From NCBI RefSeq assembly GCF_012275445.1, contig NZ_JAAZQK010000014.1, positions 62,001 through 126,000 on the forward strand: a stretch of 64,000 nucleotides of DNA. The letters run 5' to 3'. A program made the translations under genes and the position numbers. The stretch is from Rhizobacter sp. SG703. Lineage in GTDB: Bacteria > Pseudomonadota > Gammaproteobacteria > Burkholderiales > Burkholderiaceae_C. The notes beneath the pieces were generated by a model. The model did not search any database. It saw only the letters and a program-made list of their open reading frames with translations, and had not been told where the DNA came from. This document shows, piece by piece, positions 1 through 64,000 of the stretch. The first letter of the stretch is position 1; each line of letters opens with the position of its first letter.

Positions 1-53
1 GCTCGATGAAATTCAAGTCCGGCAACGCGTTCCGCAACCTTGCTGGAGTTTAA
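1..53 (+). CDS. C-terminal end of an upstream protein (possibly HU-like)
   Basis: The window opens inside a reading frame that ends with TAA two bases before metK. The visible tail reads [20 protein letters not shown]-x-G-x-A-x-R pattern is typical of the last residues of HU/IHF-type DNA-binding proteins, so that is my best guess, but 16 residues cannot prove a family. The gap of 2 bases to the metK start suggests the two genes are co-transcribed. The 5' part lies outside the window. Confidence 0.4.
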
Positions 54-55
54 GA

Positions 56-1237
56 GTGTCGAACGACTTCCTTTTCACATCCGAATCCGTCTCCGAAGGT
101 CACCCCGACAAGGTGGCTGACCAGATCTCCGACGCCATCCTCGATGCGATCTTCAAGCAGGACCCCCGTTCGCGCGTGGCCGCCGAGACGCTGACGAACA
201 CCGGGTTGGTCGTGCTGGCCGGCGAGATCACCACCAACGCGCACGTCGACTACATCCAGGTCGCGCGCGACACCATCAAGCGCATCGGCTACGACAACAC
301 CGAGTACGGCATCGACTACAAGGGCTGCGCAGTGATGGTCTGCTACGACAAGCAGTCCAACGACATCGCCCAGGGCGTCGACCAGGCGAGCGACGACCAC
401 CTGAACACCGGTGCCGGCGACCAGGGCCTGATGTTCGGCTACGCGTGCGACGAGACGCCGGAGCTGATGCCCGCGCCCATCTATTACGCGCACCGCCTGG
501 TCGAGCGCCAGGCCCAGCTGCGCAAGGACGGCCGCCTGCCGTTCCTGCGCCCCGACGCGAAGAGCCAGGTGACGATGCGCTACGTCGACGGCAAGCCGCA
601 CAGCATCGACACCGTCGTGCTGTCGACGCAGCACAGCCCCGACCAGAGCGAGACGCCGAAGAAGATGAAGGCCTCGTTCAACGAAGCCATCATCGAGGAG
701 ATCATCAAGCCGGTGCTGCCGAAGGAATGGCTGAAGGACACCAAGTACCTGATCAACCCGACCGGCCGCTTCGTCATCGGCGGCCCGCAGGGCGACTGCG
801 GCCTGACCGGCCGCAAGATCATCGTCGACACCTACGGCGGTGCCTGCCCGCACGGCGGCGGCGCGTTCTCGGGCAAGGACCCGAGCAAGGTCGACCGCTC
901 GGCCGCCTATGCGGCGCGCTACGTCGCGAAGAACGTGGTCGCGGCCGGCCTGGCGCGGCAGTGCCAGATCCAGGTGGCGTACGCGATCGGCGTGGCCCGT
1001 CCGATGAACGTGACGGTCTACACCGAAGGCACCGGCGTGATCTCCGACGACAAGATCGCCGCGCTGGTCAACGAGCACTTCGACCTGCGCCCGAAGGGCA
1101 TCATCCAGATGCTCGACCTGCTGCGCCCGATCTACGAGAAGACGGCGGCTTACGGTCACTTCGGCCGTGAAGAGCCGGAGTTCAGCTGGGAAAAGACGGA
1201 CAAGGCGGCGGCGCTGCGCGCAGCAGCCGGGTTGTAG
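56..1237 (+). CDS. metK: S-adenosylmethionine synthase (methionine adenosyltransferase)
   Basis: Makes SAM from methionine and ATP in the cytosol and so feeds the methyl cycle served by ahcY and metF further along. The 393-residue length is normal for the family. Visible signatures are GHPDKVADQ near residue 15 (ATP binding), [12 protein letters not shown] near 120, and the glycine-rich [19 protein letters not shown] loop near 260-280 that binds the phosphates. The start is GTG at 56, with a GGAG about 8 bases upstream inside the end of the preceding gene; no ATG fits the conserved N terminus ([15 protein letters not shown]). There is no room upstream for a SAM riboswitch in this window. Confidence 0.98.
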
Positions 1238-1362
1238 GACCCGCGCGGCGGCGCGCCGCTTGCGTGCAGTAAGTCACCGCGGCCGCAACGGCATCCGGTG
1301 GGCGGCGGGCCGGCGCTACAAAGCGGGGGCCGTCCGTCGATAAACCGGGCGAAGGCATCCCG

Positions 1363-2385
1363 ATGGATGCCGATGGCCCCGTCATGTCCAGCCTGCCCGC
1401 AGCACACCAGTCGCCCCTCACCATCCTCGTCGTCGACGACCAGCCCGCCGTGCGCGTGGCGCTCGTCGCGCAGCTCGATGCGCTGGGCCACCGCGTGCTC
1501 GAGGCCGGCGACGCGACCTGGGCGCTGGACCAGTTCCAGCGCCACAAGCCCGACCTGGTGCTGCTCGACGTGGTGATGCCCGGCCATGACGGCTACTGGC
1601 TGGCGCGCCAGATGCGCCAGGTGGAATCCGGCCGCTGGACCCCGATCATCTTCCTGTCCGCCCGCGACCAGGAGCAGGACCTGTGGAAGGGCATCGAGAG
1701 CGGCGGCGACGACTACCTGGTGAAGCCGGTGTCGACCGTGGTGCTCGCGGCCAAGCTGCGCGCGATGAGCCGCCTGCAGCAGATGCAGGCGCAGCTGATG
1801 CAGGTGTCGGCCGAGCTGCGCACCGCGAACCAGCGGCTGCAGCACCTGAGCGAACTCGACGAATTGACCGGCCTGATCAACCGCCGCGGCTTCGACCGCC
1901 TGCTGCATGCCGAGATCGGCGCGGCGCGGCGCGAGCAACAGCCGCTGACGCTGGTGTTCTGCGACCTCGATGCATTCAAGCCCTACAACGACACGCTCGG
2001 CCATGTGCAGGGCGACGACTGCCTGCGCCGCATCGGCGCGCTGCTGCGCGACGCCTGCCACCGGCCGCGCGACCGCGCGACGCGCTACGGCGGCGAGGAA
2101 TTTGCGCTGATCCTGCCCAACACCCCGAAGTCCGGCGCGATGACCTTCGCGCGCGCGATCCGCCGCATGCTGGCCGGCGTGGCGTTGCCGCACCCGGCCT
2201 CGCCGGTCGGCGCGCTGGTCACGCTGACCGGCGGCATCACCACCTGCGTCCCCGACGCCGAGACCACCGCCGAAGGCATGGTGGTGCGCGCCGACCAGGC
2301 CTTGTACGCCGCGAAGGCGCAGGGGCGCGACCGCTTCTTCAGCTTCGAGATGCAGCTCGACACGGTGGAGCAACTGGAAAGGTAG
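1363..2385 (+). CDS. Response regulator with diguanylate cyclase output (REC-GGDEF)
   Basis: A 340-residue two-domain protein expected to make c-di-GMP when phosphorylated. The receiver domain spans about residues 18-135, with the acidic pair at D25-D26, phospho-acceptor D69 (LLDVVMPG) and conserved K121. A helical linker (133-163, rich in Q, L and M) looks like a dimerising coiled coil. The GGDEF domain follows; its active-site motif is GGEEF at 243-247, an active variant, and RPRD at 234-237 is the product-inhibition I-site. No partner histidine kinase lies next to it, so its input is unknown. The ATG at 1363 has GAAGG about 9 bases upstream; the next ATG (1384) has none. A dispersed repeat begins directly after the stop. 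Confidence 0.93.
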   Translation: MDADGPVMSSLPAAHQSPLTILVVDDQPAVRVALVAQLDALGHRVLEAGDATWALDQFQRHKPDLVLLDVVMPGHDGYWLARQMRQVESGRWTPIIFLSARDQEQDLWKGIESGGDDYLVKPVSTVVLAAKLRAMSRLQQMQAQLMQVSAELRTANQRLQHLSELDELTGLINRRGFDRLLHAEIGAARREQQPLTLVFCDLDAFKPYNDTLGHVQGDDCLRRIGALLRDACHRPRDRATRYGGEEFALILPNTPKSGAMTFARAIRRMLAGVALPHPASPVGALVTLTGGITTCVPDAETTAEGMVVRADQALYAAKAQGRDRFFSFEMQLDTVEQLER

Positions 2386-2443
2386 GGCCTCCGGTCGCTT
2401 TGCTCCTGCCGGAATCCGCGGGGCGTGGCTTGATCTGGTGACA
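2386..2443 (+). repeat. Dispersed intergenic repeat, family R1, short copy
   Basis: Begins immediately after the TAG of the preceding gene with GGCCTCCGGTCGCTTTGCTCC and ends GGCGTGGCTTGATC. The same two ends occur at 11151-11312 and, inverted, at 36123-36198; the central part present in those copies is missing here. No coding capacity is apparent. Confidence 0.7.
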
Positions 2444-2477
2444 TGAACAGGCACACCGATGCCGCATCATTGGTCCC

Positions 2478-3581
2478 ATGCCGATCACCCTCGACCACCT
2501 GCGGCGCTACGCCGTCGCCCGCACGCTTTTCAAACCAACCACGCTGCTGCGCGCGATCCGCCGGCTGGGCTTCGTGCAGGCCGACCCGATCCGCTCGCCG
2601 GCGCGGGCGCAGGACCTGACGCTGCGCCACCGCGTCAAGGACTACCGCGCCGGCGACCTGGAGCGGCGCTATGCGACGCTGCCGGTCGAGGAGGACTGCC
2701 TCGTCAACTACGGCTTCCTGCCGCGCGAGCACCTGGCGCTGATGCATCCGCGCATTGCGAAGACCGAATGGGACCGCGCGACCCGGCGTCGCGCCGCCGA
2801 TGTGCTGGCGTTCGTGCGCGAGCGCGGCCGTGTGCACCCGCGCGAGGTCGACGAGCATTTCGCGCACGGCCGCGTCACCAACTACTGGGGCGGCTCGTCG
2901 AATGCCAGCACGCACCTGCTGGACGGCATGCACTACCGCGGCATGCTGCGCGTCGTGCGGCGCGATGCCGGCATCCGCGTCTACGAGGCGGTCGAGCACG
3001 CGCCGGCCGACGAGAGCCCGGCCGAGCGGGCGCGCCGCGCCGCCGCGCTGCTGGCGTTGATCGTGCGCAAGTACGCGCCGTTGCCGGCGCGCAGCCTGAC
3101 CCACCTGACCGGGTTGCTGAACTACGGCGCGCCGCACCTGAAGACGCAGACGCAGGCGGCGATGAAGCTGGCGCGCGAGCAGCTCGCGAGCCTGCAACTC
3201 GACGGCGTCACCTGGTACTGGCCGGCCGATGAAAACCCGGCCTCGCGCCGCCACGCGCCCGACGACGCGGTGCGCCTGCTCGCGCCGTTCGACCCGGTCG
3301 TCTGGGACCGCATCCGCTTCGAGCTGCTGTGGGACTGGGCATACCGTTTCGAGGCCTACACGCCGGCACCGAAGCGCAGGTTCGGCTACTACGCGCTGCC
3401 GCTGCTGTGGCACGACCGGGTGATCGGCTGGGGCAACCTGTCGATGGTGGGCGGGCAGCTGAAGCAGCAGTTCGGCTACGTGGACGGCCGGGCACCGCGC
3501 GATCCGGCGTTCAAGACGGCGCTGGCCGACGAGATCGCGCGGATGCGCAGCTTCCTCGGGGCCGATTCAACCGGCCGGTAG
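2478..3581 (+). CDS. Winged-helix DNA glycosylase of the YcaQ/AlkX family (HTH_42)
   Basis: A 367-residue protein of the HTH_42 superfamily whose characterised members (E. coli YcaQ/AlkX, Streptomyces AlkZ) unhook DNA interstrand crosslinks. The family's catalytic Q-x-Q/D motif is visible as QAD at residues 34-36 (GFVQADPI), the YcaQ-type variant, followed by RSPARAQD. Motifs further on (NYGFLPREHL, TNYWGGSSNASTHLLDGMHYRGML, a winged helix) fit the three-wing architecture. Its end overlaps the end of the convergent MFS gene by 15 bases. It has no Shine-Dalgarno; a CATCAT hexamer lies 7 bases before ATG, so it may be leaderless. Function is by homology; substrate range is not visible. Confidence 0.85.
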   Translation: MPITLDHLRRYAVARTLFKPTTLLRAIRRLGFVQADPIRSPARAQDLTLRHRVKDYRAGDLERRYATLPVEEDCLVNYGFLPREHLALMHPRIAKTEWDRATRRRAADVLAFVRERGRVHPREVDEHFAHGRVTNYWGGSSNASTHLLDGMHYRGMLRVVRRDAGIRVYEAVEHAPADESPAERARRAAALLALIVRKYAPLPARSLTHLTGLLNYGAPHLKTQTQAAMKLAREQLASLQLDGVTWYWPADENPASRRHAPDDAVRLLAPFDPVVWDRIRFELLWDWAYRFEAYTPAPKRRFGYYALPLLWHDRVIGWGNLSMVGGQLKQQFGYVDGRAPRDPAFKTALADEIARMRSFLGADSTGR

Positions 3582-4745
3582 CGGCCGCTGCCGGGCCGCG
3601 AGCGACGCCGCCAGCGCCAGCACGCCGGCCGATGCGGCCAGCCCGGCGCGCAGGCCGCCCGGCCCGTCTGCCAGCCAGCCGACCAGGCTCGGGCCGACGA
3701 TCTGCCCGGCCGCGAACACCGTCGTGAAGGCCGCGATGCCGGCCGGCCACGCGGCAGCCGGCAGGTTGTGCCGCACCAGCGCGGTGGTCGATGCGACGAC
3801 CGACAGGAACACGCCGCCGAACAGCGCGCCCGAGGCGAAGCCGGCCAGCGGGTGCGCGCTGACGACCGGCAGCAGCGTCGCCACCGCGAGCAGCGCGTTC
3901 AGCAGTGCCATCGGCTGCCCGCCGCGCCAGCGCTGCAACAGCCCGGCCCACAACCATGACGACGCGATCACGCCGACGCCGAGCAGCGCATAGAACACGG
4001 TGATCAGTCCGCTGCCGAGTTGCTGCTCGCGCAGCAGCGTCACCGAGAACGTCATGTAGCCGATGTAGCCGAGGCCGAACAGCGTGTACGACGCGAGGCC
4101 GAACACGAAGTCGCGCGGCCGGAAGCCGGTGCGTGCCGACGCGGGGGCCGGCGCGGCGTCCAGGCTGCGCGTGCCGCGCGCGGTGATGGCGGTGGCCAGC
4201 AGGGCCGCGGCGCCCAGCGCGATCCACGCCCACTGCCAGGCGTGCGGCTGGGCCAGCGCCACCAGCGGCGGCACCAGCAGCGCCGACGCGACGATGCCGA
4301 TCCCGGTGCCGCCGTAGTACAGCCCGAGGATCAGCCCGGCGCGGGCGGCGCCGTCGCTGCCGACCAGGCGCGCCGCCATCAGCCCGCCGGAGATGAAGAC
4401 GGCGGCGCTGGCGATGCCGGTCGCGAGCCGCAGCGCGTACAGCGCCGCATCCGAGCCGACGAGGCCGTGCGCCGCCAGCATCAGCGCGGCCGACACGCTG
4501 CCCGCCAGCAGCACGCGGCGCACGCCGACGCGCGCCAGCGCCAGCGGCGTGGCCAGCGCGCCGAGCAGGTAGCCGGCCGCGTTGACGGTGTTCATCGCGC
4601 CGGCGGTCAGGTAGCTCCAGCCGAGGTCGGTGCGCATCGCCGGCAACAGCAGCGCATAGGAGAAGCGCGCCAGCCCGAGCGACACCGCGGCCGCGAGGGC
4701 GAGCGCGGCTGCGGTGCGCAGCGTCGATGGGGTGGAGGAGCTCAT
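3567..4745 (-). CDS. Major facilitator superfamily transporter (YbfB/YjiJ-like)
   Basis: A 392-residue inner-membrane protein with about 12 hydrophobic helices and short loops, including the YbfB/YjiJ-type start (AVSLGLARFSYALLLPAM) and GAMNTVNAAGYLLGA near residue 50. Members are predicted drug or metabolite exporters; the substrate cannot be read from the sequence. It stands alone, convergent with the YcaQ-like gene and divergent from the transglutaminase gene. Codon use matches the neighbours. Confidence 0.88.
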   Translation of the reverse strand: MSSSTPSTLRTAAALALAAAVSLGLARFSYALLLPAMRTDLGWSYLTAGAMNTVNAAGYLLGALATPLALARVGVRRVLLAGSVSAALMLAAHGLVGSDAALYALRLATGIASAAVFISGGLMAARLVGSDGAARAGLILGLYYGGTGIGIVASALLVPPLVALAQPHAWQWAWIALGAAALLATAITARGTRSLDAAPAPASARTGFRPRDFVFGLASYTLFGLGYIGYMTFSVTLLREQQLGSGLITVFYALLGVGVIASSWLWAGLLQRWRGGQPMALLNALLAVATLLPVVSAHPLAGFASGALFGGVFLSVVASTTALVRHNLPAAAWPAGIAAFTTVFAAGQIVGPSLVGWLADGPGGLRAGLAASAGVLALAASLAARQRPLPAG

Positions 4746-4847
4746 CGCGGCGCATTGTGCCCACCCGCGCGATCGGGCGCGCTTGTCCTACAGCGCCGCG
4801 GCCCTCCTGCCGATGGGCGCCGTGCCGGCGCCGGGTTGCAATGCCGC

Positions 4848-5648
4848 ATGTCCAGGCACTTCGACGTCGATTGCGAGCTGAGCTACCAACTGGCGGGCCC
4901 GGCGGATTTCCTGTTCCAGCTGCATGCGCTGGACGGCATGGACCAGCGCGTGCTGAGCGAATCGCTGGAGGTCGAGCCGGCGGTGCGGGTGCATGTCTAC
5001 GAGGACCCGGCGGTCGGCCACCGTTTTGCACGGCTGTCGGCCGGCGAAGGCAGCTTGCGGCTGCAGTACCGTGCGCGGGTGGAACGCCGGCCGGTGCCGC
5101 TGGACCTGGGCGCGGCCGAGATGGCGATCACCGAGCTGCCCGACGAGGTGCTGCACAACCTGATGCCGACGCGCTACTGCGAATCCGACCTGCTGTCGCA
5201 TGCGGCGATCAAGCTGTTCGGCGAGCTGCCGCGCGGTGCGATGCGGGTGCAGGCGATCTGCGACTGGCTGCACGACAACGTCGACTACCAGCTCGGTTCG
5301 AGCACCGCGACGACGACCGCCTGCGACGTGTTCCGCAACCGGGCCGGCGTGTGCCGCGATTTCGCGCACCTCGGCGTGACCTTCTGCCGCGCGCTCAACA
5401 TCCCGGCGCGGCTGGTGGTCGGGTATGCGGTGTTCGACGAGCCGCCGCCCGATTTCCACGCGGTGTTCGAGGCCTACCTCGGCGGGCGCTGGATGATGTT
5501 CGACCCGACCCGGATGTCGCCGGTGGACGACCTGGTGCGCATCGCGATGGGCCGCGATGCGAAGGACGTGGCCTTCGCGACCATCTTCGGCCCGGCGACG
5601 ATGACGGCGATGCGGCCGGACGTGTCGCCGGTGCCGGCCGCGGGCTGA
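4848..5648 (+). CDS. Transglutaminase-like (papain-fold) family protein
   Basis: A 266-residue cytosolic protein with an N-terminal beta-rich domain (1-115) and a transglutaminase core. The catalytic triad is intact: C169 in AGVCRDFAHL, H204 in DFHAVFEAYL and D219 in MMFDPTR. Bacterial proteins of this layout are probably proteases or amidases rather than cross-linking enzymes; the substrate is unknown. I chose the ATG at 4848 because homology-like structure begins there; TGCAAT lies 5 bases before it and no Shine-Dalgarno is seen. It ends one base before the convergent AraC-type gene. Confidence 0.88.
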   Translation: MSRHFDVDCELSYQLAGPADFLFQLHALDGMDQRVLSESLEVEPAVRVHVYEDPAVGHRFARLSAGEGSLRLQYRARVERRPVPLDLGAAEMAITELPDEVLHNLMPTRYCESDLLSHAAIKLFGELPRGAMRVQAICDWLHDNVDYQLGSSTATTTACDVFRNRAGVCRDFAHLGVTFCRALNIPARLVVGYAVFDEPPPDFHAVFEAYLGGRWMMFDPTRMSPVDDLVRIAMGRDAKDVAFATIFGPATMTAMRPDVSPVPAAG

Positions 5649-6584
5649 TCAGGCGGCCTCGCCGACCTCGCGGACCTCGTTCTCGGCCCGCCAGCGCCGC
5701 CGGTCGCGCGCCGGCGGCGTGCCGAACAGGCGCGCGTACTCGCGGGCGAACTGCGACGCGCTCTCGTAGCCGACGCTGTGCGCCGCGGTCGACGCATCGG
5801 TGCCGCCGGTCAGCAGCAGCCGCCGCGCCTCCTGCAGCCGCAGCTGCTTCTGGAACTGCAGCGGGCTCATCGCGGTGACCGCCTTGAAGTGGTGTTGGAA
5901 CGACGACACGCTCATGTGCACGCCGCTGGCGATCTCGTCGATGCGCAGCGCCTGCGCGTAGTTCGTGCGCAGCAGCGCGATGGCCTTCGCGATGCGCTGC
6001 GTCTGGCTGTCCTGCAGCGCGAGCTGCCTCAGGCGCGCACCTTCGCCGTTCATCAGCAGCCGGTACAGGATCTCGCGCTTGACCAGCGGCGCGACGATCG
6101 CGATGTCGGCCGGCGCATCGAGCAGCCGCAGCAGCCGCAGCACCGGCTCGAGCACCGGCAGCGCGATGCGGTTCACGTAGATGCCGCGTGCCGGGCCGGT
6201 GTGCGCGGCCGGCGGCAGGCGCTCGTCGCGGATCAGCTCGCCGACCTCGGCGATGTCCAGCGACAGCCGCAGCCCGAGGTAGGGCAGCGTGTCGCTCGCG
6301 ACCCGCACCTGCCCGACCACCGGCAGGTCGACCGAGGTCACCAGGTAGTGCAGCGCGTCGTAGGTGTGGATGTCGTCGCCGACCATCACCTGCTTGGCGC
6401 CCTGCGCGATCAGCGCGAGCGCCGGCTCGTAGACGTGGTGCTTGGGTCCGCCGGGGTTCGCAATGCGATAGACGCTGAGCCCGGCCACCGGCGTCTGCAC
6501 GATGCCTTCGACGCCGTCGGTCGCGCGGTTCAGCATGCCGACCAGCGAGCGGCGGGCGTCGTCGAGTTCGAGGAGGTCGTCCAT
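5649..6584 (-). CDS. AraC-family transcriptional regulator with AraC_N cupin domain
   Basis: A 311-residue regulator. Residues 30-190 form the AraC_N effector domain (PGGPKHHVYEPALALIAQGAKQ is characteristic of it), and residues about 200-300 hold the two AraC helix-turn-helix motifs (IASGVHMSVSSFQHHFKAVT and SVGYESASQFAREYARLFG). It is transcribed away from the aldo/keto reductase at 6786 across a 201-base intergenic region. Regulators of this kind often control a divergent oxidoreductase, so the reductase is the likely target, probably in response to an aldehyde or redox-active compound (inference). Confidence 0.93.
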   Translation of the reverse strand: MDDLLELDDARRSLVGMLNRATDGVEGIVQTPVAGLSVYRIANPGGPKHHVYEPALALIAQGAKQVMVGDDIHTYDALHYLVTSVDLPVVGQVRVASDTLPYLGLRLSLDIAEVGELIRDERLPPAAHTGPARGIYVNRIALPVLEPVLRLLRLLDAPADIAIVAPLVKREILYRLLMNGEGARLRQLALQDSQTQRIAKAIALLRTNYAQALRIDEIASGVHMSVSSFQHHFKAVTAMSPLQFQKQLRLQEARRLLLTGGTDASTAAHSVGYESASQFAREYARLFGTPPARDRRRWRAENEVREVGEAA

Positions 6585-6785
6585 GGGTGGTGTTGCGCCG
6601 GGCAGGGCGTGGAGGATCGGGCGCGTCGCAGCTTAGCGCCGTCAGTGCGCCCGTGCATCGCCGGCCGCAGCGGTCTGGAGAAATGGGCAAGAACTCTGCA
6701 GGAACGCGCTGGCGGGGCGGCCTGCTGCGGCCGGACACTGCCGGCCTGGCCCCGCTTCCCGGGGCATCGTCACAAGGAGCTGGAC

Positions 6786-7823
6786 ATGCAACACCGCAAA
6801 CTGGGCCGCACCGGCCTGTTCGTTTCGGAACTGTGCCTGGGCACGATGACCTTCGGCGGCTCGGGCGGCATCTGGAGCCAGATCGGCAGGCTGCAGCAGG
6901 ACGAGGCCGATGCGCTGGTGGGCCGCGCGCTCGATGCCGGCATCAACTTCATCGACACCGCCGATGTCTATTCGGAAGGCCTGTCGGAGCAGATCACCGG
7001 CCAGGCGCTGCGGAACCTGAAGGTGCCGCGCGACAAGGTGGTCGTCGCGACCAAGGTGTTCGGCGAGACCGGCGCGAAGGGCGTCAATTCCTCCGGCATG
7101 TCGCGCTTCCACATCATGGACGGCGTGAAGGCGAGCCTGAAGCGGCTGCAGCTGGAGCACATCGACCTGTACCAGATCCACGGCTTCGACCCGTCGACGC
7201 CGATCGACGAGGCGGTGCATGCGATGGACACGCTGGTGCAGCAGGGGTATGTGCGCTATGTCGGCGTGTCGAACTGGGCGGCGTGGCAGATCGCGAAGGC
7301 GCTGGGGATTGCCGAACGCGACGGCAAGGCGCGTTTCGAATCGCTGCAGGCCTACTACACGATCGCCGGGCGCGACCTGGAGCGCGAGATCGTGCCGATG
7401 CTTCGCAGCGAGCAGGTCGGCCTGATGGTGTGGAGCCCGCTGGCCGGCGGCCTGCTGAGCGGCAAGTACGGGCGCGACGGGCGGGGCGCCGAGCAGGGCG
7501 CGCGGCGCACCGGCTTCGACTTCCCGCCGGTGAACCGCGCACGGGCCGACGACTGCATCGACGCGATGCGCGGCATCGCCGAGGCGCACGGGGTATCGAT
7601 CGCGCGGGTGGCGCTCGCCTGGGTGCTGCACCAGCCGGCGGTCAGCACGGTGATCATCGGCGCGAAGCGGGTCGAACAGCTGGACGACAACATCGAGGCG
7701 ACGTCGCTGAAGCTGGGCGCCGATGAATTGGCGGCGCTCGACAAGGTCAGCGCATTGCCGGCGGAGTACCCGGGGTGGATGCTGGCGCGGCAGAGCGGGC
7801 AGAGAGCGGCGCGACTGGGGTGA
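6786..7823 (+). CDS. Aldo/keto reductase
   Basis: A 345-residue NADPH-dependent reductase of the (alpha/beta)8 barrel fold. The catalytic tetrad is complete: D57 and Y62 in INFIDTADVYSEG, K90 in VVVATK and H132 in LYQIHGFDP. The C-terminal cofactor loop (STVIIGAKRVEQLDDNI) is present. The ATG at 6786 follows AAGGAG at good spacing. It resembles the YajO/IolS-like group; the real substrate is unknown. It is divergent from the AraC-type gene. The 208 bases after it (7824-8031) are lower in GC and I see no gene there. Confidence 0.93.
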   Translation: MQHRKLGRTGLFVSELCLGTMTFGGSGGIWSQIGRLQQDEADALVGRALDAGINFIDTADVYSEGLSEQITGQALRNLKVPRDKVVVATKVFGETGAKGVNSSGMSRFHIMDGVKASLKRLQLEHIDLYQIHGFDPSTPIDEAVHAMDTLVQQGYVRYVGVSNWAAWQIAKALGIAERDGKARFESLQAYYTIAGRDLEREIVPMLRSEQVGLMVWSPLAGGLLSGKYGRDGRGAEQGARRTGFDFPPVNRARADDCIDAMRGIAEAHGVSIARVALAWVLHQPAVSTVIIGAKRVEQLDDNIEATSLKLGADELAALDKVSALPAEYPGWMLARQSGQRAARLG

Positions 7824-8031
7824 GGCAGAGCAATGTCCATCTGTACAGGTCTCAAAACGCGGGGGAACTCCTACAGGCCGAGTTTCGAGAATCTTCTCGG
7901 GTGCATGATCGGCAGCGTCGAGGCCTGCTTCAATTGGTAGCCTGAGCCGGCTTTCGTCAACATTCAAGAGCCTGCTGTTGTCCGCAGTTTTGGGCGCTCC
8001 GCCGGCTTTCCGTTGGACGACTTGAACGAAG

Positions 8032-8706
8032 ATGGGCGACAGGCCGATTCGTGTCAACCTGCTCTGCGCAGTGTCGTCTCTGGGGTGGCTCGTCGGCTTT
8101 CTTGTTGCGAGCTACCTCTGGGGATGGGGCGTTCACCTCTTGGTGCGCTGGGCAGGCATCGACTTGCCCGCGATCCGGCATGTCTCGGTCGGCTTCATGG
8201 CTGTGCTCGGCTACGCATGGATCCTGAAGCAGTCGGCTGTGCATCGGATCGCCGGACTTCGCTTGGGCGCCCCAGTGCGCTGGGGTCTCGCCGCAAGTGT
8301 CATTGGCCTCAGCTACGTGGCTTGTGTTGTCGCGTCAATGGCTTGCCTCGCACCTCCCGTGGCGCTGCGAACGGCCTCTCATTGGTCCTTCGACAGCCTG
8401 ACCCTGCTGCTGGCGGGAAGCCTGTGCCTCGCGTCGCGCAGCCTGTTGCCCGGCACGCTGTTCCACATCGTTTCGAACCTCGTCGTCGTATCGCTTCCAT
8501 TTGCTGACGCCAGCGCGTTGGGCGGTTGGGGCGTTGCCAGCGGGTGGCAGATGGACGTGGGTCCTGCAGGACCTGCGTGGATGAACTGGATCGAAGCGGC
8601 GTTTTGCCTGGCCGTGATCGGCGTGCTGGTGCTGAGTCGCGGCAGAGCGCGGCACCGGCTTCAGCGACGGGGCCTCAGCGCCGCGACGAATTCCGCGAAC
8701 CCTTGA
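8032..8706 (+). CDS. Multi-pass membrane protein, degenerate CPBP (CAAX-protease-like) homologue
   Basis: A 224-residue, strongly hydrophobic protein with about five to six membrane helices. The segment LLPGTLFHIVSNL (H145, N149) matches the third motif (HxxxN) of CPBP intramembrane proteases, but the family's catalytic EExxxR motif is absent; H117 may be a remnant of the second motif. If the relationship is right, it is probably inactive as a protease. Base composition is clearly less GC-rich than its neighbours, with more A/T-ending codons, which suggests acquisition by transfer. The last 46 bases overlap the convergent HAD gene. Start is uncertain: no good Shine-Dalgarno precedes the ATG. 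Confidence 0.6.
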   Translation: MGDRPIRVNLLCAVSSLGWLVGFLVASYLWGWGVHLLVRWAGIDLPAIRHVSVGFMAVLGYAWILKQSAVHRIAGLRLGAPVRWGLAASVIGLSYVACVVASMACLAPPVALRTASHWSFDSLTLLLAGSLCLASRSLLPGTLFHIVSNLVVVSLPFADASALGGWGVASGWQMDVGPAGPAWMNWIEAAFCLAVIGVLVLSRGRARHRLQRRGLSAATNSANP

Positions 8707-9467
8707 CCGCGCTGGCCCGCGCTGAGATACGCGGGCCACGTGTGCAGCCGATCCGCGAACTGCATCAGGTTCGCGACCCCCACGCTGATCGGGAAGTGCC
8801 CGAACATCGCCTGGTCGTTCGTCGAATCGCCGACGTAGGCCCAGGCGGCGGTCTCGGCGTCGAGCGAACGCCCGAGCAGCCGCTGCACGATCCAGCGCGC
8901 GCCGCTCAGCTTGTCGTGCTCGCCGTACCAGCCGTTGATGTGGATCGAGCTGACGGTCGCGGTCATGCCTTCGCTGCGCATCACCGCCAGCACCGCGTCG
9001 ATCTGCGGCTGCGCCAGGTGGGCGAACTCGGCGTGGTCGATCGCGATGTCGGTGACGCGGCCGGCGCTGTCCTGTGCGAGCGTCGCCCCGGGCACTTCGG
9101 CCAGCACGCGCTCGGCGGTGCGGCGCAGCCGCAGCGTGTTGCGCGCGCGGGTCGCCTCGTCCTGCGCGTACTCGATGCGCAGGCCCTGCGCATCGCGGAA
9201 CAGCGCGACCGCGCCGTTCTCGGCGACGATGGCATCGATCGGCCAGTCGCGCGCGAACGGCTCGCTCCAGCCCATCGGCCGGCCGGTGATCGCGATCACC
9301 GGGATGGCGGCGTCGCGCAGCGCCTGCAGCGCAGCCAGTGCCTCGGGCTCGATCGCGCCGTCGCGCGTCAGCGTGTCGTCGATGTCGGTCAGCACGCCGC
9401 GCACGCTGCGGGCCAGTGCGGGGCTCAGGTCAGAAAGGGGGCGGGGACGGCGGGCGGTGTCAGGCAT
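8661..9467 (-). CDS. HAD-IIB family hydrolase (Cof-like phosphatase)
   Basis: A 268-residue haloacid-dehalogenase-type phosphatase. Motif I is D28-x-D30 in LTDIDDTLT, motif II is the Thr of AITGRPMG, and motif IV is GDSTNDQAMF. The inserted cap domain between motif II and IV places it in the HAD-IIB group, with sugar phosphates or nucleotides as usual substrates; the exact one is not readable. I chose the ATG at 9467 because the frame upstream lacks family features and would run into the ahcY promoter region. It is divergent from ahcY. Confidence 0.85.
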   Translation of the reverse strand: MPDTARRPRPLSDLSPALARSVRGVLTDIDDTLTRDGAIEPEALAALQALRDAAIPVIAITGRPMGWSEPFARDWPIDAIVAENGAVALFRDAQGLRIEYAQDEATRARNTLRLRRTAERVLAEVPGATLAQDSAGRVTDIAIDHAEFAHLAQPQIDAVLAVMRSEGMTATVSSIHINGWYGEHDKLSGARWIVQRLLGRSLDAETAAWAYVGDSTNDQAMFGHFPISVGVANLMQFADRLHTWPAYLSAGQRGQGFAEFVAALRPRR

Positions 9468-9526
9468 GCCGCGCAGTCTTGCACGAGCGTCGCACACGAC
9501 CCGCGGCCATAACGCACGCAACGCAC

Positions 9527-9555
9527 TGGAATCCGCCGGTTCCCGCGACTACAAT
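9527..9555 (+). promoter_or_regulatory. Putative sigma-70 promoter of ahcY
   Basis: A TACAAT -10 hexamer at 9550-9555 lies 12 bases before the first paired base of the SAH riboswitch, so transcription would start just before the aptamer. The -35 region (TGGAAT at 9527-9532, 17-base spacer) is weak. Confidence 0.55.
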
Positions 9556-9566
9556 CCCTGCACTTT

Positions 9567-9669
9567 CCGAGGAGCGTTGCAAGGCCGCCTGTCGCCACGA
9601 CAGCCGCCCCAGGCTCGGGATTTCAACTGCAACCGCGCTCACCCGCACGATCGTCCCTCGTGGGTGAGC
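9567..9669 (+). ncRNA. SAH riboswitch controlling ahcY, with expression platform
   Basis: The aptamer matches the S-adenosylhomocysteine riboswitch by sequence and pairing. P1 pairs GAGCGTTGCA (9572-9582 region) with TGCAA plus GCGCTC (9628-9640). An internal hairpin is formed by CTGTCG/CGACAG around 9589-9603. The pseudoknot pairs CCGAG (9567-9571) with CTCGG (9614-9618), next to the conserved CCAGGCTCGG. After it, GCTCACCC (9637-9644) can pair instead with GGGTGAGC (9662-9669), which would break P1. High SAH would favour the aptamer and ahcY expression. The Shine-Dalgarno (GGAG, 9713-9716) is further downstream. Confidence 0.93.
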
Positions 9670-9722
9670 CTCTGAGCTTCCAACGGCGGTGCGCGTGCGG
9701 GTTTCATTCAACGGAGCCCGAC

Positions 9723-11150
<1,428 letters not shown>

Positions 11151-11312
11151 GCCCCCCAGTCGCTTCGCTCCTGCCTTGCAGGCCGCGCCGGGCCGGAGGC
11201 CCGACTCCTCGCCAGGCACGAACAGTCCTCAGGACTGTTCATGTCCGGGCTCGGCCCCCAAGGGGCGCCACCCTGCGGCCCGGCAAAGCCGGTTCCGCGG
11301 GCGTTGCTTGAT
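11151..11312 (+). repeat. Dispersed intergenic repeat, family R1, long copy with insertion
   Basis: Starts directly after the ahcY TGA with CCCCCCAGTCGCTTCGCTCC. It then carries about 85 bases not present in the copy at 36123-36198, including a perfect hairpin AACAGTCCT/AGGACTGTT near 11220-11240. It resumes with AAGGGGCGCCACCCTGCGG and ends GTTCCGCGGGCGTTGCTTGATC just before tlyA. Confidence 0.8.
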
Positions 11313-11318
11313 CATCCG

Positions 11319-12089
11319 ATGCGCATTGACCAGTTGCTAGTTCAAGAAGGTCTTGCACCGACACGGTCGGCCGCGCAGCGGCTGATCGAGCGTGGCGCCG
11401 TCCGCTGGCTCGGCCCCAAGGGCTGGGCGGTGCCGAAGAAGGCCGGCGAAGACGTGCCCGAAGGCTGCGAGCTCGAGGTCACCGACGACGCCGAGCTGCG
11501 CTTCGTCTCGCGCGGCGGGCTGAAGCTCGAAGGCGCGCTGAAGCACTGTGCGATCGACGTGACCGGCCTTGCCTGCCTCGACGCCGGCCAGAGCACCGGC
11601 GGCTTCACCGATGCGCTGCTGCAAGGCGGCGCGTCGCGCGTGGTCGGCATCGACGTCGGCCATGGCCAGCTTCATCCGAAGCTGCAGGCCGATGCGCGGG
11701 TGCAGTGCTTCGAAGGCGTCAATGCGCGCGACGTGACCGGCTCGGCCTTCGAGGCCGCATCGACGCCGCACAGCTTCGGCTTCGTCACCGGTGACCTGTC
11801 GTTCATCACGTCGACGCACGTGCTGCCGACGCTGGCGCACTACCTGGCGCCCGAGGGGCAGCTGCTGCTGCTGATCAAGCCGCAGTTCGAGCTGCAGCCG
11901 GCGCAGATCGGCAAGGGCGGCATCGTCAAGGACGAACGGCATTTCGCCGAGGTCGAGACACGCATCCGCAAGGCCTGCAGGGAGCAGTTCCTGCAGGTGC
12001 GCGCCTATTTCCAAAGCCCGATCAAGGGCGGCAACGGCAACACCGAGTTCTTCGTGTGGGCCGTGCCTGTCGAGGAGTCTTCTTCATGA
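11319..12089 (+). CDS. tlyA: TlyA-family rRNA methyltransferase / hemolysin A-like
   Basis: A 256-residue SAM-dependent 2'-O-methyltransferase. Residues 1-60 form an S4 RNA-binding domain (MRIDQLLVQEGLAPTRSAA, SRGGLKLEGAL). An FtsJ-like domain follows, with the SAM loop LDAGQSTGGFTD and acidic VVGIDVG, then GDLSFIT and LIKPQFE. Characterised TlyA proteins methylate cytidines of 16S and 23S rRNA; the hemolysin label of some homologues is doubtful. The stop overlaps the metF start (ATGA), so the two are translationally coupled. Placement beside ahcY ties a methylating enzyme to SAH removal. Confidence 0.9.
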   Translation: MRIDQLLVQEGLAPTRSAAQRLIERGAVRWLGPKGWAVPKKAGEDVPEGCELEVTDDAELRFVSRGGLKLEGALKHCAIDVTGLACLDAGQSTGGFTDALLQGGASRVVGIDVGHGQLHPKLQADARVQCFEGVNARDVTGSAFEAASTPHSFGFVTGDLSFITSTHVLPTLAHYLAPEGQLLLLIKPQFELQPAQIGKGGIVKDERHFAEVETRIRKACREQFLQVRAYFQSPIKGGNGNTEFFVWAVPVEESSS

Positions 12090-12913
12090 CACCGATCAGC
12101 CTGGAGTTCTTCCCGCCGAAGACCCCCGAGGGCGTCACCAAGCTCGCGGCGGTGCGCCAGCAGTTGTATGCGCTGAAGCCGAGCTTCTGCTCCGTCACCT
12201 ATGGCGCTGGCGGCTCGACGCAGGACGGCACGCTCGCCGCGGTGCAGGCGATCCTGGCCGAGGGTGTCGAGGCAGCCTCGCACTTCACCTGCGTCGGTGC
12301 CGATCGCGCGTCGGTGCTGGCCAAGCTGGAGCAGTTCAAGGCCGCCGGCATCCGCCGGCTGGTGGCGCTGCGCGGCGACCTGCCGAGCGGCTACGGCGGC
12401 TTCGGCGAGTTCCGCTATGCGAGCGAGCTGATCGCGTTCATCCGCGAGGCCACCGGCAGGCAGTTCCACATCGAGGTCGCTGCGTACCCCGAGATGCACC
12501 CGCAGGCGAAGTCGCCGCAGGCCGACCTGCAGGCGTATGTCGAGAAGGTGAAGGCGGGTGCCGATTCGGCGATCACGCAGTTCTTCTTCAATGCCGATGC
12601 GTACGAGCGCTTCGTGAACGACACGCGCAAGCTGGGTGCCGACATTCCGGTGGTGCCCGGCATCATGCCGATCACCAATGCGAGCGGCATCATCCGCTTC
12701 GCCGATTCGTCGGGCGCCGAGATCCCGCGCTGGATCCGGCTGCGGCTGCAGAGCTTCGGCGACGACACCGCGTCGATCAAGGCCTTCGGGCTCGATGTGG
12801 TGAGCGAGCTGTGCGAGCGGCTGCTGCGCGTCGGCGCGCCGGGTCTGCACCTCTACACGATGAATGCCGCGACGGCGCCGCTCGAGATCTGCCGGCGCCT
12901 CAAGCTGGATTGA
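12086..12913 (+). CDS. metF: 5,10-methylenetetrahydrofolate reductase
   Basis: An FAD-dependent reductase that makes 5-methyltetrahydrofolate, the methyl donor for methionine synthesis. The 275-residue length and the N-terminal LEFFPPKTPEG (with the catalytic Glu), CSVTYGAGGS, LVALRGDLP and the NGIMPITN-like segment PGIMPITNASG are characteristic. The ATG at 12086 overlaps the tlyA stop. The window holds no methionine synthase, but with metK and ahcY this completes three of the four steps of the methyl cycle. A cyclo-ligase gene follows immediately on the opposite strand. Confidence 0.97.
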   Translation: MTPISLEFFPPKTPEGVTKLAAVRQQLYALKPSFCSVTYGAGGSTQDGTLAAVQAILAEGVEAASHFTCVGADRASVLAKLEQFKAAGIRRLVALRGDLPSGYGGFGEFRYASELIAFIREATGRQFHIEVAAYPEMHPQAKSPQADLQAYVEKVKAGADSAITQFFFNADAYERFVNDTRKLGADIPVVPGIMPITNASGIIRFADSSGAEIPRWIRLRLQSFGDDTASIKAFGLDVVSELCERLLRVGAPGLHLYTMNAATAPLEICRRLKLD

Positions 12914-13495
12914 TCAGCTGTCGCGCTGCCACATGACGCCTTCTTCGGTGATGACGGCGTCGAGCGGGTTGTCGCCTTCTTTCGGACGCAGCATCGGCAG
13001 AAAGCCGTGCGCATAGCAAAGCCCGACGGTGACCGGTCGCGGCGTCAGCGCGGCCACCGATCGGTCGTAGAACCCGCCGCCATAACCCAGGCGCGCGCCT
13101 TCGGTGCCGTAGCCGACGCACGGCAGCAGCAGCAACTCCGGCTGGAACTGCTCGGTGCCCTTGGGCTTCGGGATGTCGTGCGCATCGAGCTCGGTCGGGC
13201 AGCCGGGGTACCAGACGTGGAAGCGCAAGGTGCCGTCGGTGCGGTCCATCACCGGCAGGCCGATGCGCCGGCCCGGACCGCCTTCGCTCCAGCGGAACAG
13301 CGCCGGCAGCGGATCGAACTCGCCCTTGATCGGCCAGTAGCCGCCGATCAGCGATTCGCGCCGGCTGACCAGCCAGATGCGCAGCATGCTCTGCAGCTGC
13401 ACCGCGAGCTCCAGCCGGTCGGGCAGGGCCTGGCGGTCGGCGATCAGCTTCTTGCGCAGCACCGCAATCGTGGAGGACGTGTCGGGAGTGGCCAT
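12914..13495 (-). CDS. 5-formyltetrahydrofolate cyclo-ligase, copy 1
   Basis: A 193-residue member of the family that converts 5-formyl-THF to 5,10-methenyl-THF with ATP, rescuing an inhibitory folate. Family landmarks are YWPIKGEFDP near residue 55, KPKGTEQFQPELLLLPCVGY and RLGYGGGFYDR near 150. Its stop is adjacent to the metF stop (convergent). A second, divergent copy is at 15404-15988, which is unusual. No Shine-Dalgarno is obvious before the ATG. Confidence 0.93.
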   Translation of the reverse strand: MATPDTSSTIAVLRKKLIADRQALPDRLELAVQLQSMLRIWLVSRRESLIGGYWPIKGEFDPLPALFRWSEGGPGRRIGLPVMDRTDGTLRFHVWYPGCPTELDAHDIPKPKGTEQFQPELLLLPCVGYGTEGARLGYGGGFYDRSVAALTPRPVTVGLCYAHGFLPMLRPKEGDNPLDAVITEEGVMWQRDS

Positions 13496-13551
13496 GCCGG
13501 CGATTGTGACCGAGGCATGGCCGGGGTGGCCAGCGCGCCTACCATCGGCCC

Positions 13552-14001
13552 ATGGCCACGATCAACTCACCGAAAGATGAATTCGCCCGCTACTGCGTCG
13601 AGCTGCTCGGCGCGCTCGGGCCGACGCGCTCGCGGCGCATGTTCGGCGGGCACGGCTTCTATGTCGACGATGTGTTCGTCGCACTGATCTTCGAGGAGCG
13701 CCTGTACCTGAAGGCCGATGACGCGACGCGGGCGCGCTTCGAGGAGGCCGGCGGCCAGCCGTTCGTCTACGAAGGCGGCGACGGCAAGTCGGTGTCGATC
13801 AGCTACTACACCGCGCCCGATGACGCGATGGAATCGCCGGCGCTGATGCGCCCGTGGGCGCGGCTCGCGATGGAAGCAGGCCTGCGCGCCGCCGCGGCCA
13901 AGGCCCGCAAGCCCACCAAAGCGTCGAAAGCGGCGAAAGCGATCAAGCCGCGTGCAGCGCCGGCGAAGAAGCGCCCAGCCGCGAAGCGAGCTGCTCGCTG
14001 A
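13552..14001 (+). CDS. TfoX/Sxy N-terminal domain protein
   Basis: A 149-residue protein whose first 105 residues match the TfoX N-terminal domain (RRMFGGHGFYVDDVFVALI, LYLKADD, SISYYTAPDD). In gammaproteobacteria Sxy/TfoX activates competence genes with CRP; this short form lacks the C-terminal half and its role is unknown. The last 40 residues are an A/K/P-rich basic tail resembling histone-like DNA-binding tails; that stretch overlaps the convergent DUF2917 gene by 59 bases. TACCAT sits exactly 6 bases before ATG, without a Shine-Dalgarno, suggesting a leaderless transcript. Confidence 0.85.
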   Translation: MATINSPKDEFARYCVELLGALGPTRSRRMFGGHGFYVDDVFVALIFEERLYLKADDATRARFEEAGGQPFVYEGGDGKSVSISYYTAPDDAMESPALMRPWARLAMEAGLRAAAAKARKPTKASKAAKAIKPRAAPAKKRPAAKRAAR

Positions 14002-14311
14002 GCCGCTGCGCCAGCGACTTGCCGCGCTGGCAGGCGTCGGGCGGCACCAGCAGCTGGAACTGCGCGCTCGGCCACGCTTCGAGCACCGCCTGGGCGCCGG
14101 CCGGCAGCGCGACGCTGTCGCCGCTTTCCAGCCACACGTCCTGCGCCGGCTCGTCGGCCGTGCCCGGCACCGTCAGCCACAGCCGGCCTTCGGTGACGCG
14201 CAGCCAGCGCGACCCCGGACCGATCTCCAGCGGGCGGGCCTCGCCGGGCGCCACGGTCCAGCTCGCGGCCTGGGATTGTTGAAAATTGCTCATCACCATC
14301 GGGTTTGCCAT
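13943..14311 (-). CDS. DUF2917 domain protein
   Basis: A 122-residue small cupin-like protein: residues 20-95 (RPLEIGPGSRWLRVTEGRLWLTVPG, DVWLESGDSVALPAG) match DUF2917. Its function is unknown. The ATG at 14311 has AAGGAG 6 bases upstream, so the in-frame upstream start is rejected. It is divergent from a LysR regulator over 92 bases. DUF2917 genes are often found next to a LysR gene in Burkholderiales, so that regulator probably controls it. Confidence 0.85.
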   Translation of the reverse strand: MANPMVMSNFQQSQAASWTVAPGEARPLEIGPGSRWLRVTEGRLWLTVPGTADEPAQDVWLESGDSVALPAGAQAVLEAWPSAQFQLLVPPDACQRGKSLAQRLSEQLASRLGASSPALHAA

Positions 14312-14368
14312 GTCGTTCTCCTTGCAGGGCATGGAGTGAACTTTAGGGGCCTGCAGGCCGGTGGTCCA

Positions 14369-14397
14369 ATGACTTAAGCGGCGCGGATTGATACCAT
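14369..14397 (+). promoter_or_regulatory. Putative promoter of the LysR gene, leaderless geometry
   Basis: ATGACT (14369-14374) as -35, a 17-base spacer and TACCAT (14392-14397) as -10. Six bases separate the -10 from the ATG at 14404, so transcription would start at or within one base of the start codon. It lies in the DUF2917-LysR divergent region, where an autoregulating LysR would bind. Confidence 0.5.
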
Positions 14398-14403
14398 TAG
14401 TGC

Positions 14404-15438
14404 ATGAATCAACCGCGTCATCGACCGCTCTCGATCGGGCCGATCCGGGCCTTCGAGGCGGTGGCCCGCCACCTCAGCTTCAGTGCCGCCGCCGAGGAGC
14501 TGCACCTGACCCAGTCGGCCGTCAGCCGGCAGATCAAGGGGCTGGAAGACGAACTCGGCGCACCGCTGTTCAACCGCGGCACCCGCTCGGTCGAACTCAC
14601 CGGCGACGGCCAGGTGCTGCTGCGGGCGGTCGCGCCGTCGCTCGACCGGCTCGACACCGCGGTGCGCCAGATCCGCACCTCGCGCGGGCGGCGCCGCGTC
14701 ACGGTCAACACCTTCGCGTCGTTCGTGTCGCTGTGGCTGCTGCCGCGGCTCGAGGCCTTCCAGCGCGCGAACCCCGACATCGACATCCGCGTCTCCGCCA
14801 CCGACATGGTGGTCGACCTCGACGACCCGGAGATCGACATCGTGCTGCGCTACGGCGGCGACCACCTGGTGCCGGCGGGCACGCCGCGGCTGTTCGGCGA
14901 GACGCTGACGCCGGCCATCAGCCCGTGGCTGGCCGAGCAGATCGCGCGCGGCCAGGCGCCGCCGCTGTCGACGCCGGCCGACCTGGCCGGCCACACGCTG
15001 GCCGAAGAGGACGACAACCGCCCGACCGCCGAGTTCCTCAGCTGGCGGCGCTGGCTGACGCAGCACGGGCAGGCCGGGCTGCAGCCGCGCCGGTGGATGT
15101 ACCTCAACTTCACCTACCAGCAGGTGCAGACCGCGCTGGCCGGGCAGGCGATCGCGCTGGCCCGCATGGCCCTGGTGGCCGATTCGCTCGAGCGCGGCGA
15201 CCTGGTCGAGCCGTTCGGGCCGGCCGGGCGCATCGATGCGCCGCATGCCTACTGGATGGTGGTCTCGCCGCAGTCGGTCGCGCGGCCCGAGGTGCAGCGC
15301 TTTCGCGACTGGCTGATCGAGCAGGGCGAGCGCACGAACGCGACGCTGACCGCGCAGTCCGCCCGCAGCGTGCAGCAGCTGGCGCAGGCGGTGCCCGAGC
15401 CGGTCAGCCCTGCGCCACCCCGTTCTCGGTCACGATGA
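14404..15438 (+). CDS. LysR-family transcriptional regulator (GcvA-like)
   Basis: A 344-residue regulator. Residues 10-70 hold the winged helix-turn-helix (IRAFEAVARHLSFSAAAEELHLTQSAVSRQIKGLE has the standard LysR spacing). Residues 95-300 form the periplasmic-binding-protein-like effector domain. The GcvA-like start (pro-Ile-Arg-Ala-Phe-Glu) suggests amino-acid or similar metabolite sensing, but the ligand is unknown. It is divergent from DUF2917, and its last 35 bases overlap the convergent second cyclo-ligase gene. Confidence 0.93.
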   Translation: MNQPRHRPLSIGPIRAFEAVARHLSFSAAAEELHLTQSAVSRQIKGLEDELGAPLFNRGTRSVELTGDGQVLLRAVAPSLDRLDTAVRQIRTSRGRRRVTVNTFASFVSLWLLPRLEAFQRANPDIDIRVSATDMVVDLDDPEIDIVLRYGGDHLVPAGTPRLFGETLTPAISPWLAEQIARGQAPPLSTPADLAGHTLAEEDDNRPTAEFLSWRRWLTQHGQAGLQPRRWMYLNFTYQQVQTALAGQAIALARMALVADSLERGDLVEPFGPAGRIDAPHAYWMVVSPQSVARPEVQRFRDWLIEQGERTNATLTAQSARSVQQLAQAVPEPVSPAPPRSRSR

Positions 15439-15988
15439 GCGCGAGCGGCAGGTCATGGGCCTGCGGCGCGAGCTCCGCCTCGCTCAAGCGCCCGATCTCC
15501 CACGCGACGCCGACGGCGGTGACGTGCGGATGCAGCGCCAGCCAGCGGTCGAAGAAGCCGCCGCCATAGCCGAGCCGCCAGCCGCTGCCGGTGAAGCCGA
15601 CGCAGGGCACCAGCACCACGTCGGGCACCACCGCGGCGCCGTTCGCGACCGGAATGCCGCATTCGTCCTTCTGCGTCGGCGCGCTGCCATCCCACAGCCG
15701 GTAGTGCATCTGCGGCGGCACGCGCTGCGTGAATGGCAATGCGCGCGGCAAGGAAGCATGCGATCCGTCGCCATCCCACAGGCCTGCTGCGTTAAATTCG
15801 GATCGCATCGGCCAATAGACCCCGAGGCACTCGGGTTCGAGTTGATCGAGGACAAGGCCGAGGTGACGCGCGAGCGACGTGGCTGCAACTTTTCCGGTGG
15901 GCGAAGAGACAAACGCTGTGCGCGCGGCCAGCAGGCGCTGACGCAGGGGATGGCGGACGTCGGAATCTGATGGCAAGGTCGGCACCAT
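15404..15988 (-). CDS. 5-formyltetrahydrofolate cyclo-ligase, copy 2
   Basis: A 194-residue second member of the family. It has YWPMRSEFN, VVPDVVLVPCVGF and RLGYGGGFFDR in the same order as copy 1 but is otherwise quite different, so this is an old duplication or an acquired version rather than a recent copy. The ATG shares the bases CATG (15986-15989) with the start of the divergent transglycosylase gene. No Shine-Dalgarno is seen on this strand. An alternative downstream start cannot be excluded, but VRHPLRQRLL already belongs to the conserved N-terminal helix. Confidence 0.9.
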   Translation of the reverse strand: MVPTLPSDSDVRHPLRQRLLAARTAFVSSPTGKVAATSLARHLGLVLDQLEPECLGVYWPMRSEFNAAGLWDGDGSHASLPRALPFTQRVPPQMHYRLWDGSAPTQKDECGIPVANGAAVVPDVVLVPCVGFTGSGWRLGYGGGFFDRWLALHPHVTAVGVAWEIGRLSEAELAPQAHDLPLALIVTENGVAQG

Positions 15989-18044
15989 GAAGGACAGCGT
16001 GAACAAAGACAAATCATATGGCTCGGTGATGGTGGTGCGATCGGCGAGGTGGGTGCTGAAGGGCCTGGCCGCCGCCGTGCTGCTGAACGCGATGCCCGCC
16101 TGCGCGCAGACCGGCAACGACGCCGTGCTCGAAGCCCGCGAGGCGCTGCGCAAGAAAGACCGGGCCCGGCTCGCCGCGTTGCGCGACAGCGCGATCGCCG
16201 AGCGCAACCCGCTCGCGATGTGGATCGACTACTGGGAGATCGGCCAGCGCCTGCAGTTCGTGCAGGCCGACGAGATCGCGGCCTTCTACCAGCGCTGGCG
16301 CGGCACCTACGTCGAAGACCGGCTGCGCAACGACTGGCTGCTCGAGCTCGGCCGGCGGCGCGATTTCAGGACCCTGGCCGCCGATTTCCCGAGCTTCCGG
16401 ATGAACGACGACCGCGAGGTCTCGTGCTACGCGCTGCTGGCCGACCACCTCGCCGGCAAGGACGTGCGCAGCGCGGCGCGCAGCGCCTGGTTCGCGCAGC
16501 GCGAGGCCGACGACGGCTGCGCGCTGCTGGCCGCGACGCTGTACGACGCGAAGCAGCTCACCGAAGCCGACGCCTGGCGCAAGGCGCGCCTCGCGATCGA
16601 CGGCAACAAGCCGCGCGCGGCGCGCCAGGCGGCGCTGATGGTCAACACCCGGTCCGCCAGCGATGTCGACGAGCTGGCCGACAACCCGGCGCGCTACCTG
16701 ACCCGCGCGCTCGGCGGGCGCCAGGCCAACCAGCTGAACACGCTGGCGCTGATGCGCCTCGCGTCGACCGACCCCGAACTCGCCGCCAACCTGCTGAATG
16801 GCAAGTGGGAGGCCGCGCTGCCGCCCGAGCTGGCGGCCTGGGCCTGGGCCGCGGTCGGCAAGCAGGCGGCGCTGAAGCTGTTGCCGGAGGCCTCCGGCTA
16901 CTTCACGCGGGCGGCGCTGCTGTCGGCGAAGTCGGGGGTGACGATCGACTGGGCCGACGAGACGCTCGCCTGGAAGGCGCGGGCCGCGCTGCGCGCCGGC
17001 GAGAACGCGCCACGCTGGCAGCAGGTGGTGCAGGCGATCGATGCGATGAACCCGGTCGAGCAGCGCGATGCGACCTGGGTCTACTGGAAGGCTCGCGCGC
17101 TGCGGGCGCTGGCCAAGGATTCGACCGAGGGCGACGGGCTGCGCGCGCAGGCGACCGAGCTGTTCGAAGGCATCGCGTCGCAGTTCAGCTTCTACGGCAT
17201 GCTCGCCGCCGAAGAACTCGGCCGGCCGATCACGCTGCCGGTCGCGCCGCAGCCGCTGACGCAGGACGAGCGCGACGCCGCTGCGCGCCAGCCGGGCCTC
17301 GGGCGGGCGCTGACGCTGGTGGCGATCGGGCTGCGCAGCGAAGGCGTGCGCGAATGGAACTTCACGCTGCGTGGCATGGACGAGCGCGAGCTGCTCGCGT
17401 CGGCGCAGCTGGCCTGCGACCGGCACGTCTGGGACCGCTGCGTCAACACCAGCGACCGCACGCGCAGCGAGATCGACATCGCGCAGCGCTACCCGACACC
17501 GTTCCGCGCCGAGGTGATGGCCGCGTCGAAGACGACCGCGGTCGACCCGGCGCTGATCTACGGCGTGATGCGCCAGGAGTCGCGCTTCCAGCCCGACATC
17601 CGCTCCAGCGCGAACGCCTACGGGCTGATGCAGGTGATCCAGCCGACCGCGAAGAACGTCGCCAGGCGCATCGGCATGGCCTACGACCCGGCGCAGATCA
17701 TGGACGTGCCGACCAACGTGCAGCTCGGGTCGAGCTACCTGCGGCTGCTGCTCGACGACTTCGGCGGCTCGCAGGTGCTGAGCGCCACCGCGTACAACGC
17801 CGGCCCCGGGCGGCCGCGGCGCTGGCGCGAGGGCCCGAAGCTGGAGCCGGCGATCTGGATCGAGAACATCCCGTTCAACGAGACGCGCGACTACGTGAAG
17901 AAGGTGATGTCGAATACCTTGCTCTACGCGACGCTGCTGAACGACCCGACGGCGCTGCAGACCGCGTCGCTGAAGGCCCGGCTCGGCAAGCCGGTCGGCC
18001 CGCGCGAGGTCACCGCACCGCCGCCCGACACCAACCTGCCCTGA
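15987..18044 (+). CDS. slt: Soluble lytic murein transglycosylase (Slt70-type)
   Basis: A 685-residue periplasmic enzyme that cleaves peptidoglycan with formation of 1,6-anhydromuramic acid. It has an N-terminal signal peptide (hydrophobic 25-40, cleavage about NAMPACAQ), a long alpha-superhelical domain (45-480) and a C-terminal SLT domain. The catalytic Glu is E531 in RQESRFQPD, followed by AYGLMQVIQPTA and AYNAGPGR. With the ATG at 15987 an AAGG lies 8 bases upstream; ATG 16029 would give a more normal-length signal peptide and is the alternative start. The next gene begins 4 bases after the stop. Confidence 0.95.
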   Translation: MKDSVNKDKSYGSVMVVRSARWVLKGLAAAVLLNAMPACAQTGNDAVLEAREALRKKDRARLAALRDSAIAERNPLAMWIDYWEIGQRLQFVQADEIAAFYQRWRGTYVEDRLRNDWLLELGRRRDFRTLAADFPSFRMNDDREVSCYALLADHLAGKDVRSAARSAWFAQREADDGCALLAATLYDAKQLTEADAWRKARLAIDGNKPRAARQAALMVNTRSASDVDELADNPARYLTRALGGRQANQLNTLALMRLASTDPELAANLLNGKWEAALPPELAAWAWAAVGKQAALKLLPEASGYFTRAALLSAKSGVTIDWADETLAWKARAALRAGENAPRWQQVVQAIDAMNPVEQRDATWVYWKARALRALAKDSTEGDGLRAQATELFEGIASQFSFYGMLAAEELGRPITLPVAPQPLTQDERDAAARQPGLGRALTLVAIGLRSEGVREWNFTLRGMDERELLASAQLACDRHVWDRCVNTSDRTRSEIDIAQRYPTPFRAEVMAASKTTAVDPALIYGVMRQESRFQPDIRSSANAYGLMQVIQPTAKNVARRIGMAYDPAQIMDVPTNVQLGSSYLRLLLDDFGGSQVLSATAYNAGPGRPRRWREGPKLEPAIWIENIPFNETRDYVKKVMSNTLLYATLLNDPTALQTASLKARLGKPVGPREVTAPPPDTNLP

Positions 18045-18048
18045 TCCC

Positions 18049-19002
18049 ATGAACCTGCTGATCATCGGTGGCACCGGTTTCCTCGGCCGCGCCGTGTGTG
18101 CCGAACTGGTCGAGCGCAGCGGCGCGGCCGGCGGACGCTTGACCGTCGTGAGCCGGCAGCCGCAGCGCGCGAAGGCGCTGCAGATGCTGCCGACCGTCGA
18201 GCTGCTCGGCGCCGACGTGCACGACGACGTGCAGCTCGCGGGCCTGGTCGCCGGGCGCGATGCGGTGGTCAACCTGGTCGGCATCCTGCACGGCCGCGAG
18301 GCGGCGTTCCAGCGTGCCCATGCCGAGCTGCCGAACCGCATCGCGCATGCGTGCCGCCAGGCCGGCGTGCGCCGGCTGGTGCACGTCAGCGCGCTCGGCG
18401 CGCAGGCCGGTGCGCCGAGCATGTACCTGCGATCGAAGGCGGCCGGCGAGGCGGTGCTGCAAACCTCGGGGCTCGACGTGACGGTGCTGCGGCCGTCGGT
18501 GATGTTCGGCGCCGACGACCGCTTCATGAACCTGTTCGCCCGGCTGCAGCGGGTGCTGCCGGTGCTGCCGCTGGCCGGTGCCGACGCGCGCTTCCAGCCG
18601 GTATGGGTGCAGGACGTCGCGGCGGCGGTGGCCCAGGCGCTGGTGCGCGGCGCCGCCGCGGCGCGTTCGTACGAATGCGCCGGGCCGAAGGTCTTCACGC
18701 TGGAGCAGCTGGTGCGGCTGGCCGGGCGCTGGTCGGGCCACCCGCGGCCGGTGGTCGCGCTGCCCGATGGCCTGGCGCGGCTGCAGGCCGGGCTGATGGA
18801 ATGGCTGCCGGGCACGCCGCTGATGTCGCGCGACAACCTCGATTCGATGAAGGTGCCGAACGTCGCGAACGAGGCCTTGCCAGGGCTCGATGCGCTCGGC
18901 GTGCGCCGCACCGGGCTTGAGGCGGTGGTGCCGGACTACCTCGGCGGCGTCGCCGGGCCGGCGCGGCTCGAAGGCTGGCGGCGCCAGGCCGGGCGCGGCT
19001 GA
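18049..19002 (+). CDS. NDUFA9-like NAD(P)-binding protein (atypical SDR)
   Basis: A 317-residue Rossmann-fold protein of the complex I NDUFA9 / atypical SDR group. The N terminus carries the dinucleotide loop GGTGFLGRAV, and DVTVLRPSVMFGADDRFMN and RFQPVWVQDVA are typical of the group. The usual SDR catalytic Tyr-Lys pair appears only as YLRSK. Bacterial members are thought to act on quinone- or isoprenoid-linked metabolites, without firm proof. The ATG lies 4 bases after the slt stop, so the two are probably one operon. Confidence 0.88.
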   Translation: MNLLIIGGTGFLGRAVCAELVERSGAAGGRLTVVSRQPQRAKALQMLPTVELLGADVHDDVQLAGLVAGRDAVVNLVGILHGREAAFQRAHAELPNRIAHACRQAGVRRLVHVSALGAQAGAPSMYLRSKAAGEAVLQTSGLDVTVLRPSVMFGADDRFMNLFARLQRVLPVLPLAGADARFQPVWVQDVAAAVAQALVRGAAAARSYECAGPKVFTLEQLVRLAGRWSGHPRPVVALPDGLARLQAGLMEWLPGTPLMSRDNLDSMKVPNVANEALPGLDALGVRRTGLEAVVPDYLGGVAGPARLEGWRRQAGRG

Positions 19003-19122
19003 GCGCGCCGCGGCCGGATGCGCGCCGGTCATCGATGTCATTCGCAACTCTCATCGGCTGGGGTGCCGAGCTCGCCTACGATGGGCGGCCCTGTCACGAC
19101 CGACTCGCCCCCCGAGGACTCC

Positions 19123-19803
19123 ATGCAGCTCTACATCGGCAACAAGAATTACTCCTCCTGGTCCATGCGCCCGTGGGTGCTGCTGAAGCAGGCCGGCATC
19201 CCGTTCGACGAGGTGATGGTGCGCTTCGATTCATTCGAGCCCGATTCGAAGTTCAAGGCCGAGCTGGCGCGCCATGCGCCGACCGGCCGCGTGCCGCTGC
19301 TGGTCGATGACGGCTTCGCGGTCTGGGACACGCTGGCGATCGCCGAGTACCTGGCCGAGCGCTTCCCCGCCAAGCCACTGTGGCCGGCTGACGTGAAGGC
19401 GCGGGCGCGCGCCCGCAGCATCTGCGCCGAGATGCATGCCGGCTTCGGCGCGCTGCGCAGCCATTTCCCGATGAACATCGAGGCCGCATTGCCCGAGGTC
19501 GGCGAACGCGTGCTGCGCGAGCAGCCGGCGGTGCGTGCCGACCTCGACCGCCTGGTGCAGATGTGGAGCGAGCTGCTGCAGCAGCACGGCGGCCCGCTGC
19601 TGTTCGGCGAGTTCACGATCGCCGATGCGTATTTCGCGCCGGTGGCGATGCGCCTGCTGACCTACCGGCCGCCGCTGCCGCCGCAGATCGCCGCCTATGT
19701 GCAGCGGGTGCGCGCACTGCCCGGTGTGGAGGCCTGGTGCCGCGATGCGCTGGCCGAGGAGGACTTCCTTCCATTCGAGGAGCCGTACCGCACTGCGCGC
19801 TGA
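19123..19803 (+). CDS. Glutathione S-transferase family protein
   Basis: A 226-residue cytosolic protein. The thioredoxin-like N-terminal domain (1-80) has NKNYSSWSMRPWVLLKQAGIP, where the Ser of SSWS is the usual activating residue in this subgroup, and GRVPLLVDDGFAVWDTLAIAEYL binds glutathione. The all-helical C-terminal domain follows. The ATG at 19123 is preceded by GAGG. Its role (detoxification or redox repair) is not specified by context; cca follows after 36 bases. Confidence 0.92.
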   Translation: MQLYIGNKNYSSWSMRPWVLLKQAGIPFDEVMVRFDSFEPDSKFKAELARHAPTGRVPLLVDDGFAVWDTLAIAEYLAERFPAKPLWPADVKARARARSICAEMHAGFGALRSHFPMNIEAALPEVGERVLREQPAVRADLDRLVQMWSELLQQHGGPLLFGEFTIADAYFAPVAMRLLTYRPPLPPQIAAYVQRVRALPGVEAWCRDALAEEDFLPFEEPYRTAR

Positions 19804-19839
19804 GCCGTTCGGTCGCGTTCGCGCCCCTACACTGGCGCG

Positions 19840-21090
19840 ATGAAGAAGTGGATGGTGGGCGGCGCGGTCCGCGATGCGTTGTTGGGGCGGCCGGTCAACG
19901 ACCGCGACTGGGTGGTCGTCGGTGCCTCGCCGCTGCAGTTGCTCGAGGCCGGCTACCTGCCGGTCGGCAAGGACTTCCCGGTGTTCCTGCACCCGGAAAC
20001 CCACGACGAGGTGGCGCTCGCGCGCACCGAGCGCAAGACCGCGCCGGGCTACCACGGCTTCGCGTTCCATGCGGACCCGAGCGTCACGCTCGAAGAAGAC
20101 CTGCAGCGCCGCGACCTGACGATCAACGCGATGGCGCAGGACGAAGACGGTCGCATCGTCGACCCGTGGGGTGGCCGGCGCGACCTGCAGGACAAGCTGC
20201 TGCGCCACGTGTCGCCGGCCTTCGCAGAAGACCCGGTGCGCATCCTGCGGCTCGCGCGCTTCGCGGCGCGCTTCGACGATTTCAGCGTCGCGCCGGAGAC
20301 CGAGGCGCTGATGCGCCACATGGTCGAGATCGGCGAGGTCGATGCGCTGGTGCCCGAGCGGGTCTGGCAGGAGCTGTCGCGCGGGCTGATGGAGGCGCGG
20401 CCGTCGCGCATGTTCGAGGTGCTGCGTCGCTGCGGCGCGCTGGCGCGGCTGCTGCCCGAGGTCGACCGGCTGTGGGGCGTGCCGCAGCCGCCGGCCCACC
20501 ACCCCGAGGTCGACACCGGGCTGCACCTGATGCTGGTGCTCGACATGGCGGCGCGGCTCGACACCTCGCTCGAGGTGCGTTTCGCCTGCCTCGGGCACGA
20601 CCTCGGCAAGGGCACGACGCCGGTCGACGAGCTGCCGCGCCACATCGCGCACGAGGCGCGCAGCGTGCAGCTGGTGCAGGAACTGGCGCAACGCCTGAAG
20701 GTGCCGACCGACTGCCGCGAGCTGGCCGAAGCGGTCGCGCGCGAGCACGGCAACATCCACCGCAGCCTGCAGCTGGATGGGTCGGCGGTGATGCGCCTGT
20801 TCGACCGCTGCGACGTGTGGCGGCGGCCGGCGCGGTTTTCGGAACTGCTGCTGGCCTGCGAATGCGATGCGCGCGGGCGCACCGGCTTCGAGGAGCGGCC
20901 CTATCCGCAGCGGCCGCGGCTGCAGGGGGCGCTGGACGCGGCCCTGTCGGTCGACACCGCGAAGGTGTCGTCCGATGCGCTGGGCCGTGGCTGGAAAGGC
21001 ACCGCGATCGGCGCGGCGATCCGGCATGCACGCTACGTGGCGGTGGCGGAGTTCCTCGCGACGCAGCCGCAACCCCAACTCGACCCGTAG
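19840..21090 (+). CDS. cca: Multifunctional CCA tRNA nucleotidyltransferase with HD phosphohydrolase
   Basis: Adds or repairs the 3'-CCA of tRNA. The 416-residue length matches the bacterial form with an HD domain. GGAVRDALLGRPVNDRDWVVVG at the N terminus holds the metal-binding aspartates, RRDLTINAMAQDEDG follows, and ARFAARFDDFSVAPET is the basic tRNA-binding part. The C-terminal HD domain has HHPEVDTGLH and LGHDLGKG. TACACT lies exactly 6 bases before ATG with no Shine-Dalgarno, a leaderless-type arrangement. Confidence 0.97.
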   Translation: MKKWMVGGAVRDALLGRPVNDRDWVVVGASPLQLLEAGYLPVGKDFPVFLHPETHDEVALARTERKTAPGYHGFAFHADPSVTLEEDLQRRDLTINAMAQDEDGRIVDPWGGRRDLQDKLLRHVSPAFAEDPVRILRLARFAARFDDFSVAPETEALMRHMVEIGEVDALVPERVWQELSRGLMEARPSRMFEVLRRCGALARLLPEVDRLWGVPQPPAHHPEVDTGLHLMLVLDMAARLDTSLEVRFACLGHDLGKGTTPVDELPRHIAHEARSVQLVQELAQRLKVPTDCRELAEAVAREHGNIHRSLQLDGSAVMRLFDRCDVWRRPARFSELLLACECDARGRTGFEERPYPQRPRLQGALDAALSVDTAKVSSDALGRGWKGTAIGAAIRHARYVAVAEFLATQPQPQLDP

Positions 21091-21102
21091 CGTCGCCGGC
21101 TT

Positions 21103-21282
21103 TCAGCCTTCGACCGGCAGCTGGCGGTTGCGGGCGTGCAGCGCGATCCGGCGGCGCGCCCGGTCGTCGAGCATCAGCAGCCAGCGCACCGCGCGCAGCT
21201 CATGCGCGACGAACACAGGCACCGCCAAGCGCAGTACGCCGGGCAGGTTGTGTACGCCGGCGGGGCACCCTGTGCGACGCAT
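21103..21282 (-). CDS. Small hypothetical protein (59 aa)
   Basis: An unrecognised 59-residue frame, basic and Arg-rich (pI certainly high), with one short hydrophobic stretch (LPGVLRLAVPVFVAHEL) followed by the helix VRWLLMLDDRARRRIALHARN. Its ATG lies 4 bases after the stop of the 64-aa gene, with GAGG just upstream, so it looks translationally coupled to it. Codon use (high GC in third position) is like real neighbours. It could still be a chance frame. Confidence 0.45.
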   Translation of the reverse strand: MRRTGCPAGVHNLPGVLRLAVPVFVAHELRAVRWLLMLDDRARRRIALHARNRQLPVEG

Positions 21283-21286
21283 CGCC

Positions 21287-21481
21287 TCAGGTGGCGAAGT
21301 AGCGCGATTCGAGCGCCCGGGCGTCGGTCAGGTGCAGCCGCAGCTTCACCCGGTCGAGCCAGCTGAGCGGATGCACGCGGCCATCGGGCATCGCGAGCAC
21401 CGGGCCGAGGATCGGCTCTTCCTCGATGCGGGATTCCTGATAGTCCTGCTGCGTCGTTGGCGTTTTCAGAGCTTCAGTCAT
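21287..21481 (-). CDS. Small hypothetical protein (64 aa)
   Basis: An unrecognised, soluble 64-residue protein with an acidic first half (QQDYQESRIEEEPILGPVLA) and a basic second half (SWLDRVKLRLHLTDARALESRYF). The Shine-Dalgarno AAGGAGG is excellent, 5 bases before ATG, and a promoter with a stem-loop lies upstream, so it is very likely a real gene. It is the third of four genes read leftward after midA and DUF2905. No family comes to mind. Confidence 0.7.
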   Translation of the reverse strand: MTEALKTPTTQQDYQESRIEEEPILGPVLAMPDGRVHPLSWLDRVKLRLHLTDARALESRYFAT

Positions 21482-21520
21482 GCGGGCCTCCTTGGACCCC
21501 CTGAACAGGGGGGCGCGCCC

Positions 21521-21549
21521 GTTGTAACCAGTTGTAGGAGGCGGCGCAA
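21521..21549 (-). promoter_or_regulatory. Putative promoter and leader stem-loop of the 64-aa gene
   Basis: On the minus strand TTGCGC (21544-21549), a 17-base spacer and TACAAC (21521-21526). Between it and the Shine-Dalgarno lies a perfect stem CCCCCTG/CAGGGGG (21498-21514 region), which could mask or stabilise the start of the message. Confidence 0.45.
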
Positions 21550-21585
21550 GTCTGGTTTGTCCGTGCCCCTGCTGCCGACCTGCCT

Positions 21586-21783
21586 TCAGATCAGCCGCGT
21601 GATCAGCAGCGCCACCAGGCTCAGCAGCACGCTGCTGGTGATCGGGATGAAGAACTCGCGCCCGAACAGGCGAAAGCGGAAGTCGCCGGGCAGCCGCCCG
21701 AGGCCGAGTTTCAGCAGCCAGCGTTGCAGCCCGCTGAACAGCAGCAGCGCGATCAGGATCACCAGCAGCCAGCGCAAGCCCAT
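21586..21783 (-). CDS. DUF2905 membrane protein
   Basis: A 65-residue protein with two transmembrane helices (residues 4-17 and 47-64) around the conserved loop LGRLPGDFRFRLFGREFFIPITSS, which defines DUF2905. The function is unknown. It starts 12 bases after the midA stop on the same strand, so the two are likely co-transcribed. Confidence 0.92.
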   Translation of the reverse strand: MGLRWLLVILIALLLFSGLQRWLLKLGLGRLPGDFRFRLFGREFFIPITSSVLLSLVALLITRLI

Positions 21784-21795
21784 GGTCGGCCCGGA

Positions 21796-22914
21796 TCAGA
21801 GGGTGTGGCTGCGGTCGCCGTGCACGAAGCCGAGCGGCGCGTCGGTGAACGACGCATCGCAGCCGCGCGCCAGCGCGATCACCTTGAACAACTCGCCCAT
21901 CTCGTGCTCCAGCAACAGCTTCTGCGCATTCGCGCGGGTCTTCAGGTCGGCGTCGGCCAGCCGCTCGACGAGCCCGCAGTTGATCAGGAAATGGGCCTGC
22001 GTGGTGTAACCGACGACCTCCAGCCCGGCATCCTGCGCGGCCAGCGCGATGCCGGTGAAGTCGACATGGGCGGTGATGTCCTTGCGGCCGATGTCGACCA
22101 GCGGATCGCCGTCGGCCTGGTGCCCCTGGTGGCACATCAGCGTGCCGCCGTGGCGCTGCGGCAGGTAGTACTCGGCCTCGGGGAAGCCATAGTCGATGAA
22201 GAAGGCCGCGCCGCGCTGCAGCCGGTCGGCCAGCGTCGCGATGAAGGCCCGCGCCTGCGGGTGGATCTCGGTGACGGTGCCGGGCACGAAGGGGGCGTCC
22301 AGCGGCGGCCGCAGCGTGGTCGGCCGGTCGCTCCACGCGAAGCCTTCATCGTTCACGACGACGCCGCGCTCCAGCCACTGCGTGCCGTCGAAGTGCAGCA
22401 GTTGCACCGGCATCGCGTCGAGCACCTCGTTGCCGACGATCACGCCGTGCATCGTGTCGGGCAGCTCCGACACCCAGCGCACCTGCGCGCCGAAGCGCGC
22501 GAGCCGCGCCTGCTGGCGCTGCCGCAGCGCGCCCGACAGGTCGACGATGGTGTAGCGCTCGGGCGCGAGCCCGTCGGCGGTCAGCGCGTCGAGCAGCTGC
22601 TCGGCCAGCGCGCCGGAGCCGGCGCCGAATTCCCACAGCTCGCGGCTGTCGCAGGCCCGAAGCGCCTGCGCGACCTGGCGCGCGAGCGCGGCGCCGAACA
22701 GCGGCGTCAGTTCGGGCGCGGTGACGAAATCGCTGCCGGACGACGGCAGCAGGCCGAACTGGCGGTCGCCCGCCGCGTAGTAGCCGAGCCCGGGGGCGTA
22801 CAACGCGAGCGCCATGAAGCGGTCGAAAGGCAGCCAATCGCCGTGGCGGGCGATGGCCTGGCGGATCAGCGACGAAAGCGGCGCCGATACACTGCCGGCT
22901 GGTGGGGTTTGCAT
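21796..22914 (-). CDS. MidA/NDUFAF7-family SAM-dependent methyltransferase
   Basis: A 372-residue class I methyltransferase. It shows GYYAAGDRQFG, DFVTAPELTPLFG, the SAM loop WEFGAGSGALAEQLL and VIVGNEVLDAMPVQLL, all typical of the DUF185/NDUFAF7 family. The human homologue methylates an arginine in complex I subunit NDUFS2; the bacterial target is unproven. I chose ATG 22914; an in-frame ATG at 22935 exists, but a TACAAT at 22921-22926 lies between them, 6 bases before the chosen ATG, so transcription probably begins at or near 22914. Divergent from folM. Confidence 0.92.
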   Translation of the reverse strand: MQTPPAGSVSAPLSSLIRQAIARHGDWLPFDRFMALALYAPGLGYYAAGDRQFGLLPSSGSDFVTAPELTPLFGAALARQVAQALRACDSRELWEFGAGSGALAEQLLDALTADGLAPERYTIVDLSGALRQRQQARLARFGAQVRWVSELPDTMHGVIVGNEVLDAMPVQLLHFDGTQWLERGVVVNDEGFAWSDRPTTLRPPLDAPFVPGTVTEIHPQARAFIATLADRLQRGAAFFIDYGFPEAEYYLPQRHGGTLMCHQGHQADGDPLVDIGRKDITAHVDFTGIALAAQDAGLEVVGYTTQAHFLINCGLVERLADADLKTRANAQKLLLEHEMGELFKVIALARGCDASFTDAPLGFVHGDRSHTL

Positions 22915-22920
22915 GCCCCG

Positions 22921-22949
22921 ATTGTAGAAAGCCATGTCCGCACGTCCCG
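22921..22949 (-). promoter_or_regulatory. Putative promoter of midA, leaderless geometry
   Basis: Minus strand: GTGACG (22944-22949) as -35, a 17-base spacer and a perfect TACAAT -10 (22921-22926), with 6 bases to the ATG at 22914. The -35 lies inside the first codons of the divergent folM. Confidence 0.55.
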
Positions 22950-23713
22950 TCACCCTGGTCACCGGCGCGGCCCGCCGCCTGGGCCGGGCGATCGCGCTCG
23001 AACTCGCCGCGCACGGCCACGACCTCGCGGTCCACTGCCGCGGCTCGCGCGACGACGCGCAGGCCACCGCCGACGAGGCCGTGCGGCTCGGCGCCCGCGC
23101 CATGGTGTTCGCGGCCGACCTCGCCGACGAGCCGGCCTGCCGGGCGCTGGTGCCGGCCGTCTGCGAGCGGCTGGGCCGCCTCGACGCGGTCGTCAACAAC
23201 GCGTCGACCTTCGCCTACGACAATGCCGAGAGCTTCAGCTACGCGTCGATGGAGGCGCACTGGCGCGCCAACACCGGCCCGGCGGTGCTGCTGGCGCAGG
23301 CGCTGCACGCGCACCTGGCGGCCCGCGACGGCCGCGGCTGCGTCGTCAACCTGCTCGACCAGAAGCTGTGGAATCCGAACCCCGACTATCTGTCCTACAC
23401 CTTGTCGAAGGCGGCGCTGCAGTCGGCCACCGTGCTGCTGGCGCAGGCGCTGGCGCCGCGGCTGCGGGTGTGCGGCGTCGCGCCGGGCGTCACGCTGCTG
23501 TCGGGCGCGATGACCGAGGCAGAATTCGCGCAGGCGCACGGCCTGACGCCGCTGCAGCGCTCATCGACTCCCGCCGACATCGCGAATGCGGTGCGTTTCC
23601 TGATCGAGTCGCCGGCCGTCACCGGCAGCACGCTGCTGGTCGACGGCGGCCAGCACCTGGCGGGCCAGCCGCGCGACGTGATGTTCATCGCCAATCCCGA
23701 GAAGAAGACCTGA
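22934..23713 (+). CDS. folM: SDR-family dihydromonapterin/pteridine reductase (FolM-like)
   Basis: A 259-residue short-chain dehydrogenase: VTGAARRLGRAIA binds NADPH, VVNNAST is the structural motif and Y-x-x-x-K is YTLSK. The first helix with ARRLG and the LNLLDQK-like NLLDQKLWNPNPDYLSYTLSK segment are characteristic of FolM and pteridine reductases, which reduce dihydromonapterin or dihydrofolate. folB follows after one base, which supports a pterin role. The ATG shares a CATG with a possible but less likely upstream start of midA. Confidence 0.9.
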   Translation: MSARPVTLVTGAARRLGRAIALELAAHGHDLAVHCRGSRDDAQATADEAVRLGARAMVFAADLADEPACRALVPAVCERLGRLDAVVNNASTFAYDNAESFSYASMEAHWRANTGPAVLLAQALHAHLAARDGRGCVVNLLDQKLWNPNPDYLSYTLSKAALQSATVLLAQALAPRLRVCGVAPGVTLLSGAMTEAEFAQAHGLTPLQRSSTPADIANAVRFLIESPAVTGSTLLVDGGQHLAGQPRDVMFIANPEKKT

Positions 23714-23714
23714 C

Positions 23715-24113
23715 ATGCACTCCCTGCTCATCCACCCCGCCCTGATGGACTGCCGCCGGCTGTTCCTGCGCGACTACGAGGTGTGGATCAACATCGGCGT
23801 GCACGACTTCGAGAAGAAGGGCGAGCAGCGGGTGCTGATCAACGTCGACCTCTACATCCCGCTGGCGATGTCGACGCCGAAGGCCGACGAGCTCGACGAG
23901 GTGGTCGACTACGACTTCATCCGCCGCACCATTGCGCAGCGCGTGAAGCAGGGCCACATCCACCTGCAGGAAACGCTGTGCGACGACGTGCTGGCGATGA
24001 TGCTCGCGCACCCGCGCGTGCGGGCGGCGCGCGTGTCGACCGAGAAACCTGATGTATACCCGGACTGCGAAGCCGTCGGCTGCGAAGTGTTCGGCATGAA
24101 GAAGGACCTGTGA
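23715..24113 (+). CDS. folB: Dihydroneopterin aldolase
   Basis: A 132-residue enzyme of folate synthesis that cleaves 7,8-dihydroneopterin to 6-hydroxymethyl-dihydropterin. [48 protein letters not shown] and [20 protein letters not shown] follow the family pattern. It is preceded directly by folM and its TGA overlaps the ttcA ATG (TGATG), so folM-folB-ttcA form a tight operon. Confidence 0.93.
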
Positions 24114-25036
24114 TGAGTGCGGTACTGGACAAGCAACAAGACACCAAGGACGACGCGAAGCAGGCCTTCGAGGTCAACAAGCTGAGCAAGCGCCTGCACC
24201 GGCAGGTGGGCCAGGCGATCGCCGACTTCAACATGATCGAGGACGGCGACAAGGTGATGGTCTGCGTGTCCGGCGGCAAGGACAGCTATGCGCTGCTCGA
24301 CATCCTGCTGAACCTCCAGCAGCGTGCGCCGATCCGTTTCACGCTGGTCGCGGTGAACCTCGACCAGAAGCAGCCGGGCTTTCCCGACCATGTGCTGCCG
24401 GAGTACCTGAAGTCGCGCGGCGTGCCCTTCCACATCGAGAACCAGGACACCTACTCGATCGTCAAGCGGCTGATCCCCGAGGGCAAGACGATGTGCAGCC
24501 TGTGCTCGCGGCTGCGCCGCGGCATCCTGTACCGCGTGGCCGGCGAGCTCGGTGCGACCAAGGTGGCGCTCGGCCACCACCGCGACGACATGCTGCAGAC
24601 GCTGTTCATGAACATGTTCTTCGGCAGCCGGCTGAAGGGCATGCCGCCGAAGCTGGTCAGCGACGACGGCAGGAACATCGTGATCCGCCCGCTCGCCTAC
24701 GTGGCCGAGACCGACCTGGAGCGCTGGGCGGCGCACCGGCAGTTCCCGATCATCCCGTGCACGCTGTGCGGCAGCCAGGAGAACCTGCAGCGGGTGCAGA
24801 CGAAGCAGATGCTGCGCGACTGGGACAAGCGCTTCCCCGGCCGCATCGAGAACATGTTCACCGCGATGGGCAACATCGTGCCGTCGCACCTGATGGATCG
24901 GAACCTCTACCCGTTCACGACGCTCAAAACCACCGGCGTGCCCGATGCCGGTGGCGATCGGGCCTTCGACGACGACGAGAGCTGCGCCCCGGCCGAACCC
25001 GCCAGGGACGCGGTGCCCATCAAGCTGCACGTTTGA
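24113..25036 (+). CDS. ttcA: tRNA 2-thiocytidine(32) synthetase
   Basis: An ATP pyrophosphatase of the PP-loop family that thiolates C32 of several tRNAs. The PP-loop is [11 protein letters not shown] near residue 52. The cysteines that hold the [4Fe-4S] cluster are the CSLC pair near 125 and the CTLC segment near 218. The C-terminal 30 residues are acidic and variable. The ATG overlaps the folB stop; a GTG one codon upstream is less likely. 307 residues is normal. Confidence 0.95.
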
Positions 25037-25053
25037 CCTGACGGAGGCTGACC

Positions 25054-25674
25054 ATGTGGAAACCTGCCCTGACCACCACCTTGCTGGCCGGCGCCTTGCT
25101 CGGGCTGGGCGGGTGCGCCGCGATGAACGCGGTCGACAGCAATGTCTCCACCTACAGCCAGTGGCCCGCCGGGCGCAGCGCATCGACCTACGCCTTCGAG
25201 CGCCTGCCGTCGCAGCAGGCGCGGGCGATGGAGCAGGAAAAGCTGGAATCGATGGCCCGGCACTCGCTGCAGGTGGCCGGTTTCAACGAAGCGGCCGACG
25301 CGAAGTCCGCCGATTTCACGGTGCAGGTCGGTGCGCGGATCAATCGCTACGACGTCTCGCCGTACGACGATCCGTTCTGGTGGCATGGTGGGCTGTACCG
25401 TTCGCGCTTCGGCTACGGCCGGGGGCCGTTCTGGGGGCCGCCGGGATACTTCGGTCCACGCTACTACGACACGACCTACTACGACCGCGAGGTGGCGGTG
25501 CTGATCCGGGACCGGCAGTCCGGGCAGGTGGTGTACGAGGCGCGAGCCTCCAACGACGGCACGACGATGGGCAGCGATGCGCTGATTGCCGCGATGTTCG
25601 AAGCGGCGCTGAAGGACTTCCCGCAGACCGGCATCAACCCGCGGCGGGTCACCATTCAGCTGCCGCCCTCGTAG
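25054..25674 (+). CDS. DUF4136 lipoprotein
   Basis: A 206-residue predicted lipoprotein: the signal sequence ends with the lipobox GLGGC, lipidated on C21. The mature part has the DUF4136 pattern (STYAFERLPS, ADFTVQVGARI, QSGQVVYEARASN) with an aromatic, glycine-rich segment in the middle (FWWHGGLYRSRFGYGRGPFWGPPGYFGP). The function of DUF4136 is unknown. A GGAGG 5 bases before ATG gives strong initiation. It follows ttcA by 17 bases. Confidence 0.9.
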   Translation: MWKPALTTTLLAGALLGLGGCAAMNAVDSNVSTYSQWPAGRSASTYAFERLPSQQARAMEQEKLESMARHSLQVAGFNEAADAKSADFTVQVGARINRYDVSPYDDPFWWHGGLYRSRFGYGRGPFWGPPGYFGPRYYDTTYYDREVAVLIRDRQSGQVVYEARASNDGTTMGSDALIAAMFEAALKDFPQTGINPRRVTIQLPPS

Positions 25675-25726
25675 TCCGGATGCCGTTCCGGGATTCGTGA
25701 CGAGGTAACCCGGATTGGCATCCGGG

Positions 25727-26605
25727 CTACCGGCCGTCCGCCGCCAGCGCGCGGAAATCGTCTGCCCAGCCGGCCAGCTTCTTCGCAGCGAACTTCCGCT
25801 GCGCCGCTGTCGTCGCGTTGTGCAGCTGCGCACCGAACTCGCAGTTGTAGCGCGTCAGCTTTTCCTGGTAGCTGCGAAAGTTCTCGCGCGGCGAATGCTG
25901 CACCCGCTCGGCGATCGCGCGCAGCGCGGCCTGCGCCTGGGCCTGCGGCGGCCGCTCGGCCAGCAGTTTGCGCAGCGTCTGCAGCACGTCCTGCTGGCGC
26001 GCCTTGCGCTCGGCCAGCCACAGCTCCGGGTCGAACGGCGACGCCGCCATCGCCCGCTTCACCCGCTCGGTCTGCGCATCGTCGAGGTCGCCGTACAGCA
26101 TCTCGGCGCGCTCCATCGTGCGCTTCAGCGTGGCCTTCAGGCGGTCCTGCGGATCGGGCTGCAGGTAGTCGTCGGCATAGTCGTCGTTGACCTTCGCATA
26201 GCGCTTCTCGATGTGCCTGAGCTGCTCCGGCTTCAGCGACAGCGCCGTTTCGGCCAGTGCCGGCAACGCCTGGTCGAGGCCGGTGAACATGCGCGCCTCG
26301 ACCTCGTCGGTCCAGCGGCACACCTGGGCCGCGGCGACCGGCTGCTGCAGGTCGCCGGCCAGCTTGTCCAGCCACTGCGCGTAGTCGGGCAGCTGGGTGC
26401 GGCGGTTCCAGCGGAACCACGACGCGATTGCATCGCGCACCCGCGGCGTCTGCTCGTCGTTGAAGTCGATGTACTTGTCCAGCCACCAATACCCCAGGTC
26501 GGGGGCCTGGTTGTAGGCCAGCCGCATCGCGCCACACCCTGAAAGCAGGGTGGTCAACGCCAGCGCGACACCGATAATCACCGACCTGAAAGAAGGACGT
26601 TGCAT
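25727..26605 (-). CDS. DUF6279 family lipoprotein
   Basis: A 292-residue lipoprotein with lipobox LLSGC (C24) followed by the DUF6279 start [24 protein letters not shown]. The rest is alpha-helical and charged, with PFDPELWL and [19 protein letters not shown]. No function is known. The start codon shares CATG (26603-26606) with the start of the divergent glmU; the Shine-Dalgarno here is weak, so the two starts probably compete for space. Confidence 0.85.
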
Positions 26606-27977
26606 GGCTCTCGACATCGTGATCATGGCCGCGGGCAAAGGCACCCGCATGAAATCCGGCCTGCCCAAGGTCTTGCACAAGCTGGCCGGGCAAAGCCTAT
26701 TGCAGCATGTTCTGGGTACCGCAGCATCCTTGGGGGCGACCCGCATCATCACGATCACCGGCCACGGCGCCGAGCAGGTCGAGGCGGCGGTGCAGGCACC
26801 CGGATTGCTCTTCGTGCGGCAGATGCCGCAGCTGGGCACCGGCCATGCCGTGCAGCAGGCGGTGCCGCAGCTGCATGACGAGGGCACCACGCTGATCCTG
26901 AACGGCGACACGCCGCTGATCGACGCGTCCACCGTGCGCGCGCTGGTCGACGCCTGCGGCGGCGAGCGCTTCGCGCTGCTGACGATCACGCTGCCCGATG
27001 CCACCGGCTACGGCCGCATCGTGCGCGACGGCGAGCAGGTGCGCGCGGTCGTCGAGCACAAGGACGCGAGCCCGGCGCAGCGCGAGATCCGCGAGGTCAA
27101 CACCGGCGTGATGGCGGTGCCGACGAAGCGGCTGAAGGGCTGGCTGACGAAGCTGGACAACCAGAACGCCCAGGGCGAGTACTACCTGACCGACATCATC
27201 GCGATGGCGGTGGCCGACGGCGTGCCGGTCGTCACCGCGCAGCCGAAGAGCGAGACCGAGGTGCTGGGCGTCAACAGCCCGATGCAGCTGGCCGACCTGG
27301 AGCGCCGCTACCAGCGCGGCCGCGCCGAGGCGCTGATGGAGGCCGGCGTGCGGCTGGCCGACCCGGCGCGCTTCGACGTGCGCGGCACGCTGCAGTGCGG
27401 CAGCGATGTCGAGATCGACGTCAACTGCGTGTTCGACGGCGCGGTCGAACTCGGCGACGGCGTGCGCATCGGCGCGAACTGCGTGATCCGCAATGCGCGC
27501 ATCGGGGCCGGCACGGTGATCCACCCGTTCACCCACATCGACGGCGAGGCGCAGGGCGTGACGGTCGGCCGCGGCGCGCTGATCGGTCCGTTCGCGCGGC
27601 TGCGCCCCGGCGCGCAGCTGGGCGACGAGGTGCACATCGGCAATTTCGTCGAGGTGAAGAACTCGACGCTCGCGAAGGGCGCGAAGGCCAACCACCTGGC
27701 CTACCTGGGCGATGCGACGGTCGGCGAGCGGGTGAACTACGGCGCCGGCAGCATCACCGCCAACTACGACGGCGCGAACAAGCACCGCACCGTGATCGGC
27801 GACGACGTGCACGTCGGCAGCAACTGCGTGCTGATCGCGCCGATCGTGATCGGCGCCGGCGCGACCATCGGCGGCGGCTCGACGATCTCGAAGGACGCGC
27901 CGGCCGGCCAGCTGACGGTGTCGCGCGCGAAGCAGGTGTCGCTTGAAGGCTGGACGCGGCCGGTGAAGAAGAAGTAG
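26604..27977 (+). CDS. glmU: Bifunctional UDP-GlcNAc pyrophosphorylase / glucosamine-1-phosphate acetyltransferase
   Basis: Makes UDP-N-acetylglucosamine for peptidoglycan and LPS. The 457-residue protein has the uridylyltransferase domain first ([28 protein letters not shown]) and then a left-handed beta-helix of hexapeptide repeats from about residue 250 ([20 protein letters not shown]), with the acetyltransferase site at [29 protein letters not shown] lies 8 bases before the ATG at 26604. Confidence 0.97.
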
Positions 27978-28026
27978 GCGCTGGCGACAAGCCGGCGGGG
28001 CGTCGACCGCGTCGAGCGGAACTCCG

Positions 28027-30006
28027 TCAGCGCAGCTCCGGATGCTCGGAGACGATGCGCTCGCCGATGAACCGGCTGCCCAGGATGTTCAGGTGGTTGC
28101 TGTCGCGGTAGAGCAGGTCGCCGCCGCGCACCATGCTGCAACGCATTGCGTCGCAGAAGTGCCGGCGCGTGTGGATCAGGCGGATCCGCGGGTCGCGCCG
28201 GACCACGTCCGCCAGCGCCGCATCCATCGCCGCGTTCCGGGCATCCACCGCCGCCCGCGCGGTCTCGCAGGGCAAGCGGGGGAAAGGCCCACGCTGGACC
28301 GCGCAGCGCTGCAGGTCGAAGTCGTGGCTCGGTACGTCATCGGTCAGGTACACCTGCTTGCCTGCGTCGGCCAGCCGCGAGGCGGCCCGCAAGGTCTCCT
28401 CTTCCATCGAACTGCCTGCCGGCACCTGTGATGCGCGGTTGGTCCAGAACATGGTCAGCACGACGCTGCGGATGCCGGGGGAGGCCAGCACATGCGCATG
28501 GATCGCGTCGAAGTCGCTGCGGCCGACGAAGGGTGGGGCGCTCTGGATGTAGAAGGCCAGGTTGCGCGTCGGCAGTTGTTCGGCGAGGCCGATGAACAGG
28601 TGTTCGGCATGGCTGTCGCCGAGCAGAACGATGTCGACCGGCTCGCTCGGCTTCGATTGCAGGCAGCGCACGTAGCCCTCCCAACGCGGCGCCTGGTCCG
28701 CCAGGGCTTTCGGCGTGCAGACCGTGTAGCGTTCGAGCGGCCAGCGATGGAACTCGAGATGACCGATGTCGCCGCGCAGCACCTGGGTCGCCAGCGGCGG
28801 GTGCCCGAACCATCGCCCACCGCTCGCGGACAGCGCCCACCCGGCGGCGCCCACCAGCACCATCGCGATGACCAGCCCGACGGCCTTGAGGCCGGGTCGC
28901 CCACCGAAGCGCAGCGGCCGTTCCACCCATCGCCAGCTTGCCCACGCGAGCGCGAATGCGGTCACGACCGCAACGGCGCGCACCCACGCCGGCGGCGTCT
29001 CGCCGACGATGACCCGGGCGAAGCTCAGCAGCGGCCAATGCCACAGGTAGAGCGGGAAGCTGATGAGCCCGACCATCACCAGGATTCGGTTCGACAGCAG
29101 TACGCGGTTGACCCAGGCCTGAGGCCCTGCCGCGATCAGCAGGACCGTCCCCAGCACCGGCCCGAGCGCCACGAGGCCGGGAAAGTGAACCTTCTTCGTG
29201 GTCCAGCAGCTGACGAGGAGCAGCACGACGCCCAGGGCCGAGCCGGCGTTGCGAAAACCTGGCGCGGCGAGCACCCGCTCCAGTCGGGCGGGCGGTGGAC
29301 GCCGTGCCAGGCTCGCCACCAAAGCCCCCGCCAGCAGCTCCCAGAAGCGCGTCTGCGGTGAATAGAAATCCGCGATCACGTCGACGTGCGACTGCCGCAG
29401 GTTGAGCCAGAACGAGCCAGTGAACACCACCACGATGACCAGGCGCGCGTCCAGGCGCAGCCGCCACGCCAGACCCAGCATCAGCGGCCAGACCAGGTAG
29501 AACTGTTCCTCGATGCCCAGGCTCCACAGGTGCAGCAGCGGTTTGGTCTCGCCCGCGTTGTCGAAGTAGCCGCTTTCGCCCCACAGCACCAGGTTCGACA
29601 CGAAGCCGGCACCTGCCGCGACGTGCTTGCCGATCTGCTGCAATTCGTGGCTCAGCAGCAACCAGATGCCCCAGCACAGGCAGGCGACCAGCATCGCCAG
29701 CAGTGCCGGAAAGATGCGACGCATGCGCCGGGCGTAGAAATCGACCAGGCTGAAGCTGCCGCGTTCCAGGTCGTTGAACAGGATGCCCGAAATCAGGAAG
29801 CCTGAGATGACGAAGAAGACATCGACGCCGATGAATCCGCTGCGAATGAACGCCGGGAAGGCATGGAAGGCGACAACGAAAGACACCGCGATGCCGCGCA
29901 GCCCGTCGATGTCCGGGCGGTAAGAGGTGTGCGCAAGGGCAGTTGGGGCCTCGGCGGGAGCGTTGGCGAGGGCGGTCCGTGCAAGACCGCTCGTCGTGTC
30001 GTTCAT
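28027..30006 (-). CDS. Acyltransferase 3 / SGNH protein (OafA-like O-acetyltransferase)
   Basis: A 659-residue inner-membrane protein. Residues 30-390 are the acyltransferase-3 domain with about ten helices, starting RPDIDGLRGIAV with the RRxxRIFPA segment; the catalytic His is in FHAFPAF. Residues 410-659 form a periplasmic SGNH domain with GDSHAEHL as block I and DSNHLN as the Asp-His pair. Such proteins acetylate O-antigen or other surface sugars. GC content is lower than in the flanking genes, in keeping with frequent exchange of surface-modification genes. It stands alone. Confidence 0.93.
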   Translation of the reverse strand: MNDTTSGLARTALANAPAEAPTALAHTSYRPDIDGLRGIAVSFVVAFHAFPAFIRSGFIGVDVFFVISGFLISGILFNDLERGSFSLVDFYARRMRRIFPALLAMLVACLCWGIWLLLSHELQQIGKHVAAGAGFVSNLVLWGESGYFDNAGETKPLLHLWSLGIEEQFYLVWPLMLGLAWRLRLDARLVIVVVFTGSFWLNLRQSHVDVIADFYSPQTRFWELLAGALVASLARRPPPARLERVLAAPGFRNAGSALGVVLLLVSCWTTKKVHFPGLVALGPVLGTVLLIAAGPQAWVNRVLLSNRILVMVGLISFPLYLWHWPLLSFARVIVGETPPAWVRAVAVVTAFALAWASWRWVERPLRFGGRPGLKAVGLVIAMVLVGAAGWALSASGGRWFGHPPLATQVLRGDIGHLEFHRWPLERYTVCTPKALADQAPRWEGYVRCLQSKPSEPVDIVLLGDSHAEHLFIGLAEQLPTRNLAFYIQSAPPFVGRSDFDAIHAHVLASPGIRSVVLTMFWTNRASQVPAGSSMEEETLRAASRLADAGKQVYLTDDVPSHDFDLQRCAVQRGPFPRLPCETARAAVDARNAAMDAALADVVRRDPRIRLIHTRRHFCDAMRCSMVRGGDLLYRDSNHLNILGSRFIGERIVSEHPELR

Positions 30007-30222
30007 CTTCTTCGAGAGGCAAGGGTGCTGGTGATGGCGGGACAGCCACCGCGCCGCAGTCTACCAATGCTGCGTGCCGCGCCGCGAACCGATCGCCGTC
30101 GACGGCCACTCAGGCCGGGTCAATGCACACAGCCCCGAAGGACCGACGTGCCTCCCCTTTTGAAGTGGGCGCGATGGGGCTCGCCGACGACGACATCGTC
30201 GCAAAGCCGTGACCTGCGGGCG

Positions 30223-32631
30223 TCACACCAGCGCCGGCCCCGCCAGCGCGATCGCCCAGGCCTCGAAGGCGGCGGCCGGCAGCGGCGCGCTGACCAGCTC
30301 GCCCTGCAGTTCGTCGCAGCCGAGCCGGGTCAGGAACTCCTGCTGCGCGATCGTCTCGACGCCTTCGGCGATCACCGTGATGTCCAGGCTGCGCGCCAGC
30401 TGCACGATCGCGCGCGCGATCGCCGCCGAGTCGTGCTCGTCCGGCAGGTCCTTCACGAACGAGCGGTCGATCTTCATCTTGTCGATCGGCAGCTCCTTCA
30501 GGTGGCCGAGCGACGAGTAGCCGGTGCCGAAGTCGTCGACCGAGATCCGGATGCCCATCGCCTTCAGCTCGCCGAGCCGGGTCTTCACTTCGCCGAGGTC
30601 GTCCATCAGCATGCGCTCGGTCAGCTCCAGCTCGAGGCAGTCGCCCGGCACGCCTTCTTCCTGCAGCATGTCGGCGATCAGCTGGATGAAGCCCACGGTC
30701 TGGAACTGCACGCTCGACAAGTTCACCGCCACCGGCACGCTGCTGATGCCGGATTCGTGCCAGCGGCGCGCGCAGCGCAGTGCGTCTCGCAGCACCCACT
30801 GGCCGATCGGCAGCATCAGCCGCTGCTGCTCGGCGAGCGGGATGAAGTGGTCGGGCATCAGCAGCCCGCGCTCCGGGTGATTCCAGCGGATCAGCGCCTC
30901 GACGCCGACCAGCACGCCGTCGTGCGAGCGCACCTGCGGCTGGAAATGCAGCACGAACTCGCTGCGCTCCAGCGCCTGCGTCATCTGGCTTTCCATCACC
31001 AGCGCGGCATAGGCCGAACGCGCCATCGCCGGCGTGAAGAACTGGTAGTTCGCACGGCCGCGCGCCTTCGCGAGGTACATCGCGGTGTCGGCGTTCTTGA
31101 TCAGCTCGTCGGCGGTCTGGCCGTCGTGCGGGAACATCGAGATGCCGACCGACGGCGTCACCGAGATCAGCCGCCCGTCGGCGTTCACCGGCACCTCGAT
31201 CGCCGCCAGCAGCTTCTGCGTGGCCTCCTCGACGTCGGCGCGCTGCAGCACGCCGGGCAGCAGCACGATGAACTCGTCGCCGCCGAAGCGCGCGACCAGG
31301 TCGGTCGAGCGCAGGCTCTGGATGATGCGCTGCGCGACCGTCTGCAGCAGCGTGTCGCCGATCAGGTGGCCGAGCGAGTCGTTGACCCGCTTGAAGTGGT
31401 CGAGGTCGATGAACAGCAGCGCGAGCTGCGAGTCGCTGCTGCGTGCGCCGGTGATGCGGTGCTCCAGCGTCTCCATGAAGCTCATCCGGTTCGGCAGCTG
31501 CGTCAGCGCGTCGTGGTGGGCCAGGTGGTGGATGCGGTCCTGCGCCGCCAGCCGGTCGCGCAGGTCGCGCACCAGCGTCATGCGCATGCGCTCGCCGTTG
31601 CGCAGCATCGTGCGCACGGTGAATTCGACCGGGATGCGCCCGCCGTCCTTGTGCAGCGCGACGCTCTCGTAGGTGATCTCGGCGCCGGCCGACTGCGTCG
31701 CGGCGGCGCGGGCGAGCTGGTCGGGCGCGATGAAGTCCAGCGTCTTGCGGCCCTTCAGCTCGTCGAGCGTGTAGCCGATCAGCGCGAGCGCCGGCGGATT
31801 GGCGTCGGTGATCACGCCGTCCTTGTGGAAAACGATGCCCTCGGCGCTGGCCTGCATGAACTTCGCGAGCCGCTCCTCCGATTCGCGCACCGACTGCTCG
31901 GCCAACCGGTGCTTGGTGATGTCGGAGATCAGCACGAACGCGGCGGTCGCGTCGCCTTCGTTGACGACGTGCGGCAGCAGGTTCACCTCGATCCAGCGGC
32001 GCTCGCCGTCGGGGCCGATCAGCTCGCGCTCGTACGACGCGCCGCGCCGTTCGCGCAGCACCCGGTCGACCTGCGGCTGGATCAGCCGCGCGGCCGGCTC
32101 GCCGATGATCTCGGACACGGTGTGGCCGACGATCGACTGCTCGTCCCAGCCGAAGGTCTGCGCGTAGCGCTTGTTCGCGAACAGGCAGCGCAGCGTGCTG
32201 GCCTGGTAGTAGGCGATCAGCACCGGCACGTTGTCGGCCAGCAGCTGGAACTGGTCGGCGCGGGCGCGGGCCGACAGCTCGGCACGCCGGCTGTCGGTGA
32301 CGTCGTGCAGCACGCACAGGTAGTGGCCGGGCGCCGGCAGCCAGCGCGCCTCCAGGTCGAGCCAGCAGGGGCCACCGGTCGACTGCGGCGCGCACTGCAT
32401 GCGCAGGTTCAGCGCGAAGTCCTCGCGGCCGATCAGCCGCGTCGCGAGCGTGGCGCGCGATTCGGGGCCGAGCAGCGCCTGCCACAGCAGCCCGGCGTCG
32501 CGCGCCGAGCCGGCGCCGCTGAAGTCGACGAAGGCGCGGTTGCCCTGCAGCACGACGCATTCGGGCGTCAGCCGCAGCACCATGCACGGCAGCTCCTCGA
32601 GATCGGGCCAGGCGTGCGGGGCGGTGTCCAT
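30223..32631 (-). CDS. PAS-PAS-PAS-GGDEF-EAL c-di-GMP signalling protein
   Basis: An 802-residue protein without membrane helices. Three PAS-like sensor domains are seen at about 10-115, 125-240 and 255-360. The GGDEF domain has an intact active site (FGGDEF, 449-454) and I-site RSTD at 441-444, so cyclase activity is possible. The EAL domain (about 555-795) has VEALIRW, NLSSVQF, LELTERML, DDFGTGYSS, KIDRSF and VIAEGVET, so phosphodiesterase activity is also likely. The net direction cannot be told. The start at 32631 lies 2 bases after the udg stop, so it is probably the last gene of the tsaB-rimI-udg operon. Confidence 0.95.
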   Translation of the reverse strand: MDTAPHAWPDLEELPCMVLRLTPECVVLQGNRAFVDFSGAGSARDAGLLWQALLGPESRATLATRLIGREDFALNLRMQCAPQSTGGPCWLDLEARWLPAPGHYLCVLHDVTDSRRAELSARARADQFQLLADNVPVLIAYYQASTLRCLFANKRYAQTFGWDEQSIVGHTVSEIIGEPAARLIQPQVDRVLRERRGASYERELIGPDGERRWIEVNLLPHVVNEGDATAAFVLISDITKHRLAEQSVRESEERLAKFMQASAEGIVFHKDGVITDANPPALALIGYTLDELKGRKTLDFIAPDQLARAAATQSAGAEITYESVALHKDGGRIPVEFTVRTMLRNGERMRMTLVRDLRDRLAAQDRIHHLAHHDALTQLPNRMSFMETLEHRITGARSSDSQLALLFIDLDHFKRVNDSLGHLIGDTLLQTVAQRIIQSLRSTDLVARFGGDEFIVLLPGVLQRADVEEATQKLLAAIEVPVNADGRLISVTPSVGISMFPHDGQTADELIKNADTAMYLAKARGRANYQFFTPAMARSAYAALVMESQMTQALERSEFVLHFQPQVRSHDGVLVGVEALIRWNHPERGLLMPDHFIPLAEQQRLMLPIGQWVLRDALRCARRWHESGISSVPVAVNLSSVQFQTVGFIQLIADMLQEEGVPGDCLELELTERMLMDDLGEVKTRLGELKAMGIRISVDDFGTGYSSLGHLKELPIDKMKIDRSFVKDLPDEHDSAAIARAIVQLARSLDITVIAEGVETIAQQEFLTRLGCDELQGELVSAPLPAAAFEAWAIALAGPALV

Positions 32632-32633
32632 CG

Positions 32634-33437
32634 TCAGGCGGCCGCCGTCGTCGTCCGCTCGAGCTGTTCGACCGCCAGGCACAGGTCGTCCCACGCCCGG
32701 GCCTTGTCCTCCGGGTTGCGCAGCAGGTAGGCCGGGTGGTAGGTCACGACCAGCGGCACGCCCTGGTACTGGTGGACGCGGCCGCGCAGCCGGCCGACCG
32801 GCTCGTTGCTGCGCAGCAGGCTCTGCACCGCGAAACGGCCCATCGCGAGGATCATGCGCGGCTTCACCAGCTCGATCTGGCGGATCAGGAAGGGCTCGCA
32901 CTGCGCCAGCTCGTCGGGCTCGGGGTTGCGGTTGCCGGGCGGGCGGCACTTCAGCGTGTTCGCGATGAAGACCTGGCGCGCCGGCTCGGCCTCGCCGCGC
33001 GTCAGCCCGAGCGCGCGCAACATGCTGTCGAGCAGCTGGCCCGATTTGCCGACGAAGGGCTCGCCTTGCCGGTCTTCCTGTTCGCCGGGCGCTTCGCCGA
33101 CGACCATCCAGTGCGCCTGCGGGTTGCCGACGCCGAACACCGTCTGCGTGCGGCCGCTGCACAGCTTGCAGGCCGTGCAGCCCGCGACGGCGTCGCGCAG
33201 CGCGGGCCAGTCCATCGCGTCGACGCCGGTCGCGCGCGGGCCGCGCACGGCGACGCCAGCGGGTTCGGCCACGGAGGCGGGCGAGGGCGCGGCCGGCGCC
33301 GACGCGGGCCGCGACGTGCCGGTCTCGACCTCGGGCTGCGCCTCGGCGAGCGCCACCGCATCGCCCTGCGACGGCGTGTTCCACACGCGGATGCCCATTT
33401 CCTGCAGCATCGCGACCTGGCGTTCACTCCAGCGCAT
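32634..33437 (-). CDS. Uracil-DNA glycosylase, family 4 (Fe-S)
   Basis: A 267-residue DNA-repair enzyme that removes uracil. Motif I is GEAPGEQEDRQGEPFVG, motif II is HPAYLLR. The iron-sulphur ligands include cysteines at 87-93 (CTACKLC), plus C in NTLKCRPP and ELAQCEPF. Residues 20-75 form a low-complexity A/P-rich linker. The ATG at 33437 has GGAGG at ideal distance, so the GTG two codons upstream is rejected. It overlaps the rimI end by 14 bases. The same gene order (tsaB, rimI, udg) is seen in many betaproteobacteria. Confidence 0.92.
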   Translation of the reverse strand: MRWSERQVAMLQEMGIRVWNTPSQGDAVALAEAQPEVETGTSRPASAPAAPSPASVAEPAGVAVRGPRATGVDAMDWPALRDAVAGCTACKLCSGRTQTVFGVGNPQAHWMVVGEAPGEQEDRQGEPFVGKSGQLLDSMLRALGLTRGEAEPARQVFIANTLKCRPPGNRNPEPDELAQCEPFLIRQIELVKPRMILAMGRFAVQSLLRSNEPVGRLRGRVHQYQGVPLVVTYHPAYLLRNPEDKARAWDDLCLAVEQLERTTTAAA

Positions 33438-33933
33438 CGCCACCCTCCGCCAGGTCCACCTGCAGGCTCATCACCGCCGCATCCTCGCGCCCGCTCGGGT
33501 GCGTGGCGCGCGACGCCGGGTAGTAGCCGCGGCGCGTGCCGATCGACTTGAAGCCGTAGCGCAGGTACAGCGCCCGCGCGCGTTCGTTGCTCTGCCGCAC
33601 CTCCAGCCACAGCTGCGCGGCGCGGCGCTCGCGGCACACCGCAACCAGCTCGTCGAGCAGGAAGCGCGCATGGCCCTGGCGCTGGAAGGCCGGCGCGACG
33701 GTCAGGTTCAGCAGGTGCATCTCGTCGACGCCGGGCATCGCGATGAAATAGCCCAGCATCTCGCCGCGCTCGCCGTAGATCACGCGGGCCACGTAGCCGG
33801 CGGCCAGCGAGTCGATGAAATTGCCATGGGTCCACGGGAATTCGTAGGCCTGGCGCTCGATCTCGAGCACCGCGTCGAGCTGCGTGACGCCGAGCGGCAG
33901 CAGCAGGCGCTTGTCCCTCAGCACGGCACTCAT
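33424..33933 (-). CDS. rimI: Ribosomal protein bS18 alanine N-acetyltransferase
   Basis: A 169-residue GNAT acetyltransferase. LHLLNLTVAPAFQRQGHARFLLDEL carries the acetyl-CoA loop (Q-R-Q-G-H-A), and LWLEVRQSNERARALYLRYGF is the typical C-terminal strand. The ATG overlaps the tsaB stop (ATGA). Linkage to tsaB is classic and supports the RimI assignment over other GNATs. Confidence 0.92.
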   Translation of the reverse strand: MSAVLRDKRLLLPLGVTQLDAVLEIERQAYEFPWTHGNFIDSLAAGYVARVIYGERGEMLGYFIAMPGVDEMHLLNLTVAPAFQRQGHARFLLDELVAVCRERRAAQLWLEVRQSNERARALYLRYGFKSIGTRRGYYPASRATHPSGREDAAVMSLQVDLAEGGDALE

Positions 33934-34649
33934 GCGACGGCCTTCGCTTTCATCGCCTTGTCGTGTGCGCGCTCGACGGTCGTCTGCGCCACCTTGTCGC
34001 GCAGGTACACCGGCAGCGCGTGCGCCGCATCGACGCGAACGCCTTGCGACCACAGCTGCGCGGCGACGCGCGCCAGCGCCTCGGCGCGCGAGCGTGGCTG
34101 CGGCACGCGCTGCACCGAGGCGGACAGCGCGAGCCGCTCGCCGAAGGCATCGAGCGCCGAGCCGGCGACCACCGCGCCGGGGCGCGCCCGCTGCAGTGCC
34201 TGGAACGCGTCGAGGCGCAGCAGCGCGGGCGCGTCGGTCGCCGTCCAGCGGCCGTCGGCCCAGCGGTAGCCACCGGCATAGATCTCGTCCATGCGCGCGT
34301 CCATCGCGACGCAGACCTCGGTTGCACCGGTCTGCGCGCGTGCATCGTCGGCCACCAGCAGCAAGCTGTCGACCGGGATCACCGGCTTGCTCGCGCCGAA
34401 CGCCAGGCCCTGCGCCACCGAGCAGGCGGTGCGCAGCCCGGTGAAGGCGCCGGGGCCGCAGCCGAACGCGATCGCGTCGACGCCGGCCAGCGCCAGCCCG
34501 TGCGCGGCCAGCAAGGCCATCAGTTCGGGCACCAGCGTCGCCGAGGCCTGCGCGCCGCCGGCGCGGTCGTGCGCCGCCTGCCACCCGGGCGCGACCAGCG
34601 CGATGCCCATCGCGTCGGTGGAGGTGTCGAAAGCCAGCAGCGTGCCCAT
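33930..34649 (-). CDS. tsaB: tRNA threonylcarbamoyladenosine biosynthesis protein TsaB
   Basis: A 239-residue partner of TsaD in making the t6A37 modification of ANN-decoding tRNAs. It has ASKHA-fold motifs DTSTDAMGIAL at the N terminus and AFGCGPGAFTGLR near residue 70. TsaC lies 5 kb away on the same strand (39334), while tsaD and tsaE are not in the window. TAGACT lies 7 bases before ATG with no Shine-Dalgarno, so a leaderless message is possible. First gene of tsaB-rimI-udg. Confidence 0.95.
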   Translation of the reverse strand: MGTLLAFDTSTDAMGIALVAPGWQAAHDRAGGAQASATLVPELMALLAAHGLALAGVDAIAFGCGPGAFTGLRTACSVAQGLAFGASKPVIPVDSLLLVADDARAQTGATEVCVAMDARMDEIYAGGYRWADGRWTATDAPALLRLDAFQALQRARPGAVVAGSALDAFGERLALSASVQRVPQPRSRAEALARVAAQLWSQGVRVDAAHALPVYLRDKVAQTTVERAHDKAMKAKAVA

Positions 34650-34691
34650 GGGCGACAGTCTAAAGCCCGGGCTGCGTGCGATCATCGACGG

Positions 34692-36122
34692 ATGGGGAAT
34701 GTAGGGAGGCGACTCCTGTCGCGCATGGCCGGCCTGGCGACCGCCGCACTCGTGCTGCCGGCGGCAGCGGCACCGCTGCCGATCGAGGCCGAGGTCGCGC
34801 TCGACGCCGCCAGGGTGCCGCGCGAGGCGATGGTCGCCTGGGTGCAGGAGGTCGGCGCCAGCGCGCCGCGGCTCGACTGGCAGGCGCGCCAGCCGGTCAA
34901 CCCGGCCTCGCTGATGAAGCTGCTGACCACCTCGGCCGCGCTCGAACTGCTGGGACCGGCCTGGACCTGGTCGACACCGGTCTGGCTGCAGGGCACCGTG
35001 CGCCGGCCGGGCCCCCATGGCGTGCTCGACGGCGACTTGGTGATCCGCGGCACCGGCGACCCCAAGCTCGTGCCCGAGCGGCTGTGGATGATGCTGCGCC
35101 GCGTGCAGCAGTTCGGCGTGCACGAGATCCGCGGCGACATCGTGCTCGACCGCAGCGCGTTCCGCCCGTCGTTGCAGAACCCGGCCGATTTCGACGGCGA
35201 TCCGCTGCGGCCGTACAACGTGCAGCCCGATGCGCTGATGCTGAACTTCAAGTCGCTGACGCTCAGCTTCGTGCCCGACGCGCCGGCCGGCGTCGCCCGC
35301 ATCACCGCCGACGTGCCGCTGTCCGGGCTGCAGCTCGACGACAGCGTGCCGCTGATCGCCGGCCCGTGCGACGACTGGCGCGCTCCGCTGATGCTCGACG
35401 TCGCCGACCCGGCCCGGCTGAAGGTGGTCGGCGGCTTCCGCACGCTGTGCGGCGAGAAGGCGTGGTCGATCGCGTGGCCCGAGCCGCAGCGCTACAGCGA
35501 GCGGCTGCTGCGCGGGCTGTGGAGCGAGATGGGCGGCAAGCTGGGCGGCAAGGTGCGCGACGGCACGGCGCCGAGCACGCCGCCGAGTTTCGAGCTGGTA
35601 TCGCCGCCGCTGGCCGAGGTGATCCGCGACATCAACAAGTTCAGCAACAACGTGATGGCGCAGCAGCTGTTCCTGACGCTCGGGCTGACGCAGCGCGGCC
35701 TCGGCTCTCCGGAACTCGCGCGCGAGGTGCTGCGCCAGTGGGTGGCCGAGCGCTGGCCCGATGCGGCGCCGTCGGTCGCCGTCGACAACGGTTCGGGGCT
35801 GTCGCGCGATTCGCGCGTCACCGCGCAGCTGCTCGGCCGCGTGCTGCAGGCCGACTGGGCCGGGCCGGCGATGCCGGAGCTGATGAGCTCGCTGCCGGTC
35901 AGCGGGCTCGACGGCACGATGAAGCGCTCGCGCGCGACGCTCGGGCGGGCGCACCTGAAGACCGGGTCTTTGAAGGACGTCGCCGGGATCGCCGGCTACG
36001 TGCTGGGCCAGAGCGGCCGGCGCTACATCGTGGTGGCGATCATCAACCACCCGAATGCGAACGCCGCCCGGCCGGCCCTCGACGCGATGACTCAATGGGT
36101 CATCAACGACACGATGAATTGA
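34692..36122 (+). CDS. dacB: D-alanyl-D-alanine carboxypeptidase/endopeptidase (PBP4, DacB)
   Basis: A 476-residue periplasmic penicillin-binding protein of the S13 family. A signal peptide (about residues 8-27, ending AAAAP) is followed by the active site S73-x-x-K76 (PASLMK), the S-N-N motif in KFSNNVMAQQ and the K-T-G motif in HLKTGSL. Its length matches the family. ATG 34692 lacks a Shine-Dalgarno but has a GATCAT hexamer 6 bases upstream; ATG 34725 has GGAGG 14 bases upstream and is an alternative, though it would shorten the signal peptide's basic region. Confidence 0.94.
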   Translation: MGNVGRRLLSRMAGLATAALVLPAAAAPLPIEAEVALDAARVPREAMVAWVQEVGASAPRLDWQARQPVNPASLMKLLTTSAALELLGPAWTWSTPVWLQGTVRRPGPHGVLDGDLVIRGTGDPKLVPERLWMMLRRVQQFGVHEIRGDIVLDRSAFRPSLQNPADFDGDPLRPYNVQPDALMLNFKSLTLSFVPDAPAGVARITADVPLSGLQLDDSVPLIAGPCDDWRAPLMLDVADPARLKVVGGFRTLCGEKAWSIAWPEPQRYSERLLRGLWSEMGGKLGGKVRDGTAPSTPPSFELVSPPLAEVIRDINKFSNNVMAQQLFLTLGLTQRGLGSPELAREVLRQWVAERWPDAAPSVAVDNGSGLSRDSRVTAQLLGRVLQADWAGPAMPELMSSLPVSGLDGTMKRSRATLGRAHLKTGSLKDVAGIAGYVLGQSGRRYIVVAIINHPNANAARPALDAMTQWVINDTMN

Positions 36123-36198
36123 GATCAAGCAACGCCCGCGGAACCGGCTTTGCCGGGCCGCAGGGTGGCGCCCCTTGGAGCAAAGCGACTGGGGGGGC
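36123..36198 (-). repeat. Dispersed intergenic repeat, family R1, inverted copy
   Basis: Reads on the minus strand from directly after the ompW stop: GCCCCCCCAGTCGCTTTGCTCC, AAGGGGCGCCACCCTGCGG, GTTCCGCGGGCGTTGCTTGATC. It fills the whole space between the convergent dacB and ompW stops. Compared with 11151-11312 it lacks about 85 internal bases. Confidence 0.8.
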
Positions 36199-36870
36199 CT
36201 AGAACCTGTAGCCGATCGACAGGTTGGTCGAGATCGGGTCCAGCTTCGTGTCGATCGATTGCCCGGTCGACAGCTTGGTCGTCGTCTTCAGGTAGGTCTT
36301 GATGACCGAGCCGTCGATGAACCAGTGCTCGTCGAACCGGTAGCTCGCGCCGAGCTGGAACGACGGTCCGAAGGCCGAATCCGCCGACATCGAGGTCGGC
36401 GGGCCGCCCGGGTTGGTCAGCGCGGTCAGCGCGCCCGAGCCTTCCTCGCCGTAGAAGTGCGCATAGGTCAGGCCGGCGCCGACGAAGGGGCGAAATGGCG
36501 AGTTCGCCTCCAGGAAGCGGTACTGCGCGAACAGCGTCGGCGACACCTGCTTGATCGTGCCCAGCTTGCCGACGCCCGACAGCGCGCCGTCGCCGACCAC
36601 CTCGTGCTTGTAGGGCAGGCCGGCGAAGAACTCCAGCGAGACGTTGTCGGTCAGCATGTAGCCGAGCGTGAAGATCGCCTGCGTGTCGCTCTTCACGTCG
36701 ATCTTGCTGTTGGGCAGGCTGGAGGCGCTCAGGTCGTCGCTCTTCACCTGCGGCGCGATCTGGTTGACGCCGGTCTTCACCATCCAGGTGCCGGCCGATT
36801 GCGCGAGCGCCGCGGTGCTGCCGCACAGGGCCAGCGCCGCGATCGCAAGGGTCTTGATGCCATGGGTCAT
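36199..36870 (-). CDS. ompW: OmpW family outer-membrane protein
   Basis: A 223-residue protein with a clear signal peptide (cleavage about TAALA-QS). The mature part alternates polar and hydrophobic residues as expected for an eight-stranded barrel. It shows the OmpW features GTWMVKTGVNQIAP, FTLGYMLTDNVSLEFFAGLPYKHE, and the closing ISTNLSIGYRF with a final Phe used by the BAM complex. OmpW proteins pass small hydrophobic molecules. It lies upstream of nothing obvious; an R1 repeat follows its stop. Confidence 0.95.
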   Translation of the reverse strand: MTHGIKTLAIAALALCGSTAALAQSAGTWMVKTGVNQIAPQVKSDDLSASSLPNSKIDVKSDTQAIFTLGYMLTDNVSLEFFAGLPYKHEVVGDGALSGVGKLGTIKQVSPTLFAQYRFLEANSPFRPFVGAGLTYAHFYGEEGSGALTALTNPGGPPTSMSADSAFGPSFQLGASYRFDEHWFIDGSVIKTYLKTTTKLSTGQSIDTKLDPISTNLSIGYRF

Positions 36871-36908
36871 GGGAATGTCCTTTGATGGGCAGGTCGATGG
36901 GCGCGGGC

Positions 36909-37988
36909 TCACAGCCAGCCGCTTTCGACCATGCGCTTGGCGACGAACCGCGCGAGCAGCTGGTAGGCGAACGGCGTCGGGTGCACCGTGTCGGCGAACT
37001 CGTAGTGCGAGATGTCGCCGGCGATCACCGTGTTGGCCGAGCAGACCAGCGAGCTGGCGAACAGCGTCGCGGCCAGCTTCGTGAGGTCGCAGGCCGGCGT
37101 CGTCACGTTGGTCAGGCCATAGAGCTGCGGTTGGGCGACCTGGTCGCGGCCCTGCGTGTAGGCGTCGACCTCGAGCACGCCGGCGGTGCCGGCCAGGCCG
37201 GCGTGCAACTGGGCGTTGAACTGCACCACCATCGTGTTGATCAGCGTCTGCACGTCCGCGCTCTGTGCGTAGGCAAGCGGTGTCTGGCTGACGTCGGGCA
37301 GGTTCACGACGACGACGTGCGTCGCACCCTTCGCGAGGATCAGCGTCTTGATGTAGGCGGCCAGTTCGCCGCCGGCCGTGGCCATCGCGGTGACAGCCTG
37401 CGTCGGCGTGGCCTGCGCCGCACTCACTGCCGCGAGGTTGATGAACACGTCGTTGCCGCCGGCCATCACGGTGACCAGCTCGGTGCCGCTGAAGCTGCCG
37501 CCGACGGCCGCCAGGTGGTTGCCGATCTGCGTGACGACCGGCACGGTGAGCTGGCCGACGTAGCCGCTGGTGTCGCCGGCGGCAATGAGGGCCTTGTTGC
37601 CGGGGCCGACCGGGTTGGTCACCCGCGCGCCGCCCTGGGCATAGCCATAGCAGCCGGCATGGGCCGCGGCGGCCTGCGCGAACGCGGCCAGCGGACCCGA
37701 CGATTCGAGCCCGGTCTGCGCGGCGCACGGTGCGCCGGTGCCGGCCTGCACGGACAGCAGTTCGGTCCAGTTCTTGCCGGCCGGGCCATTGACCGTGTAC
37801 TTGCCGCCGCCCGAAGCCGCCACGAGCGTCGGCGTCGCGTACGTCCCGACGTCGCTCAGGCTGTCACCGAACGACACCATCGCGCTGTACTTCACGCGCG
37901 GCGACTGGTCGCCATCGCCACCGCCGCCACACGCGGCGAGCAGCAGCGACGCCAGCGTCACCGCACCCCAGGAACGGACGTTCTTCAT
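36909..37988 (-). CDS. SGNH/GDSL hydrolase lipoprotein, complete catalytic set
   Basis: A 359-residue predicted lipoprotein: lipobox LLAAC with C20, then a Gly-rich linker. The GDSL esterase fold follows: nucleophile S43 in SFGDSLSDVG, oxyanion Asn in AGGNDVF and the Asp-His pair in DTVHPTPFAY. It is likely an extracytoplasmic esterase or lipase; the substrate is unknown. A paralogue lies upstream at 38282 on the same strand, with a repeat between them. The ATG at 37988 is chosen because the signal peptide starts there. Confidence 0.92.
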   Translation of the reverse strand: MKNVRSWGAVTLASLLLAACGGGGDGDQSPRVKYSAMVSFGDSLSDVGTYATPTLVAASGGGKYTVNGPAGKNWTELLSVQAGTGAPCAAQTGLESSGPLAAFAQAAAAHAGCYGYAQGGARVTNPVGPGNKALIAAGDTSGYVGQLTVPVVTQIGNHLAAVGGSFSGTELVTVMAGGNDVFINLAAVSAAQATPTQAVTAMATAGGELAAYIKTLILAKGATHVVVVNLPDVSQTPLAYAQSADVQTLINTMVVQFNAQLHAGLAGTAGVLEVDAYTQGRDQVAQPQLYGLTNVTTPACDLTKLAATLFASSLVCSANTVIAGDISHYEFADTVHPTPFAYQLLARFVAKRMVESGWL

Positions 37989-38119
37989 GCAGACCCCTTG
38001 GTTGAGCGGCGCGCGCGCGCTGAAGCACCCGCCCGTCGCGATGGAAAGCTGCGGCCGACTATAGAGAGGCCCGTCGGCGATGACCCGTCGGAGAAACCCC
38101 GCCCGTTGTGTAAAGAAGC

Positions 38120-38278
38120 GTGGCGGAGAGCGGCGGGCCGCCTCGAGCCGGCCCCCGCAAGCCGCGAGACGCGGCTTGCGCTCTGGCCGTCCAAGCCCGC
38201 GCAGGCGGGCTTGGAGCCGCGGACATCGGTCCCCGCGGGGGATCCGGTCGACGTGCTCGTCGGCCGAGGGGCCGTCAT
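38120..38278 (-). repeat. Dispersed intergenic repeat, family R2, long copy
   Basis: Minus strand: starts 3 bases after the stop of the second GDSL gene with TGACGGCCCCTCGGCCGACG, continues ACGTCGACCGGATCCCCC and ends in GGCCGGCTCGAGGCGGCCCG. The same elements lie after ilvA at 47672-47758. This copy also holds two inverted repeats, GCCGCGTCTCGCGGC-like and CCAAGCCCGCCTGCGCGGGC, in an insert absent from the other copy. Confidence 0.75.
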
Positions 38279-38281
38279 TCC

Positions 38282-39283
38282 TCAGAACGGGTTGTTGACG
38301 GCGCGGCTGGCGGCCATCGAGCCGAGCTGGCTGTGCGCGGCCGGGCTGAAGTGCAGGTCGTCGGCCCACAGCCAGGTGTAGGCGGCCGCGTCGAGGGTGC
38401 CCGATTCCGGCACCTTCTTCAGCGTCGTCACGGTGCAGTTCGGCAGCGCGGCCGTCGTCAGGCAGGCAGCGGTGTTGGTGTTCACCAGCGAGTAGTTCGG
38501 GTAGTTGCGCACCATGTCCTGCAGGCGTTCGTCGAACACCACCAGGCCGACGGACTTGCCGCCGTCCTTCACCTCTTCGAGCTTCAGCCGCAGCGCGGCA
38601 TTGAACTGGAAGCTGAGCGCCGACAGGAAGGCCGCGCGGCCGGGGTTCGTCAGGTCTTCCTTCGCCGCATAGGGCGTCAGGCCCTGGTCGGCTGCGGTCG
38701 ACACGATCACCTTCGCGCCGAGATCGGACAGCCGGATGATCTGCGCACCCAGTGCATTGCCGGCCGCGGCGGCGGCGGCCTGCAGCTCGCTCGCGCCCTG
38801 CCCGGGGTACTGCTGGTACAGCGCGATGATGTCGTTGGCGCCGGCCATCACCGTGACGAGGTCGGTGGACGACAGCGAATCCCCGGAGGTGAACTGCGTG
38901 ATCTGCGACGCGACGTCGTTGACGCCGGCGCCGACCGTCGCGAAGGTGCGCGCGGTGACGGCGGCGCCGCTCGCGCTGCATTCGCCGAAGACCAGGCCGA
39001 AGGTGCCGGCCACCATCTGGATCCAGATCGGGTTGGTGCTGCAGTCCAGCTGCGTGGTGGGCGTGGCCGGGTTGGTGGTGGTGTCGTAGACCACCGCATT
39101 GATGCTGTACTTGTTGCTGGTGCTCGTCATCACGCTGGCCTCGTCGCCGAACGAGAGCAGCCGCCGCGGCACGAAGCGCTCGACCTGCGTGCCGCCGCCG
39201 CACGAGGCGAGCAGCGCGGCCGCCAGCAGTGCCGCGCCGAGACGCACCCAGCCGTTTTGCTTCGGATCAGCCTTGAAAATCAT
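38282..39283 (-). CDS. SGNH/GDSL-like lipoprotein lacking the nucleophile serine
   Basis: A 333-residue predicted lipoprotein: lipobox LLASC with C28. It has the same domain order as its neighbour: block I is LLSFGDEAS, block III is MAGANDI and block V is DDLHFSPAAH. The Ser of GDSL is replaced by Glu (E48), so a classical esterase mechanism is not possible unless S50 substitutes. I infer a binding, structural or altered role. It probably arose by duplication with the gene at 36909. The 50 bases to tsaC hold nothing recognisable. Confidence 0.85.
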   Translation of the reverse strand: MIFKADPKQNGWVRLGAALLAAALLASCGGGTQVERFVPRRLLSFGDEASVMTSTSNKYSINAVVYDTTTNPATPTTQLDCSTNPIWIQMVAGTFGLVFGECSASGAAVTARTFATVGAGVNDVASQITQFTSGDSLSSTDLVTVMAGANDIIALYQQYPGQGASELQAAAAAAGNALGAQIIRLSDLGAKVIVSTAADQGLTPYAAKEDLTNPGRAAFLSALSFQFNAALRLKLEEVKDGGKSVGLVVFDERLQDMVRNYPNYSLVNTNTAACLTTAALPNCTVTTLKKVPESGTLDAAAYTWLWADDLHFSPAAHSQLGSMAASRAVNNPF

Positions 39284-39333
39284 GAACACTCCAGACGGGA
39301 AACGGTGAGGGTGGGTTGGGATGGGGCGTCGCC

Positions 39334-40332
39334 TCAGGCGGCGGCAGCCCGTTGCAGGCGGTCGCGCACGCCGTCCCATTCGGGCTCGGCGGGCGGCTCT
39401 TCCACCCAGATCAGATGCACGCCCTCGGCATCGAGTTCGCGCAGCGCGGAAAAAAGTTCGTGGGCTGCCTGCGAGGCCTGCGACGGCATCGCGCGGTGGC
39501 GCAGCCCGCGCACCGCCTTGGCGGGCACGGTGCGCGAATATACCGCCAGCTTCAATGTCGAGCCTTCGAGCATCTGCAACGCCGTATTCAGCATCGGACC
39601 GGGCATCAGCCGCAGCTTGGCGCGCGGCGCGTAATGCGCCTCGAGCGTGCCCGACGCGCGCGGCGCCGCGTCGTCGCGGTCGGCCAGCGGCTGGCCGGCG
39701 GCGGCTTCGAGCTGCTGGCGCGTCAGCACACCGGGGCGCAGCAGCACCGGCCGACCGCGCGAGCAGTCGACGATGCTCGATTCGATGCCGACCTGGCAAT
39801 CGCCGCCGTCGAGCACCGGCAGCGCGTCGCCGAATTCCTCGACGACGTGCGCCGCGCGCGTCGGGCTGATGCGCCCGAAGCGGTTCGCGCTCGGCGCCGC
39901 GAGGCCCGGCACGCCCAGCGCCTTGGCCTCGCGCAGCAGCGCCTGCGCCACCGGGTGCGACGGGCAGCGCAGGCCGATGCTGTCCTGCCCGCCGGCCGAC
40001 GCGGCGGCGATGCCGGGCGCGCGCGGCACGATCAGCGTCAGCGGCCCCGGCCAGAAGCGGGCCGCCAGCTGCTGCGCGACGGCCGGCCAGTCGGCGGCGA
40101 ACACCTGCGCCGACCCGACGTCGCCGACGTGCACGATCAGCGGGTGGTCGGCCGGCCGGCCCTTGGCGGCGAAGATCTTCGCGACCGCGGCATCGTCGTC
40201 GGCACGCGCGGCCAGCCCGTAGACCGTCTCGGTCGGCATGCCGACCAGCTCGCCGTCGGCCAGCGTGCGGGCGGCCTGCCGCACCGCGGCCGCGGTGCGG
40301 GCGTCGGAAGGATCTCGGGCATCGAGCAGCAC
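39334..40332 (-). CDS. tsaC: L-threonylcarbamoyladenylate synthase (Sua5/YrdC/TsaC type)
   Basis: Makes threonylcarbamoyl-AMP for tRNA t6A. The 332-residue length indicates the Sua5 form with a YrdC catalytic domain (LVGMPTETVYGLAARA, KGRPADHPLIVHV, GLRCPSHPVAQ, SIVDCS) plus a C-terminal Sua5 domain. The start is GTG at 40332 with GAGGA upstream. It is 31 bases after purK on the same strand, the last gene of the purine block, an order shared by many Burkholderiales. Confidence 0.94.
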   Translation of the reverse strand: MLLDARDPSDARTAAAVRQAARTLADGELVGMPTETVYGLAARADDDAAVAKIFAAKGRPADHPLIVHVGDVGSAQVFAADWPAVAQQLAARFWPGPLTLIVPRAPGIAAASAGGQDSIGLRCPSHPVAQALLREAKALGVPGLAAPSANRFGRISPTRAAHVVEEFGDALPVLDGGDCQVGIESSIVDCSRGRPVLLRPGVLTRQQLEAAAGQPLADRDDAAPRASGTLEAHYAPRAKLRLMPGPMLNTALQMLEGSTLKLAVYSRTVPAKAVRGLRHRAMPSQASQAAHELFSALRELDAEGVHLIWVEEPPAEPEWDGVRDRLQRAAAA

Positions 40333-40363
40333 GGCGGGTCCTCGGCTCAGTCGGTCGCGAGGC

Positions 40364-41539
40364 TCACCAAGCCGCGAGGCCCAGGTGCTCCGCGGCCTGC
40401 AGTGCGACCGCGTTGGCGAACTCGGCCGTCGCGGCGGTGACGGTCAGGTGGCCCATCTTGCGGCCCGGGCGGGCGCTGGCCTTGCCGTACAGGTGCAGGT
40501 GCACGCCCGGCAGCGCGAGCACGGCGGCCCAGTCGGGCTCCGTTTCGGCCGGGTTTGCGGTCGCCGTGTCGCGGAACCACAGGTCACCCAGCAGGTTCAG
40601 CATCACCGCCGGCGAATGCAGCCGCGGCGCGGCCAGCGGGGCGCCGGTCAGCGTGCGCACCTGCAGGTCGAACTGCGACTGGTCGCAGGCGTCCAGCGTG
40701 TAGTGGCCGGAGTTGTGCGGGCGCGGCGCCATTTCGTTGGCGACCAGCCGGCCGTCCTTCAGCACGAAGAACTCGACGCACAGCACGCCGACGTAGCCGA
40801 GCGTCGCGGCGATGCGGCCGGCATGCGCGATGGCCTGCTGCTGCACGTCGGGCGTCACGTCGGGCGAGGGCACGCGCGTCACCGCGAGGATGCCATCGCG
40901 GTGCAGGTTCTGCTGCAGCGGGAAGTGCACGCTCGCACCGTCGGCGCCGCGCGCGACGATGACGCTGACCTCGTAGGCCAGCGGCAGCATCTGCTCGAGC
41001 ACGCACGGCACCTGCTTCAGCGCGTCCCATGCGGCGGCCAGCGCCGCGCGGTCGGCCACCCGCACCTGGCCCTTGCCGTCGTAGCCGAGGCGCGCGGTCT
41101 TCAGGATGCCGGGCAGCAGCGCGGCGTCGACGGCATCGAGCTGGTCCCGGGTCTCGATCAGCACGAACGGCGCGCACGGCACGTGGCAGCGGCCGAAGTG
41201 CGCCTTCTCGGCGGCCCGGTCCTGGCACACCGCGACCGCATCGCCCGATGGCGCCACCGGCCGCATCGCGGCCAGCGTGCGCAGCGCGGCGGCGGGCACG
41301 TTCTCGAATTCGGTGGTGACGGCGGCGCTGACGGCGCCCAGGTGCGCGAGACCGGTCGCGTCGAGGTAGTCGGCCTGCACGTGGTGGTGCGCGACCAGGC
41401 CGGCCGGGCTCGCCGCATCGGGGTCCAGCACCGCGGTGGCGTAGCCCATCTGCTGCGCGGCATGCACGAACATGCGGCCGAGCTGGCCGCCGCCCATCAC
41501 GCCGAGCGTCTGGCCGGGGGGAATGAAGCGCAGCGTCAT
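40364..41539 (-). CDS. purK: N5-carboxyaminoimidazole ribonucleotide synthase
   Basis: An ATP-grasp enzyme of purine synthesis that carboxylates aminoimidazole ribonucleotide. The 391-residue protein has [13 protein letters not shown] at its N terminus and [27 protein letters not shown] for the metal and phosphate site. The ATG overlaps the purE stop (ATGA), the classic purEK pair. Confidence 0.97.
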
Positions 41540-42030
41540 TTCAACTCGGCACTCATGGCGCGCGCGACCTCGGTCTGGCGGGCGCGCCAGGCCTCGAGCT
41601 GGCTGCGCAGCGCGGGCTGGTCGCAGGCCAGCATCGCGACCGCGAACAACGCGGCATTGGCCGCGCCGGCGCTGCCGATCGCAAACGTCGCGACCGGGAT
41701 GCCTTTGGGCATCTGCACGATGGAATGCAGCGAATCGACGCCCTGCAGGTGGCGGCTCGCGACCGGCACGCCAAGCACCGGCACCGTGGTCTTCGCGGCC
41801 AGCATGCCGGGCAGGTGGGCGGCGCCGCCGGCGCCGGCGATGATGGCCCGCAGCCCGCGCGGGGCGGCCGATTCGGCGTAGGCGAACATGTCGTCGGGCA
41901 TGCGGTGGGCAGAGACCACGCGCGCCTCGTAGGGCACACCGAACTCGGCGAGAATCTCGGTTGCGAGGCGCAGGGTCTCCCAGTCGCTGCTGGAACCCAT
42001 CACCACGCCAACCACGGGGGCGCTGCTCAC
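41536..42030 (-). CDS. purE: N5-carboxyaminoimidazole ribonucleotide mutase
   Basis: A 164-residue enzyme acting after Pur[41 protein letters not shown] and [13 protein letters not shown] are characteristic of class I PurE. I set the start at GTG 42030, because GGAG lies 6 bases upstream; a TTG four codons earlier would extend it but would lie on that Shine-Dalgarno. A TACAAT -10 is 30 bases upstream. Confidence 0.96.
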
Positions 42031-42059
42031 GGCTCGCTCCAAGGGCTGAACAACCTTGA

Positions 42060-42065
42060 ATTGTA
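42060..42065 (-). promoter_or_regulatory. Putative -10 element for purE
   Basis: TACAAT on the minus strand, 30 bases before the purE GTG. It suggests that purEK-tsaC has its own promoter now that the genes are separated from purC. Confidence 0.45.
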
Positions 42066-42128
42066 GGCGGCGCGGCCCATCTGACTGAACGACCTCACTG
42101 CAGCACCGCCTGCCATTGCCGGAACACG

Positions 42129-43070
42129 ATGGACATCACGATTCAGAACTTCGAAGCCGACCTGATCAACGCCTCGGTCGAGCAGCCGGTGCTGCTGGAC
42201 ATCTGGGCGCCGTGGTGCGGCCCCTGCAAGGCGCTGACGCCGGTGCTCGAGAAGATCGAGGTCGCCTATGCCGGGCGCTTCAAGCTGGCCAAGCTGAATG
42301 CCGACGAGCAGCCCGAGATCTCCAGCCAGCTGTCGCAGATGTTCGGCGTGCGCAGCATCCCGTTCTGCGTGCTCTTCAAGGGCGGCCAGCCGGTCGACGG
42401 CTTCGTCGGCGCGCTGCCCGAGGCGCAGGTGCGCGAATTCCTCGACCGGCACGTGCCGAGCGCCGAAGAAGCGGCGGCCGAGGAAGACCTGGCCGCGGCC
42501 GAGGAACTGCTCGCCGAGGGCGATGCCGACAGCGCGCTGGAGCGGCTGCAGGAGGCGGTGGCGATCGACCCGGGCAACGACGTCGCGCGCTACGACTACC
42601 TGCGCGCGCTGCTGACGATGGGGCGGGTCGACGATGCGCGGCGCGCGTTCGACCCGGTGGCGAGCAAGGTGATGCTGGATGCGCGGCTGGCCGCGGCCGG
42701 CCACTGGCTGGCGGCCTGCGAGAAGGCCGCCTCGGCTCGCAGCCCCGAGCAGCTGGCGGCGGCGATCGCGGCCAGCAAGCGCGATTTCGACGCGCGCTTC
42801 GAGCTGGCGCAGACGCATTTCGCCGCGCAGCGGTTCACGCAGGCGATGGACGAGCTGCTCGAGATCGTGATGCGCGACAAGGCCTGGAACGGCGAGCTCG
42901 CGCGCAAGACCTACGTCGCGATCCTCGAGCTGATGAGCAAGCCGGCACCGGCCAAGGCCGAAGCGGCGGCCCCGAAGGGCGCGGTCGAGGTGGCCGGCAA
43001 GGTCAACACCGCACCGGCCGATCCGGTGGTCGACCAGTACCGGCGCAAGCTGAGCATGGCGCTGTTCTGA
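42129..43070 (+). CDS. cnoX: CnoX/YbbN-type thioredoxin with TPR tail
   Basis: A 313-residue cytosolic protein. Residues 1-110 are a thioredoxin fold with active site W-C30-G-P-C33 and cis-Pro in RSIPF. Residues 120-290 are TPR-like helices. In E. coli, CnoX is a chlorine-activated holdase that hands proteins to GroEL; that form has lost one active-site cysteine, whereas both are present here, so real redox activity is likely. It is divergent from purE and splits the purine block. Confidence 0.92.
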
Positions 43071-43097
43071 GCAAGCCGCCGTTCTGAGCAGACCGGC

Positions 43098-43186
43098 GTT
43101 CGCCCTGAGCCTGTCGAAGGGCCGGGCTGAGCTGGCCGAAGCCCTGGCGCTGCGCGCGCAGACCCTTCGACAGGCTCAGGGCGAAC
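43098..43186. repeat. Inverted repeat with CCTGAGCCTGTCGAAGG arms (family R3)
   Basis: Two perfectly complementary 24-base arms (43098-43121 and 43163-43186) face each other across 41 bases. The core CCTGAGCCTGTCGAAGG is a repeat seen in intergenic regions of many beta- and gammaproteobacteria. It sits between the convergent cnoX and TPR genes and could act as a transcription stop. The right arm encodes the last four residues of the TPR protein. Confidence 0.85.
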
Positions 43187-44285
43187 GGTGTTCGCGGAGC
43201 GCGGCGTCGATCAGGCGCAGCACTTCGGCCTGCTCGTCGGCAAAGGCGCGCCAGGCGGCCTCGGCCTGCTGCGAGTGCTTCCTGGCGGCATCCGGCTGCC
43301 CGAGCGCCGCGTAGACCTGCGCGAGCCGGCTGTGCGTCGCGGCCCGGTCGTCGAGGTCGCAGTCGTCGCGGTTCGCGGCCTCGGCGGCCTGCGCTTCTTC
43401 GCGCGCCAGCTCGTGCTGCTTCAGCTGGACCCGGCACCATGCCAGGTCGGCCCGCAGCCAGTTCGCCATGTGGGCTGCGCCCTGCGTCAATGCGGGGTCG
43501 AGGTGCTGCTCGTACAACGGCAGCGCATCGGCATGCCGGCCCTGCAGCGACAGCAGCTGCGCCCGCAGGATCGGCGCCAGCGCCTCCAGCGCCGCAGTGC
43601 CGACCAGCGCATCGAAGTTCTGCGACGACTCGGCGCCGAGCATCGCCTGCCGCGTGGCCTGCGCTTCGCCGGGGCCGCTCAGCACGTTCTGGCGCGCCTG
43701 GCTCGTGTTCAGCCAGGCCATGTTGGCCAGCAGCGCCGCGAGCGTCGCTTCGTCGCCCTCGGCGGTGCCGTGCTGGCGGGTCAGCGCGTACCAGGGCTGG
43801 GCGCGGTCGTAGCGGCCGGCGAAGTGGTAGGTCTGCGCGATCACCAGGCCGATGCGCGAACGGGCCGCGTGGTGCTTCGCGTCCGCCAGCTCCAGCGTCT
43901 CGGCGACGCGGCGCGCCATCGACACGAAATCGTGCTTCACGTAATCGAGGTGGGCCAGCCAGGCGCAGCACAGCGCATGCAGCGCCGGCTCGCGCGCGGC
44001 GCCGCTCATCGCATAGGCGCGGTGGATCTTGTCGACCGCCTCGGCCGCGCCGAGCTTGCCGTAGTGCGCGATCAGCCCTTCGGCCAGGCTGATCCACGCG
44101 CTCAGCACCATGTTCGGTTGCCGCGCGTACTGCTGCTGCAGGCCGGTCAGCGTCTTGCGCGCGTCGTCGAAGTGGCCATGGCGCGCCACCAGGCAGGCGC
44201 GCTCGGCGCGCAGGCAATCGGCCTTGACCGGGTTGCTTGCGGCAGCGATCGCGGCATCGAGCTGCTTCAGCAGGCGGGACTGCAT
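43176..44285 (-). CDS. TPR-repeat protein of unknown function
   Basis: A 369-residue soluble, all-helical protein built of degenerate tetratricopeptide-like units (clear ones near residues 150-195, TYHFAGRYDRAQPWYALT, and near 320-360, AQVYAALGQPDAARKHSQQAEAAW). There is no signal peptide or catalytic motif. It starts 5 bases after the purC stop without its own Shine-Dalgarno, so it depends on translation of purC. It is not a standard member of this purine cluster. Its C terminus runs into an R3 repeat arm. Confidence 0.8.
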   Translation of the reverse strand: MQSRLLKQLDAAIAAASNPVKADCLRAERACLVARHGHFDDARKTLTGLQQQYARQPNMVLSAWISLAEGLIAHYGKLGAAEAVDKIHRAYAMSGAAREPALHALCCAWLAHLDYVKHDFVSMARRVAETLELADAKHHAARSRIGLVIAQTYHFAGRYDRAQPWYALTRQHGTAEGDEATLAALLANMAWLNTSQARQNVLSGPGEAQATRQAMLGAESSQNFDALVGTAALEALAPILRAQLLSLQGRHADALPLYEQHLDPALTQGAAHMANWLRADLAWCRVQLKQHELAREEAQAAEAANRDDCDLDDRAATHSRLAQVYAALGQPDAARKHSQQAEAAWRAFADEQAEVLRLIDAALREHRSP

Positions 44286-44290
44286 GACGC

Positions 44291-45196
44291 TTAGGAGGTC
44301 AGGCGTTGCAGGGCTTCGCGGTACTTGGCGGCGGTCTTCTCGACCACCTCGGCGGGCAGCGCCGGGGCCGGCGCGCGCTTGCCCCAGGGCTGGCCGTCGA
44401 CGCGGGCCTGCTCCAGCCAGTCGCGCACGAACTGCTTGTCGTAGCTCGGCGGGTTGCGGCCCTCGCGGAATGCGGCGTCGTAGCCTTCGACCGGCCAGAA
44501 GCGCGACGAGTCGGGCGTCAGCACCTCGTCCATCAGCGTCAGCGTGCCGTCGCGGTCGAGGCCGAACTCGAACTTGGTGTCGGCGATGATGATGCCCTTC
44601 TTCAGCGCGATGCCGGCGGCGCGGGTGTAGAGCTGGATCGCGGTGTCGCGCACGCGGGCGGCGAGTTCGGCGCCGATGATCTGCGCCATGCGGTCGAACG
44701 AGATGTTCTCGTCGTGGTCGCCCATCTCGGCCTTGGTGGCCGGCGTGAAGATCGGCGCGGGCAGCGGGCTCGCGTTCTTCAGCCCGGCCGGCAGCGCGAC
44801 GCCGCACACCGACTGGCTCTGCTGGTATTCGGTCCAGCCGCTGCCGGCCAGGTAGCCGCGCACGACGGCCTCGACTGGCAGCGGCTTCAGGCGCTTCACG
44901 AGCATCGAGCGGCCGCGCACCTGCGGGCGTTCGGCGGCGGTCACGACGCTCTCGGGATCGTCGCCGGTCAGGTGGTTCGGAACGATCCCTTCGAGGTGGG
45001 CGAACCAGAACAGCGCCATCTGCGTCAGCAGCTCGCCCTTGCCGGGGATCGGCTCGCCCATGATCACGTCGAACGCGCTGAGGCGGTCGCTCGCGAGCAT
45101 CAGGATGCGGTCTTCGCCCACCGCGTAGTTGTCGCGGACCTTGCCGCGCGCGAGCAGGGGCAGGGAGGTGAGGGTGGAGTTCAGCACGGCGTTCAT
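44291..45196 (-). CDS. purC: Phosphoribosylaminoimidazole-succinocarboxamide synthase
   Basis: The SAICAR synthetase step of purine synthesis. The 301-residue protein shows [53 protein letters not shown] and [15 protein letters not shown], all characteristic of the longer form found in betaproteobacteria and yeast. The ATG at 45196 starts the conserved region. Its own TACAAT -10 lies 35 bases upstream. Confidence 0.97.
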
Positions 45197-45230
45197 GGGC
45201 TCTTTCGGCGCAGGGGCAGGACAGCGCCGG

Positions 45231-45236
45231 ATTGTA
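45231..45236 (-). promoter_or_regulatory. Putative -10 element for purC
   Basis: TACAAT on the minus strand 35 bases before the purC ATG. A GAAGCCCGG/CCGGGCTTC stem (45253-45275) lies just upstream, between fbaA and this element. The stem has no T run, so it is not a typical terminator. Confidence 0.45.
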
Positions 45237-45297
45237 GTGAGCCGGGACCGACGAAGCCCGGCGCGGCCGGGCTTCATCAACCGTGAGGATGCGGGTT

Positions 45298-46362
45298 TCA
45301 GACCACCATCTGCGCCAGCTCGCCCTTCGCATAGCGCTGCGCCACCTGTTGCAGACTCTGCGCCTTGATCTTGCCCGCCTGCCCCTCGCAGCCGAACTCC
45401 AGGTAGCGCTGCCTGCAGATCGCCTTGGCGGCTTCGCGCGCCGGCTTCAGGTATTCGCGCGGGTCGAACTTCTCGGGGTGCTGCACGAAGAACTTGCGGA
45501 TGGCCGCCGTCATCGCGAGGCGGATGTCGGTGTCGATGTTGATCTTGCGCACGCCGTGCTTGATGGCTTCCTGGATCTCGCTGACCGGCACGCCGTAGGT
45601 TTCCTTCATGTCGCCGCCGAACTCGCGGATCGCGGCCAGCAGCTCCTGCGGCACGCTCGAACTGCCGTGCATCACCAGGTGGGTGTTCGGGATGCGGGCG
45701 TGGATTTCCTTGATGCGGCCGATCGCGAGGATGTCGCCGGTCGGCTTGCGGGTGAACTTGTAGGCGCCGTGGCTGGTGCCGATCGCGATGGCCAGCGCGT
45801 CGAGCTGGGTGCGCTTGACGAAGTCGGCGGCCTGCTCCGGGTCGGTCAGCAGCTGGTCCAGCGTCATCGTCGCGTCGGTACCGTGGCCGTCTTCCTTGTC
45901 GCCCTTCATCGTCTCGAGCGAACCGAGCACGCCGAGCTCGCCTTCGACGGTGACGCCGACCCGGTGCGCCATGTCGACCACCTTGCGCGTCACGTCGACG
46001 TTGTAGTCGTAGCTGGCGATGGTCTTGCCGTCGGCCTGCAGCGAGCCGTCCATCATCACCGAGCTGAAGCCGAGGGCGATCGCGCCCTGGCAGACGTCCG
46101 GGTTCTGGCCGTGGTCCTGGTGCATCACCAATGGAACCCGGGGGTAACTTTCAACCGCCGCAAGGATCAGGTGCTTGATGAACGGCTCGCCGGCGTACTT
46201 GCGGGCGCCGGCGCTGGCCTGCAGGATGACCGGGGCGCCGACCTCGTCGGCGGCGCTCATCACGGCCTGCACCTGTTCGAGGTTGTTGACGTTGAAGGCC
46301 GGAATTCCGTAGCCGTTCTCGGCGGCATGGTCCAGCAGCTGGCGCATTGAAACGAGTGGCAT
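45298..46362 (-). CDS. fbaA: Class II fructose-1,6-bisphosphate aldolase
   Basis: A zinc-dependent glycolytic and gluconeogenic enzyme (354 residues). [11 protein letters not shown] holds a zinc-binding His, [12 protein letters not shown] is the active-site strand, and [10 protein letters not shown] binds phosphate. The sequence is of the subtype annotated in Calvin-cycle operons, but no Calvin-cycle genes are present here. A TACAAT element lies 65 bases upstream. Confidence 0.97.
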
Positions 46363-46426
46363 GGCGATGACCCAGGAAGTGAAGAAACCCTTCAGCCGGC
46401 ATGAAACCGCGCTGTAACTCCGGGCG

Positions 46427-46432
46427 ATTGTA
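46427..46432 (-). promoter_or_regulatory. Putative -10 element for fbaA
   Basis: TACAAT on the minus strand, 65 bases before the fbaA ATG. No good -35 is seen 16-18 bases upstream. The rest of the 283-base gap to the fusion gene at 46646 is GC-rich and holds no gene that I can support. Confidence 0.4.
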
Positions 46433-46645
46433 CTGACGGGCCCCGCGGGAAAACCCCGCCGGCATGAGGACCTCCCATGACCGCGGGGTGCCCGGGGGGG
46501 CCGCGGGCTTTTGCAGGAAACGGGCCGGCCCGCCGGCTGCGGAACTGGGCCGGCTTTGCCTTGCTTTTCCGGCTCAAGCCGGCGCGGACGCGGCGGACAC
46601 TGGACGCCAACATCCGACCGCTCGCCCCGCTGGAGGGAACCCGCC

Positions 46646-47668
46646 ATGGCCCGACTCGACCTGAATGCACTCACCCTGTGGATCACCGCTGCCGCGCAGC
46701 AGCAGCCGACCGAACTCGCGTCGCAGCTGATGCAGCGCGCCGGGGTGTCGCGCGCCACTGCCAACAAGGCCTTGCGGCGGCTGACCGAGATGGGCTGGCT
46801 GGTGCGCGAAGGCGCCGTCTCGCGACCGAGCTACCGGCCGGGCGTGATGCGCCAGGTGGTGCAGCGCTACCCGCTCGACGGCCTGTCGGAAGACCTGCCA
46901 TGGGCGCGCGACTTCGCACCGTTCTTCGCCTTCCCCGATGCGGTGCGTCGCATGGTGCACCACGCGTTCACCGAGCTGCTGAACAACGCGATCGACCACA
47001 GCGCCGGCCGCCAGGTCACGGTGTCGCTGCGCCAGACCGCGAGCCATGCGCAGCTGCTGGTGTCGGACGACGGTCGCGGCGTGTTCGACAAGATCAATGA
47101 AGCCTTCGCGCTCGACGAGCCGCACCTCGCGATGCTCGAGCTCAGCAAGGGCAAGCTGACCAGCGCGCCGGACCGTCACTGCGGCCGCGGGCTGTTCTTC
47201 ACGTCGAAGCTGGCCGACGTGTTCGACCTGCATGCGAACGAATCGGCCTTCCAGCACCGCGGCTGGGAAGCCGGCCGCTGGCGCGAAGGCAAGCCGCTGA
47301 AGTGCCACGGCACCTCGGTCTACGCCGCGTTCGCGCTCGACAGCACGCGCTCGCTGGAAGCGGTGCTGCAGGCGCACAGCGCCGACGGCGCTGGCTACGA
47401 CTTCGAGCGCACCGTGGTGCCGCTGCGCCTGCTGACGACGACGCAATCGGGGTTGGAGTCGCGCTCGCAGGCGCGCCGTGTCGGCGCCCGGCTGAACCAG
47501 TTCCGCCGCGCCGAGGTGGATTTCAGCGGGATCAGCAGCGTCGGGCACAGTTTTGCGGACGAGCTGTTCCGCGTGCTCGCCACGGAGCAGCAGGGGCTGG
47601 AGCTGGTGCCGATCAACATGCTGCCGGCGGTGGCGGCGATGGTCGGCAGCATTCGGAGCGCCGCCTGA
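46646..47668 (+). CDS. Winged-helix / GHKL ATPase / STAS-like DUF4325 fusion protein
   Basis: A 340-residue cytosolic protein with three parts. Residues 5-70 look like a winged helix ([22 protein letters not shown]). Residues 95-235 form a GHKL ATPase: N-box E110-L-L-N-N114-A-I-D-H, G1 box D141-D-G-R-G and G2 box G180-R-G182-LFFTSK. Residues 265-340 match the STAS-like DUF4325 ([21 protein letters not shown]). In partner-switching systems, the ATPase (RsbW/SpoIIAB-like) phosphorylates a Ser of a separate STAS protein; here both would sit in one chain beside a DNA-binding part. GGAGG precedes ATG 46646. Isolated and convergent with ilvA. Function unknown. Confidence 0.85.
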
Positions 47669-47671
47669 GGC

Positions 47672-47758
47672 GCAGCGGGCCGAGCGCCGGGCCGCCCCAA
47701 GCCGGCCCGCATCCCTCCGGGGGATCGGTCTGCGTACTCGCCGACCGAGGGGTCGTCA
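47672..47758 (-). repeat. Dispersed intergenic repeat, family R2, short copy
   Basis: On the minus strand it begins immediately after the ilvA TGA with TGACGACCCCTCGGTCGGCG, continues ACGCAGACCGATCCCCC and ends GGGCGGCCCGGCGCTCGGCC. The copy at 38120-38278 shares both ends. It fills the space between the convergent stops of ilvA and the fusion gene. Confidence 0.75.
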
Positions 47759-48964
47759 TCACCCGATTCTTTCGGCGCGGTAACCCTGCGCCCGCATCGC
47801 CGCCAGGATCTCCTCGATGTGGGCCACGCCGCGCGTGTGCACCACCACCTCGATCTCCGCGCGTTCCACCGACAGCGAGCTGAACGCCCGCTGGTGCTGC
47901 ACCTCGTCGATGTTGGCGCCCAGCTTGCCGAGCAGCGTCGCGACGTCGGCCAGCGCGCCCGGCACGTCGCGCACGTCCATGCGCAGGCGCGCGAGCCGGC
48001 CCGACTTCACCATGCCGCGCTGGATGATCTCGCCCAGCACCAGCGGCTCGATGTTGCCGCCGCACAGGATCAGCCCGACCTTGCGGCCGGCGAAGCGTGC
48101 CCGATGCTTCATCAAGGCCGCGAGGCCGACGGCGCCGGCGCCTTCGACCACCGTCTTCTCGATCTCCAGCAGCATCAGGATCGCCTGCTCGATGTCGTCC
48201 TCGCCGACCAGCAGCACGTCGTCGACATGCTGCTTGATCAGCGGCACGGTGGCGGCACCGGGCACCTTGACGCCGATGCCGTCGGCGATGGTGGCCTGCG
48301 CGCTCTCGCGCTGCTGGCCGTGCACCGCATTCCAGACGGCCGGGAAGCGCTCGGTCTGCACGCCGATCACCTGGATGCCGGGCTTCAGCGCCTTGGCCGC
48401 GGTGGCCACGCCGCCGATCAAGCCGCCGCCGCCGATCGCGACCACCAGCGTGTCGAGCGTCGGCTGCTGCGCGAGCATCTCCAGGCCGAGCGTGCCCTGG
48501 CCGGCCGCCACCTGCAGGTCGTCGTAGGGGTGCACCAGCGTCAGGGCGCGCTCCTGCGCCAGCCGCAGGCCGTGCGCGCGCGCATCGTCGAAGGTATCGC
48601 CTTCGAGCACCACGGTGGCGCCGAAGCCGCGCGTGCGTTCGACCTTCACCGCCGGCGCGAAGCGCGGCATCACGATGGTGGCGGGAATGCCCAACCGCTG
48701 CGCGTGGTACGCGACGCCCTGGGCATGGTTGCCGGCCGACACGGCGAGCACCCCACGCGCGCGCTCGATGTCGCTCAGCTGGGCGATCTTGTTGAGGGCG
48801 CCGCGCTCCTTGAACGAGGCGGTGAACTGCAGGTTCTCGAATTTCAGGAACACCTCGCAGCCGGCGATGGCCGAGAGGGTTCGCGAGGGAACGCAGGGGG
48901 TGTCGAGCACCTGGCCGTGCAGGCGCTCGGCGGCGGCACGGATATCAGCGAGGGCGAGCGTCAT
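47759..48964 (-). CDS. ilvA: Threonine ammonia-lyase (PLP) with C-terminal ACT domain
   Basis: Deaminates threonine to 2-oxobutyrate. The 401-residue protein binds PLP through the Lys of TASFKERGA and holds its phosphate with IGGGGLIGG. SAGNHAQGVAYHA is also typical. Residues 325-401 form one ACT domain (LRMDVRDVPGALADVATLLG), as in the short, catabolic-type enzyme, rather than the two of classical biosynthetic IlvA; the symbol is therefore tentative. It starts 19 bases after pyk, in the same operon as pyk and pgk. Confidence 0.92.
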   Translation of the reverse strand: MTLALADIRAAAERLHGQVLDTPCVPSRTLSAIAGCEVFLKFENLQFTASFKERGALNKIAQLSDIERARGVLAVSAGNHAQGVAYHAQRLGIPATIVMPRFAPAVKVERTRGFGATVVLEGDTFDDARAHGLRLAQERALTLVHPYDDLQVAAGQGTLGLEMLAQQPTLDTLVVAIGGGGLIGGVATAAKALKPGIQVIGVQTERFPAVWNAVHGQQRESAQATIADGIGVKVPGAATVPLIKQHVDDVLLVGEDDIEQAILMLLEIEKTVVEGAGAVGLAALMKHRARFAGRKVGLILCGGNIEPLVLGEIIQRGMVKSGRLARLRMDVRDVPGALADVATLLGKLGANIDEVQHQRAFSSLSVERAEIEVVVHTRGVAHIEEILAAMRAQGYRAERIG

Positions 48965-48983
48965 CCCGCCATTGTGCTTGGGC

Positions 48984-50414
48984 TCAGCCGACTCGGCATA
49001 CCTTCAGCATGTTGGTGCCGCCGGGGTAGCCCATCGGCTCGCCGCAGGTGATCGCGTAGGTGTCGCCCGGCTTCAGCACGCCCTTCTCGATCAGCAGCAT
49101 CTCGGCGCGCTTCAGCGCCTCGTCGCGGTCGCTGAAGTTCGGCATCAGCAGCGGGCGCACGTTGCGGTACAGCATCATCTTGCGCTGCGTGACGACCTGC
49201 GAGGTCAGGCCGTAGATCGGCACGTGGATCTTGTGGCGGCTCATCCACAGCGAGGTCGAACCCGATTCGGTCAACGCGAGGATCGCCTTGCAGCCCAGGT
49301 GGTACGCGGTGAACAGCGCGCCCATCGCGATCGACTGGTCGATGCGGCCGAACTTCTTGTTGGTGAAGCCGGCATCGAGCGAGATCTCCTCGGCGCGCTC
49401 GGCCTCGATGCAGATGGTCGACATCATCTCGACCGTCTCGACCGGGTACCGGCCGGCGGCCGTCTCGGCGCTGAGCATCACCGCATCGGTGCCGTCGAGC
49501 ACCGCATTGGCGACGTCGCTCACCTCGGCGCGCGTGGGCACCGGGTTGACGATCATCGATTCCATCATCTGCGTCGCGGTGATGACGACGCGGTCCATCT
49601 CGCGCGCCATCTTGATCATGCGTTTCTGCAGTGCCGGCACCGCGGCATTGCCGACCTCGACCGCCAGGTCGCCGCGCGCGACCATGATGCCGTCGCTCGC
49701 GCGCAGGATGCTCTCGAGCGCGGGAATCGCTTCGGTGCGCTCGATCTTCGCGATCAGCGCCGGCTTGTGGCGCCACGGCTCGCCGGCCACGTTCGCCAGC
49801 TGGCGCGCCATCTCCATGTCGGTCGCGTTCTTCGGGAAGCTCACCGCCAGGTACTCGCACTGGAAGCTCATCGCGGTCTTGATGTCCTCCATGTCCTTGG
49901 CGGTCAGCGCCGGGGCCGTCAGGCCGCCACCGGCCTTGTTGATGCCCTTGTTGTTCGACAGCTCGCCGCCGATCACCACGGTGGTGTGCACCTGGTCGCC
50001 GCGCACCGCGTCGACGGTCAGCTTCAGCAGCCCGTCGTTCAGCAGCAGCGTGTCGCCCGGCTTCACGTCGCGCGGCAGCTCCTTGTAGTCGAGGCTCACC
50101 AGTTCGTTGGTGCCGAGCGCGGTGCTGCTGGCGTCGAGCACGAACTTCTGGCCCGGCTCGAGCATCGTCTTGCCGCCTTCGAACTTGCCGACGCGGATCT
50201 TCGGGCCCTGCAGGTCGGCCATGATGGCCACTTCCTTGCCGACGGCGCGGGCGACCTCGCGCACCAGGTTGGCACGGTCGATGTGGTCCTGCGCCTTGCC
50301 GTGCGAGAAGTTGAGCCGCACCACGTCGACGCCGGCGCGGATCATCTGCGCCAGCACCTCCGGCGAGCTCGAAGCGGGGCCGAGGGTGGCGACGATCTTG
50401 GTGGCGCGTGGCAT
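48984..50414 (-). CDS. pyk: Pyruvate kinase
   Basis: Converts phosphoenolpyruvate and ADP to pyruvate and ATP. The 476-residue protein shows TLGPASSSPE, VVRLNFSHGKAQDH, MADLQGPKIRVG, the active-site KIERTEAI and DGIMVARGDLAVE. The C-terminal allosteric domain is complete. The ATG at 50414 begins the conserved RATKIVATLGP. It lies 97 bases after pgk. Confidence 0.98.
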   Translation of the reverse strand: MPRATKIVATLGPASSSPEVLAQMIRAGVDVVRLNFSHGKAQDHIDRANLVREVARAVGKEVAIMADLQGPKIRVGKFEGGKTMLEPGQKFVLDASSTALGTNELVSLDYKELPRDVKPGDTLLLNDGLLKLTVDAVRGDQVHTTVVIGGELSNNKGINKAGGGLTAPALTAKDMEDIKTAMSFQCEYLAVSFPKNATDMEMARQLANVAGEPWRHKPALIAKIERTEAIPALESILRASDGIMVARGDLAVEVGNAAVPALQKRMIKMAREMDRVVITATQMMESMIVNPVPTRAEVSDVANAVLDGTDAVMLSAETAAGRYPVETVEMMSTICIEAERAEEISLDAGFTNKKFGRIDQSIAMGALFTAYHLGCKAILALTESGSTSLWMSRHKIHVPIYGLTSQVVTQRKMMLYRNVRPLLMPNFSDRDEALKRAEMLLIEKGVLKPGDTYAITCGEPMGYPGGTNMLKVCRVG

Positions 50415-50511
50415 GGTGAGGGTCTCCGGTCTTGTCGTTGTGGGTGCTGCGATCAGCGGTGCTGCAAAGAGCGGTGCCGGCACGCGGTGGGCCGGCACGT
50501 GGCCGGAACGG

Positions 50512-51705
50512 TCAGCCTTGGGCACGGCGCTGAAGAATTTCGAAGGCCGGCAGCGTCTTGCCTTCCAGCACTTCCAGGAACGCGCCGCCGCCGGTCGAGA
50601 TGTAGCCGACATCCTTCTCGATGCCGTATTTCGCGATCGCGGCCAGCGTGTCGCCGCCGCCGGCGATGCTGAACGCGTCCGACGCAGCGATCGCGCGTGC
50701 CAGCGTTTCGGTGCCATGCGCGAACGCGTCGAACTCGAACACGCCGACCGGGCCGTTCCAGACGATGGTGCCGGCGGCCTTCAGCTGGGCGGCGAGCCTG
50801 GCCGACGTCTCCGGGCCGATGTCGAGGATCAGGTCGTCGGGTTCGACGGCCGCTGCCGCCTTCACGGTGGCCGGCGCGTCGGCCGCGAAGGCCTTCGCGG
50901 TGACGACGTCGGTCGGGATCGGCACCGCAGCGCCGCGCGCCTTCATCGCGTCGATCACGGCCCGGGCCTCGCCGACCAGGTCGGCCTCGACCAGCGACTT
51001 GCCGATCGGCAGGCCGGCGGCCAGCAGGAAGGTGTTGGCGATGCCGCCGCCGACGATCAACTGGTCGACGTTCTTCGCGAGCGATTGCAGGATCGTCAGC
51101 TTGGTGCTGACCTTGCTGCCGGCGACGATCGCCACCAGCGGCCGCTTCGGGTTGGCCAGCGCCTTCGTGATCGCGTCGATCTCGGCGGCCAGCAGCGGGC
51201 CGGCGCAGGCGATCTTCGCGAACTGGGCGATGCCGTAGGTCGAGGCCTCGGCGCGGTGCGCGGTGCCGAAGGCGTCGTGCACGAAAATGTCGCACAGCGC
51301 GGCCATCTTGCGCGAGAGCTCTTCGCTGTTCTTCTTCTCGCCCTTGTTGACTCGGCAGTTCTCGAGCAGCACCACCTGGCCGGGCGCGACCTGCACGCCG
51401 TCGGTCCAGTTCGCGATCACCGGCACCTCGCGGCCGAGCAGCTCGGAGAGCCGCTTCGCAACCGGCGCCAGCGAGTCCGCCGGCTTGAACTCGCCCTCGG
51501 TCGGGCGGCCCAGGTGCGAGGTCACCATCACCGCCGCGCCGGCTTTCAGGGCCAGTTCGATGCAGGGGACGGAGGCGCGGATGCGGGTGTCTTCGGTGAT
51601 GCGGCCGGTGTCGTCCAGCGGCACATTCAGGTCGGCGCGGATGAACACGCGCTGGCCTGCAGCTTTGCCTTGGGCTGCAAGGTCTTCAAAACGGAGAACG
51701 TTCAT
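50512..51705 (-). CDS. pgk: Phosphoglycerate kinase
   Basis: A 397-residue glycolytic enzyme. The N-terminal domain has [14 protein letters not shown] and [10 protein letters not shown]; the nucleotide domain has [11 protein letters not shown] and the closing glycine-rich [14 protein letters not shown]. First gene of the leftward pgk-pyk-ilvA group. An AT-rich TAGAAT (51730-51735) about 25 bases upstream may be its -10. Confidence 0.98.
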
Positions 51706-51821
51706 GGGCGGGCAAAGTTTAGAGGGGGAATTCTAGGGATGCCGCGGCCGTAAAAGTTACGAAGCGGTTTCCAGATCCAGCGGGCATTGGACACCAGCCG
51801 GGCCATCCCGCGCCAGCGCAT

Positions 51822-52151
51822 CTACCAGCCCGCCAGCAGTTTCAGCGGCACCAGCACGGCCATGCCGACGAGGATCGTGCCGAGGATGCCGCGGCGCCAG
51901 AAGAAATACACCGTCGCGGCCAGCACGGACCACAGCCGCGCGTCCTGCCAGGTGGCGATCAGCTGGCCCTGGCTCATCAAGACCTCGGGCGCGACGACGG
52001 CCGCCAGTGCGGCCAGCGGCGCGTACCGCAAGCCGCGCTGCACCCAGCCGGGCAGGCGCAGTTCGCGGTCGGAGACCAGGAAGAAGCAGCGCGTGACCAC
52101 GGTGATCGCGGTCAGGCCGATGATCGTGATGAGGGATTCGAGTTCGCTCAT
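51822..52151 (-). CDS. azlD: AzlD-family membrane protein
   Basis: A 109-residue protein with three to four transmembrane helices and the family motif VTRCFFLVSDRELRLPGWVQRGLRYAPLAALAAVVAPE. AzlD is the small partner of AzlC in branched-chain amino-acid export. Its ATG overlaps the azlC stop (ATGA). Confidence 0.92.
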   Translation of the reverse strand: MSELESLITIIGLTAITVVTRCFFLVSDRELRLPGWVQRGLRYAPLAALAAVVAPEVLMSQGQLIATWQDARLWSVLAATVYFFWRRGILGTILVGMAVLVPLKLLAGW

Positions 52152-52912
52152 GACGCGACCCCGTCGCGTGGCTTGCTGCGCATCAGCGATGCCAGCACGC
52201 GCCGCCCGGCATCGCCGCCGCCGTCGATCATCAGCCCGATGCACACCGCCGCAGCGATCGCGACCACCATGTTCAGCCGGTACGGCAGCGCGAACGCGGC
52301 CACCGCGGCCGCGCCGGCCACCACGGCCGCAAAGCTGGTCGCCTTGTCGGACATCAGCGCGTAGCCCAGCCCGAGCAGCGCCAGCACGCCGGCGAAACCG
52401 AGCCCCCAATGGGTCGGCACCACGTCGGCCAGCACGATGCCGAGCACCGACGGCAGCTGCCAGGCCAGCCAGCTCATCGCACTGCTGCCGAGGAAGTACT
52501 CGATCTGGCCTTCGTCGTCGCGCGGTTCCTTGAACTTCTTCATGAACAGCACATAGTTCAGGTCGGCGGTCAGGTAGCCGAGCAGCATGCGCTGGCCGCG
52601 CGGGAAGCGCATGAAGAAGGGCCGCCAGTGGGCGCTGAAGATCACGAAGCGCAGGTTGATGCACAGCGCGGTGGCCCAGACCACCCAGGCCGGCGAGCCG
52701 GCGCCCATCAACGGGATCGCGGCCAGCTGCGCGCTGCCGGCGAACACCGCGAAGGTCATCAGCAGCGACAGCGGGATCGACAGGCCGGCCTTCACCATCG
52801 CGACGCCGGTCACCAGGCCCCAGGCGGCGATGCCCAGGCTGACGCCGGACATCTCGCGCACCCCGGCGGCGAACTGGGGGTGGCGGAGGAGGGCGCGCAG
52901 CGATGAACTCAT
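52148..52912 (-). CDS. azlC: AzlC-family amino-acid exporter subunit
   Basis: A 254-residue inner-membrane protein with about six to eight helices. It shows FAGSAQLAAIPLM and INLRFVIFSAHWRPFF, typical of AzlC. With AzlD it likely exports branched-chain amino acids or analogues. No Lrp-type regulator is adjacent. Confidence 0.93.
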   Translation of the reverse strand: MSSSLRALLRHPQFAAGVREMSGVSLGIAAWGLVTGVAMVKAGLSIPLSLLMTFAVFAGSAQLAAIPLMGAGSPAWVVWATALCINLRFVIFSAHWRPFFMRFPRGQRMLLGYLTADLNYVLFMKKFKEPRDDEGQIEYFLGSSAMSWLAWQLPSVLGIVLADVVPTHWGLGFAGVLALLGLGYALMSDKATSFAAVVAGAAAVAAFALPYRLNMVVAIAAAVCIGLMIDGGGDAGRRVLASLMRSKPRDGVAS

Positions 52913-52947
52913 GCGGGCATTGTCACCGCATGCGGGTATTCCCGCTG

Positions 52948-53409
52948 TCAGGTGTCGCTGTGCCTGGCGGGCTTCGCGCCCGATGCCTTGGGACGCTTCT
53001 CGGGTGCCGGGGCAGCTTCGGCCGGGGCCTCGCCGTCGGCGGCCTTCTCGGGCTTCACGTCGGCGCGCATCTCGGTCTTGCCTTCCGATCTGGCTTCGGA
53101 CTTGGCCTCGCTGCGCGATTCGGCCGACTTGGCGCCGCCGATCTGCGGCGCCACCGGCTCGATCTTGTTCTCGCGCATGTAGTCGTTCATGTCGCGCCAG
53201 CCGGCGAACACCGAGGCCTTGTCGGCCTTCTTGTTCAGTGCATAGCAATCCTCGATGGCCCGGTTGGCGTGGCGGCAGGCGCCGCCGATCGCGCGGCCGT
53301 CGGCTTCGCGCGCCGCGGCCAGCTTCTCGGCCGAATCGACGCCCAGCATGTCGCAGCCGGCGACGGCGGCGGTGCAGAGCAGGAGCGCAGGGATCAGGTG
53401 GCGTGGCAT
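52948..53409 (-). CDS. Small lipoprotein with charged low-complexity tail
   Basis: A 153-residue predicted lipoprotein with lipobox AVAGC (C19). The mature N-terminal half (to about residue 90) is a compact domain with two cysteines (GGACRHANRAIEDCYAL) and KASVFAGWRDMNDYMRENKI. The last 60 residues are an E/K/S/A-rich, repeat-like tail (SEAKSEARSEGKTE), probably disordered. I do not recognise the family. I chose the ATG at 53409, where the signal peptide starts. Confidence 0.75.
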   Translation of the reverse strand: MPRHLIPALLLCTAAVAGCDMLGVDSAEKLAAAREADGRAIGGACRHANRAIEDCYALNKKADKASVFAGWRDMNDYMRENKIEPVAPQIGGAKSAESRSEAKSEARSEGKTEMRADVKPEKAADGEAPAEAAPAPEKRPKASGAKPARHSDT

Positions 53410-53474
53410 GGCGGGCGGTGGTCGGGACGGGTCGTTGTTGCAGTGTCCACTGGTTCGCACGCGGGCCAGATGCG

Positions 53475-53496
53475 AAAAAGCCCCTCGAAGAGGGGC
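53475..53496 (-). terminator. Intrinsic terminator after htpX
   Basis: On the minus strand GCCCCTC, loop TTC, GAGGGGC, then TTTTT. It lies 26 bases beyond the htpX stop and before the lipoprotein gene. Confidence 0.85.
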
Positions 53497-53521
53497 CAGT
53501 TCCAGGCTTTGGCGGTGCGGC

Positions 53522-54367
53522 TCAGGCGGCCTGCATCGCGAGCAGCCGCGCGACGCGCTCCTCGGTCGACGGGTGTGTCGAGAACAGCCCGCGCAAGCCT
53601 CCGCCGGACAGCGGGTTCATGATCATCATCTGTGCCGTCTCCGGGTGGCGCTCGGCGGCCTCGAGCGGCATGCCCTGCGCGTAGCGGTGGATCTTCTGCA
53701 GCGCGCTGGCCAGCGCCTGCGGGTCGCCGGAGATCTCGGCGCCGCCGCGGTCGGCCTCGAACTCGCGGGCCCGGCTGATCGCCATCTGGATCAGGCTGGC
53801 CGCCAGCGGCGCGAGCAGCATCACCAGCAGCCCGACGATCGGGTTCTGCGGCCGGCCTTCGCTGTCGCGGCCGCCGAAGAACATCGCGAAGTTCGCGAGC
53901 ATCGAGATCGCGCCGGCCATCGTCGCGCTGATCGTGCTGATCAGGATGTCGCGGTGGCGCACGTGGGCCAGTTCATGGGCCATCACGCCGCGCAGCTCGC
54001 GCTCGCTCAGCACGCGCAGGATGCCGGTGGTGGCGGCCACCGCCGCATGCTCCGGGTTGCGGCCGGTCGCGAACGCGTTCGGGGCGTCTTCGTTGATCAG
54101 GTAGACGCGCGGCATCGGCAGCTGCGCACGTTGCGCGAGATCGTGCACCATCCGGTAGAACTGCGGCGCCGAGCGCTCGTCGACTTCCTGCGCGTTGTAC
54201 ATGCGCAGCACCATCTTGTCGGAGAACCAGTAGCTGAAGAAGTTCATGCCGACGGCCACGACCAGCGCGACCATCATGCCGGCGCGGCCGCCGATCAGCG
54301 CGCCGATGGCCATGAACAGCGCCGTGATGGCAGCCATCAGCACCGCGGTCTTCAACAGGTTGAACAT
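53522..54367 (-). CDS. htpX: HtpX family membrane metalloprotease
   Basis: A 281-residue inner-membrane zinc protease of the heat-shock quality-control system. Two N-terminal helices (4-55) precede the HExxH motif ([12 protein letters not shown], around residue 130); two more helices follow, and [11 protein letters not shown] supplies the third ligand. The length and order are normal for HtpX. It lies between fmt and a terminator, so it could be its own unit. Confidence 0.96.
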
Positions 54368-54421
54368 GGGGGAGCCCTTTCTCTTGCAACAGGGCCTCAG
54401 ATGAGGTCCCGCCGCCCAAGT

Positions 54422-55387
54422 TCAATCGGCGTGGCTGAATGCGCTGCCCGGGGCGACCGGCCGCGATTGCAGCCAGGCCGCGGCCGGCAGCCGCTTGCCG
54501 CCGGGGCGCTGCAGCTCGGTCAGCAGCAGCGAGCCGCGGCCGCAGGCGACCTCCAGCCCGTCAGGGCCGCTCGACAGCACGGCGCCTGGCCGGCCGCTGC
54601 CGGTGCGCACGGTGCCGCGCCACAGCTTCACGGTCTCGCCGTCGAGCAGGCCGGTCGCGCCGGGGAACGGGTCGAAGGCGCGCAGCCGGCGCTCGACCTG
54701 CTCGGCCGGCAGCGCCCAGTCGACTGCCGCCTCCGCCTTGTCGATCTTGTGCGCATACGTGATGCCCTCGGCCGGCTGCGGCGTGCGGGGCATGCCGCCG
54801 CAGGCCGCCAGCTCGAGTGCCTCGACGATCAGGCGCCCGCCGAGCGGCGCCAGCCGGTCGTGCAGGCTGGCGGTGGTGTCGGTCGGCAGGATGGGCAGCG
54901 CCTCGACCAGCAGCATGTCGCCGGTGTCGAGCCCGGCATCCATCTGCATGATCGTGATGCCGGTCTGCGCGTCGCCGGCCTCGATCGCGCGGTGGATCGG
55001 CGCCGCGCCGCGCCAGCGCGGCAGCAGCGACGCGTGGATGTTCAGGCAGCCGCGCGCCGGCAGGTCGAGCACCCACTGCGGCAGGATCAGCCCGTAGGCG
55101 GCCACGACCATCGCGTCCGGGCGGGCCGCCTGCAACGCGGCCTGGGCGGCGGCCGCGTCGGCGGGGTACTTGCCGTCGAGGCGCAGGCTGCGCGGCTGGG
55201 CCACCGCGATGCCGTGGCTGTCGGCGAAGGCCTTCACCGGCGACGGCTGCAGCTTCAGGCCGCGCCCGGCGGGGCGATCCGGCTGCGTCAGCACCAGAGG
55301 AATCTCGAAACCGGCGGCCTGCAGCCGGGCCAGCGCGACCTGCGCGAACTCGGGGGTGCCGGCGAAGACGACGCGCATCGACGGCAT
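54422..55387 (-). CDS. fmt: Methionyl-tRNA formyltransferase
   Basis: Formylates initiator Met-tRNA using 10-formyl-THF. The 321-residue protein has [31 protein letters not shown] with the catalytic Asn-His, and [11 protein letters not shown] with the catalytic Asp; a C-terminal OB-type domain follows. The start ATG overlaps the def stop (TGATG). An ATG three codons later is an alternative. It uses the folate made by genes elsewhere in the window. Confidence 0.97.
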
Positions 55388-55899
55388 CAGGGGCGCTGCT
55401 CGTCGCGGGTCCGCTTCAGCATCTTGGTCTTGATGCGGTCGCGCTTCATCGGGCTCAGGTATTCGACGAAGACCTTGCCGAGCAGGTGGTCCATCTCGTG
55501 CTGCACGCACACCGCCAGCAGCCCTTCGGCGTCGAACTCGTAGCTTTCGCCGGCGCGATTCAACGCGCGCACGCTGACGCGCGCGTGGCGCGGCACCTTG
55601 TCGTAGACCTGCGGTACCGACAGGCAGCCTTCGTCGCCGGTCAGCATCTCGTCGCTGCGCGCCGTCAGTTCGGGGTTGATCAGCACGTGCGGTTCGTCGC
55701 GGCGTTCCGACGTGTCGATCACGATCACGCGTTCGTGGACATCGACCTGCGTCGCGGCCAGGCCGACGCCATCGGCCTGGTACATGGTCTCCAGCATGTC
55801 GTCGACGAGCTGTCGGATGCGTGCGTCCACTTGCGTGACAGGCTTGGCAACGGTGTGCAGGCGCGGATCGGGGTAACGAAGGATCGAGAGCTTGGCCAT
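55387..55899 (-). CDS. def: Peptide deformylase
   Basis: Removes the formyl group from new proteins. The 170-residue protein has the three family motifs [16 protein letters not shown] (metal-binding Cys) and QHEMDHLLG (metal-binding His pair). The ATG at 55899 is chosen because [17 protein letters not shown] is the conserved N terminus. First gene of def-fmt. Confidence 0.97.
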
Positions 55900-55966
55900 G
55901 TGGGAAACGCGCAACGCCGGAGGGCGTGACAGGACTCACGCGAGGTGTGTCCGGAAGTCAATTTCG

Positions 55967-55995
55967 TTGCGATATCAAGGGTTTAGGGGCAGAAT
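55967..55995 (+). promoter_or_regulatory. Putative promoter of the LysM gene
   Basis: TTGCGA (55967-55972), a 17-base spacer and CAGAAT (55990-55995). This would give a leader of about 105 bases before the ATG at 56108, with a GGAG 12 bases before it. It lies in the def/LysM divergent region. Confidence 0.5.
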
Positions 55996-56107
55996 CTGTG
56001 AAACTGAATGAAGATTTTCGCCGAGTCGCAGGCGTCGTGCCGCGGCCCGGTTCAGTTAACCGCACAACGCAGCATTGTGCTGCCTGAGCGCCCGGAGACT
56101 TACCTTC

Positions 56108-57277
56108 ATGACCCGAAGCCACCGTATCGCCCTGTCGTTCCCCCGGGCTGCTGCCATCACCGTTGCGCTGGGCGTTTGCTTCGGTTCCGCGACCGCGAAC
56201 GCGGAAGCCGGCAACTACCCGATCACGCCCAAGCAGCGCAGCACCGCCAAGCAGGTGGCCGAGGCCGGCGTCGCACTGTCCGAGCTGTCGCCGAACGCCC
56301 CCGATTCCTACACCGTGAAGACCGGCGACACGCTGTGGGGCATCTCCAGCATGTTCCTCGTCAGCCCGTGGCGCTGGCCCGAGCTGTGGGGCATGAACCT
56401 CGACCAGATCCGCAATCCCCACCTGATCTACCCGGGCCAGGTGCTGTTCCTCGACAAGGCCAACGGCCGTGCCCGCCTGCGCGTCGGCAGCGGCGAGCAG
56501 GGCGGCGTCGTCAAGCTGTCGCCGCGCGTGCGTGAAGGCGACCTGTCGCGCGACGGCATCCCGGCAATCGCGCTGAACCTGATCGAGCCGTTCCTGAACG
56601 AGGCGCTGATCCTCGACGAGAACGAACTCGCGAAGGCGCCGCGCGTCGTCGCGACGCCCGAAGGCCGCGTGCTGCTGGCCCGTGGCGACAAGGCCTACGT
56701 GCGGGGCGACCTGGGCGGCCTGCGCAACTTCCGTTTCTTCCGCGAACCGCAGCCGCTGCGCGACCCGACCACCAACGAGGTGCTGGGCTACGAAGCGTTC
56801 TACCTCGGCACCGGCGAGCTGATCCGCCAGGGCGACACCAGCGGCACCGCCCGTGCCGACGACATCGTCCCCGACACGTTCATGCTGAACAACATCCGCC
56901 AGGAAGTGCGCGTCGGCGACAAGCTGTCGCCGGTGCCTCCGCGCGAGTTCCAGAATTACGTGCCGCGCGCGCCGCAATCGCCGATCGCCGGGCAGATCGT
57001 GTCGGTGTACGGCGAGGCGGTGGCCGCCGGCCAGAACCAGATCGTGTCGCTGAACAAGGGCGCGCGCGACGGCCTCGAGAAGGGCAACGTGCTGGCGCTG
57101 TGGAAAGACGGCGCCCGCACCACCGACAAGACCGTGGCCGGTTCGCCGGCGATCAAGCTGCCGGACGAGCGTCATGGCTTCCTGTTCGTCTTCCGCGTGT
57201 TCGACCGCATGTCGTACGCGCTGATCCTGTCGGTGCAGGAACCGGTTCGCCGCGGCGACCGCTTCACGCAGCCCTGA
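56108..57277 (+). CDS. LysM peptidoglycan-binding protein
   Basis: A 389-residue secreted protein with a signal peptide (cleavage about TANAEA). One LysM domain lies at about residues 60-115 (SYTVKTGDTLWGISSMFLVSPWRWPELW, NPHLIYPGQVL). A long beta-rich C-terminal part of unknown function follows, with IAGQIVSVYGEAVAAGQNQIVSLNKGARDGLEKG. It stands between def and dprA, an order common in Burkholderiales. Confidence 0.93.
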   Translation: MTRSHRIALSFPRAAAITVALGVCFGSATANAEAGNYPITPKQRSTAKQVAEAGVALSELSPNAPDSYTVKTGDTLWGISSMFLVSPWRWPELWGMNLDQIRNPHLIYPGQVLFLDKANGRARLRVGSGEQGGVVKLSPRVREGDLSRDGIPAIALNLIEPFLNEALILDENELAKAPRVVATPEGRVLLARGDKAYVRGDLGGLRNFRFFREPQPLRDPTTNEVLGYEAFYLGTGELIRQGDTSGTARADDIVPDTFMLNNIRQEVRVGDKLSPVPPREFQNYVPRAPQSPIAGQIVSVYGEAVAAGQNQIVSLNKGARDGLEKGNVLALWKDGARTTDKTVAGSPAIKLPDERHGFLFVFRVFDRMSYALILSVQEPVRRGDRFTQP

Positions 57278-57344
57278 ACGCCTCTGCGCCGACCGCGACT
57301 GCCTCGTTGTTCGTTGTCGGGCGGTCGCTGTTCGGACGACCGGC

Positions 57345-58490
57345 ATGGGTGCCTCTTCCGCGTTCCATGGTGCCGCCCCGATCGATGACTGGGCGGACTG
57401 GGTTCGGCTGACCGAAACGCCCGGCGTCGGGCGAGAAGCAGCGCGCAGGCTGCTGGCCGCGTTCGGCTCGCCCCGCGCGGTGCTGCAGGCGGGGTCCGCC
57501 GCGCGCCGGCAGGTCGTCGCCCCGTCCATCGCGGAGGCGCTGGAGGCGTTGCCGGACGAACTGGCCGATCTGCTGGTCACCACGCGCCGCTGGCTGGCGG
57601 CGGCCTCGGCCGAGGTGCCGCGTCACATCGTGACGCTGGGCGATTCCCACTATCCGGCGGCGTTGTTGCAGACCGCCGATCCACCGCTGATGTTCTATGC
57701 CGAAGGGCGCATCGAGCAACTGGCCGCGCCGTGCGTGGCCATCGTCGGCAGCCGGCAGGCGACGCCCGCGGGGCTGGCGAACGCGAAGGCCTTTGCCCGC
57801 GCGTTGAGCGAGGCCGGCATGACGGTGGTGTCCGGGCTCGCCCAGGGCATCGACGGCGCGGCGCACGAAGGTGCGCTGCAAGGGCCGGCCAGCACGATCG
57901 CGGTGGTCGGCACCGGGCTCGACCAGGTGTTCCCGAAGCGCCATGCCGCACTGGCGGCGCGCATCGGCGTCGAGGGGCTGGTGCTCAGCGAATACGCGCT
58001 CGGCATGCCGCCGCTGCCGCACAACTTTCCGCAGCGCAATCGCATCATCGCCGGGCTGTCGCGTGGCACGCTGGTCGTCGAGGCGGCATTGCAATCGGGT
58101 TCGCTGATCAGCGCCCGGCTGGCCAGCGAGGCCGGGCGCGAGGTGTTCGCGATTCCCGGATCGATCCACTCGCCGCAGTCGCGCGGCTGCCATGGGCTCA
58201 TCAAGCAGGGCGCGAAGCTGGTCGAGAGCGCGGCCGATGTGCTGGAAGAAATCCAGTTCCCGCAGCGGGCGGCCGCCGTCGCCGATACCGAGGTGGGTGC
58301 TCACGCGGACGCCGCCGTCGAGGACGCGGTGCTGGCCGCTCTCGGCTTCGAACCCGCCAACCTGGATGCGCTGGTCGCACGCACCGGGTGGTCGGCGCAG
58401 CAGCTCAACATCCACCTGCTGGAGCTGGAACTGGAAGGGCGCGTCAGCCGCCTCCCGGGCCAGCTGTTCCAGAGGGTTTCGACCGGCTGA
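57345..58490 (+). CDS. dprA: DNA-processing protein DprA
   Basis: A 381-residue protein that protects incoming single-stranded DNA and loads RecA during transformation. A SAM-like N-terminal helical part precedes the Rossmann-like DprA domain, with VGSRQATPAGLANAKAFARAL, VVSGLAQGIDGAAHEGAL, VVGTGLDQVFPKRH and IIAGLSRGTLVVEAA. The C-terminal winged helix is present (DALVARTGWSAQQLNIHLLELELEGRVSRLPG). With tfoX-like at 13552 it hints at, but does not show, competence. Confidence 0.95.
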   Translation: MGASSAFHGAAPIDDWADWVRLTETPGVGREAARRLLAAFGSPRAVLQAGSAARRQVVAPSIAEALEALPDELADLLVTTRRWLAAASAEVPRHIVTLGDSHYPAALLQTADPPLMFYAEGRIEQLAAPCVAIVGSRQATPAGLANAKAFARALSEAGMTVVSGLAQGIDGAAHEGALQGPASTIAVVGTGLDQVFPKRHAALAARIGVEGLVLSEYALGMPPLPHNFPQRNRIIAGLSRGTLVVEAALQSGSLISARLASEAGREVFAIPGSIHSPQSRGCHGLIKQGAKLVESAADVLEEIQFPQRAAAVADTEVGAHADAAVEDAVLAALGFEPANLDALVARTGWSAQQLNIHLLELELEGRVSRLPGQLFQRVSTG

Positions 58491-58553
58491 GCCACCCCGA
58501 ACGCAGGGCTTTTTGCCGCTCATCCGGCAGTGACCCTGCGGTATAGTCGGTTC

Positions 58554-59006
58554 ATGTTCGACGTGCTTGTCTACCTGTACGAAAACTACTGGCGGCCGGA
58601 CGCGTGTCCCGACCACGCCCAGTTGACGCGCAAGCTGTCGGCGATGGGTTTCGAGTCGGACGAAATCGAAGAAGCCTTGTCCTGGCTCGACGGCCTGGCC
58701 ACCGCAGCGCAGTCGTATGCCGGCGAGCAAAGCGCGGACAGCCTGCGCGTCTATTCGCCGGCCGAGCAGGAGCACCTGGGCGAGGCATCGATCGGTTTCG
58801 TCAGCTTCCTCGAATCCGCCGGCGTGCTGCCGCCGCCGATGCGCGAAATGGTCATCGACCGCGCGACGGCCATTTCCGGCGGGCCGGTCGACCTCGAAGA
58901 CCTGAAGATCATCGTGCTGATGGTGTTCTGGAGCCTGGGCGAGGAACCCGACGCGCTGATCCTCGATGAGCTGTTCGTCGACGAAGCGGACCGCTTGATC
59001 CACTGA
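58554..59006 (+). CDS. smg: Smg family protein (DUF494)
   Basis: A 150-residue protein of the Smg/DUF494 family, found after dprA in many proteobacteria; its role is not known. FDVLVYLYENYW at the N terminus and LKIIVLMVFWSLGEEPDALILDELF at the C terminus are characteristic. TATAGT lies exactly 6 bases before the ATG with no Shine-Dalgarno, another leaderless-type start. A large palindromic terminator follows. Confidence 0.94.
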   Translation: MFDVLVYLYENYWRPDACPDHAQLTRKLSAMGFESDEIEEALSWLDGLATAAQSYAGEQSADSLRVYSPAEQEHLGEASIGFVSFLESAGVLPPPMREMVIDRATAISGGPVDLEDLKIIVLMVFWSLGEEPDALILDELFVDEADRLIH

Positions 59007-59015
59007 ACACCGCTT

Positions 59016-59065
59016 TCGCACCAGCAAAAAGGCCACCGGATGCGGTGGCCTTTTTGCTGGTGCGA
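59016..59065. terminator. Bidirectional terminator, perfect 23-bp palindrome
   Basis: Two 23-base arms (59016-59038 and 59043-59065) pair perfectly around a 4-base loop (GATG). The centre is AAAAAGGCCACCG...CGGTGGCCTTTTT, so a GC stem with a T run forms in either direction. It serves the convergent smg and DUF1631 genes. The outer extension (TCGCACCAGC/GCTGGTGCGA) is unusual for a simple terminator. Confidence 0.92.
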
Positions 59066-59079
59066 GACGCGTCGCCGGC

Positions 59080-61359
59080 TCAGTTCAGCAGGCGGGTCGG
59101 ATCGACGTCGAGCTTCGCCAGTGCGCTGCGCGTGGCCCGCACGGTCAGCGATTCGTCCTGCGCCGGCACCAGCAGCCCGGCCTGCAGGAAGGCGGCCAGG
59201 CGGTGCTGCTGGAACAGGATGCCTCGCCCATGCGGCGACACGAACAGCGCCAGCTGGCGCCGCAGCCCCTGCCACGCAAGCTGCACCGCTTCATTGCGGT
59301 TGCGGTAGTCGAGCATGTACCAGCCGCCGACCTGGAGTTCGCGCGCCCAGGTCAGCATCGCCGGCGTCGGCATCGAGCCGCCTTCGCCGACCACCTCGAG
59401 TTCGGCGCTCTCGTGACCGGACAGGTCGAGCACCATTGCTTCGTCGATGTCGACGTCGGCCGATTCGGGCAGCATCTCCTCGAGCGTCTCGAGCCGGACC
59501 ATCAGTTCCTCGAGCCGCTCCTGCGGGATCGCGGCGGTCTTGGCGGTGAAGGCCGCGGCGAGCGAGTTGTTCAGCCGCTGGATGTGTTCGTCCTGGCGCT
59601 CCGGCGAGACGCCGGCATGGTCCATGCCTTCGCGCAGCGTCTTCAGCAGCGGCGGCAGGCGGCGGATCACCTCGGCGCGTTCCTCGCGCGACACCTTCGC
59701 GCTCGCCGACCAGATCAGGTCGGCCGCGGCGCGCTTCATCGTCTTCGTCTCGGGGCCCTGCGCGCCGCTCTTGACGGCCGTCATCGCCATCACGTCGGCC
59801 CAGACCTGGAACAGGAAGTCGCGCACGCCTTCCTGCACCGGAACCTCGTTGAGCATCTTGCGCAGCTCGATCGTGTACTGGATCGCGAGCGTCTCGCGTT
59901 GCTCGACCTGCTGGGCCAGCGAGACGCCCTTGCGCGTTGCCTCGTTCTCGTTCTGGAAATAGTTCTCGAGGAACTTCTCGAACTCGGTCAGCACCGTCTG
60001 GAACACGCGGCGCCCGGTATCGGGGTAGGCCTCGACGACCTGCACGACGCGCTTGATCTCGCGTTCGAGTGCATCGCCGACGGCGCGGCTGGTCGAGTCG
60101 AAGCCCATCACGCAGGCGCCCATGCGGTCGATGAGCCGGCGCGCCGGATGGTCGACGGTCGCGAAGAAATCGGGCTCGCTGACGGCCACGCGCAGCACCG
60201 GCATCTGCAGCCGGGCGAACCAGACTCGCACGACGGCCGGAATGCGTTCTTCGGTCAGGATGCTCTGGAACAGCAATGCGACGATCTCGATCGTCGCGCG
60301 CTCGACCGGCGTCGATGCGGCCTTCTTCAGCGCCTGTTTGCGCTGGTGCAGTTCTTCGAGCAGCGCCGGCGTGCTGACCTGGCCCGGTGCGGTGCGCGGG
60401 GAATCCTGCGCGCCCAGCCGGCGCTGGATGCCCTGCTGCGCATCCGAGATCGCGGCTTTCAGCTCGGGCGAGGTCGAATTCATCGGCGCCGTGCGGCTGA
60501 AGTCCGGCAGCTGACGTCCAATCAGCCGGTTCAGCCGCCCGAGCACCGCCTCGGCGTGGTCGGACCCGCGGGCGAAGCCGCCGGCCCGGGTCATCATGCG
60601 GGTTTCTTCGCCGACCCCGGTGCGACCGAAGCCGGTGGCCGGTGGCGCGGCAGTGGCCGGTGCGCCGCCCGATCCGCCACCCGCAGTGCCCTGCGCATTG
60701 CGCGAACGGCGGATGAACGGGCGCAGGTCGACATCGGGCAGCACGCCCTTCTGCACGAGCCAGCGGTTGGTCTCGTGGTAGGCCTCTTCGGCGAAATGGG
60801 CGAATTCTTCGTGGATCACGCCTTGCAGCGTGCGCCACAGGTCATGGTTCAGCGAGGCGCCGCGCCAGGCGGCAGTGACGATGCGCGCGAGCACATGCGG
60901 GCGCAGCACGTCGTTGGTGTCGAGCTCGTCGCGGCGCTCCATCGCCGACATGCGCGAGCGCAGGTCGGTGAACTCCCATGACGACTTGTCCATCATCGCG
61001 AGCGCCAGCCGCGAGCTGAGGATCTCGACCTCGATGGTGTCGTCGTCGACCAGCGTCATGCTGGCGGCACGCCCCGGCGGCGGCAGGTCGCCCGGTCGGG
61101 ACGCCGACACCATGCCGCTGCCGAGCGATGCGCGCAGCGCCGTCGTCATGCCGCTGACCCACAACGGCGCGGCGCGGCGCAGGTCTGCCGCGGCGTCGCG
61201 GCGCTTGTACTGGATGCCGTGCTCGGCCGTCTGGGCGGCCAGCAAGCGCGCGCCTTCCTCGACGGCCTGGACGATGCCGGGCACGCCGTAGAGCAGTCGC
61301 TCGACGTAGGAGCGGCGCGCCTGGGCGGCCAGGGCCAACGAATCGGCGGCGGTCGCCAT
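59080..61359 (-). CDS. DUF1631 family protein
   Basis: A 759-residue, mainly helical, soluble protein with no signal peptide. It matches DUF1631 (sometimes misnamed thymidine phosphorylase): TDLRSRMSAMERRDELDTNDVLRPHVLARIV, PVLRVAVSEPDFFATVDHPARRLIDRM and WYMLDYRNRNEAVQLAWQG near the C terminus, the last resembling a PilZ-like barrel. The function is unknown. In other species topA often follows smg; here this gene does, on the opposite strand. Confidence 0.9.
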   Translation of the reverse strand: MATAADSLALAAQARRSYVERLLYGVPGIVQAVEEGARLLAAQTAEHGIQYKRRDAAADLRRAAPLWVSGMTTALRASLGSGMVSASRPGDLPPPGRAASMTLVDDDTIEVEILSSRLALAMMDKSSWEFTDLRSRMSAMERRDELDTNDVLRPHVLARIVTAAWRGASLNHDLWRTLQGVIHEEFAHFAEEAYHETNRWLVQKGVLPDVDLRPFIRRSRNAQGTAGGGSGGAPATAAPPATGFGRTGVGEETRMMTRAGGFARGSDHAEAVLGRLNRLIGRQLPDFSRTAPMNSTSPELKAAISDAQQGIQRRLGAQDSPRTAPGQVSTPALLEELHQRKQALKKAASTPVERATIEIVALLFQSILTEERIPAVVRVWFARLQMPVLRVAVSEPDFFATVDHPARRLIDRMGACVMGFDSTSRAVGDALEREIKRVVQVVEAYPDTGRRVFQTVLTEFEKFLENYFQNENEATRKGVSLAQQVEQRETLAIQYTIELRKMLNEVPVQEGVRDFLFQVWADVMAMTAVKSGAQGPETKTMKRAAADLIWSASAKVSREERAEVIRRLPPLLKTLREGMDHAGVSPERQDEHIQRLNNSLAAAFTAKTAAIPQERLEELMVRLETLEEMLPESADVDIDEAMVLDLSGHESAELEVVGEGGSMPTPAMLTWARELQVGGWYMLDYRNRNEAVQLAWQGLRRQLALFVSPHGRGILFQQHRLAAFLQAGLLVPAQDESLTVRATRSALAKLDVDPTRLLN

Positions 61360-61399
61360 GAAGGTGTCGGATAGCGCTCTGGTGGGGGAAGTCCTTACT

Positions 61400-62431
61400 C
61401 TACACCACCGCCCCGGCGTTCGGATCGTCCGGATCGGTCTCTTTGGCGGTCGCTTTCATCAGGTCTTCACGCTTCACGCCGAGCCACATCGCGATCGCGG
61501 CGGCGACGAAAACCGACGAGTAGATGCCGAACAGGATGCCGATCGTCAGCGCCACCGCGAAGTAGTGCAGCGTCTGGCCGCCGAAGATCAGCATCGACAG
61601 CACCATCATCTGCGTGCTGCCGTGCGTGATGATGGTGCGGCTCATCGTGCTGGTGATCGCGTGGTCGATGACCTCGGGCGTCGTCATCTTGCGGTACTTG
61701 CGGAAGGCCTCGCGGATCCGGTCGAACACCACGACCGATTCGTTGACGGAATACCCCAGCACCGCGAGCACGGCCGCCAGCACCGACAGGCTGAACTCCC
61801 ATTGGAAGAACGCGAAGAAACCCAGGATGATGATCACGTCGTGCAGGTTGGCGACGATCGCGGCGACCGAGAATTTCCATTCGAAGCGGAACGCGAGGTA
61901 CAGCATGATCCCGGCGATCACGAAGACCAGCGCCTTGGCGCCGTCCTCGGCCAGTTCGCGGCCGACCTGCGGGCCGACGAATTCGTTGCGGCGCAGCGCC
62001 AGCGGTTCGGCGTCGCCGGCGGTGCAGACTGGCCGCGAGACGGCCTCGCCCTTGTCGCTGACGAACTGCTTGACCGACACGGTGCCCTTCTCGGCCTGGC
62101 ACAGCGCGCCGAACACCCGCTCGACGACCACGTCCTGCTTGACGTCCGGGCGCACTGGCAGGCGGATCAGCACGTCGCGCGCGCTGCCGAAGTTCTGCAC
62201 CTGGGCCTCGCCGAGCTGCAACGTCTCGACGATGCCGCGCACGCGATTGATGTCGGCCGACTGCGAATAGGCCGTCTCGATCAGCGTGCCGCCGGTGAAC
62301 TCGACCGACAGGTGCAGGCCGCGGGTCACGAGGAAGAATACCGCGGCCAGGAAGGTCAGCAGCGACACGACGTTGAACACCAGCGCGTGCCGCATGAACG
62401 GGATGTCGCGCTTGATCCGGAAGAATTCCAT
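61400..62431 (-). CDS. secF: Protein translocase subunit SecF
   Basis: A 343-residue inner-membrane protein of the SecDF complex, which uses the proton gradient to pull proteins out of SecYEG. Six membrane helices are visible, with a periplasmic loop at about 40-150. LSVEFTGGTLIE, the translocation motif GYSVNESVVVFDRIRE and TSTMSRTIITHGSTQ are characteristic. It lies 32 bases after secD. Confidence 0.97.
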   Translation of the reverse strand: MEFFRIKRDIPFMRHALVFNVVSLLTFLAAVFFLVTRGLHLSVEFTGGTLIETAYSQSADINRVRGIVETLQLGEAQVQNFGSARDVLIRLPVRPDVKQDVVVERVFGALCQAEKGTVSVKQFVSDKGEAVSRPVCTAGDAEPLALRRNEFVGPQVGRELAEDGAKALVFVIAGIMLYLAFRFEWKFSVAAIVANLHDVIIILGFFAFFQWEFSLSVLAAVLAVLGYSVNESVVVFDRIREAFRKYRKMTTPEVIDHAITSTMSRTIITHGSTQMMVLSMLIFGGQTLHYFAVALTIGILFGIYSSVFVAAAIAMWLGVKREDLMKATAKETDPDDPNAGAVV

Positions 62432-62463
62432 GGAGATGCCTGCTTGTTCTGGTGTTGCGTGGA

Positions 62464-64000
62464 TCAGCCTTGCGGCGCCTGGTCGCCCGGCGCGGCCGGT
62501 GCCGCTTGCGGACGCCAGACCTGGCCGATCGACACGCCCTTGAGCTTCTTCTTGCCGCCGTACCAGAGGTTCACGAGACCGCGCGAGAACATCACCGCCG
62601 AGAACATCGAGGTCAGGATGCCCAGGCAGTGCACGACCGCGAAGCCCTTGATCGGCCCGGAGCCGAAGGCCAGCAGCGCGACGCCGGCGATCAGCGTCGT
62701 GACGTTCGAGTCGAGGATGGTCGCGAACGCCCGCTCGTAGCCGGCGTTGATCGCCGTCTGCGGAGCCGCGCCGTTGCGCAGCTCTTCGCGCACCCGCTCG
62801 TTGATCAGCACGTTGGCGTCGATCGCCATGCCCAGCGTCAGCGCGATGGCGGCGACGCCGGGCAGCGTCAGCGTGGCCTGCAGCATCGACAGCACCGCCA
62901 CCAGCAGCAGCAGGTTGAAGGCGAGCGCCAGTGTCGAGAACACGCCGAACAGCATGTAGTAGCAGCACATGAACAGCGCGATTGCCGCGAAGCCGCCCAT
63001 CACGCTGTGGAAGCCCTTGGCGATGTTGTCGGCACCGAGCGTCGGGCCGATCGTGCTCTCCTCGATGATGTCCATCGGCGCGGCCAGCGAGCCGGCGCGC
63101 AGCAGCAGCGCGGTGTCGGTGGCCTCGGACGGCGTCATCGAGCCGGAGATCTGGAAGCGGTTGCCGAGCTCGCCCTGGATCACCGGCGCGGTCACGACCT
63201 CGCCCTTGCCCTTCTCGAACAGGATGATCGCCATGCGCTTGCCGATGTTGTCGCGCGAGGTGTCGCGCATGATGCGCGCGCCCTTCGCGTCGACGGTCAG
63301 GTCGACCTTCGGCTGCTGGGTCTGGCTGTCGAAGCCGGGTTGCGCATCGGTCAGGCTGTCGCCGGTCAGGACCACGTTGCGCTTGACGATGATCAAGCGG
63401 CCGCCGCGTTCGACGAAGCGCTCGGTGCCGAACGGCACCGGCCCACTGCCATTGGCCGCGGCGTTCGCTTCGGCGCTGTCGTCGACCATGCGCAGTTCGA
63501 GCGTCGCGGTGCGGCCGAGCGTCTGCTTCGCGCGCGCCGTGTCCTGCACCCCCGGCAGCTCGACGACGACGCGGTCGATGCCTTGTTGCTGGATCACCGG
63601 TTCGGCGACGCCCAGTTCGTTGACGCGGTTGTGCAGCGTCGTGATGTTCTGCTTGATCGCGGCGTCCTGCACGCGGCGGGCGGCCTCGGGCTTCAGCGCG
63701 CCGGACAGGCGGATCTCGGTGCCGTCGGGCGTCTCGGTCCACTGCAGGTCCGGCAACTGGTCGGTCAGCAGCGCGCGCGCCGCGTTCACCGTCTCGCGGT
63801 CGCGAAAGCGCACGTCGACGGTGTTGCCGTCGCGCGAGATGCCGGCGTGGCGCAGGTTCTTGTCGCGCAGCAGCGTGCGGATGTCGCCGGTCAGCGCCTC
63901 GGCCTTCTTGGTCAGCGCCGACTTCATGTCGACCTGCATCAGGAAGTGGACGCCGCCGCGCAGGTCCAGGCCGAGGTACATCGGCAGCGCATGGATCGCG
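62464..64000 (-). CDS. secD: Protein translocase subunit SecD, 5' end outside the window
   Basis: The visible 511 codons cover most of SecD: LPMYLGLDLRGGVHFLMQVDMK at the left end of the protein, the periplasmic P1 region, and the membrane domain with GMAIDANVLINERVREEL. The first about 100 residues, including the first helix, lie beyond position 64000. It is followed by secF on the same strand. Confidence 0.97.
   Translation of the reverse strand, partial: AIHALPMYLGLDLRGGVHFLMQVDMKSALTKKAEALTGDIRTLLRDKNLRHAGISRDGNTVDVRFRDRETVNAARALLTDQLPDLQWTETPDGTEIRLSGALKPEAARRVQDAAIKQNITTLHNRVNELGVAEPVIQQQGIDRVVVELPGVQDTARAKQTLGRTATLELRMVDDSAEANAAANGSGPVPFGTERFVERGGRLIIVKRNVVLTGDSLTDAQPGFDSQTQQPKVDLTVDAKGARIMRDTSRDNIGKRMAIILFEKGKGEVVTAPVIQGELGNRFQISGSMTPSEATDTALLLRAGSLAAPMDIIEESTIGPTLGADNIAKGFHSVMGGFAAIALFMCCYYMLFGVFSTLALAFNLLLLVAVLSMLQATLTLPGVAAIALTLGMAIDANVLINERVREELRNGAAPQTAINAGYERAFATILDSNVTTLIAGVALLAFGSGPIKGFAVVHCLGILTSMFSAVMFSRGLVNLWYGGKKKLKGVSIGQVWRPQAAPAAPGDQAPQG

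Follow-up and report, generated by a model that had tools for sequence, protein, structure and literature searches.

Partner switching depends on the phosphorylation of a separate STAS protein, and the question raised by this locus is how a switch may work when the kinase-like domain, its STAS-like partner and a DNA-binding-like segment are all carried on one chain. The window (the whole stretch of DNA analysed, 64,000 nucleotides from Rhizobacter sp. SG703) contains one gene of this kind, which is placed as follows:

45298..46362, minus strand: fba, the divergent neighbour conserved in the clade (from neighbour comparison)
46632..46637, plus strand: Shine-Dalgarno-like GGAGGG, read directly, 8 bases 5' of the ATG
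46646..47668, plus strand: coding sequence of the wHTH-GHKL-DUF4325 protein (340 amino acids plus stop, ATG start)

The first-pass annotation of this DNA had described an isolated gene with a strong Shine-Dalgarno sequence inside a housekeeping cluster, and this description agrees with what was found: GGAGGG stands at the expected place, the gene is a single plus-strand gene flanked by minus-strand genes, and the genes around it are fba, purC, ilvA, pyk and pgk. Its start and reading frame are common to relatives, dN/dS between the window gene and same-genus copies is 0.13–0.43 in 7/7 pairs, and the gene was found in 11/11 genomes of the genus (its own and 10 others searched). The 340-amino-acid open reading frame is a real gene under purifying selection. 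A sigma-70 scan found neither a promoter nor a terminator; a CTTTTC...GACACT block, located 25–53 bases 5' of the start in the regions that possess it, may be the promoter of the gene.

Beyond the genus, the gene was detected (E ≤ 1e-15, own genome included, a few partial matches among the counts) in 64/299 genomes of the family, 16/200 of the order and 7/398 of the phylum. A scan of named genomes revealed at least 513 relatives among at least 587 candidate stretches, of which the best 80 were kept (78 full length and 2 ending at contig ends). These include Burkholderiales, Rhodanobacter and Stenotrophomonas. Individual MAG contigs placed in Planctomycetota, Acidobacteriota, Cyanobacteriota and Bacteroidota also carry relatives, although these placements may reflect binning errors. 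The alignment used below comprises 68 sequences, i.e. the window protein and 67 of the 78 full-length relatives, with 11 near-duplicates and the same-genus copies left out. The parts of the protein, with their conservation in this alignment, are (all on the plus strand):

46646..46864, plus strand: winged-helix-like N-terminal segment, residues 1–73 (Pfam HTH families below cut-off; PDB profile matches)
46889..46903, plus strand: linker residues E82–W86 (E82 and W86 invariant in 68/68)
46937..47341, plus strand: GHKL ATPase domain, residues 98–232 (Pfam HATPase_c_2; profile match to split GHKL kinases)
46973..46999, plus strand: N box E110-xxx-N114-xxx-H118 (E110, N114 and H118 in 68/68)
47066..47080, plus strand: G1 box D141-x-G143-x-G145 (68/68)
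47183..47191, plus strand: G2 box G180-x-G182 (68/68)
47408..47665, plus strand: C-terminal STAS-like DUF4325, residues 255–340 (Pfam over cut-off; standalone-DUF4325 profile)
47546..47548, plus strand: H301, in the column of the VapS acceptor Ser48 (alignment via split proteins; Q in 37, H in 28 and P in 3 of 68)

The three-module architecture proposed earlier (a DNA-binding-like N terminus, a GHKL ATPase and DUF4325) is also what Pfam returns, and the HMM check suggested for it was positive for two segments and gave matches below the cut-offs for the third. HATPase_c_2 (PF13581, residues 94–197) reached 40.4 bits against a curated cut-off of 27.4 and DUF4325 (PF14213, residues 275–321) 39.8 bits against 23, and both were detected in 68/68 aligned sequences (E ≤ 0.01). 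At the N terminus, winged-helix families match approximately residues 24–56, every one of them below its cut-off (GntR 23.5 bits of 27, MarR_2 22.7 of 27, HTH_IclR 20.2 of 22); residues 5–71 match MarR-type regulators and CodY with E-values of 0.012–0.3 in a PDB chain profile search, and an HTH family such as MarR_2 was detected in 35/68 aligned sequences (E ≤ 0.01). Among the three modules, the winged helix is thus the least certain.

The ATP site described in the first-pass annotation (N114, D141–G145, G180–G182) is intact. Conservation of this pocket across homologues had been set beforehand as a refuting test of the switch model, and the key residues were found in 68/68 sequences. The full set of invariant positions consists of E110, N113, N114, H118, D141, G143, G145, E165, K168, G169, H178, G180 and G182, together with E82, W86 and G300. 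When residues 99–232 were compared with a profile built from seven split GHKL kinases, they matched it (96.2%, E 2.1e-9), and the domain has a kinase-type ATP site as in CapK/VapK kinases. The E-xxx-N-xxx-H N box is a motif that we take to be akin to that of anti-sigma kinases. It is shared, like the HATPase_c_2 family, with partner switching of the SpoIIAB/RsbW type, from which the protein differs in that its partner domain is fused and lacks an acceptor; no linked gene for an anti-sigma antagonist or a sigma factor was seen.

The nearest described kin are CapK + CapS and VapKSC, in which the STAS protein is encoded apart from the GHKL kinase that phosphorylates it; these, and the statements on them below, are taken from Chambers et al. 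(EMBO J, June 2026, PMC13373217). In CapK the activator is ssDNA, modelled as lying between the STAS and GHKL domains, and the protein phosphorylated is CapS; VapK is proposed to act on VapS in the same way. The earlier statement that the role of the architecture is not described needs revision in view of these split kin; of the fused form, no description was found in the open-access literature searched, supplements aside. CapK + CapS resembles the window protein in that GHKL kinase-like, STAS and HTH parts together make up a regulatory unit. By its published description, the order in CapK is HTH-STAS-GHKL, as against wHTH-GHKL-DUF4325 here, and CapS, a STAS-wHTH protein of its own, has an acceptor, Ser54, that is absolutely conserved, whereas the window protein is one chain with no acceptor. 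Where CapK and VapK carry a STAS domain N-terminal to the GHKL domain, the window protein has an HTH-like segment. The likeness to VapKSC is that standalone DUF4325 proteins match VapS (PDB 9Z7O) and the fused DUF4325 matches the standalone ones (97.0%, E 9.1e-11, against their profile), and VapK-like kinases are among those that the GHKL domain matches. In the same source VapS is an antitoxin on its own chain whose acceptor is Ser48, and the window DUF4325 is fused and acceptor-less; VapK begins with a STAS domain and lacks an HTH, and a gene for the VapC nuclease comes after, none of which holds for the window gene. No capS or vapS gene adjoins the window gene (the adjoining genes are fba and ilvA), and CapS (9Z71) was not among the matches of the PDB sequence searches. 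Judged by these alignments, the protein is a variant of this kin that lies on one chain and has lost the acceptor. The linker positions E82 and W86, which separate the winged-helix segment from the ATPase domain, show no exception in the alignment, for no apparent reason. In CapK, W68 is reported to be necessary for ssDNA activation (PMC13373217); it is a tryptophan like W86, but the two are not equated here.

The main rival to the single-chain regulator favoured below is a CapK/VapK-like protein with Ser/Thr kinase activity that acts in trans on an unlinked STAS protein or another substrate. In such a protein DUF4325 would have a structural or sensing job, to which that of the internal STAS domain of CapK is likened, and the winged helix would be accessory. 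Every kinase-type ATP-site residue is kept and the GHKL domain matches split kinases, as this reading expects, and deletion of the CapK HTH left CapS phosphorylation unaffected (both points on CapK from PMC13373217). Against it, no recurrent partner gene adjoins the gene, and a DUF4325 search of its own genome (other STAS proteins lying outside that search) found no standalone DUF4325, the sole match being the 340-amino-acid gene itself. We regard a trans-acting kinase as doubtful, with a real minority share of the probability.

A survey of DUF4325 in 15/150 phylum genomes and 34/229 class genomes in which it was found revealed three forms. The split form, a small DUF4325 protein adjoining a GHKL gene, is present at 14 loci with a neighbouring GHKL match (6 of the 14 are contained in the GHKL kinase profile used in the survey). 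Window-type GHKL-DUF4325 fusions were found at 18 loci, some ending at contig ends, when counted by GHKL-DUF4325 alone, without a winged-helix criterion. A second one-chain fusion, STAS-GHKL-DUF4325 (L170, L173, L174 and L178; open frame of approximately 425–530 amino acids), has GHKL and DUF4325 on a single chain like the window protein, but with a STAS-like segment (by eye) at the N terminus where the latter has its winged helix, and with Pro-His-Ser ahead of the conserved Phe. Apparent fragments of the fused form (L203, L217, L222 and L225) and two loci without a neighbouring GHKL match on their stretches (L164 and L176) were left out of the counts. A PIN-type gene is also present at the split loci L167 and L168 (by eye) and on a Deinococcus plasmid (annotated), which in this respect are like VapKSC; on the plasmid (D. 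gobiensis P5, L232:2081-3927) an HTH regulator is followed by ATP-binding, STAS-like and PIN proteins in a row, and this set looks like a vapKSC operon. Two near-identical viral contig loci (L022 and L023, 3959-5192) encode a split pair, a 314-amino-acid GHKL protein and an overlapping 98-amino-acid DUF4325 protein, and a Leptospira plasmid carries a relative of the former. The window gene had no match among the phage or plasmid records searched, and its PADLOC matches were weak and confined to the HTH part; it was therefore set aside as a mobile or defence gene in its own right.

The first-pass annotation had proposed a one-chain switch that phosphorylates its own DUF4325 at S294, S297, S298 or S302. 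These residues exist, and a kinase-like domain does share the chain with its usual substrate domain, but Ser/Thr occurs at the four positions in only 15, 13, 6 and 2 of 68 sequences, respectively. Among the 11 copies of the genus, 9 have Ser and 2 have Gly at S302, so that a phosphosite specific to this lineage is conceivable there, and other C-terminal hydroxyls are conserved (T256 in 68/68 and S272 in 67/68). The acceptor column of the split kin contradicts the proposal further. No direct PDB match to the DUF4325 of the window protein was found in PDB sequence and profile searches, and its link to VapS runs through split proteins as intermediates: Escherichia VapS (9Z7O) matches one split DUF4325 protein with an E-value of 7.4e-14 and a nine-row profile of split DUF4325 proteins with 8e-17. 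The VapS phospho-acceptor, given as Ser48 in PMC13373217, is residue 66 of the 134-residue 9Z7O chain (own count, offset 18) and stands 2 residues before a conserved Phe. Since the alignment of fused and split DUF4325 is gapless through the acceptor motif, H301 is placed in the Ser48 column, where Ser/Thr occurs in 0/68 sequences. In an additional survey, Ser/Thr was absent from the three positions ahead of the Phe in 18/18 fused forms, while 13/13 readable split forms had at least one there, exactly at the acceptor column in 9/13 and not in the other 4/13 (the L167 row was taken from the alignment, the rows of L226, L228 and L231 were inspected by eye, and L221 was left out). As far as these alignments tell, the conserved acceptor Ser/Thr of the CapS/VapS substrates is missing in the window family, and autophosphorylation on the DUF4325 serines is very unlikely.

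With the acceptor gone in every aligned relative, DUF4325 is most likely a non-phosphorylatable docking partner. The reading we prefer, tentatively and at somewhat less than even chances, is a single-chain ATP-dependent DNA-binding regulator in which DUF4325 is the docked partner and the nucleotide sets the switch. In this regulator DUF4325, a substrate-like STAS domain fused behind the GHKL domain, would dock on that domain as a built-in partner; the docking state would be set by nucleotide, probably together with a second ligand (perhaps ssDNA), rather than by Ser phosphorylation, and the winged helix would then bind or release an operator. DNA binding, docking, nucleotide control and a regulated target in Rhizobacter are what we infer beyond the kept ATP site and the lost acceptor.

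The surroundings of the gene bear on what such a regulator may control. Whether homologues keep the same neighbours has a divided answer: in the clade of the window fba is the divergent neighbour, and in other lineages the gene is found elsewhere. fba is directly divergent within 600 bp at 39/80 of the best named loci and at 13/16 nearer loci, and by contrast the pyk side has inserted genes in many loci. The relatives beside fba form one clade (support 100/100). In at least 8/24 fba loci of non-carriers (e.g. L180, L184, L187 and L194) pyk lies directly next to fba in the same orientation, which suggests that the gene was set, on the opposite strand, into an older pyk-fba-purC cluster. In the window ilvA (47759-48964) lies between the gene and pyk, as it does at 8/10 same-genus loci (not found at L030; the contig of L032 stops short of it).

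The constancy of the fba position would fit a regulator that senses cellular ATP or ADP and acts locally, on the divergent genes fba and purC. We consider it quite improbable, with the gene sited elsewhere in other lineages and the one conserved repeat of the fba leader also present where the gene is not. This repeat, GTTAC-N6-GTTAC (direct), lies just after a -10-like element (window 46380-46400, one arm being altered in the window copy) and occurs in 44/53 carrier regions versus 6/24 fba leaders of non-carriers (21 genomes; L184, L188, L189 and L193-L195). As a site of the 340-amino-acid protein it was dropped for that reason, and it is possibly the operator of another fba regulator. No inverted repeat was common to more than 4/52 regions (the best repeat of any kind reached 2–4 in ten shuffles), and no operator for the protein was found in the carrier intergenic regions.

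At the 39 loci without fba, an all-against-all neighbour search revealed no family in more than 5 loci, which was counted in favour of the single-chain regulator; the groups that did appear were judged spurious or unrelated. The link to Hma described below was not seen in this search because just two of those loci carry Hma.

Relatives outside the clade of the window were examined for defence context by searching 230 neighbour ORFs at 63 loci with PADLOC (E ≤ 1e-20). The neighbour set leaves out the duplicates L234, L132 and L134, and L249, where the gene was not found. In raw counts, the gene is within or next to a defence operon at 8/63 loci (5 Hma, 1 BREX and 2 type I R-M), all on the strand of the gene; CapKS, by comparison, is usually placed in defence operons. 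Hma, a helicase-methylase-ATPase system, is a candidate for a defence function according to PMC8565338. hmaB and hmaC flank the gene on its two sides in L138, L236, L237 and L260, and in L150, a short contig, hmaC is beside it (L236, L150 and hmaB of L260 were assigned by similarity to L138). In L235 pglX is on one side and on the other a 1164-amino-acid protein, which is taken to be the single BrxC match of the tally. The gene of L143 stands between type I genes, with hsdM and hsdS before it and hsdR behind, and in L156 a type I REase follows. Loci L146 and L244 (mad3 kinase-like, DpdF/RecQ-like) and L141 (PolA-like) were judged generic and left out of the 8/63, and single PADLOC matches to AbiEii, SoFic, Drt4, Drt6 and others fall outside this locus-traced count.

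The control comprised 114/155 ORFs of the fba clade at 30/41 loci, with PADLOC matches to 33 families; among the 25 listed, all were retron-type RT plus one NDT, each in one member. The PADLOC tallies cover the families listed (25 of 96 and 25 of 81). The recurrent position within Hma operons is a stronger point than the comparison of 8/63 with the control. The five Hma copies form one clade (support 96/87), so this position is possibly the result of one event. The window gene itself has no immune operon, its neighbours being housekeeping genes.

Several peculiarities of the Hma loci were also observed. The relative in the Hma operon L138:4833-12965 has 452 amino acids, with extra C-terminal sequence, and one member of the alignment with nucleotidyltransferase matches is taken to be this relative; a 112-amino-acid HEPN-like ORF (by eye) follows it. 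In L260:1193-4072 hmaB is read as two ORFs (1193-3139 and 3254-4072), although tblastn aligns it as one continuous piece, and it is possibly interrupted.

Where relatives lie within Hma, BREX or type I R-M operons, they are candidates for a built-in regulator of these systems, a description of which was not found in the literature searched; in the accessible main text of a BREX survey (PMC12839542) the terms STAS, GHKL, HATPase, DUF4325 and CapK do not occur. On the widest reading, which we offer as speculation and think rather unlikely as a whole, a fused kinase, substrate and DNA binder has abandoned the phosphate step and become an ATP-gated transcription factor that senses stress (possibly ssDNA, as CapK does) and, in several lineages, regulates the Hma, BREX and R-M operons in which it lies, and one Burkholderiales clade has co-opted it beside the glycolytic gene fba. 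A family that has kept the kinase site, fused the partner and, by the alignments, lost the acceptor would be a natural experiment on whether the ATP site of a partner-switching kinase can serve as a pure conformational switch.
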